The position numbers and the translations under genes were made by a program. Below are positions 1-41,126 of a DNA stretch of 41,126 nucleotides, piece by piece. The stretch is from Candidatus Fibrimonadales bacterium (GTDB lineage: Bacteria > Fibrobacterota > Fibrobacteria > Fibrobacterales > Fibrobacteraceae), in NCBI GenBank assembly GCA_009786285.1, contig WQTK01000337.1, positions 1 to 41,126 of the forward strand, in the 5' to 3' direction. The notes beneath the pieces are model-generated. The model was not told the DNA's origin, did not search any database, and was given only the letters and a program-made list of their open reading frames with translations. Within the stretch, counting starts at the first letter, position 1. Every line of letters begins with the position of its first letter.

Positions 1-486
1 GGCGACAGCCCAACAACGTTTATATTTTCCAGGCAAGTTATGCCGCCGCTTGAGAATCCGTATTCAAAAGCAAACGCGGCAGGCTACATTGTGCAATACG
101 CTGAAAAGCCAGATTTAACATTTGCCGCCAACGGCTCCGATGTTTACTTGTGCTGCCAAGCTGCGGAAATTCTGCGCAAAGAAGGGCTTTCCGTTCGCAT
201 AGTAAGCGTTATGAGCCCAAGGCTTTTTATGGATTTGCCGCAAAAAGAGCGTGAGGCTTTGATTCCCCGCTGGTCTCCTGCTTTTGCGGTTTCCAGCGGC
301 TTGCCTTCTGTGTTTGCGCCTGTTGTTGGCCCTCTAGGTTGTTCTTGGGGGCTTTCCGAATTTGGAAAATCTGCGCCTTTCGCCGTTTTGGAAAAGGAAT
401 TCGGCTACACGCCCGGAGCCGTTGCTGAAAAAGCCAAGGCTTATTTGGCAAGTTACAAAGAGATGCGGAGAGAGTTATGCTCATAA
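1..486 (+). CDS. tkt: Transketolase, C-terminal part (5' truncated by window edge)
   Basis: Frame is open from base 1 (GDSPTTFIFSRQVMPPLE...). Transketolase C-terminal domain features: AANGSDVYLCCQAAEILRKEGLSVRIVSVMSPRLF, then GxSEFGKSAPFAVLEKEFGYTPGAVAEKAKAYL. Confidence 0.85.
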   Translation, partial: GDSPTTFIFSRQVMPPLENPYSKANAAGYIVQYAEKPDLTFAANGSDVYLCCQAAEILRKEGLSVRIVSVMSPRLFMDLPQKEREALIPRWSPAFAVSSGLPSVFAPVVGPLGCSWGLSEFGKSAPFAVLEKEFGYTPGAVAEKAKAYLASYKEMRRELCS

Positions 487-803
487 GTTTTTTAAAAGGG
501 GAAGATGAAGAAGGCGGAGGCAAACAAAAGTTCGCAAGCAAAGGCGATGTGATTTTTTTGCTGGTGTTGGCCATTGCCATTGGCGGCATATGGTATTCTT
601 GCGAGTCTTCCAAAGAAAAAACCTATAGCCACTATGCGCAGTGCGAGTCCTTGTTTTTAGCAGAGAACTTGAATGAGGCAAAGGATTGTTATGAAAAGGC
701 TTTAGAGTTGAATTACCGCTTGGATAGCTTGGACTCGGTTGGCTACAACAGAATTGACAAAATAGAATCACTTTTGCAGGGGAACACCGAAAAGCCTGAT
801 TAG
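477..803 (+). CDS. Small single-TM protein with TPR-like C-terminal region
   Basis: 108 aa; hydrophobic VIFLLVLAIAIGGIWYSC segment followed by AENLNEAKDCYEKALELNYRLDSL (TPR-like). Overlaps the transketolase 3' end by 10 nt. Confidence 0.6.
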   Translation: MLISFLKGEDEEGGGKQKFASKGDVIFLLVLAIAIGGIWYSCESSKEKTYSHYAQCESLFLAENLNEAKDCYEKALELNYRLDSLDSVGYNRIDKIESLLQGNTEKPD

Positions 804-811
804 CCAGGCTC
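789..811 (-). terminator. Putative Rho-independent terminator for tRNA-Ser
   Basis: Reading minus strand: AGCCTG-GCTAAT-CAGGCT hairpin followed by TTTT, just downstream of the tRNA 3' end. Confidence 0.5.
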
Positions 812-816
812 GGTTA

Positions 817-899
817 AGGAAGAAGAGGGATTCGAACCCTCGGTTCTTGCGAACAGCGGTTTTCGAGACCGCCCCGATCGACCACTCCGGCATTCTTCC
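817..899 (-). tRNA. tRNA-Ser (anticodon CGA)
   Basis: Reverse complement ggaagaa...ccggagtggtcgatcgg...gcggtctCGAaaaccgc tgttcgcaagaac cgagggttcgaatccctc ttcttcc: 7-bp acceptor stem, 7-nt anticodon loop with CGA, long class II variable arm, canonical TTCGAAT T-loop. Confidence 0.93.
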
Positions 900-922
900 G
901 AGAAAGGAAATATAGAAATTTC

Positions 923-928
923 TACATT
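923..928 (+). promoter_or_regulatory. -10-like element (TACATT) 8 nt before ATG 937
   Basis: aaatttcTACATTcccattagATG; matches the recurring TTTCTAYATT-N6-9-ATG pattern in this window. Confidence 0.5.
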
Positions 929-936
929 CCCATTAG

Positions 937-3900
937 ATGCGTAAGTCTCACAAACAAGAAATGCTTGCCCTTATTGCGACAATGGGCAAAATGGCAGACA
1001 TATTGCCGAATATGCAAGACCCTGCCGAGCAAATCCAAGACATTTTAGCAGCCTGCCAGTGCCTTAGGGACAATTTAGAAGGCGAAAACGCACCGGAATG
1101 CATATCCCTATTGCAATCTATTGATGCAACTGTAGAGACGGATAATTATCCGTCTCTACAATTGCACATAAAAAATCTGGCATCCGCATTTGCAGAAATA
1201 AAAATAAAAAAGGAAATTCTTTTTTTGCCGTATAAGGCTTCAATGTGGGACAGCCTGGAAAGCATTTACCTTGCCGCCAAAGAAGATCCGGACTGCGATG
1301 CTTTTGTTATGCCCATTCCGTATTATGACAAAAAAGACGGAAGGTTTACGGAAATGCACTGGGAAACTGAATACCCCAAAAACATATCTTTGATCGACTA
1401 TCGCAAGTACAATATTGAAGAGCGGCGCCCGGATATGATTTTTATACATAATCCTTATGACGATTTAAATATAGTTACAAGCGTGCATCCGGATTTTTTC
1501 AGTTCCAGGCTCAGAAATTTAACAGACTGTTTGGTATATGTGCCGTATTTTGTTGGGGATGGAAAAAGCATACAAGAGCATTTTTGCACATTGCCGGCAT
1601 GTATTTTTGCGCACAAAGTGATTGTTTACACCGAACAGGAAAGAGAAATTTATGTGAGGGAGTACAACAAAGCCACAAGGGAAAGCGGCAGCAAATTCCT
1701 GGCGTTAGGCAGCCCAAAATTGGACAAGGCGATTAACGCAAAACGCGAAGATTACGAATACCCAGATGAATGGAAAAAATTGATAAATAATAAAAAAGTT
1801 GTATTCTACAACACAAGCATAGGTTCATTGCTTGAAAAATCTGTAGAAAATAACAGACCATCGAATAAATATTTGCAAAAAATCAAAAAAGTATTTGAAT
1901 TTTTCAAAAATCAAAAAGACGCTGTTTTGCTATGGCGTCCGCACCCGCTTTTGGAAGGCACCATTAAGAGCATGCGCCCGTGGCTCGAGCAAGAATACGC
2001 AGAAATTGTGAATGAATACAAAGCTGAAGGTTATGGAATTTACGATGACAGCCAGGATTTGAACAGAGCCATAGCCATAAGCGATTTGTATTATGGTGAT
2101 GGAAGCAGTGTTACAAAGTTGTTTGATGAGGCGAAAAAGCCGGTTTTGGGGCAGGTGATTGGAACTTCTGCAGTTTGCGGGCTTTGTGATAGCAATGATT
2201 TTATTTGGTTTACAGATATTTTCAATGCACTTTACAGGTACAACAAGCAGAGCAAAAAAACGGAGTATATGGGAACAATTTCCTTACAAAGAAATGGAGC
2301 TTTTAGGGGAATAGCCGAAAGCAATGGAAAATTGTATTTAGCTTCTAGGTTTGGGGATAGAATATATGCTTTTGATATGGATAAAAAAGTTTTTGAGCGA
2401 AAAATTCAGTGTGATTATGAAATAAAAGATGCAATAAGTTTCAAAAATTATATTTATTTTATTTCGCAGGAGTTTCCAGCTATTTTAAAATATACCCCGA
2501 ATTCAAATGAGATGGTGAAATTTTCGCCGTGGGAAAAAGATATTTATTTTGGTAATTATTGCGTCACAGGCGATGAAATTGCCTTGGTTATAGCAGGCAA
2601 AAATTCCGTGATGTTTTTCAATATGGAAACCGGCGAGCATGCAATGGAGATAGTTGGAGAAGTGCCCGAGCAGTATAGCGATATATGTTTTGACGGGCAA
2701 AATTACTATCTCAGTTCGTTCAGCAAAAATTACATTGTAAAGTGGAACAGGCAAACTAGTAAAAGCGCAAAAATTATGCTTCCGAATTCCTTTTCAAGAA
2801 GCGAAGACAACCAAAACGCAAGTTTTTCAATTCGGTATTCCAATAAGCACATATGGCTTATCCCTTTTGCGGCAAATAATGCGTATAAAATAAACTTGCA
2901 AACAGAAAAATTCATAGAATTGCCAAGTCTTGTAAGTCATTTTGAGAGCAAGGGTTTTGGCTGGTATTATAATTTAACTGTGGCGAACGAAAACCTCATA
3001 TACGCTTCTACGCCTAACAAGGGTATTGTTGAATTTGACATAAGCACTTCCAAGCTGAGTTTCTTTGAACCATCTGCAGTGGAAAATTTCATAGAACCGA
3101 GTTTGCGTTATTATACAACAAAATATAAAGCACCGGCAGAGTGGAAAGATAAAAAAGTTGTGTTTTACAACAGCAAAAATCCGCAAGAGAGCGTATTTGA
3201 GTTTTTCAAAAAGCGAGATGACGCAGTTTTGCTAAGTCGTGCGATGTTTGATGAAACATGGAATTTAGACAGAGCCATTGCTGTGAGCGACGTGTATTAC
3301 GGTGATGCTGGAAATGTTATGGCGTTGTTTAACTGGGAGAAGAAAAAGGTTGCGCAACAGGTACTTGCAGTGTCAATTAATGGTATTTTTGATGACGGAG
3401 TTTATATTTGGTTTATAATTAATTGCAGCGTGCTTTATAAATATGATAAGCAGAGCAAAGAAACTGAGTGCATGGGAATAATTCCTGCGTCCCCTCAAAA
3501 TAACTGGGCAAATGTGTGGGTTGCAGAAAATAATAAAAAGCTATATTTTGCGCCATTCTTTAAAAATGATAAAATATCTGTTTTTAATATGGAGAAAAAG
3601 AGTTTTGAGCGCATAGAATTTAAGGATGATTGCAAATATGATAGAAAGTTTAAAGCAGTTATCAGTTTTAAAAATTTTGTTTATTTTATCCCTTATGATT
3701 TTCCTGCCATAATGAAGTTGAACGTAGATACCAATGAAATAGAATATTTTTCAGAATGGGTTGAAAAAATCTCTAAATTGCAAACTTCCAAATTGCCACA
3801 TGAAATTTGGAAAAATTCGAAGCTTTGGGGATTTTGTGTTGTTGATACGGAAATTGCAATAATGATACATGGAGCAAATGCTGTTATGTTTTTCAATATG

Positions 3901-4446
3901 GAAACCTGCGATTATGAAATTAAGAGTGTTGGCGAGAAATCAGAGCAATATAACCATATATGTTTTGATGGACAAAATTATTATATAACTACGTTTTATA
4001 AAGACTATATTGTTAAATGGAACCGGCAAACAAATGAGGTTTTCAAAATTAAAATTCCTTCCTTTTCTAAAAAAGATGGAATAGGCGCAAATTTTTCAAC
4101 TCGATATTTAAATGGGTATGTTTGGCTGATTCCATCTCTTGCAAATAGTACCTATAAAATAGATATAAATACGAATGAAGTTACGGAGTTGCCGGAGTTT
4201 GTGGAATATTTGGATAATAAAAATTTAAGTGGGCATTATGGAGTTTATTGTAAAAATGAAGATTCTTTTATAATGAGTACGCTGAAGAAAGGTATTGTTG
4301 AGTATAATACGAAAACTTCAGAATTGAAATTCATTAAAACAGCAGGCGCAGTATCGCAACTAGTTCAGTTGTTTAATGATTGTGAAAAAACAGAAGAAAA
4401 TTCTGGTAAAAGAATTTGGGGGTATTTAAAGGAGGCGTTGCCATGA
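937..4446 (+). CDS. CDP-glycerol glycerophosphotransferase-like protein with duplicated C-terminal beta-propeller-like region (1169 aa)
   Basis: N-terminal half: EILFLPYKASMWDSLESIYLAAKEDPDCDAFVMPIPYYD...RPDMIFIHNPYDD...; KKVVFYNTSIGSLLE...VFEFFKNQKDAVLLWRPHPLLEGT...DLNRAIAISDLYYGDGSSVTKLF. Followed by repeated IWFxxxxNxLYxYxKQSK / VMFFNMETxxY / ICFDGQNYYxxxFxKxYIVKWNRQT units. Confidence 0.65.
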   Translation: MRKSHKQEMLALIATMGKMADILPNMQDPAEQIQDILAACQCLRDNLEGENAPECISLLQSIDATVETDNYPSLQLHIKNLASAFAEIKIKKEILFLPYKASMWDSLESIYLAAKEDPDCDAFVMPIPYYDKKDGRFTEMHWETEYPKNISLIDYRKYNIEERRPDMIFIHNPYDDLNIVTSVHPDFFSSRLRNLTDCLVYVPYFVGDGKSIQEHFCTLPACIFAHKVIVYTEQEREIYVREYNKATRESGSKFLALGSPKLDKAINAKREDYEYPDEWKKLINNKKVVFYNTSIGSLLEKSVENNRPSNKYLQKIKKVFEFFKNQKDAVLLWRPHPLLEGTIKSMRPWLEQEYAEIVNEYKAEGYGIYDDSQDLNRAIAISDLYYGDGSSVTKLFDEAKKPVLGQVIGTSAVCGLCDSNDFIWFTDIFNALYRYNKQSKKTEYMGTISLQRNGAFRGIAESNGKLYLASRFGDRIYAFDMDKKVFERKIQCDYEIKDAISFKNYIYFISQEFPAILKYTPNSNEMVKFSPWEKDIYFGNYCVTGDEIALVIAGKNSVMFFNMETGEHAMEIVGEVPEQYSDICFDGQNYYLSSFSKNYIVKWNRQTSKSAKIMLPNSFSRSEDNQNASFSIRYSNKHIWLIPFAANNAYKINLQTEKFIELPSLVSHFESKGFGWYYNLTVANENLIYASTPNKGIVEFDISTSKLSFFEPSAVENFIEPSLRYYTTKYKAPAEWKDKKVVFYNSKNPQESVFEFFKKRDDAVLLSRAMFDETWNLDRAIAVSDVYYGDAGNVMALFNWEKKKVAQQVLAVSINGIFDDGVYIWFIINCSVLYKYDKQSKETECMGIIPASPQNNWANVWVAENNKKLYFAPFFKNDKISVFNMEKKSFERIEFKDDCKYDRKFKAVISFKNFVYFIPYDFPAIMKLNVDTNEIEYFSEWVEKISKLQTSKLPHEIWKNSKLWGFCVVDTEIAIMIHGANAVMFFNMETCDYEIKSVGEKSEQYNHICFDGQNYYITTFYKDYIVKWNRQTNEVFKIKIPSFSKKDGIGANFSTRYLNGYVWLIPSLANSTYKIDINTNEVTELPEFVEYLDNKNLSGHYGVYCKNEDSFIMSTLKKGIVEYNTKTSELKFIKTAGAVSQLVQLFNDCEKTEENSGKRIWGYLKEALP
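1125..1166. repeat. 42-nt near-perfect palindrome (core 1131-1160 is a perfect 30-nt palindrome)
   Basis: tgcaac tgtagagacggataa|ttatccgtctctaca attgca; arms of 21 nt with one mismatched pair (c1130/a1161). Confidence 0.95.
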
Positions 4447-5177
4447 ATACAGCGTTAATATTTGCCGGGGGAACCGGAATAAGAATGAATTCCAACGCAA
4501 AGCCAAAGCAATTTTTGAGCATTCGCCAAAAACCAGTGCTTATATATACTTTGGAACACTTTGAAAACCATGAAGAGATAGACAATATTTGCATTGTATG
4601 CCTCGCAAGTTGGATTAACGAATTGAAAAGAATGTTAAAATTATATGAAATAACAAAAGTAAAGTGGATTGTAAAAGGAGGGAACACGGCCCAGGAATCC
4701 ATATTTAACGGACTTTCCGCAATATATGCGGATGATTCAAATCCAAAAGAAACCGTTGTTTTAATCCACGATGGAGTTAGACCTTTAATAGATGGTGAAT
4801 TAATTGCAAAATGCATAGATAGTGTTAAAAAACACGGTTCTGCCATAACGGTGGCTCCAATAGCCGAAACCATTGTAAATATAAATCAGGGCAGCGCAAT
4901 AGAAACAATAGAAAATATAAAGGAACGCTCAATACATAAATTTGCTCGCGCTCCGCAATGCTTCTTTTTAGAAGATATTTTCGCAGTTCATAAAAAAAGC
5001 AGAGAAAATGGAATAAATTGCATTTTAGACTCAGCGACTTTAATGCATCAAAACGGACATCCGTTATTTATAGTTGACGGCCCGGAAAAAAACATCAAAA
5101 TCACAACTTCAATAGATTATTATATATTCAAAGCGTTGCTGAATGCGGAAGAGGATGCGCAGGTATTTGGAATATGA
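4443..5177 (+). CDS. IspD/TarI-family cytidylyltransferase
   Basis: MNTALIFAGGTGIRMNSNAKPKQFLSIRQKPVLIYTLEHF...VVLIHDGVRPLID...ARAPQCFFLEDIF...ILDSATLMHQNGHPLFIVDGPEKNIKITTSIDYYI. ATG 4443 has GGAGG upstream and an ATGA overlap with the previous stop, so it is preferred over the track start 4416. Confidence 0.85.
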   Translation: MNTALIFAGGTGIRMNSNAKPKQFLSIRQKPVLIYTLEHFENHEEIDNICIVCLASWINELKRMLKLYEITKVKWIVKGGNTAQESIFNGLSAIYADDSNPKETVVLIHDGVRPLIDGELIAKCIDSVKKHGSAITVAPIAETIVNINQGSAIETIENIKERSIHKFARAPQCFFLEDIFAVHKKSRENGINCILDSATLMHQNGHPLFIVDGPEKNIKITTSIDYYIFKALLNAEEDAQVFGI

Positions 5178-5980
5178 CAGATTTTGAAAATAAAACTTTT
5201 TTCATAACCGGCGCAACAGGCTTGCTTGGTTCAGCTTTAATTAAGCATTTACAAGAAAAGAATCGCATAATTGCATGGACACGGGAAAAGGGTGACATTC
5301 GTGAAAAAATATCTATTGACGAACCTATTGATTACATTGTACATGGCGCAAATCCAACCGCATCAAAATATTTTGTGGACTATCCCGTTGAAACAATAAG
5401 AATAATTTACGAAGGCACATTAAATACATTGGAGCTTGCAAGAGAAAAGAATGTCAAAGGTTACCTTTATCTTTCTTCGTTGGAAGTTTATACGAATATA
5501 ACCGGTGTGAGAAATTGTTATCCGGAAGGCAAACGGCTTGCCGAGTGTTTATGCACAAGTTATTTTCATGAATACGGAGTTAATGCTAAAATAGCTAGGC
5601 TGGCACAGGTTTTTGGACCTGGGATTGACTTGGAAAATGACAACCGAGTGATTGCGCAGTTTATGCGCTGCGCAAGAGACAAGAAAGACATTGTTCTGCG
5701 AACAAAAGGCGATACTGTGCGAAATTATTGCCATATAACGGATGCTGTAAGCGCAATGCTGTGCATTCTTGCCAAAGGGAAAGGCGGTGAGTTTTACGAT
5801 ATCGCAAGCAAAAACACCGAGATTTCAGTTTGTGATTTGGCCAAGCAGTTCGGGAATGTTGTTTTTGACATAGCGGAAGATACTGAAAAGTTAGGATATT
5901 TGCCAACGGTCAGAATTGTTTTAGATACGGCTAAATTGGAGAGTTTGGGATGGAAGCCTGGCGCAAATCTGAAATGGTAG
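5174..5980 (+). CDS. NAD-dependent epimerase/dehydratase (extended SDR)
   Basis: FFITGATGLLGSALIKHL (GxxGxxG), YLYLSSLEVY, YPEGKRLAE (YxxxK), ARLAQVFGPG. ATGA overlap with the upstream gene. Confidence 0.85.
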   Translation: MTDFENKTFFITGATGLLGSALIKHLQEKNRIIAWTREKGDIREKISIDEPIDYIVHGANPTASKYFVDYPVETIRIIYEGTLNTLELAREKNVKGYLYLSSLEVYTNITGVRNCYPEGKRLAECLCTSYFHEYGVNAKIARLAQVFGPGIDLENDNRVIAQFMRCARDKKDIVLRTKGDTVRNYCHITDAVSAMLCILAKGKGGEFYDIASKNTEISVCDLAKQFGNVVFDIAEDTEKLGYLPTVRIVLDTAKLESLGWKPGANLKW

Positions 5981-7110
5981 CCAAGTTAAATACTCTTAAC
6001 TTTGCAGGCAAAACGGTGTTCGTCTTTGGGCATTGCAACGCTACCGGAGAAATGATAGATTATCTTGCACAGATTTCCGTTCATGTAACGGCCATTTTGG
6101 ATAACAATGAAGCTAAAATAGGAAACGCATATAAAGAAGTTCCTATAGTTGAACCTGCGCATATTCTGAAATTTTCAAACTGCATGGTTCTTATAGCCAA
6201 CAGATTCTGTGAACAAATGACTGAGCAGCTTCACAATCTAGGTTACAAGGGCGAAATCGTGAAAGTTTTAGAATACAATTTCTTTGCAGAATGTACGCCT
6301 GAGCGAATACGCAAAGGGACGGACATTCTGAAAAAAATAAGAGTTCTGTATCCGGAACGACACTTGGTCATTTGCCCGCACAATTCGCTTGGCGATGTGT
6401 ACTGGGCCATGTCTTTTTTGCCATCTTACACCGCAAAACCATGCGTTGTGGCAGTGAATAGCGAAGGATGCCATCAAGTTGCAGAGATGTTCGGGCAGAA
6501 AAGCATAACCGTGTCAAATGAAGAGATGGATGAATTAACACAGGCTGTAATTTCCAATAAAGAACAAAATTGCATAGTGGCTCATCACGATAAAGTACAC
6601 ACGGACAGTGCCATAGAATATTTGAATAGCCATTTCATTTCGTTTATAGATTTTTACAAATACAGAGTGTTTGGTTTAGATGAATCTGCCGAACCTGTTT
6701 TGCCAAGCTGCAATTTGCCTTTTGAAAATACAGTTGGCATTTTGCAGGGCAAAACTCTTATAATTTCACCTTATGCCAAAAGCGTTATTTTATTGCCGAA
6801 TGAATTTTGGCTGAATGTGATAAGTGAATACAAAAGCAAAGAATTTATGGTATGCACAAGTGTAATTGGCAGCGAGGAACCGCTTGAAGGCACAATTCCC
6901 GTTTCTTTTCCGTTGAATCAAGCTGTTAAAGCGGTTGAATATGCAGGTTATTTTATAGGTATTCGCAGCGGCTTGTGCGATGTAATCAACTCTGCTGTGT
7001 GCAATAAAACCGTTGTTTTCCCTGATTGCATCTATAGCACAACAAAGATGAAAGTTGCTGATTTTTTCGCATTGCCGGGATGGAATTTTCTAAATTTAAA
7101 GCCTATATGA
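5974..7110 (+). CDS. Rossmann-like module fused to GT9/GT-B-like glycosyltransferase domain
   Basis: N-term GKTVFVFGHCNATGEMIDYLAQISVHVTAILDNNEAKIGNAYKEVPIVEPAHIL; C-term HLVICPHNSLGDVYWAMSFLPSY...GKTLIISPYAKS...FMVCTSVIGSEEP...FPLNQAVKAVEYAGYFIGIRSGLCDVINSA. Paralogous to ORF 9638-10927. Start could be 5950. Confidence 0.6.
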   Translation: MVAKLNTLNFAGKTVFVFGHCNATGEMIDYLAQISVHVTAILDNNEAKIGNAYKEVPIVEPAHILKFSNCMVLIANRFCEQMTEQLHNLGYKGEIVKVLEYNFFAECTPERIRKGTDILKKIRVLYPERHLVICPHNSLGDVYWAMSFLPSYTAKPCVVAVNSEGCHQVAEMFGQKSITVSNEEMDELTQAVISNKEQNCIVAHHDKVHTDSAIEYLNSHFISFIDFYKYRVFGLDESAEPVLPSCNLPFENTVGILQGKTLIISPYAKSVILLPNEFWLNVISEYKSKEFMVCTSVIGSEEPLEGTIPVSFPLNQAVKAVEYAGYFIGIRSGLCDVINSAVCNKTVVFPDCIYSTTKMKVADFFALPGWNFLNLKPI

Positions 7111-8594
7111 ATATAAACCATATAATAGTTCAAGCGGGCGGCAAAGGCTCTAGGCTGGAATATCTCACTGCGAATAAACCTAAGGCTTTGGTTCCAGTTG
7201 AGAATTTGCCTATGTTATTCCATTTGTTTAAAAAATTTCCTGATAAAAAGTTTGTCGTTATAGCAGATCATAAAAAAGAGGTTTTAAGGGAATATCTTGA
7301 ATGTTTTGCTAATGTAAAATATCAGGTTGTTGAAGCTATTGGAACGGGAACTTGTTCCGGCGTTAAGCAGTCTTTGGAGCTTTTGCCAAACAATGAGCCT
7401 TTTATTCTTATATGGTCAGATTTGATTTTGACTGCAAACTTTGAATTGCCTGCCGATGATAGCGATTATGTGGGAGTGTCACAAACTTTTCCTTGCAGAT
7501 GGAGTTTTAAGGATGGAATTTTTGAGGAAAAGCGTTCCGAAGAGTTTGGCGTAGCAGGTTTGTTTGTTTTTAAAGACAAGTCCTGCATTGAGAAAGTTCC
7601 TGAGAGTGGTGAGCTTGTGAGGTGGTTCAGGGATAATAATCTGAAATTCAAAGAGCTTGGGCTTGCAGGGACAAGGGAATTCGGAACTCTTGAAGAATAT
7701 AAGAAACTCGGTGTTGAAAAATGCAGACCATTCAATAGAATAACGGTTGAAGGCAATGTTGTGATAAAAGAAGCTGTGGATGAACAGGGTAAGAGCCTTG
7801 CGAAACTTGAAAAAAAATGGTATGAGTTTGCCATGCAGAGCGGCATAAGCGCAATACCGAAAATTTATCAAACCGAGCCTTTGAAAATGGAACGAATAAT
7901 TGGCAAAAATATTTATGAATGCGATTTGGCTTCTAAGAGCGAAATTTTGAAAAAGATAGTTGAGGCACTTAAAAATTTACATAAAATGAAGCAAATGCCG
8001 CCAGATACATTCAGCGTAAAAGAGGCGTATTACGGCAAAACCATGAATAGACTTTGCAATGTACGGGATTTGATTCCATTTGCGGATAATAAAAGTATAG
8101 TTGTAAATGGGCGCAAGTGCCGCAATGTATTTTTTTACAAGCGGGAATTGGAAAAGGCTTTGGACTTGCTTAAATGCAACAATTTCTCCTTTATTCACGG
8201 CGACTGCACTTTTTCAAATATAATGCTAAAAGACAATGGCGAGCCTGTATTTATTGACCCTAGAGGTTATTTTGGCAGCACAGAGTTGTTTGGCGATCCT
8301 AATTATGATTGGGCAAAATTGTATTACTCCATTGCCGGAAATTACGATAGATTTAATTTGAAGGATTTTAGTTTAAGAATAGGTGAAAATTCCGTTGATC
8401 TGAAAATTGAGTCCAATAATTGGGAAAGTTTGGAGAAAGAATTTTTTGAATTTTCCGGCACTGATGAAAAAACTATAAAGTTGCTCCACGCTGTTATTTG
8501 GCTTTCGCTAACAACTTATGCATGGCAGGATTATGATTCTATTTGCGGTGCTTTTTACAACGGACTTTATTATTTGGAAGAGGTGTTGCCATGA
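7107..8594 (+). CDS. Bifunctional sugar/choline-type nucleotidyltransferase fused to APH/choline-kinase-like domain
   Basis: IIVQAGGKGSRLEYLTANKPKALVPVENLPMLFHLF (NTP_transferase); FIHGDCTFSNIMLKDNGEPVFIDPRGYFG...GDPNYDWAKLYYS (kinase HGDxxxxN / DP motif). ATGA overlap supports start 7107 over the track start 7080. Confidence 0.8.
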   Translation: MNINHIIVQAGGKGSRLEYLTANKPKALVPVENLPMLFHLFKKFPDKKFVVIADHKKEVLREYLECFANVKYQVVEAIGTGTCSGVKQSLELLPNNEPFILIWSDLILTANFELPADDSDYVGVSQTFPCRWSFKDGIFEEKRSEEFGVAGLFVFKDKSCIEKVPESGELVRWFRDNNLKFKELGLAGTREFGTLEEYKKLGVEKCRPFNRITVEGNVVIKEAVDEQGKSLAKLEKKWYEFAMQSGISAIPKIYQTEPLKMERIIGKNIYECDLASKSEILKKIVEALKNLHKMKQMPPDTFSVKEAYYGKTMNRLCNVRDLIPFADNKSIVVNGRKCRNVFFYKRELEKALDLLKCNNFSFIHGDCTFSNIMLKDNGEPVFIDPRGYFGSTELFGDPNYDWAKLYYSIAGNYDRFNLKDFSLRIGENSVDLKIESNNWESLEKEFFEFSGTDEKTIKLLHAVIWLSLTTYAWQDYDSICGAFYNGLYYLEEVLP

Positions 8595-9178
8595 AAAAAT
8601 ATTTTGCAAGCATAATAGAAAGCATTGAACAGTCCTTTGCTGGTTTAGACGAAGCTGTATTCACGGCTTTGCTTGTCGATTGCGAAAGCGTGATTAGAGG
8701 TGGAGGTAAAATAGTTGCTTCTGGACTTGGCAAGAATGTTCCTATTTGCGAGAAGTTTGTTGGAATGATGAATTCGCTTGGGCTTGAGAGCGCGTTTTTG
8801 CATACGAATACTGCTATGCACGGCGATTTGGGACTTATAAAAGAAAATGATATTGTGCTTATTTTGAGCAAGAGTGGCAGCACTGCGGAGAGTGTTTTGT
8901 TTGCCGAATATATAAAAGGACATAAGGCGAAAAAATGGCTGCTTTCGTTTAATGATGGTGGCGTACTTGCGAAAACTCTTGATAACAAGTTGCTTTTGCC
9001 ACTTAAGCATGAGGGCGATTCGTGGGATATTGTGCCGAATAATTCTTCTTCTTGTTATTTGATTTTACTGCAGGGCTTGGCTTTGTATTTGGCGGAGAAG
9101 CTGGGCGTGGAGCTTTCTGATTTTAAGAAAAACCACCCAGGTGGTGCGATTGGAGTACGGCTTGGCGGTGGTTTATGA
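8591..9178 (+). CDS. SIS-domain sugar-phosphate isomerase, KdsD/KpsF (arabinose-5-phosphate isomerase)-like, lacking CBS domains
   Basis: GGGKIVASGLGKNVPICEKFVGMMNSLGLESAFLHTNTAMHGDLGLIKENDIVLILSKSGSTAE...FKKNHPGGAIG. ATG 8591 has a 4-nt overlap with the upstream stop. Confidence 0.8.
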   Translation: MKKYFASIIESIEQSFAGLDEAVFTALLVDCESVIRGGGKIVASGLGKNVPICEKFVGMMNSLGLESAFLHTNTAMHGDLGLIKENDIVLILSKSGSTAESVLFAEYIKGHKAKKWLLSFNDGGVLAKTLDNKLLLPLKHEGDSWDIVPNNSSSCYLILLQGLALYLAEKLGVELSDFKKNHPGGAIGVRLGGGL

Positions 9179-9645
9179 TTTTCTCCACGGTGGTTAAGGC
9201 TCTGCGTGGACGTAGACGTTGGTTAAAAATGAAACGCAAATATGGTGTTGACAAAAATAACATCTATGTAATTATGATGCCGGATTCAGACCGTGAATTT
9301 AACGAAATTGCTCTGCGTCATATTGACGATTTTTTGAATTACCGCAAAGGCAGTTCTGTTGTTGTGCTTACAACAGATGAATGGGTAGCTAGTAATGCAA
9401 GCATGTTTTCTGAGCGTATTGTGGCAACGGAATTTATAACAATGCAAGATTATTACTATTATCGTTGCTATTACTGTTATTATTATCATGGTTTCTCCGA
9501 ACAATTTATAATTATGTCTTTGCAGGGTTATTATGGCAAACGGCTTATGCTAACGGAAAATGTAAATGGAATAACCAAAGAAGATATGGCTTGTTTGGGA
9601 TTGTATATAATAAGAGATTGGAAGGAAACAAAAACGTATGTATAA
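9175..9645 (+). CDS. Hypothetical protein with Tyr/Cys-rich stretch
   Basis: 156 aa; ITMQDYYYYRCYYCYYYHGFSEQF. Embedded in a chain of overlapping genes (ATGA at 9175). Confidence 0.55.
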   Translation: MIFSTVVKALRGRRRWLKMKRKYGVDKNNIYVIMMPDSDREFNEIALRHIDDFLNYRKGSSVVVLTTDEWVASNASMFSERIVATEFITMQDYYYYRCYYCYYYHGFSEQFIIMSLQGYYGKRLMLTENVNGITKEDMACLGLYIIRDWKETKTYV

Positions 9646-10927
9646 TTATAAGGCAAGGATTCAGAAGCGTGTCAGTAAACTTGTAAAATATGGCAAGTTT
9701 GCTAACAAACGAATAGTATTGTTCGGAGCATCGGTTTTTTCCAAAGACATATTGACTTGCTTACAGGAATTCGGATATTCTGCTAATGCCATAGTTGATA
9801 ACGATAGTCGTAAAATAGGAACTTATTGTCTTGATATGATTGTTCAAAAGCCGGAAGATGTGCTTATACCGTTTGATGATAATATAGCGATATTGTTTTA
9901 CTCTGTATATTTTTACAGGGAAATAACTGTGCAGTTGAAACGAATGGGCTACAAAGATAGGCATCATATATTTGTTATGAATCTGAAAACAGATGATTCG
10001 CTGCTTATCTTTGCATATATGACTGTTGCAAAAATCAGAGGATGGTATTGGCGCAAAAAAATAACAAAGGGACATTCGCAAAACTGCAAGGTATTCATTG
10101 CTCCGTACACCGGAACAGGTGATATATATCTCGCTGGATTATTTTTTAATGAATATGTTAGAATCAATAATATTACGGACTATGTGTTCGCTGTTATCAG
10201 CAATGCTTGCAAGAAAATTGCAGATATGTTTTGCATTAAAAATGTAGTTCTTATACCACATCAGATCAGCGATGACATTATATCGTTAGAACATGCGACA
10301 GATAAAAACTTGAACATCATAACTCTCAACGATGGTTGGCTTAACGATCCGCTTCAATGGCTAAGAGGATACAAAGGTTTGAACTTTGAGAAAATGTTTC
10401 GCTATTTTGTGTTTGGATTTGATGATAGTGTGCCTCACGAGTTGCCTCCGCAAAAAGATTATAATAAGGAAATCAATGCCTTGTTTGAAAAATACAGCTT
10501 GATTAAAGGTAAAACAGTTGTACTTTCGCCATACTCCAACACTCTGTTTGATTTGCCAAGCGATGTACTTCAAATAATCGTTGCTTATTGCAAAGAACAT
10601 GGTTTTACCGTTTGCACTAATTGTGCGGGAACGGAAAAGCCTGTTGAAAATACTATTGCGGTGTTCTTTCCGCTGAATCAGGCAATTGCGTTTATGGAAG
10701 CTGCCGGATATTTTATCGGTGTTCGGAGCGGCTTGTGCGATGTTATAAGCTCAGCGAAATGTAAAAAGGTAGTTCTGTATGAAAAGAATGGTTTATTTTA
10801 CAAATCATCACAGTATGAGTATTTTAGCCTTGCAAGAATGGGGTTATGCAATGATGCGGTAGAATTGGAGTATAGCGATAACGAGCATGAGAAGGTTATA
10901 AAGCAGATATTAAAAGTGTTTCCGTAA
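9638..10927 (+). CDS. Rossmann-like module fused to GT9/GT-B-like glycosyltransferase domain (paralogue of 5974-7110)
   Basis: KRIVLFGASVFSKDILTCLQEFGYSANAIVDNDSRKIGTYCLDMIVQKPEDVL; C-term KTVVLSPYSNTLFDLPSDV...FTVCTNCAGTEKPVENTIAVFFPLNQAIAFMEAAGYFIGVRSGLCDVISSAKC. Confidence 0.6.
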   Translation: MYNYKARIQKRVSKLVKYGKFANKRIVLFGASVFSKDILTCLQEFGYSANAIVDNDSRKIGTYCLDMIVQKPEDVLIPFDDNIAILFYSVYFYREITVQLKRMGYKDRHHIFVMNLKTDDSLLIFAYMTVAKIRGWYWRKKITKGHSQNCKVFIAPYTGTGDIYLAGLFFNEYVRINNITDYVFAVISNACKKIADMFCIKNVVLIPHQISDDIISLEHATDKNLNIITLNDGWLNDPLQWLRGYKGLNFEKMFRYFVFGFDDSVPHELPPQKDYNKEINALFEKYSLIKGKTVVLSPYSNTLFDLPSDVLQIIVAYCKEHGFTVCTNCAGTEKPVENTIAVFFPLNQAIAFMEAAGYFIGVRSGLCDVISSAKCKKVVLYEKNGLFYKSSQYEYFSLARMGLCNDAVELEYSDNEHEKVIKQILKVFP

Positions 10928-10937
10928 AATAATTAAC

Positions 10938-10943
10938 TATATT
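10938..10943 (+). promoter_or_regulatory. -10-like TATATT 6 nt before ATG 10950
   Basis: aattaacTATATTagcagtATG. Confidence 0.5.
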
Positions 10944-10949
10944 AGCAGT

Positions 10950-12167
10950 ATGAATTCAATGAGAAACTCAAGCCGGGCTAAAATACACCTATTTAATGAT
11001 TTGCCTCATTTGTATGAGCTTGAAGAGATGATGGCTTTTTGCACGAAATATGAACATCTCTATATTTGCGGCGCGGAAGAAAATCAGGAATATTTGCTTA
11101 AATTCTTTGATAATTGTGGTATTAATATAGATGGTTATGCGGTTACATGCCCTGAAGGGCTGGCTCTTAGCCATTACCGTAAGGTACCAATACTTGCAAT
11201 TGATGAAGTAATTCAGAAACCTGATACAGGGGTTATTCTGGCTTTGCCGGATAGATATTACAGGTATTTTATTCCAAAATTTCGTAAAGCTGGGTATAGT
11301 AGCTATTTTGTGATGACGGAATACAATAAGCGTACCATTGCGGAGCAATTGAAGCCGAGACCTATCGAGGAAATGACGTTTGAAATTAATTTGGCAGATC
11401 ATTGCAATTTAAGCTGTCAAATGTGCGATCATTATTCGCAGTTATCGGAAGAGAATTTTGTGAATATGGAAACCTTTGAAAAAGATTTGCTGCAAATGGG
11501 CAAGCTTTACAATCATAGGGCTGGTGCTATAACATTGCTTGGCGGCGAGCCGCTTTTGCATAAGGAAATAATCAAATGTTTGAAAATTGTACGTCGTGAA
11601 TTTCCTGAGGCTGAGTTGATAATATTGACAAATGGCTTGCTTTTGCTAAAGTGGGAGAATTCGCCCAATGGGAATCTTTGGCAGGCATGCAAAGAGCTTG
11701 ATGTGCATATTACAGTGACTCTTTATCCGGTTAAATTTGATTACGCTCCTCTTAAAAATAAAGCTGAGGAGTATGGTATTCCGCTTGCAATGTCGTCTAA
11801 TATACATGCTGACGAATTGACAAAAGTTGTTAAAATTTCAGATAAGCATGTTTTTAATCTTTCTTGCGATGCTCCGAAATATGGCTTTATTTCCTGTTTG
11901 TACTTTAATAAATTCAATGTGCTGAGAGAAGGTCGCTATTATGCATGTCCTGTATCCGCCTGCATTGGCATATTCAATAAAAAGTTTAATCAGAATTTAC
12001 AACTTACAGAAAAAGATTCTGTGGATATTTACAGCACTGAAAGTTGGGAAGATTTCGCTGCTTTTAGTGCCGGTAGAGTTCCGTTTTGCGGTTATTGCGA
12101 TGTGCTGAATTGGCGAAGACATTCGGAGTGGAAGGCTAGCAGTAAGAAGATTGAGGAGTATGTGTGA
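10950..12167 (+). CDS. Radical SAM protein with SPASM-like C-terminus and N-terminal Rossmann-like module
   Basis: HLYICGAEENQEYLLKFFDNCGINIDGYAV (module); FEINLADHCNLSCQMCDHYSQLSEENF (CxxxCxxC); AITLLGGEPLLHKEI; C-terminal Cys cluster YYACPVSACIG...VPFCGYC. Confidence 0.85.
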   Translation: MNSMRNSSRAKIHLFNDLPHLYELEEMMAFCTKYEHLYICGAEENQEYLLKFFDNCGINIDGYAVTCPEGLALSHYRKVPILAIDEVIQKPDTGVILALPDRYYRYFIPKFRKAGYSSYFVMTEYNKRTIAEQLKPRPIEEMTFEINLADHCNLSCQMCDHYSQLSEENFVNMETFEKDLLQMGKLYNHRAGAITLLGGEPLLHKEIIKCLKIVRREFPEAELIILTNGLLLLKWENSPNGNLWQACKELDVHITVTLYPVKFDYAPLKNKAEEYGIPLAMSSNIHADELTKVVKISDKHVFNLSCDAPKYGFISCLYFNKFNVLREGRYYACPVSACIGIFNKKFNQNLQLTEKDSVDIYSTESWEDFAAFSAGRVPFCGYCDVLNWRRHSEWKASSKKIEEYV

Positions 12168-13264
12168 ATAATAATGAGTTATTATCAACTACGTTAAAAG
12201 ATATTTATGCTCATCTTGCAGATGAAGAAAGCAGGGATATATTCATACCACGTTTTGAGCATATCTTCCATGCCGGTGAACATGAAGAGGCTCTTATATC
12301 AATGATGCACAAAGCTATACTATGGGATGTTAATCGTACTCCGTATAAAAGATGGAATATAGGAGATAGCATTACAATCGGAGAATATCTTAAACACAAG
12401 AATGCATTTGACAGTATTTGTATTTGGGGTGCTGGACGTTGTGGCAAGTTGACATTGCGAATTTTAAATCAGTTTGGTTTGTCAGTTGAATGTTTTTTGG
12501 ATAATGATAAAGCAAAAGTTGGAACTCGTTATCTTGATAAACCGGTTTATTCATCTGAAAAAATTTTTTCTGATTATCATAACGCTTATATTTTTATAGG
12601 TATGTTCTACCCATATGCATGGCAAGTTATACAGCAGCTTCGTGATTCCAGATTTCCAAGCGAGCGAATAATTTTGATGTATTCAGTTGAGGAGCAATAT
12701 TTTGGCACCGGACTTATAGAACCTCGTGAGGACGAAGTTTATTACGATGTTGGGGTATTTGACGGAGCTACAATTGATGCGTTTATACGTTTCAGCAATA
12801 ACCGTTATAAACAAATAATAGGAATTGAAGCCGATAAAAAAAACTATGATTATTTGCTTGATAAATACAAGAATAAAGATATACTTCGCTTGATTAATAA
12901 GGGAGCGTGGAATGAGTCAGGAACTTTCAAATTTAATTCTTGTTTAGACAGTGCCATATCAAAAATTGATGATATTGGTGAAACTTTGCTTGAAACTACA
13001 ACAATTGACAAAATAACAGAGGAATTACAACTCACACCTACATTTATTAAAATGGATATTGAAGGAGCTGAACTAAAAGCTCTTGAAGGCGCAGAGAAAA
13101 CAATTAAGCATTGCCATCCGCGTTTAGCGATAAGCGTTTATCATAAAGCGGAGGATATTGCAGATATTTTGCATTATATTTTACGGCTTGTACCTGAATA
13201 TAAATTTTATTTGCGACAACATACGTACCATTTTGCCGAAACGGTTTTGTATTGCATGGTTTAG
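12164..13264 (+). CDS. FkbM-family methyltransferase with N-terminal Rossmann-like module (paralogue A)
   Basis: ICIWGAGRCGKLTLRILNQFGLSVECFLDNDKAKVGTRYLDKPVYSSEKIF; EVYYDVGVFDGATIDAFIRF...FIKMDIEGAELKALEGAEKTIKHCHPRLAISVYHKAEDI. GTG start overlapping the previous TGA. Confidence 0.88.
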   Translation: MNNNELLSTTLKDIYAHLADEESRDIFIPRFEHIFHAGEHEEALISMMHKAILWDVNRTPYKRWNIGDSITIGEYLKHKNAFDSICIWGAGRCGKLTLRILNQFGLSVECFLDNDKAKVGTRYLDKPVYSSEKIFSDYHNAYIFIGMFYPYAWQVIQQLRDSRFPSERIILMYSVEEQYFGTGLIEPREDEVYYDVGVFDGATIDAFIRFSNNRYKQIIGIEADKKNYDYLLDKYKNKDILRLINKGAWNESGTFKFNSCLDSAISKIDDIGETLLETTTIDKITEELQLTPTFIKMDIEGAELKALEGAEKTIKHCHPRLAISVYHKAEDIADILHYILRLVPEYKFYLRQHTYHFAETVLYCMV

Positions 13265-13274
13265 AGGAGTATGT

Positions 13275-14399
13275 ATGAATATTATGGAAACATCGGCTTT
13301 GCTAAAAGAGTATGTTGATTATGTTGAGAAAAGCCAGACTAGAAAGGTTGTGCTTTTCGGTGCGGGAGCGAATGCCGCATCGTTAATCGTTAATCATTTT
13401 ATCTTTAATGCCGTAGAGTTTATTTGTGACAACGATGAGAAAAAGCATGGGAAAAAAATGCTAGGAGTCTCAATATGTTCGCCGGAGAAACTTCTGGATA
13501 ATCCTGAAAATTTCGTTGTTATTATAACGCCAAAGGCTCCGCTTTTGTTTAAGCAGATACAAGAGCAATGTATTGCAATGAAGCTCCCTTATGTATATGA
13601 TAATTATATTTTATCACTTATAACTAGAGTAGAAACTTATGATAGCCCATGGTGCAATAGCTTTCATAGTATAAATTTTTATCAAGAAATATGTAAAAAC
13701 AACGATAAAATACAATCTGTACGCTCCATATTATGTGATGAAAAGTCATCACAAATATATGATGCTTTTATTTTCAAAATGAAATATAGCTTAGGTGACT
13801 ATAGTGATATTTGCGATAGTGGAGAGGAATACTTCCTTGATGATATATTCTCATATACAGATAAAGAAATTTTTGTAGATGGAGGTTCATATAACGGAGA
13901 TGATACGATTCGCTATTTCAAAAAGTTAGGTTCAAAATTTAAAAGAGCCTATTGTTTTGAGCCAGATGATAGTAACTATAGCAATACTCGCGATGCTTTA
14001 GCCACTACTTTTGGTGACGGAAAAACTGTTAAATTATTTAAATCCGGATTGTCAAATAAAGCCGGGAGTATGAATTTTTTAGCACTTGGCACAGATGGTT
14101 CAAGATATGTGGATGAGCCTGGAGAAACGAAAATTGTGAAATTAGATGATATTGTTGACAAAGAGGATACTATTACATTTATAAAATTGGATATTGAAGG
14201 AGCTGAACTTTCTGCTTTGGAAGGAATGAAGAACATAATACAGAGAGATAAACCGAAATTGGCAATTTGTATTTATCATAAATTGGCAGATTTGTGGGAG
14301 ATACCTCTATACATAAAAGAATTGGTGCCTGAGTATAAAATTTTTGTAAGGCATCATTGGCATGGAATTTTCGGGAAAATTTTGTATGCGACAACCTAA
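13275..14399 (+). CDS. FkbM-family methyltransferase with N-terminal Rossmann-like module
   Basis: RKVVLFGAGANAASLIVNHFIFNAVEFICDNDEKKHGKKMLGVSICSPEKLL; EIFVDGGSYNGDDTIRYFKK...TFIKLDIEGAELSALEGMKNIIQRDKPKLAICIYHKLADL. ATG 13275 preceded by GGAG; track start 13158 lies inside the upstream gene. Confidence 0.87.
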   Translation: MNIMETSALLKEYVDYVEKSQTRKVVLFGAGANAASLIVNHFIFNAVEFICDNDEKKHGKKMLGVSICSPEKLLDNPENFVVIITPKAPLLFKQIQEQCIAMKLPYVYDNYILSLITRVETYDSPWCNSFHSINFYQEICKNNDKIQSVRSILCDEKSSQIYDAFIFKMKYSLGDYSDICDSGEEYFLDDIFSYTDKEIFVDGGSYNGDDTIRYFKKLGSKFKRAYCFEPDDSNYSNTRDALATTFGDGKTVKLFKSGLSNKAGSMNFLALGTDGSRYVDEPGETKIVKLDDIVDKEDTITFIKLDIEGAELSALEGMKNIIQRDKPKLAICIYHKLADLWEIPLYIKELVPEYKIFVRHHWHGIFGKILYATT

Positions 14400-14417
14400 C
14401 ACTTGGAGGAGCTAAAT

Positions 14418-15752
14418 GTGAAAAATGTAATTTTGTATGGCGCAGGGCATAATATGCGTTTTGCATTGAATTATCTTGCTAGTGTAGATATTATTCCCGT
14501 TTGCATATGTGATGGATGTCAAGATAAGTGGCATTCCACGGTAACATATAAAAATAATTACAGAGGGGAACCGATAGAGCTAAAAATTCTTCCCTTTTCA
14601 GAGGCAATCGCTCTTTACCCTGATTATTCACTTTATATATCTACGAGTTTTAGTTTGAAATGTCAAATAATTGAAGAATTAATAGAATATCGATTACTTG
14701 ATGATACAAGCAGGATTATTAATTATGAGGAATACCAAAAAGGGTGTCATTGGCTATCATGGCTTGATATCGTTTTGAGTAGCACAACACCGGATATCAA
14801 AAGTAGAGTTTGTTGCGTAATAGACTACGATTTGCTACAGCTTGCTTCTAATGACGAGGAAGTTACGGACGATCGAGTAAAAGATAGTATTAAAACTTAT
14901 TATGAGCGAAGAAGTAAATTTGCTAAACTTATAGCAAACGGCGAACTTAAAGAATGTAAACATTGCGGTAACTTTGGTTTCATGAGAAAATCAAATTTAA
15001 TAGAAAAGATACATTTTGCCGGATTTGGGGTATGTCAATTAAAATGCACGTATTGTTGCAATGAACTTTTCAAGCAAACCGAAATCAGCAACACAATTAA
15101 AGCCTTAGTCAAATATTATAACGAATTGAAAGCGCAAGACTTATTGGTTCCAGATTTTGCTTTTATTATTTCCTTTGGAGAAATGACTATAAATCCTCAT
15201 GGAAATGAAGTGTTGGACTTTGTAATAGAGAATACAAAAAATGCGCCAAATGCATCAATGATATTTTCAAACTGCGTTGTTTACAGCGAGAAAATAGCGT
15301 TGATTCTCCGCAACGGCGGAAGTTTAGTGACTTCTATTGATTCAGGGACAAATGAAACTTTTAAACAAATAAAGGGATTCGATTTATTTGAAAAGACTTT
15401 AAGCAATGTAAAAAAATATGTTGCGGATGGAATAGTGTGGGTTAAATATATTTTCACTATAGATGGTAGTAACGCAAACGAAAAAGATATTGATGGGTTT
15501 ATAAAATTTATTGCTGAGTGTCGTCCTGCATTAGCGGTGATATCTTATGAGTATAATATGCGTCACCGTGAAGTAGAATCAAGAGATGTAATATCACAAC
15601 ACATATTAAATAATATGGGTGAGCTTGTTAGAAAGCTGAAAAAAATCAAGCAACCCTATGCTTATTATGGCGATTATTTATCATCATGGGTAAAAGGTAA
15701 AATTGAGGAAATTGCATCAAATTGTTGTGAGGAGTCCCATGCAACTATCTAA
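14418..15752 (+). CDS. Radical SAM protein with N-terminal Rossmann-like module
   Basis: VKNVILYGAGHNMRFALNYLASVDIIPVCICDG; ECKHCGNFGFM; FAGFGVCQLKCTYCCNELF (CxxxCxxC). GTG 14418 preceded by GGAGGA. Confidence 0.8.
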   Translation: MKNVILYGAGHNMRFALNYLASVDIIPVCICDGCQDKWHSTVTYKNNYRGEPIELKILPFSEAIALYPDYSLYISTSFSLKCQIIEELIEYRLLDDTSRIINYEEYQKGCHWLSWLDIVLSSTTPDIKSRVCCVIDYDLLQLASNDEEVTDDRVKDSIKTYYERRSKFAKLIANGELKECKHCGNFGFMRKSNLIEKIHFAGFGVCQLKCTYCCNELFKQTEISNTIKALVKYYNELKAQDLLVPDFAFIISFGEMTINPHGNEVLDFVIENTKNAPNASMIFSNCVVYSEKIALILRNGGSLVTSIDSGTNETFKQIKGFDLFEKTLSNVKKYVADGIVWVKYIFTIDGSNANEKDIDGFIKFIAECRPALAVISYEYNMRHREVESRDVISQHILNNMGELVRKLKKIKQPYAYYGDYLSSWVKGKIEEIASNCCEESHATI

Positions 15753-16575
15753 CGGCATCAAAATCCCTTCAATCGGCTTCGGGACCGCTCTTGCAAACAA
15801 AGAGCCAGCCATAACTTCTGTAAAAAAAGCCATATCACTCGGCTATCGCCTGATTGACACAGCAGCAGCATATAACAACGAAGAATGTGTAGGAACAGCG
15901 ATAAAAGAATGCAGCATTGACCGCAAAGATTTACTCATAACAAGCAAGCTTTGGAACGACGATCACGGTTACGATTCAACTTTAAAAGCTTTGGAACTAA
16001 CATTAAAGAAATTAGATTTTGATTATTTGGACATATATTTAATTCACTGGCCCAATCCATTGAAATTCCGTGCCGAAGGCTATGAAAAGCGTAATGCAGA
16101 GTCTTGGAAGGCGATGGAAGAGCTTTATGCTGCAAAGAAGATAAGAGCAATAGGCGTTAGCAATTTTATGCCTCATCATTTGGATGCTTTATTGAAAACA
16201 GCGACTGTGCAACCTATGATAAACCAAATTCGCATGCACCCCGGGCATGCACAAAAAGAAACCGTTGCATATTGCAAAGAGAGGAATATACTTATAGAGG
16301 CGTACAGCCCGTTGGGTGGCACAGGCGGAGACTTGCTCACAAAACCACTTATTCAGGAACTCTCAAAAAAATATCAGGTTTCCGTTTCGCAGTTGTGTAT
16401 ACGCTGGTGTTTGCAAATGGGCATTGTTCCTTTGCCAAAATCTGTTAATCCGATTAGAATAGAAGAAAACTTTAATGTTTTTGGCTTTGAAATTAACGAA
16501 GAAGATATGAATGCGCTCGCCAATATGCCAGATGACGCAAAAGGATTGCCGCATCCTGATGAGGCGAGGTTTTGA
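15739..16575 (+). CDS. Aldo/keto reductase
   Basis: MQLSNGIKIPSIGFGTAL...GYRLIDTAAAYNNEECVGTAI...LDYLDIYLIHWPNP...IRAIGVSNFMPHHLDALL...AYSPLGGTGGDLL. ATG 15739 preceded by GAGGAG. Confidence 0.93.
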   Translation: MQLSNGIKIPSIGFGTALANKEPAITSVKKAISLGYRLIDTAAAYNNEECVGTAIKECSIDRKDLLITSKLWNDDHGYDSTLKALELTLKKLDFDYLDIYLIHWPNPLKFRAEGYEKRNAESWKAMEELYAAKKIRAIGVSNFMPHHLDALLKTATVQPMINQIRMHPGHAQKETVAYCKERNILIEAYSPLGGTGGDLLTKPLIQELSKKYQVSVSQLCIRWCLQMGIVPLPKSVNPIRIEENFNVFGFEINEEDMNALANMPDDAKGLPHPDEARF

Positions 16576-16600
16576 TAAATGATTCTAGTTGGTAATTTTC

Positions 16601-16606
16601 TACTTT
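16601..16606 (+). promoter_or_regulatory. -10-like TACTTT 6 nt before ATG 16613
   Basis: aattttcTACTTTactataATG; supports start 16613 rather than the track start 16589. Confidence 0.45.
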
Positions 16607-16612
16607 ACTATA

Positions 16613-18166
16613 ATGCAGTTACTTCCAACAGGCAGGCAGGTTTTTGAAAACATACGCAAAGAGAAACTTCTCTATGTAGATAAAACCGCTTTTATTTACA
16701 ACTTAATAACTCAAGGAAAAACACAGTATTTTCTCTCTCGTCCACGCAGATTTGGCAAAACACTTTTATGTTATACGTTATGTGCGCTTTTTGAGGGAAA
16801 GAAGGAATTGTTCAAAGGCTTGGCGATTTCAAAGAGCAAATGGAAATGGGAAAAGCACCCGGTAATTAGATTTGATATGAGCGCAGGAGCTTACAGTGAA
16901 GGCTTAAGTGGTTGCAAAAGCGCAATAAATGAACAATTGAAATACAATGCAGAAAAATTATCCGTAAAACTGAGCGGAAAATCTTTAGTTGACAAATTTA
17001 AAAATTTGATAATAGATTCGGCAAAAAAACATGGCAAGCCCGCCGTTGTGGTAATAGATGAATATGATAATCCGCTTTTGAGCGTTATAGACAATAAAAA
17101 GGCTTTTGAAAAAGTTCGTATTTTCTTGCGTGATTTTTATAAAATTGTGAAAGCAAACGAACAATATTTGCGTTTCACATTCATAACCGGCATAACAAAA
17201 TTTTCACAAGTGAGTGTTTTTTCTGCATTGAACAATCTTACGGATATAACCTTAGATCCTGACTATGCAGCTTTGCTTGGCATAACGCAAGAAGAGCTGG
17301 AAAAAGATTTTGCAAAGTATATAGACAAATGGGCGAAAGAAAATGATGGCAAAAAGAAATACTTGGAAAAATTAAAAGAATCTTATAATGGCTATAGATT
17401 CACTAAAAGCCTTCAAAGGGTGTATAATCCGTTCTGCTTGTTGAAACATTTTGATTGCGGAGATTTCCAAAAATTTTGGTTTGAAACGGCAACGCCAAGC
17501 TATCTAATCAACTTGCTGGACCGTCAAAAAATTGACATTTTAAATATAGAAGATTTTTCAGTTAGAACTGATGAGTTTAAGAAATACGATTCTGACAATA
17601 TGGGGGCAGTTCCTGTTTTATACCAAAGCGGTTACTTGACGGTTAAAGATTATGACAAGGAATCCGACACTTATATGCTTGGTTACCCGAACAAAGAAGT
17701 TGAATCTGCTTTTGCAGGTGAACTTGCCACGAAGTATTTGAATGTGCCGGGAAGCGAAAAAAGCAGTTTTGCTGCTAATGTTATAAGATGGTTATACGCA
17801 GGCGAGCCGGAAAAAATAATAGCAGAGGGTTTTATCCCATTCATGGCTTCAATACCCTATTCCATAACAATAGCAAAGGAAAAATATTTCCAAACCATAT
17901 TTCACATTATTCTCAATATGTTTGGATTTCAGTGCAGAAGCGAGGTGCAAATAGCCACTGGCAGGATTGATTCTATTTTAGAAACGCCCAAGTTTGTTTA
18001 TTGCTTTGAGTTCAAGCTAGATGGGACTGCGGCTGCGGCATTGAAGCAGATAGATAGCAAGGAATATTTGACGCCTTGGAAGGGCAAAGGAAAAATATTA
18101 TTTAAGATTGGAATTAGCTTTGACCATAAGAAGAGGCGGATTAAGGAGTGGAAGGTAAAGAGATGA
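16613..18166 (+). CDS. AAA-ATPase-like / PD-(D/E)XK nuclease family protein (PF09820-PF08011 type)
   Basis: MQLLPTGRQVFENIRKEKLLYVDKTAFIYNL...FLSRPRRFGKTLLCYTL...VVVIDEYDNPLL...C-term YCFEFKLDGTAAAALKQIDSKEYLTPWKGKGKILFKIGISFDHKKRRIKEW. Confidence 0.9.
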   Translation: MQLLPTGRQVFENIRKEKLLYVDKTAFIYNLITQGKTQYFLSRPRRFGKTLLCYTLCALFEGKKELFKGLAISKSKWKWEKHPVIRFDMSAGAYSEGLSGCKSAINEQLKYNAEKLSVKLSGKSLVDKFKNLIIDSAKKHGKPAVVVIDEYDNPLLSVIDNKKAFEKVRIFLRDFYKIVKANEQYLRFTFITGITKFSQVSVFSALNNLTDITLDPDYAALLGITQEELEKDFAKYIDKWAKENDGKKKYLEKLKESYNGYRFTKSLQRVYNPFCLLKHFDCGDFQKFWFETATPSYLINLLDRQKIDILNIEDFSVRTDEFKKYDSDNMGAVPVLYQSGYLTVKDYDKESDTYMLGYPNKEVESAFAGELATKYLNVPGSEKSSFAANVIRWLYAGEPEKIIAEGFIPFMASIPYSITIAKEKYFQTIFHIILNMFGFQCRSEVQIATGRIDSILETPKFVYCFEFKLDGTAAAALKQIDSKEYLTPWKGKGKILFKIGISFDHKKRRIKEWKVKR

Positions 18167-18202
18167 TTTATACATTTTTTTTGGATTGTTCAGGAGTATT
18201 TT

Positions 18203-19300
18203 ATGGCTAATAATGAGTTACTATCAACGGCGTTAAAGGATATTTACGCTAGACTTGCAGATGAAGAAAGTAGAGATATTTTCATACCAAGATTTGAACA
18301 TATCTTTCACGCAGGTGAGCATGGCGAAGCTCTTATTTCAATGATGCATAAAGCTATTCTATGGGATGTTAATCGTACTCCGTATCTAAAATTCAACGTA
18401 TGGAATTGTATCACAATTGGAGAATATCTTAAACATAGAAGTGCTTTTGACAGAATTTGTATTTGGGGCGCTGGATATTTCGGCTGGTTGACATTGCGCA
18501 TTTTGAATAAGTTGGGTTTGGATGTTGAGTGTTTTGTGGATAATGACAAAGCAAAAATTGGAACTCGTTATCTTCATAAACCAGTCATTTCCCCGGAAAA
18601 AGTATTATCCGATTATCCTGGCATTTATATTCTTATTGGTGTGTGGTTTAGCGGACATGAAGTTAGACAACAGCTTAAAGATGCCAAATTTCCGAATGAA
18701 CAAATAATTAGGATGTGCTCAAAGGAATGGCAATATTTTGGTACTGGTCTTATAAAACCTTGCGAGGACGAGGTTTATTACGATATTGGAGTATTTGACG
18801 GAGATTCGATTGATGTTTTTATGAATTTCAGCAATAACCGTTATAAATCAATTGTTGGGCTTGAAGCCGACAAAAAAAACTATGATTATTTACTTGGCAA
18901 ATACAAGAATAACAGTAAAGTTAATTTGATTAATAAGGGTGCATGGAACGAATTCGGAACACTCAGATTTGATTCAAATTCAATTAGTTCTATCTCAAAA
19001 ATTGATGATATTGGCGAAACTATACTTGAAACTACAACAATTGACAATGTTGCGGAAGAGTTGAAACTTGCGCCTACATTTATTAAGATGGATATTGAAG
19101 GAGCCGAATTAAAGGCTCTTGAAGGCGCTGAGAAAACAATTAGATATTGTTGTCCTCGTTTGGCGATAAGCGTTTACCATAAACCTGAGGATATTGCGGA
19201 TATTTTACATTATATTTTACGACTCGTACCTGAATATAAGTTTTATTTACGGCAACATCATTATTTTTTTGCAGAGACAGTATTATACGCAACTATTTAA
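18203..19300 (+). CDS. FkbM-family methyltransferase with N-terminal Rossmann-like module (paralogue B, near-duplicate of 12164-13264)
   Basis: MANNELLSTALKDIYARLADEESRDIFIPRFEHIFHAGEHGEALISMMHKAILWDVNRTPY...ICIWGAGYFGWLTLRILNKLGLDVECFVDNDKAKIGTRYLHKP...FIKMDIEGAELKALEGAEKTIRYC. SD AGGAG upstream. Confidence 0.9.
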   Translation: MANNELLSTALKDIYARLADEESRDIFIPRFEHIFHAGEHGEALISMMHKAILWDVNRTPYLKFNVWNCITIGEYLKHRSAFDRICIWGAGYFGWLTLRILNKLGLDVECFVDNDKAKIGTRYLHKPVISPEKVLSDYPGIYILIGVWFSGHEVRQQLKDAKFPNEQIIRMCSKEWQYFGTGLIKPCEDEVYYDIGVFDGDSIDVFMNFSNNRYKSIVGLEADKKNYDYLLGKYKNNSKVNLINKGAWNEFGTLRFDSNSISSISKIDDIGETILETTTIDNVAEELKLAPTFIKMDIEGAELKALEGAEKTIRYCCPRLAISVYHKPEDIADILHYILRLVPEYKFYLRQHHYFFAETVLYATI

Positions 19301-19349
19301 CGGAATTAAAAATAACGATAATTCAGAGTTTTAAAAGGAGAAATTTGAA

Positions 19350-20543
19350 ATGAAAATAAATGTAGATAGCTTGGATTTGATTGACAATGCAGGCTTTTTA
19401 TTTGAGAATAAAGTGATTTTGTATGGAGCCGGACTTTGCGGAAGAGACGCTTGCAGAATACTTAAAAGAGCCGGAGTATCAGTATCTTATTTTTGCGACA
19501 ATGATAGCAATAAATGGGGGCATCATGTTGGTGATGTTGAAGTAATATCTCCAAATAAGTTAAAAGAATTGGACAAAGAGGAAAAAATTTTAATAATAAT
19601 CAGTAGTTATAATGTTTCCTTTATTGATCAAATAATTGAAGTTATTGAAGGTTTGAACATGAGAGTGAATAAAATATATACAAAAACAGTTTTAGATATT
19701 TCCTTGAAACGTAATATTAAAGATGGCAGATTTAGCGAGTTGCATAGAAATGCTTACCTTCTTACAAACAAATTGAAAGGAAATATTGCGGCTTCAGGCA
19801 TATCTTCAACTTTGGTTTCAATGGCTATTTCGGCAATGGAGGAAGCGCACAATGTATTAGTGTATCAACCGGGCAAAGTAGGCAGTTTAACGGTTTGTAA
19901 TAGCATAAGGAAAATTGGAATTCCTTGTGCTCATATACATTTATTTAACCTTAGTAATAATGAGGATTTAAATGTATACAGAAACATATTTAAAAAATAC
20001 GATACAATAAAAATAGTTACTTTAGTGAGAGAGCCGGTAAGCAATTTGTATTCGCGTTTATTTTATGTTCTTTATGCCATTTCTGATAGTAATTTTTCTT
20101 ATCAATTTTTTGAATCGAGAAATTCATTAGAGGATGCAATTATTGAAGGCTTAAAGAGCATGAATCCTATTAATTTTATGTTTGATTGGTTTGACAGCGA
20201 ATTAAAAGCGGTTTTTGACGTTGATATATATGCCCATCCTTTTGATAGAGAAAAAGGTTACTCCATAATAAAACAGGGCAATGTGGAAGTTCTTGCAATG
20301 AAGCTTGAAAAGTTAAATTCATTGGAATCTGTGATAGGGGAATTTATAGGCGCACCGGAGTTCAAATTGATAAATACCAACGAAGCAGACTGCAGACTAG
20401 ATAAATACCTGTACAATAATATAAAAAAAACTATAAAAATTCCTCAAGAAATATTTGACCAATATTACAAAAACAATCCAAAAATGGACCATTTTTACAG
20501 CGAAGAAGAAAAAGTCCAGTTTTTGAAAAAGTGGGAGAGATAA
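19350..20543 (+). CDS. Rossmann-like module fused to sulfotransferase-like putative capsular polysaccharide synthesis domain
   Basis: KVILYGAGLCGRDACRILKRAGVSVSYFCDNDSNKWGHHVGDVEVISPNKL; VYQPGKVGSLTVCNSIRKIG (P-loop-like), TLVREPVSNLYSRLF, FDWFDSELKAVFDVDIYAHPFDREKGYSIIKQGNVEVLAMKLEKL. Confidence 0.6.
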   Translation: MKINVDSLDLIDNAGFLFENKVILYGAGLCGRDACRILKRAGVSVSYFCDNDSNKWGHHVGDVEVISPNKLKELDKEEKILIIISSYNVSFIDQIIEVIEGLNMRVNKIYTKTVLDISLKRNIKDGRFSELHRNAYLLTNKLKGNIAASGISSTLVSMAISAMEEAHNVLVYQPGKVGSLTVCNSIRKIGIPCAHIHLFNLSNNEDLNVYRNIFKKYDTIKIVTLVREPVSNLYSRLFYVLYAISDSNFSYQFFESRNSLEDAIIEGLKSMNPINFMFDWFDSELKAVFDVDIYAHPFDREKGYSIIKQGNVEVLAMKLEKLNSLESVIGEFIGAPEFKLINTNEADCRLDKYLYNNIKKTIKIPQEIFDQYYKNNPKMDHFYSEEEKVQFLKKWER

Positions 20544-20544
20544 A

Positions 20545-22899
20545 GTGCGATTTTATATATTTCCATTTGAAAGCGTTCCGAAAGACAGTCGGATAGTTTT
20601 ATATGGCGCAGGCAATGTTGGAAGGCAACTTTACCTTCAAATGAAAAAAATAAAGTATTGCGAAGTGGTGCTTTGGGTTGATGATAGTATAGAATATGCT
20701 GCAAATGCTTGTGTAGAAAAAGCAGATACTATCGCAAATTTAAATGATAACTGTTACGATATGGTTATTATAGCTATTGAGGGCGAAGATATAACTGCTA
20801 TAAATAATTCAAAAGAGTTTCTTTTAAATTGCGGAGTGCCGGAAAATAAAATATTGCATAGTGCTAATGAGTATGATTTTTTTAGTCTCTATGAAGCTGA
20901 TAATGCAAGCGATTGTTTCGAAAAATTAGGTTCTCCTTTTGTGGAAACTTTTATATTTCCGTTTGAAAGCGTTCCGAAAAACAGCCGCATAATTTTATAT
21001 GGCGCAGGCAATGTGGGGAAGCTATATTACTCTCAAATAAAAAAAACAGGCTATTGCGAAATTGTGCATTGGGTTGACAAGGGTATGCAAATAACAAGTA
21101 GAGATTATTGCATAGAAAATCCAGAGCTAATCACAAATTTAAATAGCGACAATTACGATATGGTTGTTATAGCTGTAAAGAAAATAAATATGATACATGA
21201 GATAAAAAGCCTTCTTTTGAGCTATGGTGTACCGGAGAATAAAATATTGCGTAATATTCATGAATATATGACTTTTCAACCGAAAGGTAAAGAATTGATT
21301 GCAATAAACCAATCAAATATAGACATGCAAATGTTTTTATATGAGCAGAGAGCTATTGAAAAAGCTATAGTAGAATATTTTTACGTAGCAGAGCCTTATT
21401 TACCTGAGTATTTTCAAAAACTAATTATTGCAATTACAGAACAAATATCTTCTGAAAATTCTATTGAAAATAATAAATGGAAAAAACTTTTTGAAGAAAA
21501 AACTCTTGATGTTATTTCAAAGCAAGACTTATCTATTGAGGTGAAATTAGTATTATTATATATAATGCTTCTGGCAAAGAGTTTCTCTCCTAAGTTAATG
21601 AAAATGCTTTTGACGTTGGTGGCAGAAATAAAAGAAAGCTCCGATCTGAAATATTGGTTGCTAATAGATATGAATTTAATGTATATGTACAGTGTTGACC
21701 ATAATGATATATTATACGCAGATTTTTTTGTTGAAAGAAAACGGCTTATGCAGGATTATGTAAGCCAATTGCAATTAAACTGCTCGGCTATCCAGCATGC
21801 GCCAACGGAAAAAATGAAAGATATATGCGTGTTAATTCCTTGCTTTTTTGAAGGAGTAAGGTCTTTCATTCAACCAATAGTACGTTTATTAAAAGATAAA
21901 GGATATAAAATTCATGTTATAGCATTGAATATGAGTTTTTATTGCGGACGAGTGCATTTTGTGCCTATACAGCATGTTATTTATAATATGTTTCCAGAAA
22001 GAAAATTGCATTTATATTTCCCCGAAGCGGACGAAGTGCATCAAATATTCAATGCTACGATAAAAGACAGGCAACAAGATATTTTGAACCTGATAGGTAA
22101 AATAAATCCGATTTGTATTTTAGATGCCTCAGACGATTTTGCGGCCGTTTCCTATTATTATAGCCAATATTATCCCACAATTTACATACCTATTAGAGCA
22201 GTTCCGGCATCTTCATTTTTTCATAAAATAATTTTTATGAACGGAACGAATATAACCAATAAGGGTTATTCTCTTCCGTTTTGTGAAGAAGATATTTTAT
22301 GGCTGCCGCATTTCAAAGAATATGTAAAGCCAAAGCAGGTATTTAACAGAGAGCATTATGGCATTAATCCGGATGATATAGTTGCAATAACTATAGGCAA
22401 GCGTTTATTAGGAGAAATATCCGATGATCTTGCGGAACAAATGTGCTCTTTGTTGCGCATGGAGAAAACAATAAAGTGGTTGCTTGTTGGTTGCGACGGT
22501 TTACCGTATATTGAAGCCAAGCATAAAGATTTGGTTGGCAAAAGCATTATTTTTATAGAATATGAAAAAGACATACCTGGTTTATACGGGATATGTGATA
22601 TTTATCTTAACCCGAAACGAGTTGGCGGGGGAACATCAATAGCTTGGGCTATGCAGCAGGGCTTGGCGATTGTATCTCCATTAGGCGCGGTTGATTGCCT
22701 AACGCATATAGGCGAAGAAAACGGTTTGCCGGCAGAAGCCGATATTGCGCCACATATTGAATTGTTGTCAAAAAACAGGGAATTATTGCGCCAAAAAAAG
22801 GAAATGTTCAAATCTATGGCGGCTAAATGGGATGGGAATGCTTACATAGACGAATTTATCAGAGGCATGAATAATTTAATTGCTATATTTAGTAAATGA
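20545..22899 (+). CDS. Glycosyltransferase (GT-B/GT4-like C-terminus) with two tandem N-terminal Rossmann-like modules
   Basis: IFPFESVPKDSRIVLYGAGNVGRQLYLQMKK... and IFPFESVPKNSRIILYGAGNVGKLYYSQIKK...; C-term KDICVLIPCFFEGVRSFIQPIVRLLKDKGY...IAITIGKRLLGEISDD...LYGICDIYLNPKRVGGGTSIAWAMQQGLAIVS. GTG start. Confidence 0.7.
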   Translation: MRFYIFPFESVPKDSRIVLYGAGNVGRQLYLQMKKIKYCEVVLWVDDSIEYAANACVEKADTIANLNDNCYDMVIIAIEGEDITAINNSKEFLLNCGVPENKILHSANEYDFFSLYEADNASDCFEKLGSPFVETFIFPFESVPKNSRIILYGAGNVGKLYYSQIKKTGYCEIVHWVDKGMQITSRDYCIENPELITNLNSDNYDMVVIAVKKINMIHEIKSLLLSYGVPENKILRNIHEYMTFQPKGKELIAINQSNIDMQMFLYEQRAIEKAIVEYFYVAEPYLPEYFQKLIIAITEQISSENSIENNKWKKLFEEKTLDVISKQDLSIEVKLVLLYIMLLAKSFSPKLMKMLLTLVAEIKESSDLKYWLLIDMNLMYMYSVDHNDILYADFFVERKRLMQDYVSQLQLNCSAIQHAPTEKMKDICVLIPCFFEGVRSFIQPIVRLLKDKGYKIHVIALNMSFYCGRVHFVPIQHVIYNMFPERKLHLYFPEADEVHQIFNATIKDRQQDILNLIGKINPICILDASDDFAAVSYYYSQYYPTIYIPIRAVPASSFFHKIIFMNGTNITNKGYSLPFCEEDILWLPHFKEYVKPKQVFNREHYGINPDDIVAITIGKRLLGEISDDLAEQMCSLLRMEKTIKWLLVGCDGLPYIEAKHKDLVGKSIIFIEYEKDIPGLYGICDIYLNPKRVGGGTSIAWAMQQGLAIVSPLGAVDCLTHIGEENGLPAEADIAPHIELLSKNRELLRQKKEMFKSMAAKWDGNAYIDEFIRGMNNLIAIFSK

Positions 22900-22909
22900 G
22901 GATAATGAA

Positions 22910-24031
22910 ATGGCTATTGCTAAAATGAATTTGGTTTCAAAATTGCATCAACCGTGCGAAGTTAATTATATAGAATCGCTGAACCTTGATGATTATAGCT
23001 CAAATCCGCACGTTGTTGAATTGGATACAACCGAAATATGCAATTTGGCTTGCCGCGGTTGCATAAGCGAAGATATGCTGCATACGCGCAATTCATTTTC
23101 AGAAGACCGTTTGCTCAGGCTTGGCGAGGAATTGTTTGAGGCAGAAGTAAAAGCAGTTATATTAATAGGGGGTGGCGAACCGCTTTGCAACCATGCTGTT
23201 GGAAGTTTTATGACATATTTGGGAGAGAGAGATGTTCAAATTGGCCTTACGACAAATGGAACCTTAATTGACAGATATATGGAAATAATAGCGCAATATG
23301 TTTCATGGACAAGAGTTTCCATGGATGCCGCAACAGAAGGCACTTTCGGAATGTTGCGACCGGCAAAAAACGGCAAATCTCTATTTAATAAAATTATTGA
23401 CAACATGTCTAATCTTGCAAAAATAAAAAAAGGCAAGCTTGGATATTCTTTTTTAATACGCACAAAGGCAGATGGGTTTTCCATAGATACGAATATTGAC
23501 GAAATCTATGCGGCTGCAAAGCTGGCAAAAGAAATAGGCTGTGATTACTTTGAACTTAAACCGAGTTATAAATTTACGGATAATAGCGACCATTATTTAA
23601 TAAAACATGAGCAAGCCGATATGGACAGGGCAAAGGCAGAGCTAATGAAATGCCAGGAATTGTCAAACGATAAATTTAAAGTGATTACTTCTGTGAATTT
23701 GGAGCATTCTCTAAATGGCTTGCAAAGCCTTCAGCCAAAAGAATATCACTTATGCCCCAGTGCATACATGCGAACTTTAATATGTTCTTCGGGCGTATAT
23801 GTGTGCCCTTATTTTCGCGGTAAAAAGCACATGATTGTTGGCGATGTTTCAACAAGAAGCTTTAAAGAAGTGTGGAACAGCGAGCAAAGGAAAAAAGTTA
23901 TGCAAATGCTAGATCCGGCTCTCCATTGCAAAATGCACTGTATTAGGCACGATACCAATTTGGAAGTTCTTAGGATGAAAAAAGAACAGGATTTTAGAAT
24001 TTTAGCAGAAAAAGGTGACAGGTTTATATGA
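22910..24031 (+). CDS. Radical SAM/SPASM domain protein
   Basis: HVVELDTTEICNLACRGCISEDML (CxxxCxxC), AVILIGGGEPLCN, C-terminal CPSAYMRTLICSSGVYVCPYFRGKKHMIVGDVSTRSFKEVWNSEQRKK...CKMHC. ATG 22910 preceded by gagg; track start is an upstream TTG. Confidence 0.87.
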   Translation: MAIAKMNLVSKLHQPCEVNYIESLNLDDYSSNPHVVELDTTEICNLACRGCISEDMLHTRNSFSEDRLLRLGEELFEAEVKAVILIGGGEPLCNHAVGSFMTYLGERDVQIGLTTNGTLIDRYMEIIAQYVSWTRVSMDAATEGTFGMLRPAKNGKSLFNKIIDNMSNLAKIKKGKLGYSFLIRTKADGFSIDTNIDEIYAAAKLAKEIGCDYFELKPSYKFTDNSDHYLIKHEQADMDRAKAELMKCQELSNDKFKVITSVNLEHSLNGLQSLQPKEYHLCPSAYMRTLICSSGVYVCPYFRGKKHMIVGDVSTRSFKEVWNSEQRKKVMQMLDPALHCKMHCIRHDTNLEVLRMKKEQDFRILAEKGDRFI

Positions 24032-25476
24032 AATCATTTGCTATGGAAACAAGGGCGTTTATAGGCGGTAACTTTGTTACGGCAGCCTCCGGAGAAACTA
24101 TAAAAAAAGAGTGCCCGGCAGATGGCTCTGCTATAGAGGGAGTTCCTTCATGCGGAGAAGCAGAGGTTGAGCTTGCAGTAAAGTCTGCTCGAGCCGCTTA
24201 TAAGGCGGGCGTATGGAGAAATAAATCATTAAAAGAGAGAAAAGAAGTTTTGTTAAAGCTGGCATCGCTTATGGAAGAGCAACGCGAGCAGTTGGCATCA
24301 CTGGATACTTACGAGACCGGCAGGGCATACAGGAATTATTATGAAGATTCTATTCCAAAGGCTATAGAGGTGGTTAAATATTTTGCGGAGAGCATTGATA
24401 AAATATACGATAATTGTGTTTTGCCTTCTTCAAGTGAATTTGCAGCTATTATTCGAGAACCCTTAGGCGTTGTTGCTTGCATTACTCCATGGAACGATCC
24501 GCTTGTTCCTGCCAATTGGAAAATAATCCCCGCTCTTTTAATGGGCAATTCGGTTATTGTGAAGCCGGCCGAGCAATCTTCCTTATCAATTATATTAGAA
24601 GCCACGCTTGCCAAGAATGCCGGAATCCCGGATGGAGTTTTGAATATTGTAACCGGCTATGGAGATATTGCGGGAAAAGCATTGGCATTGCATAACGATG
24701 TTGACGGAGTGTTTTTTACCGGTTCATCTGAGGTTGGAAAATTAATTCTTCAATATTCCGGCATGTCTAATATGAAAAAGGTCGGGCTTGAGTGCGGAGG
24801 AAAAAGCGCATTTATAGTTAGTGCTTCCTGCAAACGTTTAAAAGAAGCTGCAGGTGTATTGGCTGCAAGCATGTTTTATAATCAGGGACAAATATGCTCT
24901 GCGCCTTCGCGAGCAATTATTGATAACAAAATAAAAGCCGAATTTATGGAATATTTAAAGATAGAAGCACAGAAGTATGTGCCGCAAGATCCGTTTTCTC
25001 CGGAAAGCATTGTTGGTGGCGTAGTATCCAAAGAGCAACAGCTTAAAATTGAACAGTATATTTCGCTTGGAAAAGAATCCGGTTATGCAGTTTTTCAATT
25101 TAGTGGAAAAAATACTCCCAGAAATGGCGTGTTTCCGACAATTTTTGAGAATGTTGAGCCTGGCTCGCGGCTTTTTAAGGAAGAAATTTTTGGCCCTGTT
25201 CTTATAGTGCTTGGCTTTGATTCATTAGATGAAGCCATTAACATTGCGAATGATTCTATTTTTGGGCTTGCCGGAGCTATTTGGACGGACGATTTGCGCG
25301 AAGTTAATTATGCTGCCCGCAATATAGAAGCCGGAATTATCCATGTAAATTCGTATGGAAACGATGATAACAGCGTTCCTTTTGGCGGATACAAGCAATC
25401 CGGAATAGGCAAAGACAAGTCTGTGTATGCATTTGATGAGTATTCTCAAATTAAAACTGTGTGGGTGAGTGTATGA
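24028..25476 (+). CDS. NAD(P)-dependent aldehyde dehydrogenase
   Basis: VACITPWNDPLVPANWKIIPALLMGNSVIVKPAEQSS; VFFTGSSEVGKLIL; KVGLECGGKSAFIV; FYNQGQICSAPSR (catalytic Cys); LFKEEIFGPVL; PFGGYKQSGIGKDKS. Confidence 0.95.
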   Translation: MKSFAMETRAFIGGNFVTAASGETIKKECPADGSAIEGVPSCGEAEVELAVKSARAAYKAGVWRNKSLKERKEVLLKLASLMEEQREQLASLDTYETGRAYRNYYEDSIPKAIEVVKYFAESIDKIYDNCVLPSSSEFAAIIREPLGVVACITPWNDPLVPANWKIIPALLMGNSVIVKPAEQSSLSIILEATLAKNAGIPDGVLNIVTGYGDIAGKALALHNDVDGVFFTGSSEVGKLILQYSGMSNMKKVGLECGGKSAFIVSASCKRLKEAAGVLAASMFYNQGQICSAPSRAIIDNKIKAEFMEYLKIEAQKYVPQDPFSPESIVGGVVSKEQQLKIEQYISLGKESGYAVFQFSGKNTPRNGVFPTIFENVEPGSRLFKEEIFGPVLIVLGFDSLDEAINIANDSIFGLAGAIWTDDLREVNYAARNIEAGIIHVNSYGNDDNSVPFGGYKQSGIGKDKSVYAFDEYSQIKTVWVSV

Positions 25477-26651
25477 AGAAAAAACTATTGATAACGAATT
25501 GCGGTTTTTCCGAAATTCCGTTAATTATGGCAGCCAAGCGTCTTGGTTTTTATGTTATTTCAGTTGGAAATAACCCCTTGTCTTTCGGAAGAAAATATGT
25601 GGATGAATACCATGCGATTGATTTTTCAAATATTAAAGATACTTTAGAAATTGCACGCCATTTGAAAATAGATGCAGTTTGCTCATCAGCAAATGATTTC
25701 GGAATTCTCACTGCTTCGTACATTGCCGAAAAAATGTGCCTTGGAGGGCATGATCCTTATGAAACAACGGTTATGCTGCATCATAAACACAAGTTTAAGG
25801 AGCTTATAAAGCATTGCAACATTCATACGGTTCCTGCATATAATTACGATTCGGTAGCCACTGCTATGCATGATGTGAACAAGTTTGAGTTTCCTGTTAT
25901 CATAAAACCAATAGATTTGACCGGAGGCAAGGGCGTGGCAGTTGTGCAGTCGAAAATGGAATTGGAAGCAATGTTGTTGCGGGCTTTTTCAGTGTCTAAA
26001 TCGAAAAAAATTATTATTGAGAGTTTTTTTTCCGGTACACAGCACAGCATGACCGCTTTCTTGCTGAATAAAAAAATAGTGTTCACCTATTCGGATAATG
26101 AGTATTCATATTTGAATCCGTTTTTGGTATCGACTTCTGCCGGGCCGGCTTTGGGTTTTGAAAATGTTAAGCAAAGGCTTATTGAAGATTCAGAAAAACT
26201 GGCTGAATATCTCAATCTTGTTGATGGAGTTTTCCACATTCAATATTTGCAAAATGGAAATGATTTCTCCATTATAGAAATAACCAGGCGCTGTTCTGGA
26301 GATTTGTACCCTTACCCTGTTAACCACGCAGCCGGAATTACGTGGGAAGATTGGATTGTAAAAGCAGAAACCGGCATGGACTGCTCTGATTTCCCTGCTG
26401 TTCAACAAAAAGGTTTTTGCGGGCGTCATTGTCTTATGGCATCTAAAAATGGAATTTTGGATGATGTAGTTATTTCTCCTGAAATAAAGGGAAATATTTT
26501 TGATGAATTGACATGGTGGAATAAAGATGATGTTGTTTCGGATTATATGCAGCAGAAATTCGGCATTTATATGTTGCAATACGGTTCGGAAGCGGAAATG
26601 CTGGAAAAAACAAAAAGAATCACGGATTTATTCAAGGTGAATGTAAGCTAA
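25473..26651 (+). CDS. ATP-grasp domain protein
   Basis: MKKKLLITNCGFSEIPLIMAAKRLGFYVISVGNNPLSFGRKYVDEYHAID...HHKHKFKELIKHCNIHTVPAY...FPVIIKPIDLTGGKGVAVVQ...FSIIEITRRCSGDLYPYPVNHAAGI. ATG 25473 overlaps the previous TGA. Confidence 0.88.
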   Translation: MKKKLLITNCGFSEIPLIMAAKRLGFYVISVGNNPLSFGRKYVDEYHAIDFSNIKDTLEIARHLKIDAVCSSANDFGILTASYIAEKMCLGGHDPYETTVMLHHKHKFKELIKHCNIHTVPAYNYDSVATAMHDVNKFEFPVIIKPIDLTGGKGVAVVQSKMELEAMLLRAFSVSKSKKIIIESFFSGTQHSMTAFLLNKKIVFTYSDNEYSYLNPFLVSTSAGPALGFENVKQRLIEDSEKLAEYLNLVDGVFHIQYLQNGNDFSIIEITRRCSGDLYPYPVNHAAGITWEDWIVKAETGMDCSDFPAVQQKGFCGRHCLMASKNGILDDVVISPEIKGNIFDELTWWNKDDVVSDYMQQKFGIYMLQYGSEAEMLEKTKRITDLFKVNVS

Positions 26652-26659
26652 GGAAATGT

Positions 26660-27787
26660 ATGTCTGTAAGTTTTAATAAACCGCCTTTATTGCCCAAAAC
26701 GGAAGAATATATTAAACAGGCGCTTGTGCAGAAAGTCAGTGGCGATGGCGAGTTTACAAGAAAATGCTCGCAATGGATTGAAATGCGAACCGGCACACCA
26801 AAAGCTTTATTGACAACATCCGCTTCACATGCTTTGGAAATGGCGGCTTATTTGTGCAATATTAAAGAGGGCGATGAAGTTATAATGGCATCTTATACAT
26901 TTTCGTCCACTGCCAATGCTTTTATTGGGCGTGGGGCGAAAATAGTTTTTGTGGATATTCGCCCAGACACAATGAATATAGACGAAACATTGATAGAGGC
27001 TGCAATAACCGATAAAACACGCGTTATTGTTCCAATGCATTATGCCGGGGTTTCATGCGATATGGATGCAATAAATGCTATTGCAAAAAAGCATAACCTG
27101 TTTGTTGTAGAAGATGCTGCGCAGGGCGTAATGTCTGAGTATAAGGGCAAGGCTTTGGGAGCCCTTTCCGATTTTGGCGTTTTCAGTTTTCATGAAACAA
27201 AAAATTACAGCATGGGCGAAGGCGGGGCTTTGCTTATACGTGATGCAAAAAATATTTTAGATGCTGAGATAATTCGTGAAAAGGGCACTAATAGAAGCCG
27301 TTTTTTTCGCGGAGAAGTGGACAAATATTCCTGGGTAAACTGGGGTTCGTCTTATTTGCCCAGTGAATTGAACGCTGCGTGTTTGTGGCCTCAGTTGGAA
27401 GTGGCAGAAGAAATAAATAGAGCAAGGCTTGGCATTTGGAATCGTTACTATGAAATGTTAAGTCCATTGGCCGAAATGGGAAAGATTGAATTGCCTCATA
27501 TACCAAAGGAATGCAGCCACAACGGCCATTTATTTTACATTAAGGCTGCAAGCGCCGATGTTCAAAGAGATTTGTTAAGCCGTTTGAAAGAGCGTGGCAT
27601 TGGAGCTATTTTTCATTATGTTCCTTTGCACAGTTCCGAAGCTGGAAAAAAATTTACTAAATTTAATGGCAAGGATGTATTTACCACAACAGAAAGTTCT
27701 CGTTTAATAAGGTTGCCTTTGTATTATGGGTTGCCGAAAGAAGATGTTGACGAAGTTGTGAAAGCGATAAAGGAAGTGTATGCGTAA
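26660..27787 (+). CDS. rffA: dTDP-4-amino-4,6-dideoxygalactose transaminase (RffA/WecE family, DegT/DnrJ/EryC1)
   Basis: GDGEFTRKCSQWIEMRTGTPKALLTTSASHALEMAAYLCNIKEGDEVIMASYTFSSTANAFIGRGAKIVFVDIRPDTMNIDETLIEAAITDKTRVIVPMHYAGVSCDMD...LFVVEDAAQGVMSEYKGKALG...FSFHETKNYS...IIREKGTNRSRFFRGEVDKYSWVNWGSSYLPSELNAACLWPQLE; closely matches the remembered WecE sequence. Confidence 0.88.
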   Translation: MSVSFNKPPLLPKTEEYIKQALVQKVSGDGEFTRKCSQWIEMRTGTPKALLTTSASHALEMAAYLCNIKEGDEVIMASYTFSSTANAFIGRGAKIVFVDIRPDTMNIDETLIEAAITDKTRVIVPMHYAGVSCDMDAINAIAKKHNLFVVEDAAQGVMSEYKGKALGALSDFGVFSFHETKNYSMGEGGALLIRDAKNILDAEIIREKGTNRSRFFRGEVDKYSWVNWGSSYLPSELNAACLWPQLEVAEEINRARLGIWNRYYEMLSPLAEMGKIELPHIPKECSHNGHLFYIKAASADVQRDLLSRLKERGIGAIFHYVPLHSSEAGKKFTKFNGKDVFTTTESSRLIRLPLYYGLPKEDVDEVVKAIKEVYA

Positions 27788-29342
27788 ATTTAACGTAACT
27801 GGGCAATGTATGCCAAACCAAGACTATATGGTTGATATTTCAAACAAGATCAGCCAGATTATGGTTATGGTGGAAAGAGGGGATTACTTCACCATAAACA
27901 GAGCAAGGCAATATGGCAAAACCACAACGCTATGGCGGCTTGATGATGAACTTGTCAGGCAAGGTTATACCGTAGCCCATATAAGTTTTGAAGGAATAGG
28001 AGACACTCCATTTGAAAATGAGAAAAAATTTTGCAAAAGCCTGCTTAGGCAAATTACCGGAGAATTAAAGAGCAGGAAAATAAAAGGAGCTGCAGCCTGG
28101 GAGAAATGCTCTGCCAAGACATTTGAAGAATTGGATGTTTTTTTGAATGTTGCCTGCAAAGACAAAAAAATTGTTTTAATGATAGATGAAACAGATAAAA
28201 CGTCCAACAATCTTGTATTTTTGCGTTTTATAGGCATGCTTAGGAATAAATATCTTCTCCGCAAAAATGGTAAGGTATTTACTTTCCAATCTGTAATTTT
28301 ATGCGGAGTTTATGACATCAAAAATCTAAAAGTTAAATTGATAAAAAGCGGGCAATATCAATTGCAAGATGGCGAAAAAAGGATAAATAGCCCTTGGAAT
28401 ATAGCGGCAGATTTTGAGGTAGATATGTCTTTTTCTACAACTGAAATTGCAGGCATGTTAAATGAATATGAAAAAGACCATAAAACCGGAATGGATATAG
28501 AAACTATATCCGAGGAAATTAGAGTTTATACCAACGGCTACCCATACTTGGTTTCCAGGCTTTGCAAAACCATAGATGAAAAATTGAATAAAGATTGGAC
28601 TTTAAATGGTTTGCAGCAAGCTATAAAATTAATTTTAATTGAGCAAAGCACTTTATTTGACGATTTAATTAAAAATATAGAAGCCGATGACGAGTTGAAT
28701 TCTTTGCTTAAAGAAAATATTCTTAATGGAGAAAGGATTCCTTACAATGCTGATAACTATGCGATTAGAACCGGTTTGATTTTTGGCATTTTCTTGCACA
28801 AAGGCGAGAGTGCTGCTATTCACAATAGAATTTTTGAGATCCGCCTTTATAATTATTACATATCGCAAAAAGCAGCAGAACGTAGAGAAATACCAAAGGG
28901 GTTCGCTTCGGATGTAATAGAAAACGGAAAGTTCAATATGCCGTTGGCTATAAAAAAATTTATGGCTCATTACTACGAGCTTTATAATAAATCTAAGGCT
29001 AATTTTTTGGAAGGCGAATGCCGCCTTTTGTTTTTGACTTATATAAGGCCGCTTATAAACGGCAATGGCTTTTATCATATTGAGAGCGAGACCCGAGATT
29101 CAAGGCGGATGGATGTGATAATAGATTTTGGCAGCGAGCAATTTATTATTGAACTGAAAATCTGGAAAGGCGAGCAAAAGCACGAGAAGGCTCACGAACA
29201 GTTAATTGAATACTTGAATTCCAAAAACAAGAGTGAAGGTTATCTGCTCACTTTTGATTTTCGTAAAAAGAAAGCAAAGAAGCCTAGTGCAAAGTGGGTG
29301 AGGAAGAGCAAGAAAAAATTTCTAGATTGCTTGTGTATATAA
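27780..29342 (+). CDS. AAA-family ATPase with C-terminal PD-(D/E)XK-like domain (AAA_35-like)
   Basis: GDYFTINRARQYGKTTTLWRLDDEL (Walker A-like), KKIVLMIDETDKTSNN (Walker B), C-term MDVIIDFGSEQFIIELKIWKGEQKHEKAHEQLIEYLNSKNKSEGYLLTFDFRKKK. Confidence 0.82.
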   Translation: MRKFNVTGQCMPNQDYMVDISNKISQIMVMVERGDYFTINRARQYGKTTTLWRLDDELVRQGYTVAHISFEGIGDTPFENEKKFCKSLLRQITGELKSRKIKGAAAWEKCSAKTFEELDVFLNVACKDKKIVLMIDETDKTSNNLVFLRFIGMLRNKYLLRKNGKVFTFQSVILCGVYDIKNLKVKLIKSGQYQLQDGEKRINSPWNIAADFEVDMSFSTTEIAGMLNEYEKDHKTGMDIETISEEIRVYTNGYPYLVSRLCKTIDEKLNKDWTLNGLQQAIKLILIEQSTLFDDLIKNIEADDELNSLLKENILNGERIPYNADNYAIRTGLIFGIFLHKGESAAIHNRIFEIRLYNYYISQKAAERREIPKGFASDVIENGKFNMPLAIKKFMAHYYELYNKSKANFLEGECRLLFLTYIRPLINGNGFYHIESETRDSRRMDVIIDFGSEQFIIELKIWKGEQKHEKAHEQLIEYLNSKNKSEGYLLTFDFRKKKAKKPSAKWVRKSKKKFLDCLCI

Positions 29343-29354
29343 GGGAGTAATTTT

Positions 29355-29459
29355 ATGTCATCAATAATTTTCTACGGCGCAGGCCGTAACGCAGCAGAAA
29401 AGCTAAAGCTTTGGGAAGAGCAAGGTCTTGTTTTACGGGCGGAGGCTTTATGTCGGTAA
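29355..29459 (+). pseudogene. Truncated Rossmann-like module remnant (34 codons)
   Basis: ATG 29355 with GGGAG upstream: MSSIIFYGAGRNAAEKLKLWEEQGLVLRAEALCR*. Same start as the IxxYGAG modules elsewhere but stops before the DND segment. Not in the ORF track because of length. Confidence 0.65.
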
Positions 29460-30754
29460 ATTTCTTTCAGAGGCTTGGGCTAGATGAAATTTCAATGATA
29501 AATATAAATGATGACATTGGCAGTGTAGGTCTCATTTTTGCACACAATCATTACCAAACAATTTTTGTTACTGATTCGCAATTACATTTTCATGGGATTA
29601 TAACAATGGGAGATTACTTTAGAAAAGCCACAACATCAAAGAATATTAGCCAATTACTGAATAAAAATTACAAAAGCATTGAAGTAGAAACTTATGAAGA
29701 AGCTTATTATTCTTACATGGATATTGAAGATATTGCAAATGAAATTTTTGTTAACGCATTAAACATAAGAAGAATACCTATTCTAAATAACGGTAAGCTT
29801 TTATATGTAATTGATCGCATAAAAGTACCTATTTTGCCGATTTCTATTTTGTTTAGCGGATGGCAGAAAAAAACTGTGCATGAGCTGGTAGAAATGACAA
29901 AAAACTCTCTTTCCTCCATTATGCAAAAAAAAGTGGTGAATACAGTTCTTAGTGCATATAATGCTTTGCAAGATGATGAATCTAGGCTATTATTCACATA
30001 TATATATATGCTTCGCTATGTTAATATGGAACAATTGACTGATGGTTTTTACCTGAAAGAAAAAATAATTCTTGAAACATTGAAATTTAGATTTATAGAA
30101 AAAAGAAAAAACTTAAGTAGTTATGACGTTTATAATGTAGATTTTTTCTTTGGAGAACAGTATTATTGTCTGCAAGATGATGAGTGGCGGTTTACCAGCA
30201 ATGAAGTATATATTGATTGTGGAGCATATGATGGTTTTACAATTAAAAAATTTTGCAAACAGGCTGGGGAGTACCATAAAATATACGGTTTTGAGCCTAT
30301 ACCTGATTTGCATAAAATGGCGTTGCAGAATTTAGAAAAATGGGGGATTGAAAATGTAGAGATAATACAAAAAGGGTTATGGAGCAGTAAGGCTTCTTTT
30401 AATTTTTCAGTACGTAATGACAGTGGCTGTCCAAGAATAGATTGCAAAGGGAATATTTCGATAGAGGTTGTTTCTATTGATGAGGTCATTCCAGAAAGTG
30501 AAAAGGTTACATTTATAACGATGGATATAGAAGGAGCGGAGCTTGAGGCATTAAAAGGTGCTGAAAAAACAATTCGTAGATGCAAGCCGAAGCTTGCGAT
30601 TAGTATATATCATAAATCACAGGATATCATTGAAATTCCAAGTTTAATAATATCAATGGTTCCTGATTATAGGTTTTACATAAGGCATCATGGCTCATTG
30701 ATAAGTGAGACAATTTTATATGCTTTGCCTCCGAAAGAATTTTCTATCTTATGA
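29450..30754 (+). CDS. CBS-domain-like N-terminus fused to FkbM-family methyltransferase
   Basis: TIFVTDSQLHFHGIITMGDYFRKA...EIFVNALNIRRIPILNNGKLLYVIDRI (CBS-pair-like); EVYIDCGAYDGFTIKKFCKQ...KIYGFEPIPD...FITMDIEGAELEALKGAEKTIRRCKPKLAISIYHKSQDI. ATG 29450 with GGAGG upstream; track start is TTG 29411. Confidence 0.8.
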   Translation: MSVNFFQRLGLDEISMININDDIGSVGLIFAHNHYQTIFVTDSQLHFHGIITMGDYFRKATTSKNISQLLNKNYKSIEVETYEEAYYSYMDIEDIANEIFVNALNIRRIPILNNGKLLYVIDRIKVPILPISILFSGWQKKTVHELVEMTKNSLSSIMQKKVVNTVLSAYNALQDDESRLLFTYIYMLRYVNMEQLTDGFYLKEKIILETLKFRFIEKRKNLSSYDVYNVDFFFGEQYYCLQDDEWRFTSNEVYIDCGAYDGFTIKKFCKQAGEYHKIYGFEPIPDLHKMALQNLEKWGIENVEIIQKGLWSSKASFNFSVRNDSGCPRIDCKGNISIEVVSIDEVIPESEKVTFITMDIEGAELEALKGAEKTIRRCKPKLAISIYHKSQDIIEIPSLIISMVPDYRFYIRHHGSLISETILYALPPKEFSIL

Positions 30755-30778
30755 TAAAGTTTTGCTTAAAGGAGTACT

Positions 30779-31942
30779 ATGTATAAACAGTTGAATGATT
30801 TACCAGATTTGCCGGAAAAAATTGACTGCGAAATGTTCAATGCCATTACTCCGGATACTTATGAATTTATGGAAATGCACGCTTCGGAAAAAAGATTTCT
30901 CTTCGGATTAATTCGCCATTTTAAGCCTAAAAATATATTGGAAGTTGGGGTGTCTTCAGGTGGCGGAGCTGGGCTTATGCTCAATGCCATAAAAGACATG
31001 AAAGAATCTACGCTTACCTCCATAGATTTTTTGAAACAGGCATATCGCTATCCTGATAAACCCGTTGGTTTTGTTGCGTTGAGGGAAAATGCAAGCAATC
31101 CGCAATGGACTTTGGTTTCAGGCAAGGATCCATCGGAAGTAATTGAATGTTTTGATAAGAAATTTGATTTCGCTTTAATTGATACGCAGCATATTCATCC
31201 TATTGAAACTATGAATTTTCTATCTGTCCTGCCATTTTTGGAAGATGGAGCAATTGTCGTGCTGCATGATTTGTCTCTTTATATGCATGCAAGTTATTTT
31301 AGTGACTTGTCAAATTTTCCTAGAATAAGTCTTGCCACAAGATACCTTTTTAATTCGGTTGTTGGTGAAAAAATAACAGTTTCTTCAAATGACAAAGAAT
31401 ACATTTCTACCTGGAAATTGCCTAACATCGGTGCTTTTCAAGTAACAGGTGATACTCGCAAATATATAGATGGAGTATTCTATTCCCTTGCGTTGCCATG
31501 GGGGTTCACTCCTGAGGATAATATTCTCGATAGCGTTCATAATATTATTGAAAACCATTATGACAAAACAAAATTGGCTTTGTTTGATGATGCAGTTAGA
31601 GCGAATTATTATCTTAATGCAAAAAAGATGAAATCAACTACTGATTTACCTGGAGTGTTGCAGCGATATAAAGGGAAATACATACTTTTTGGGCAAAAAG
31701 CCGCTGGAAATTATATTAAAATGATAAGAGGCATGGGTTTTGATTTGCCATTAGAAATATGGGATAATAAAATGTATGACCAGGAAATGTTTAGCGTACC
31801 AGTAGTAAAGCCCCATGAAAAACTTGATAATGAAGTAGCAATTATAATTACGGTCAAAACGCAACTTGTTTGTGAGAAAATATTATCCGGATTTTCTAGT
31901 AAGCTAAGGAGGCAGGCTTATTGGTTCAATTTTGTATATTAA
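30779..31942 (+). CDS. Class I SAM methyltransferase (Methyltransf_24/CmcI-like) with C-terminal Rossmann-like module
   Basis: KRFLFGLIRHFKPKNILEVGVSSGGGAGLMLNAI...STLTSIDF...FDFALIDTQHIHPIETMNFLSVLPFLEDGAIVVLHDLS; C-term GKYILFGQKAAGNYIKMIRGMGFDLPLEIWDNKMYDQEMFSVPVVKPHEKLDNEVAIIITV. SD AAGGAG. Confidence 0.75.
   Translation: MYKQLNDLPDLPEKIDCEMFNAITPDTYEFMEMHASEKRFLFGLIRHFKPKNILEVGVSSGGGAGLMLNAIKDMKESTLTSIDFLKQAYRYPDKPVGFVALRENASNPQWTLVSGKDPSEVIECFDKKFDFALIDTQHIHPIETMNFLSVLPFLEDGAIVVLHDLSLYMHASYFSDLSNFPRISLATRYLFNSVVGEKITVSSNDKEYISTWKLPNIGAFQVTGDTRKYIDGVFYSLALPWGFTPEDNILDSVHNIIENHYDKTKLALFDDAVRANYYLNAKKMKSTTDLPGVLQRYKGKYILFGQKAAGNYIKMIRGMGFDLPLEIWDNKMYDQEMFSVPVVKPHEKLDNEVAIIITVKTQLVCEKILSGFSSKLRRQAYWFNFVY
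31935..31940 (+). promoter_or_regulatory. -10-like TATATT 6 nt before ATG 31947, inside the 3' end of the upstream gene
   Basis: caattttgTATATTaacgcaATGgaac. Confidence 0.4.
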
Positions 31943-31946
31943 CGCA

Positions 31947-33215
31947 ATGGAACAATTTAAAAAAATGAAAGAAAGAGCGGCTTCCTATATCTGGGGTGCC
32001 GGGTATTATGGCGTTTTAACCGCCTTAGACCTTGAGCGCAAAGGGGTTAAGGTTAAAGGCTTTATAGACCAGAATGCGGGCGAAATTAAAACAAGATTGA
32101 ATTTGCCTGTGCTTGCTCCGAATAAAATACCATTTACTAAAGGCGTGAAAATAATAATTGCTGTTTATAACAAGGAAACTATAAAAGAAATAACAAAAAC
32201 CTTGCAGTTAGCCGGGCTGAAAAAGAATGAAGATTTTGAAACTTCTTCTTTAATAACATTTCCTGTTATAAAGAAACCTATAACGCACTTGCCTCTGAAC
32301 ATAAATGCTCTTACATCTTACGATAATGATGATAAAAAAGAAATCAAAAAGCCGTTTGTAAGAGTTTTTGTGCCAACATATAACAATGCGGAATTTGCGA
32401 GATATAATTTAAATGGGATTTTAATGCAGAAAACAGATTTCCCATTTGAAATATATATTTACGATGACTGCTCTACAGATGGAACTTCAGATATAATACG
32501 TGAATATGCAAAAAAATATTCAAATATAATTGCAGATATTCAGTCTGAGAATTATTGGAGTAAAAATGCTTCTTTGCATAAAAAGAAGCTGAATTCAGGT
32601 ATGAAAAATCATAAGTGCAAATACGTTGCCATTGCAGATGGTGATGATTACTGGACAGACCCCTATAAATTACAGCTTCAGGTGAATTTTTTGGAAAATA
32701 ATAGCGATTTTAGCATGTGTTCAGGAGGGTGCATATTAAATGATAATTTAAATGCAGCGCAATACATACGTGCGGAGAATACGATGGGTGTATATGGATT
32801 TGAGTATGACTTTTATAAAGCTTGCGCAACTGATTGCAGGCCCACTTTCACCGTGCTAATTAGAACTAGCGCTGTTCCTGAATGTAAAATTGTCCAAAAA
32901 TATAAGAATTGGCTTGATTTCAATATTGTTTACTATGTATTAAGAAAAGGAAAAGGATATTATTTCAATAGACTATTTGGCGTTTACAATGTGCACCACG
33001 GTGGAATTTTTAGTGTACTTCCGGTTGATCAAAAAATTGAATGGCTACGCGGATTATTCAAAGAATTGTATAGTAAAACAAAAGATGAAATTGTAAAAAA
33101 AGCCTTTTATGGATACTTAACTGCCGTATTAAAATCGAAAGAATTTCGCACAGAGGCTGTTACAAGCATTTATTTGAAAGCGTTGAAAGAATTAAAGGTG
33201 TTTCCGGATGAGTGA
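31947..33215 (+). CDS. GT2 family glycosyltransferase with N-terminal Rossmann-like module
   Basis: ASYIWGAGYYGVLTALDLERKGVKVKGFIDQNAGEIKTRLNLPVLAPNKI; VRVFVPTYNNAEFARYNLNGILMQKTDFPFEIYIYDDCSTDGTSDIIREYA...KYVAIADGDDYWTDPYKLQLQVNFLE. Confidence 0.9.
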   Translation: MEQFKKMKERAASYIWGAGYYGVLTALDLERKGVKVKGFIDQNAGEIKTRLNLPVLAPNKIPFTKGVKIIIAVYNKETIKEITKTLQLAGLKKNEDFETSSLITFPVIKKPITHLPLNINALTSYDNDDKKEIKKPFVRVFVPTYNNAEFARYNLNGILMQKTDFPFEIYIYDDCSTDGTSDIIREYAKKYSNIIADIQSENYWSKNASLHKKKLNSGMKNHKCKYVAIADGDDYWTDPYKLQLQVNFLENNSDFSMCSGGCILNDNLNAAQYIRAENTMGVYGFEYDFYKACATDCRPTFTVLIRTSAVPECKIVQKYKNWLDFNIVYYVLRKGKGYYFNRLFGVYNVHHGGIFSVLPVDQKIEWLRGLFKELYSKTKDEIVKKAFYGYLTAVLKSKEFRTEAVTSIYLKALKELKVFPDE

Positions 33216-33227
33216 AACTTAATTTTC

Positions 33228-33233
33228 TATCTT
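33228..33233 (+). promoter_or_regulatory. -10-like TATCTT 6 nt before ATG 33240
   Basis: aattttcTATCTTatatctATG. Confidence 0.4.
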
Positions 33234-33239
33234 ATATCT

Positions 33240-34337
33240 ATGCAGATGAACATAACCGTAACAAAACCATCGATGCCTCCGTTTGAGGAATTTATCCCTT
33301 ATTTAGAAGATATTTGGGAGCGCAAAATATTAACTAATAATGGGTTTTACCATCAGGAATTTGAAAAAGAATTGTGTAAATATCTTAAAATAAAACATTT
33401 AAGCATTTTCACAAACGGGACTCTGCCACTTACTACGGCATTGCAATCAATGAGAATTACAGGTGAAGTTATAACATCTCCGTATTCGTTTCCTGCAACA
33501 ACGCACTCAATTCAATGGGTTGGCGCAACACCGGTATTTGTTGATGTTGATAATTTCGGAAATATTTTGCCGGAAAAAATTGAACAGGCTATTACACCGA
33601 AAACATCCGCAATAATGCCGGTTCATTGCTATGGCAACCCATGCAAAGTGAATGAGATTCAAGAAATAGCAGATAGATATGGCTTGAAGGTTATTTATGA
33701 TGCTGCACATTGTTTTGGCGTAGAAATAAACGGCAAAAGCATTTTGGAACACGGCGATATGGCAACGCTCAGTTTTCACGCTACAAAATCGTTCAATACT
33801 TTGGAAGGCGGCGCGCTAATTTGCAGAGACAAAGCTACAAAGGCAAGAATAGACTATCTCAAGAATTTTGGATTTGCCGGAGAAACCAAGATAATTATGC
33901 CTGGGATTAACGGGAAAATGGACGAAATTCGAGCGGCTTATGGTTTACTTTTGCTTAAATACATTGATAAAGAAATAGAAAAACGCAAGAAAATTGCCAA
34001 TATTTACAGAGATATGCTTGCAGGAATTAAGGGAGTGCGATTTTTGGATGATATTGAAAATGTTAAGCATAACTACATTTATTTCCCAATATTCGTTGAT
34101 GAAAAAGAGTATGGAATGAGCAGAGATTTACTTTATGAAAAACTGAAAGAAAGCGGGTTTTACGCTCGCAGATATTTTTACCCATTGATAAGCGAGTTTT
34201 TGCCGTATAAGGATTTGCCGAGCAGCAATGCGAAAAATTTGCCTAATGCGATGAAAATGGCGAAAGAGGTTATTTGCCTGCCGATGTATGCGGATTTAGC
34301 AGCAGAGGATGTGGAGAGGATTTGCGGGGTATTATGA
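33240..34337 (+). CDS. vioA: DegT/DnrJ/EryC1 aminotransferase, VioA-like (dTDP-4-amino-4,6-dideoxyglucose transaminase)
   Basis: ITVTKPSMPPFEEFIPYLEDIWERKILTNNGFYHQEFEKELCKYLKIKHLSIFTNGTLPLTTALQ...GEVITSPYSFPATTHSIQWVGATPVFVDVD...HCYGNPCKVNEIQEIADRYGLKVIYDAAHCFGVEINGKSILEHGDMATLSFHATKSFNTLEGGALI. Confidence 0.78.
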   Translation: MQMNITVTKPSMPPFEEFIPYLEDIWERKILTNNGFYHQEFEKELCKYLKIKHLSIFTNGTLPLTTALQSMRITGEVITSPYSFPATTHSIQWVGATPVFVDVDNFGNILPEKIEQAITPKTSAIMPVHCYGNPCKVNEIQEIADRYGLKVIYDAAHCFGVEINGKSILEHGDMATLSFHATKSFNTLEGGALICRDKATKARIDYLKNFGFAGETKIIMPGINGKMDEIRAAYGLLLLKYIDKEIEKRKKIANIYRDMLAGIKGVRFLDDIENVKHNYIYFPIFVDEKEYGMSRDLLYEKLKESGFYARRYFYPLISEFLPYKDLPSSNAKNLPNAMKMAKEVICLPMYADLAAEDVERICGVL

Positions 34338-35077
34338 AAAAAGTAATTATTATATCGGATAATCAATATATATATGACTTTCTGCTGTCAATTAAAGATG
34401 AAATAAAAACTCTTGCATCTTTTGCTTTTAGATACTCTTCGATTAATGAAAGTTTTAAGGAAAAGTATTCGGGATGTTCGGATTTTTTGCCGATAGATGT
34501 AGCAAAAGAAATGGAGAATTTAATAAAAGAGTATGCGCTTATAATTTCGTGGCATTGTAAACAATTATTTCCTAAAGAATTGGTTAAACAGGTTAGATGC
34601 GTTAATATCCATCCCGGTTTTAACCCATATAATAGAGGATGGTTTCCGCAAGTATTTAGTATTATCAATAAATTGCCTTGTGGCGTAACCATACATGAAA
34701 TGGACGAATGGCTTGATCACGGACCGATTATATATCAGCAAATTGTAGATATTGAAGAATATGACACTTCTTATACGGCGTATTGTAGGATTCTCAATAC
34801 AGAAATTGATCTTTTTAGAAGGCATATATTGACACTAATAAATGGGAATTATCAAGCATTCGCTCCGAAAGAAACGGGCAATCTTAATAGTAAAAAAGAT
34901 TTTAATAGATTATTGGAAATTGATCTTGAAAAAAGAGGGACTTTTGGAGAGTTTATTGATATTCTACGAGCATTAACCCACGATGAATACAAAAACGCAT
35001 ATTTTATGGATAAAAGGAACAATAAAATCTGCATCTCCATAAGTATTACACCCCCCACCCCCACCTCCTCCCCTTAA
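34334..35077 (+). CDS. vioF: Formyltransferase, VioF/WbkC-like (dTDP-4-amino-4,6-dideoxyglucose formyltransferase)
   Basis: IISWHCKQLFPKELVKQVRCVNIHPGFNPYNRGWFPQVFSIINKLPCGVTIHEMDEWLDHGPIIYQQIVDIEEYDTSYTAYCRI (N, H, D catalytic motif). ATGA overlap with the aminotransferase. Confidence 0.8.
   Translation: MKKVIIISDNQYIYDFLLSIKDEIKTLASFAFRYSSINESFKEKYSGCSDFLPIDVAKEMENLIKEYALIISWHCKQLFPKELVKQVRCVNIHPGFNPYNRGWFPQVFSIINKLPCGVTIHEMDEWLDHGPIIYQQIVDIEEYDTSYTAYCRILNTEIDLFRRHILTLINGNYQAFAPKETGNLNSKKDFNRLLEIDLEKRGTFGEFIDILRALTHDEYKNAYFMDKRNNKICISISITPPTPTSSP
35048..35075. repeat. C-rich homopolymer-like tract (C6-A-C5-A-CC-T-CC-T-CCCC)
   Basis: acaccccccacccccacctcctcccc, encoding the last residues PPTPTSSP of the formyltransferase. 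Confidence 0.85.
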
Positions 35078-35134
35078 TTAAATAATGGCGAATTTTAGCG
35101 AACATGGCGACACTCGCATATCGAGGAGTCTCAT

Positions 35135-35317
35135 ATGGGAGAGCCACATTTTGAGAGCAAGCGTGAACGCCGCATTTGGTGCCGTGCCAGACGACAGAAG
35201 TATTTGAATTACCTCGAGGAAGGTTACAATTCCACACAGGCCGCCAAGCTTGTCGTATGGGCTATGCTTATAGCGATGATTTGGAAAATTGGGTTTGAAT
35301 TGGCGGAGTTGGTTTAA
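35135..35317 (+). CDS. Small hypothetical protein (60 aa), basic N-terminus plus hydrophobic C-terminal helix
   Basis: MGEPHFESKRERRIWCRARRQKYLNYLEEGYNSTQAAKLVVWAMLIAMIWKIGFELAELV; GAGGAG about 8 nt before ATG. Confidence 0.5.
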   Translation: MGEPHFESKRERRIWCRARRQKYLNYLEEGYNSTQAAKLVVWAMLIAMIWKIGFELAELV

Positions 35318-35367
35318 ATTTATGATCTGATTTGCTCAAGCTGATAGTCAACAGGCAGGAGGTACCC

Positions 35368-35395
35368 TTGACTGTAGGCTTAGAATTTCTATATT
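35368..35395 (+). promoter_or_regulatory. Sigma70-type promoter TTGACT-N16-TATATT, 9 nt before ATG 35405
   Basis: TTGACT 35368-35373, 16-nt spacer, TATATT 35390-35395, ATG 35405. Confidence 0.65.
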
Positions 35396-35404
35396 GCAGA
35401 AGAT

Positions 35405-36949
35405 ATGACAAATTACATCTGGGGTGCTGGGCACTTTGGCGCATTGGCGGCGTTAGATATGGAACGCCGGGGTTATTCTATTGCCGGTTTTATAGATAGC
35501 AATAAAGAATTACATGGCAAGAAAAGACTTGGATATGAGGTATTTGCCCCTGAGAAAATCCTTCAAAAAAATGAGGGAGATGGTAACCCATATATAATTG
35601 TGGCTGCTTGGGCTGCCGTAAATGAGATTGCGGAAGAATTAGAGAAAAATACTTATGTGTACGGTAAAGATTTTGAGATTTTTGACGGGGTAAAGAAGAA
35701 TTATAAAGGTTTGCGAAAAAATAAAAGTAACTCATTTAATATAAATGATCTTGAAATTGTAGAAAATATAGGAATTTTGTTTGAAAATGAAATTGTGTTA
35801 TATGGAGCTGGAAAATGCGGAAGAGAAGTTTTTTGTACTCTTAAAGCTGCCGGGATACCAGTGCTTTGTTTTTGCGACGGAGATAGTAATAAGCAGGGAC
35901 AATGTATTAACGATATTGAAATAATTTCTCCAAGCAAGTTAAAACAGTTAGATTTATGCAAAAGCATTGCAATAATTATTGCAATAGATGAAGTTTTTAC
36001 TGTGCAGGAAATAATTGAGGATATTTCTGCTTTACAATTAAAAACAATGCGAGTTTATACTAAATTTGCTCTAAATATTTCACTATTGCACAATATCAAA
36101 GATTGTAGAATAAATGATGTGTATAGAAAAGTTATATTTTCAATTAGTAGGTTATATTTTTCAACACTAGAAAGTGCCCGTGATAATGAATCAGCCAGCT
36201 ACTTAATGCGAATAATAAATGAAACTAGTAATAATAATATATTACTAATATATCAACCTGGTAAAGTTGGCAGTTCAACGATTCGTCATAGCGTAGAAAA
36301 AATCGGTTTTACCTGCATTCATACACATCGTTTAAATGTAGTAACTAAAAATAGAGATATATTTAAATATTTTGATAAAATTAGAATAATAACTCTTGTA
36401 AGAGAGCCTATAGGTCGAGGTATTTCGGGAACATTTGAAAGGTTAAATGAAGTTTTTTTACTTAGAGCCGCCATGTTATCGGAGAATTCACTTATAAATA
36501 TCTGTATAGAGCATCTAAAACATAATGTTTTTGAATATCCTTTTAATTATGATTTTAAATATACATCGCTTAATTTATTTGATTGGTTTGACAGAGAACT
36601 TAAAGTTGTTTTTGGCATTGATATATATGCCCATCCTTTTGATAGAGAAAATGGTTACACAATAATAAAACAAGGCAATATAGAAGTATTGGCAATGAAG
36701 CTTGAGAAATTGAATGACTTAGGGCAAGTGATAGGCGAATTTATAGGAGCCCCACAATTCAAATTGAGTAAATTTAACGAAAGTGATAAAAGAGCACATA
36801 AATATCTTTACAAAAATGTAAAAGATACCATAAAAATCCCCAGAGAAATATTTGATCTGCATTACAATAACCCAAAAATGGACCACTTCTACAGCGAAGA
36901 GGAAAAAGCCGCGTTTCTGAAAAAGTGGGAGAAGAATATAGCTGACTAA
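35405..36949 (+). CDS. Two different Rossmann-like modules in tandem fused to sulfotransferase-like putative capsular polysaccharide synthesis domain
   Basis: TNYIWGAGHFGALAALDMERRGYSIAGFIDSNKELHGKKRLGYEVFAPEKIL and EIVLYGAGKCGREVFCTLKAAGIPVLCFCDGDSNKQGQCINDIEIISPSKLKQL; IYQPGKVGSSTIRHSVEKIG; TLVREPIGRGIS; FDWFDRELKVVFGIDIYAHPFDRENGYTIIKQGNIEVLAMKLEKL. Confidence 0.65.
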   Translation: MTNYIWGAGHFGALAALDMERRGYSIAGFIDSNKELHGKKRLGYEVFAPEKILQKNEGDGNPYIIVAAWAAVNEIAEELEKNTYVYGKDFEIFDGVKKNYKGLRKNKSNSFNINDLEIVENIGILFENEIVLYGAGKCGREVFCTLKAAGIPVLCFCDGDSNKQGQCINDIEIISPSKLKQLDLCKSIAIIIAIDEVFTVQEIIEDISALQLKTMRVYTKFALNISLLHNIKDCRINDVYRKVIFSISRLYFSTLESARDNESASYLMRIINETSNNNILLIYQPGKVGSSTIRHSVEKIGFTCIHTHRLNVVTKNRDIFKYFDKIRIITLVREPIGRGISGTFERLNEVFLLRAAMLSENSLINICIEHLKHNVFEYPFNYDFKYTSLNLFDWFDRELKVVFGIDIYAHPFDRENGYTIIKQGNIEVLAMKLEKLNDLGQVIGEFIGAPQFKLSKFNESDKRAHKYLYKNVKDTIKIPREIFDLHYNNPKMDHFYSEEEKAAFLKKWEKNIAD

Positions 36950-36970
36950 GAAGCGCAAAATTACTATATT
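36942..36970 (+). promoter_or_regulatory. Promoter CTGACT-N17-TATATT, 6 nt before ATG 36977
   Basis: CTGACT 36942-36947, 17-nt spacer, TATATT 36965-36970; overlaps the 3' end of the previous gene. Confidence 0.6.
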
Positions 36971-36976
36971 AACAAT

Positions 36977-38716
36977 ATGAAAATCATAATTTTTGGCGCA
37001 GGTCACTATGGCAATCTTGCTTTGGAATACTATGGATATGATGCTGTTGCATTTTTTTGCGACAATAATTCTAAAAAGATAGGTCAAATGTATTGCGGAA
37101 AGAGAATAATCTCTTTTAAACAATTAAAAAAAATTCATATTGATTATAAAATTATTGTTGCGATTGAAAGCTTAGAGATATACTTTCAAATAGCAAAACA
37201 ACTTGCGCAGAACGGAGTTGAAAATTATGAAGCTTTTACATACGAAAACATTTTTTATAATAAATTTAAAGAAAAAACAGAACTTAAATATATTGAAATC
37301 AAAGAGAATAAGATGTTAGCCAATTACGATAAAAATAAAAACTTACTGCGTAATTATCCTTATTTATTCGGAGAAATTCCAGAATTCAAATATTATCAAA
37401 ATGCGATTTTAGATTTAGATGAAGAAATTCCTTGTTTTTTCAAAGACCTGTCCAAACCTCTTTTCATTCGCAATTTAAGCCACCCTGTTCATATAAAATT
37501 TCTATTTGACAATGTTCGTGCAAGTGAAGATGTTACTATGGAGAATCATATTTATTTATACTATGAAAATGAGCGGAAATTTTTGGAAATGTTATGCAAA
37601 TGCAGCTTGAAGCCTTTGTTGAAAGGACGGAAATTTGTGTTTTTGGTCGGAAAGCAGAATAAAAATGTTTATCCAATAGATTTTAAAAATAAATATAATA
37701 TTGATTATGATTCAATGGAGTTTAAGCCATTGAGAGCTAATGAATTTAAAAGAATTGTCATGCTTCAAAATTTTTCTTCACATGGCCAAGACTTTCTTTT
37801 TCAAATTTCGGCAGTAAATAGAAATATTTTACCTGTTTTTGTAAATAGGCCATTTGACTATTTACCAAAATTGAAAAAAGAAATATTAAAATTTAAATTT
37901 GATATAAATGATTTATTTTGTTTTCGTTGGTATTCTATGGATATGAATTATTATTCATTGCAAAAGCCAGAAATATTTCGTTTTATATCTATGGTTTTGT
38001 ACAATAACAGGGAACAAGACAGAAGAGAAAGAATTTCCCCAACGATATTGCTTGATCCGCATAATAAATCGCATTATTTATTTGCTGATGTGTATAAATC
38101 ATTTCAGTATCGGAAAAGTATTCGTTTGATTCGTAATCCGATAGCTGCATATGCTTCAGTTGTAAATTATAATTTTTTTTCAAAGGCATTTAATGGCATT
38201 CCTAATTGTAAGGCTTATCTTGCTCCACACTATAACTCAACATCGGTTTTTGGAAAATTCGATAAATTAAATTGTTTCAAATTAGAGTCGTTAAAGGCAA
38301 ACCCCGAGATATGTATAAAAGTGTTGTGTGATTTTTTTCAAGTTCCATTTGATAAAAATATGTTGCATCCCGAAAAACTTCCGTACATAGAAGTATGCAG
38401 AAGTTCAACAGGAAAAAATGTTATGGGTTTTGAATCTACGCCCCCAAGAGATATTTCCGAATTTCTATCTGAGTGGGATTTGCAGCGTCTAATGCCTATT
38501 TATGAGCCGATTTTACGACATTACGGCTATGAGTGCAAGAAACATGCTCCGCTAAAAGAAAATAATTTGAGAAAAATTTATTCGGAGCCTTTTAAGTTTG
38601 AAAAGAACTTGAAAATCTCAGATAGAGATTTATATACGGAAGTTTTGCTGTATCTTTATAAGCTTGCCAAGAGCGGAGAGTATTATTTGGCTCCGTTTAT
38701 TGATATAGAGCAATAA
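36977..38716 (+). CDS. Rossmann-like module fused to sulfotransferase-like domain
   Basis: MKIIIFGAGHYGNLALEYYGYDAVAFFCDNNSKKIGQMYCGKRIISFKQLKKI; C-term SSHGQDFLFQISAVNRN...RKSIRLIRNPIAAYASVVNYNFFSK...FKLESLKANPEICIKVLCDFFQVPF. Confidence 0.5.
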   Translation: MKIIIFGAGHYGNLALEYYGYDAVAFFCDNNSKKIGQMYCGKRIISFKQLKKIHIDYKIIVAIESLEIYFQIAKQLAQNGVENYEAFTYENIFYNKFKEKTELKYIEIKENKMLANYDKNKNLLRNYPYLFGEIPEFKYYQNAILDLDEEIPCFFKDLSKPLFIRNLSHPVHIKFLFDNVRASEDVTMENHIYLYYENERKFLEMLCKCSLKPLLKGRKFVFLVGKQNKNVYPIDFKNKYNIDYDSMEFKPLRANEFKRIVMLQNFSSHGQDFLFQISAVNRNILPVFVNRPFDYLPKLKKEILKFKFDINDLFCFRWYSMDMNYYSLQKPEIFRFISMVLYNNREQDRRERISPTILLDPHNKSHYLFADVYKSFQYRKSIRLIRNPIAAYASVVNYNFFSKAFNGIPNCKAYLAPHYNSTSVFGKFDKLNCFKLESLKANPEICIKVLCDFFQVPFDKNMLHPEKLPYIEVCRSSTGKNVMGFESTPPRDISEFLSEWDLQRLMPIYEPILRHYGYECKKHAPLKENNLRKIYSEPFKFEKNLKISDRDLYTEVLLYLYKLAKSGEYYLAPFIDIEQ

Positions 38717-38736
38717 ATCTTCGCATAAGATTTTTC

Positions 38737-38742
38737 TATATT
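38737..38742 (+). promoter_or_regulatory. -10-like TATATT 7 nt before ATG 38750
   Basis: gatttttcTATATTccaatcaATG. Confidence 0.5.
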
Positions 38743-38749
38743 CCAATCA

Positions 38750-40150
38750 ATGAAAGCTTTACCCAAAAAAGAAGGCCAAATAATGGAGTTCAAAGCCTCT
38801 TTTGACAACGATGCAATTGAAACTCTTGTAGCATTTTCCAATGCGAAGGGTGGAACTATATATCTTGGCGCTACCGATAAAGGCAAAGTGCAGGGAATAA
38901 CCCTTGCCAAAGAATCAATTCAAAAATGGGTAAACGAGATAAAAACCAAAACAAATCCGCAAATAATTCCAGACACGGAAGTGCTTACAATCGGAGGGAA
39001 AACCATATTGGCACTATCTGTTCCCGAATACCCTATAAAACCAGTTTCAACAAGAGGAAAGTATTTTAAGCGAGTAGTCAATTCAAATCATTTACTGAGC
39101 ATAGAGGAAATTGCAAACGAACATTTGAAAACCATAAATTCGAGTTGGGATTTTTATGTCGATCCAAATCATTCCGAATCCGATTTGTCGAAGAGAAAAA
39201 TTACGAAATTCGTAAATAAAATAAAACAAAACAATGGCATTAAGCAAGCTGAATTATCCAATGAGAAAATTCTGAATAAAATGGAATTTTTTCGTAACGG
39301 AAAGATAACTTTCGGTGCATACCTTTTATTTGTAAAGGATTATTGCGCAATTAGTGATGTGCAAGTTGGGCGTTTTAAAAGCGACATTACAATTATTGAT
39401 TCTATTTCGCTCAACTCGGATTTGTTTCAGGAAGTAGATGACATAATTGCATTTATTAGAAAACATTTGAAAATAGAGTATATTATTACAGGCGAACCGC
39501 AACGCACGGAGCGTTTCGATTATCCATTGGATGCCATTCGAGAAGTTGTTATAAATATGATTGTTCACCGTGATTACCGTGATAGTTCTGCAAGCATTAT
39601 TAAAATTTTTGATAACAGGATTGAATTTTATAATCCTGGAAAGTTGTATGGTGGGATAACCGTGCAAGATTTATTATCCGGAAATTATGTTTCAAAATCA
39701 CGTAATAAATTGATAGCCAGAGCATTTAAAGAAGCTGGCGTTATAGAACGCTATGGTTCCGGCATAATGCGGATTTGTAAAATTTGCAAGGAATATGGCG
39801 TAAGAAAGCCTGACTTTTATGAAATATCTAATGGCTTTCAGGTGATTTTGTATAATGAGAAAGTAGATCAGAAAGGTGGCATGGCAACTAGAGAGAAAAG
39901 TTTGGTGAAAAACAACGTAGAAAATGTTACAGAAAATGTTACAGAAAATGTTACAGAAAATGTTACAGAAAATAGAGAAAAAAAGATACTTAGTTTAATA
40001 GTTAGGAATAAAAATATTTCAACAACGCAGATAGCTGAAAAAATGTCGGTAACAAGAATGACTATACATAGAGATTTAGAGAAACTCAAATCCAAAGGCT
40101 TAATTGAACGCATTGGCCCGGCAAAAGGTGGGTATTGGAGGTTGTTGTGA
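38750..40150 (+). CDS. AlbA_2/Schlafen-like ATP-binding protein with HATPase_c_4-like region and C-terminal winged HTH
   Basis: EGQIMEFKASFDNDAIETLVAFSNAKGGTIYLGATDKGKVQGI; YPLDAIREVVINMIVHRDYRDSSASIIKIFDNRIEFYNPGKLYGGIT...GVIERYGSGIMRI; ISTTQIAEKMSVTRMTIHRDLEKLKSKGLIERIGPAKGGYWRLL. Confidence 0.9.
   Translation: MKALPKKEGQIMEFKASFDNDAIETLVAFSNAKGGTIYLGATDKGKVQGITLAKESIQKWVNEIKTKTNPQIIPDTEVLTIGGKTILALSVPEYPIKPVSTRGKYFKRVVNSNHLLSIEEIANEHLKTINSSWDFYVDPNHSESDLSKRKITKFVNKIKQNNGIKQAELSNEKILNKMEFFRNGKITFGAYLLFVKDYCAISDVQVGRFKSDITIIDSISLNSDLFQEVDDIIAFIRKHLKIEYIITGEPQRTERFDYPLDAIREVVINMIVHRDYRDSSASIIKIFDNRIEFYNPGKLYGGITVQDLLSGNYVSKSRNKLIARAFKEAGVIERYGSGIMRICKICKEYGVRKPDFYEISNGFQVILYNEKVDQKGGMATREKSLVKNNVENVTENVTENVTENVTENREKKILSLIVRNKNISTTQIAEKMSVTRMTIHRDLEKLKSKGLIERIGPAKGGYWRLL
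39920..39973 (+). repeat. 12-bp in-frame tandem repeat, 4.5 identical copies of GAAAATGTTACA (ENVT)
   Basis: Perfect copies 39920-39931, 39932-39943, 39944-39955, 39956-39967 and a half copy 39968-39973. Confidence 0.97.
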
Positions 40151-40207
40151 AGTGCTTACACCCTAAGCCTGAAAATTACTAAATTTCTCTTTTAAGGAGA
40201 CTGCAAA

Positions 40208-41126
40208 ATGAATATCAAACAAAGAAAGGACTACTATGGCTGTGATGATATTGAATCGCTCAGCTACCTTGAATTTGGTTCGGTTGATTTGCGTAACGCA
40301 AAGAAAACTATTTGGGCATACTGGCAAGATCAGGAAGCATATGATATGTATATGTTTTCTAGGTATGTACGAGATCTTTTTGCATTTCGCGATTTTGTTG
40401 ACAAGAAAGAGTATAATGTTGAAGCTCTAAATGCAATCGTGCTGAAATCTGCGCACAATAAACTTATGGACTATTTATTTAAATATGCCGGTATCATAAC
40501 GGCTGTACAATTTAATGCGATGGACTATATATGTGAAAGCGGCAGTTCGCTTTATGGTTGGATTGATGAAGCAATCGCATGTGACAATGTATTTAATAAC
40601 GGAGAGCACATCAAAGGCTTCAAGTCATTAAAATATCTTGGCAGTGATATTTCAGATTTTATGAATAAAGGTGCTAAGGTTTTTTATAATGAATATCAAA
40701 TGGATTTTTCACTGGCTCCTACTATAGCTGATTTAATGCATGAGATTAAGAAATTTTCGTTGTTTTATGGATTGGGCGTAAGCATGAGATATGCCTTACG
40801 TAATGCCGATGATATGCAAGCCATTGCTGAAAAATCAGAGCTTGCAATTTTTAATAGGTTAAGCGTTACAATGGAAAATGAAACTCTTAGGACTATTTAT
40901 GGAAGCGGCAAGAGTGCATATATTATATCATTGCCTAAATTGATAGAAAGTCTAAATCAAAATGGAATCTCGGCGAAATATTGTACTTCAAATATGCAAT
41001 GGAAAAAAGATGGACCAAATACGTTACGAGCTTCTGTAGTTATTTCTAAAGATATAGAGAAAATAGAAAAATTTATTCTAAATCATGATAATTGCATTGA
41101 TAAATGCAATGATAAAATGGGGGGGG
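40208..41126 (+). CDS. Uncharacterised protein, 3' truncated by window end (at least 306 aa)
   Basis: AAGGAG 7-12 nt before ATG 40208; open to the end: MNIKQRKDYYGCDDIESLSYLEFGSVDLRNAKKTIWAYWQDQEAYDMYMFSRYVRDLF...SEQ continues to window edge. Absent from the ORF track because no stop is reached. Confidence 0.75.
   Translation, partial: MNIKQRKDYYGCDDIESLSYLEFGSVDLRNAKKTIWAYWQDQEAYDMYMFSRYVRDLFAFRDFVDKKEYNVEALNAIVLKSAHNKLMDYLFKYAGIITAVQFNAMDYICESGSSLYGWIDEAIACDNVFNNGEHIKGFKSLKYLGSDISDFMNKGAKVFYNEYQMDFSLAPTIADLMHEIKKFSLFYGLGVSMRYALRNADDMQAIAEKSELAIFNRLSVTMENETLRTIYGSGKSAYIISLPKLIESLNQNGISAKYCTSNMQWKKDGPNTLRASVVISKDIEKIEKFILNHDNCIDKCNDKMGG

Follow-up and report, generated by a model that had tools for sequence, protein, structure and literature searches.

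A palindrome of 42 nucleotides lying in frame within a coding sequence raises the question of what kind of sequence it is and how it came to be translated. The window considered here is the whole analysed stretch of 41,126 nucleotides, from a Candidatus Fibrimonadales bacterium, and the palindrome at 1125-1166 ranked first among its inverted repeats. It is very probably a double-foot REP that has become fixed at this site. Such a REP is a miniature non-autonomous element with GTAG at one end and CTAC at the other, and was spread most likely by a RAYT of the subclass 2.4 kind. Its membership of the double-foot REPs is well supported.

The palindrome and the gene that carries it

The features are, in window coordinates:

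817-899, minus strand: tRNA-Ser (anticodon CGA), just upstream of the host ORF
937-4446, plus strand: host ORF of 1169 aa; VETDNYPSLQ (residues 66-75) lies in a variable segment that precedes the conserved FLPYKASMWDSLES region
1125-1130, no strand: left outer arm, TGCAAC, complementary to 1161-1166 at 5/6 positions
1131-1160, no strand: perfect palindrome, of which the 28-nt GTAG...CTAC unit at 1132-1159 is the double-foot REP copy, with centre GATAATTATC
1161-1166, no strand: right outer arm, ATTGCA

An earlier note on this DNA had described a near-perfect 42-nt palindrome with a perfect 30-nt core, and both are present. The core is TGTAGAGACGGATAATTATCCGTCTCTACA, and allowing one mismatch lengthens each arm to 21 nt (95% complementarity; 1125-1145 against 1146-1166), with no spacer between them. 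It is the 28-30-nt core that is repeated through the genome, the outer six nucleotides (TGCAAC/ATTGCA) being absent from most copies, and the left outer arm, which is specific to this locus, is perhaps the edge of a larger element. The palindrome occupies codons 66-75 of the host ORF and is translated as ...IDATVETDNYPSLQLH..., and the ORFs that follow overlap or abut (4416-5177, 5174-5980, 5950-7110), so that the position claimed for it, in frame and about 190 nt past the ATG of the first gene of an overlapping series, is borne out by the ORF coordinates. A profile search with the 1169-aa protein established no function. The rest of the window (4416-41126) is a long run of overlapping plus strand ORFs that are by eye surface-glycan or nucleotide-sugar-like, with likenesses to cytidylyltransferase, epimerase, FkbM-methyltransferase and radical-SAM proteins.

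It had been suggested that some 10-14 aa might be inserted at this point, and no such insertion is seen in the window gene. The interval between anchors is 53 aa, compared with 52-54 aa in most orthologous sequences and 60 aa in one, and because it matches the length in the orthologues the palindrome would have replaced host codons, about as many as it supplies, in a part of the protein that varies and where the peptide may lie in a surface loop. Orthologues of the window gene from the genus carry neither the intact palindrome nor the residues that it encodes.

The RNA of the region is predicted to form a stem of 13 bp closed by a loop of 4 nt (-28.8 kcal/mol, z = -6.8 relative to shuffled sequences), and so strong a predicted hairpin, 190 nt into the first gene, could serve as a cis-acting RNA element of the operon (an attenuator, a pause or a processing site), as the earlier note had also proposed. 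Such a role is very improbable, given that the identical sequence is present in many unrelated genes and that the orthologues elsewhere in the genus are without the palindrome. The GC-rich hairpin followed by a T tract that marks an intrinsic terminator is not what is found either, a T tract being absent 3' of the hairpin, where AATTGCACAT comes inside the open ORF; a search of Rfam gave the tRNA as the sole match above the gathering score. The proposal that the hairpin regulates the operon thus gained no specific support.

The repeat family and its probable transposase

Copies were counted by pattern searches of the genome assembly (3.10 Mb, 339 contigs, 88.9% complete). The pattern GTAGAGACG-N(0-30)-CGTCTCTAC occurs at 36 places, one of which is an overlapping double match at C198, and the reversed-pattern control occurs at none, so that the palindrome is not unique in the genome and the dispersed REP-like family that had been suspected does exist. 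A chance palindrome is a negligible explanation, because the arithmetic expectation for perfect palindromes with 15-nt arms in the 41-kb window is about 4e-5 (41126/4^15), against 36 intact-arm places with a zero control. The centres are of the types GATAATTATC (that of the window), CAATGCATTG with variants, and CGATGCATCG. The window-type 28-mer has 9 exact copies in the genome and 17 places at three or fewer mismatches; the nine perfect copies comprise five in host genes, one in a RAYT and three in an intergenic mosaic element. These last three (C15, C35 and C199) were considered as intragenic copies and rejected on account of that location. Besides its window-type palindrome, the mosaic element (L009, L011 and L234) contains other inverted repeats, among them ATTGCGCAAT. 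In the position just beyond CTAC, 52-59% of ends have an A, and at the copies compared neither a target duplication, nor a fixed insertion boundary, nor a constant inserted length was seen, and no clean empty site was defined.

Copies are present in 9 of 13 genomes of the genus, at 0 to 34 per genome, and the palindrome is found in 21 of 101 related genomes. In G010 most copies fall in short or spurious ORFs, and the in-gene habit of the present genome is therefore not general for the genus.

Such elements would be moved by a RAYT (TnpA-REP, an HuH tyrosine nuclease), for which the earlier note had advised a search, and the genome encodes two. The C110 RAYT (230 aa) has MPNHFHG and WQ (FAWQ) motifs and an in-frame palindrome after the HuH motif; palindromes lie at 3156, 3433 and 3881 of C110, the second inside the RAYT and the outer two flanking the gene. 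The C202 RAYT (273 aa) has MPNHVHG and FAWQ and carries an in-frame window-type copy at C202:645. Both match NCBIfam NF047646 (REP-associated tyrosine transposase; E = 8.4e-14 for C110 and 7.3e-12 for C202), with bit scores of 51.7 and 45.4 that fall under the curated cut-off of 80, probably because these RAYTs are split by inserted palindromes. Their C-terminal motif, YILDNP or YINDNP, is one residue off the YIxNNP described for subclass 2.4 in PMC6006769. A PDB search with the C110 RAYT returned nothing at E <= 1.

The distribution of RAYTs among genomes is consistent with this assignment. PF01797 alone proved a poor means of detection, since it missed palindrome-carrying RAYTs and found mostly IS200-type genes, and any PF01797 protein was associated with the palindrome at p = 0.03; the C110 protein as query worked. 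Relatives found with it occur in 18 of the 21 genomes that have palindromes and in 17 of the 80 that have none (Fisher p = 8e-8), and outside the bacterium's own family in 10 of 11 against 12 of 29 (p = 0.01), although these p-values are not independent because the genomes share ancestry. Within its own genus there was no association (7 of 9 against 4 of 4), and a RAYT of the C110 kind went undetected in three palindrome-bearing genomes, some of them incomplete. Among the matches listed from other genomes a RAYT-like ORF lies at 11 of 120 loci, with the palindrome inside it in 9 of the 11, and in G084 and G009 palindromes flank the RAYT. The G009 RAYT (paired with that of G011 as L364/L365) keeps only half of its internal palindrome and G011 has about one and a half, which suggests that copies may be gained and lost in half-units.

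Copies translated within proteins

At least nine unrelated host proteins contain an internal peptide encoded by the palindrome (VETDNYPSLQ, VETQCIASL or CRDAMHCVST). The hosts are:

the window gene, PriA, MiaA, NuoG, a GT2 glycosyltransferase, a helix-hairpin-helix protein, CydC (two copies), CarB and a 242-aa unassigned protein

PriA, MiaA, NuoG, GT2, the helix-hairpin-helix protein and CydC were identified from profile matches, and CarB and a radical-SAM-linked protein from reading the sequence. Only one frame is free of stops in the window type (VETDNYPSL), and two are in the CAATGCATTG type. At the sites compared (PriA, MiaA, NuoG, CydC and others) an intact palindrome is absent from the sequences of the same genus. 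Relative to the nearest relative the net gain is 21 nt in NuoG, 18 in MiaA, 24 in PriA and zero in the window gene, and the first CydC copy shortens the protein; since the net length changes vary in this way, a copy has often replaced host sequence, or was inserted and then offset by a loss nearby. In G009, which is the closest relative in several genes, three host genes have what seem to be degenerate copies at the corresponding sites (weakly in the window gene, and in C267 and C305), and these, together with the half palindrome in its RAYT, indicate that some copies predate the split from G009.

In some species of the genus (L276, L264, L294, L295 and L296) a second repeat, NSQLSTLNSQ-like, stands in PriA and MiaA at the variable segments that hold the palindrome here, and its presence there points to tolerant segments. 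In-gene copies may be those that survive where a stop-free frame continues the gene and the peptide falls in a tolerant segment, and the copy in the window gene may well be neutral or nearly so. That the peptide is instead a functional tag selected in its host proteins is very unlikely. The recurrence of VETDNYPSLQ in unrelated proteins, and of SRDAMHRVST in nine T9SS sorting domains, might suggest it, but the peptide follows the DNA, with other centres or the second frame giving VETQCIASL and CRDAMHCVST, copies also occur between genes, and in the T9SS domains the synonymous sites of the palindrome are conserved too.

These T9SS domains, recognised by profile match in the single genome, comprise nine paralogues with a palindrome at one position and nine without. 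Pairs differ on average by 0.024 in the palindrome and by 0.20-0.24 in the 45-nt flanks, and in eight of the paralogues synonymous codon differences stand at 5% in the palindrome and 29% in the flanks, about six times less, in pairs that are not independent. Recent re-insertion of the palindrome, or conversion among the paralogues, would give the same result. In one orthologous pair (C305 and G009) there are two paired changes that keep the symmetry, GACGGAC/GTCCGTC against GACAGAT/ATCTGTC. A candidate for the maintenance of the palindrome is template switching, which is known to occur at quasi-palindromes; the symmetry of the palindrome would be renewed in this way or by conversion between copies. 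Taking the 5% against 29% synonymous difference together with the paired changes as hints of such renewal, it is possible, though we hold this only tentatively, that GTAGAGACG/CGTCTCTAC constitutes one trans-phylum REP lineage, in which template switching or conversion restores the DNA of the copies, so that they stay near-fixed within diverging genes and supply peptides to conserved proteins.

Distribution among phyla and comparison with known REPs

A scan with one genome per species and 264 billion bases in all matched at least 120 stretches, whereas about 4 exact matches would be expected by chance (arithmetic). Among the matches listed, the same arms occur with changed yet symmetric centres in about ten phyla. 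The sources as labelled in the records of the matches listed include Bacteroidota, Cyanobacteria, Spirochaetes, Chloroflexi, Proteobacteria and Desulfobacterota relatives, and further Zixibacteria, Cloacimonadota, Acidobacteria, Planctomycetes and candidate-phyla bacteria, of which single cases could be contamination as many of the source records are MAGs. The resemblance to cyanobacterial repeats mentioned in the earlier note is upheld by relatives with the same arms in Cyanobacteria. The centre is perfectly symmetric in 101 of 147 palindromes among the matches listed, even though the centres differ. In the other genomes, again among the matches listed, 29 of the 147 are inside ORFs of 150 aa or more, and nine of these loci are RAYTs; some of the remainder may be spurious, the ORFs being without gene calls.

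A perfect palindrome of 28-30 bp with fixed arms is also a plausible site for a dimer, and its presence in about ten phyla among the matches listed might be taken to mean a chromosomal signal or binding site (an operator, a recombination or an uptake signal) that merely resembles a REP. This too has a very low probability: the centres vary between genomes yet stay symmetric, copies lie inside coding sequences and RAYT genes, and copy number ranges from 0 to 34 within one genus. With a double-foot REP as the preferred explanation, the shared arms suggest that recognition by the RAYT constrains the outer 9 nt, the centre drifting symmetrically.

Tiny mobile hairpins that often lie in frame within genes are already a known kind of element, and the present case is an ordinary kind in an unusual setting, for which we infer RAYT-driven movement. 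What is new is the arm common to about ten phyla, the extent to which proteins are decorated and the low synonymous divergence of palindrome codons; a literature search for the arm sequence found unrelated primer matches only. In one genome a tRNA-modifying enzyme, a replication helicase, a respiratory subunit and a secretion-signal family all bear mobile 10-codon blocks of one family, which provides a countable case of selfish DNA turned into protein sequence.

Double-foot REPs, and REPs in frame inside tnpA-REP genes, are described in PMC6006769, and REPs inside other genes in PMC3733652. The single long hairpin here fits the class, with 5' GT[AG]G and 3' C[TC]AC as its two ends, and so do the dispersed copies, the TnpA-REP with HuH and WQ motifs in the same genome and the in-frame and flanking REPs at the RAYT. 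As described in PMC6006769, subclass 2.4 TnpA-REPs (RAYT group 4) have double-foot REPs, each a long hairpin that begins with GTAG and finishes with CTAC, usually with an in-frame REP between HuH and Y of the RAYT gene, and they reach Cyanobacteria, Bacteroidetes and scattered phyla; the present system is alike in its ends, in its in-frame REP and in its taxonomic reach. Two differences stand out from that account: the RAYTs here have YIxDNP rather than YIxNNP, and the 9-nt arms common to about ten phyla conflict with the view given there that the sequence of a REP is particular to its species. REPINs and BIMEs share a RAYT-linked inverted structure but consist of two REPs and a spacer, and a single hairpin with a 0-nt spacer does not belong with them, although PMC6006769 does consider that a double-foot REP could arise from a REP dimer by central deletion. 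The GTAG-tagged intragenic REPs of PMC3733652, here compared by their descriptions in the text, likewise have a GTAG terminus and copies in replication and repair genes, as here in PriA, but those families mostly have one unpaired GTAG foot. The Rickettsia palindromic elements (RPE; the CGTC REPs of PMC3733652) are translated in frame in unrelated proteins as here, and PMC3733652 reports no dedicated transposase found for CGTC REPs; in RPE-4 and RPE-6 the terminal CGTC tag is unpaired, whereas here CGTC lies within the stem and the ends are GTAG and CTAC, so that the unpaired tag of that group is lacking. The present element extends RAYT-linked double-foot REPs to a further lineage.
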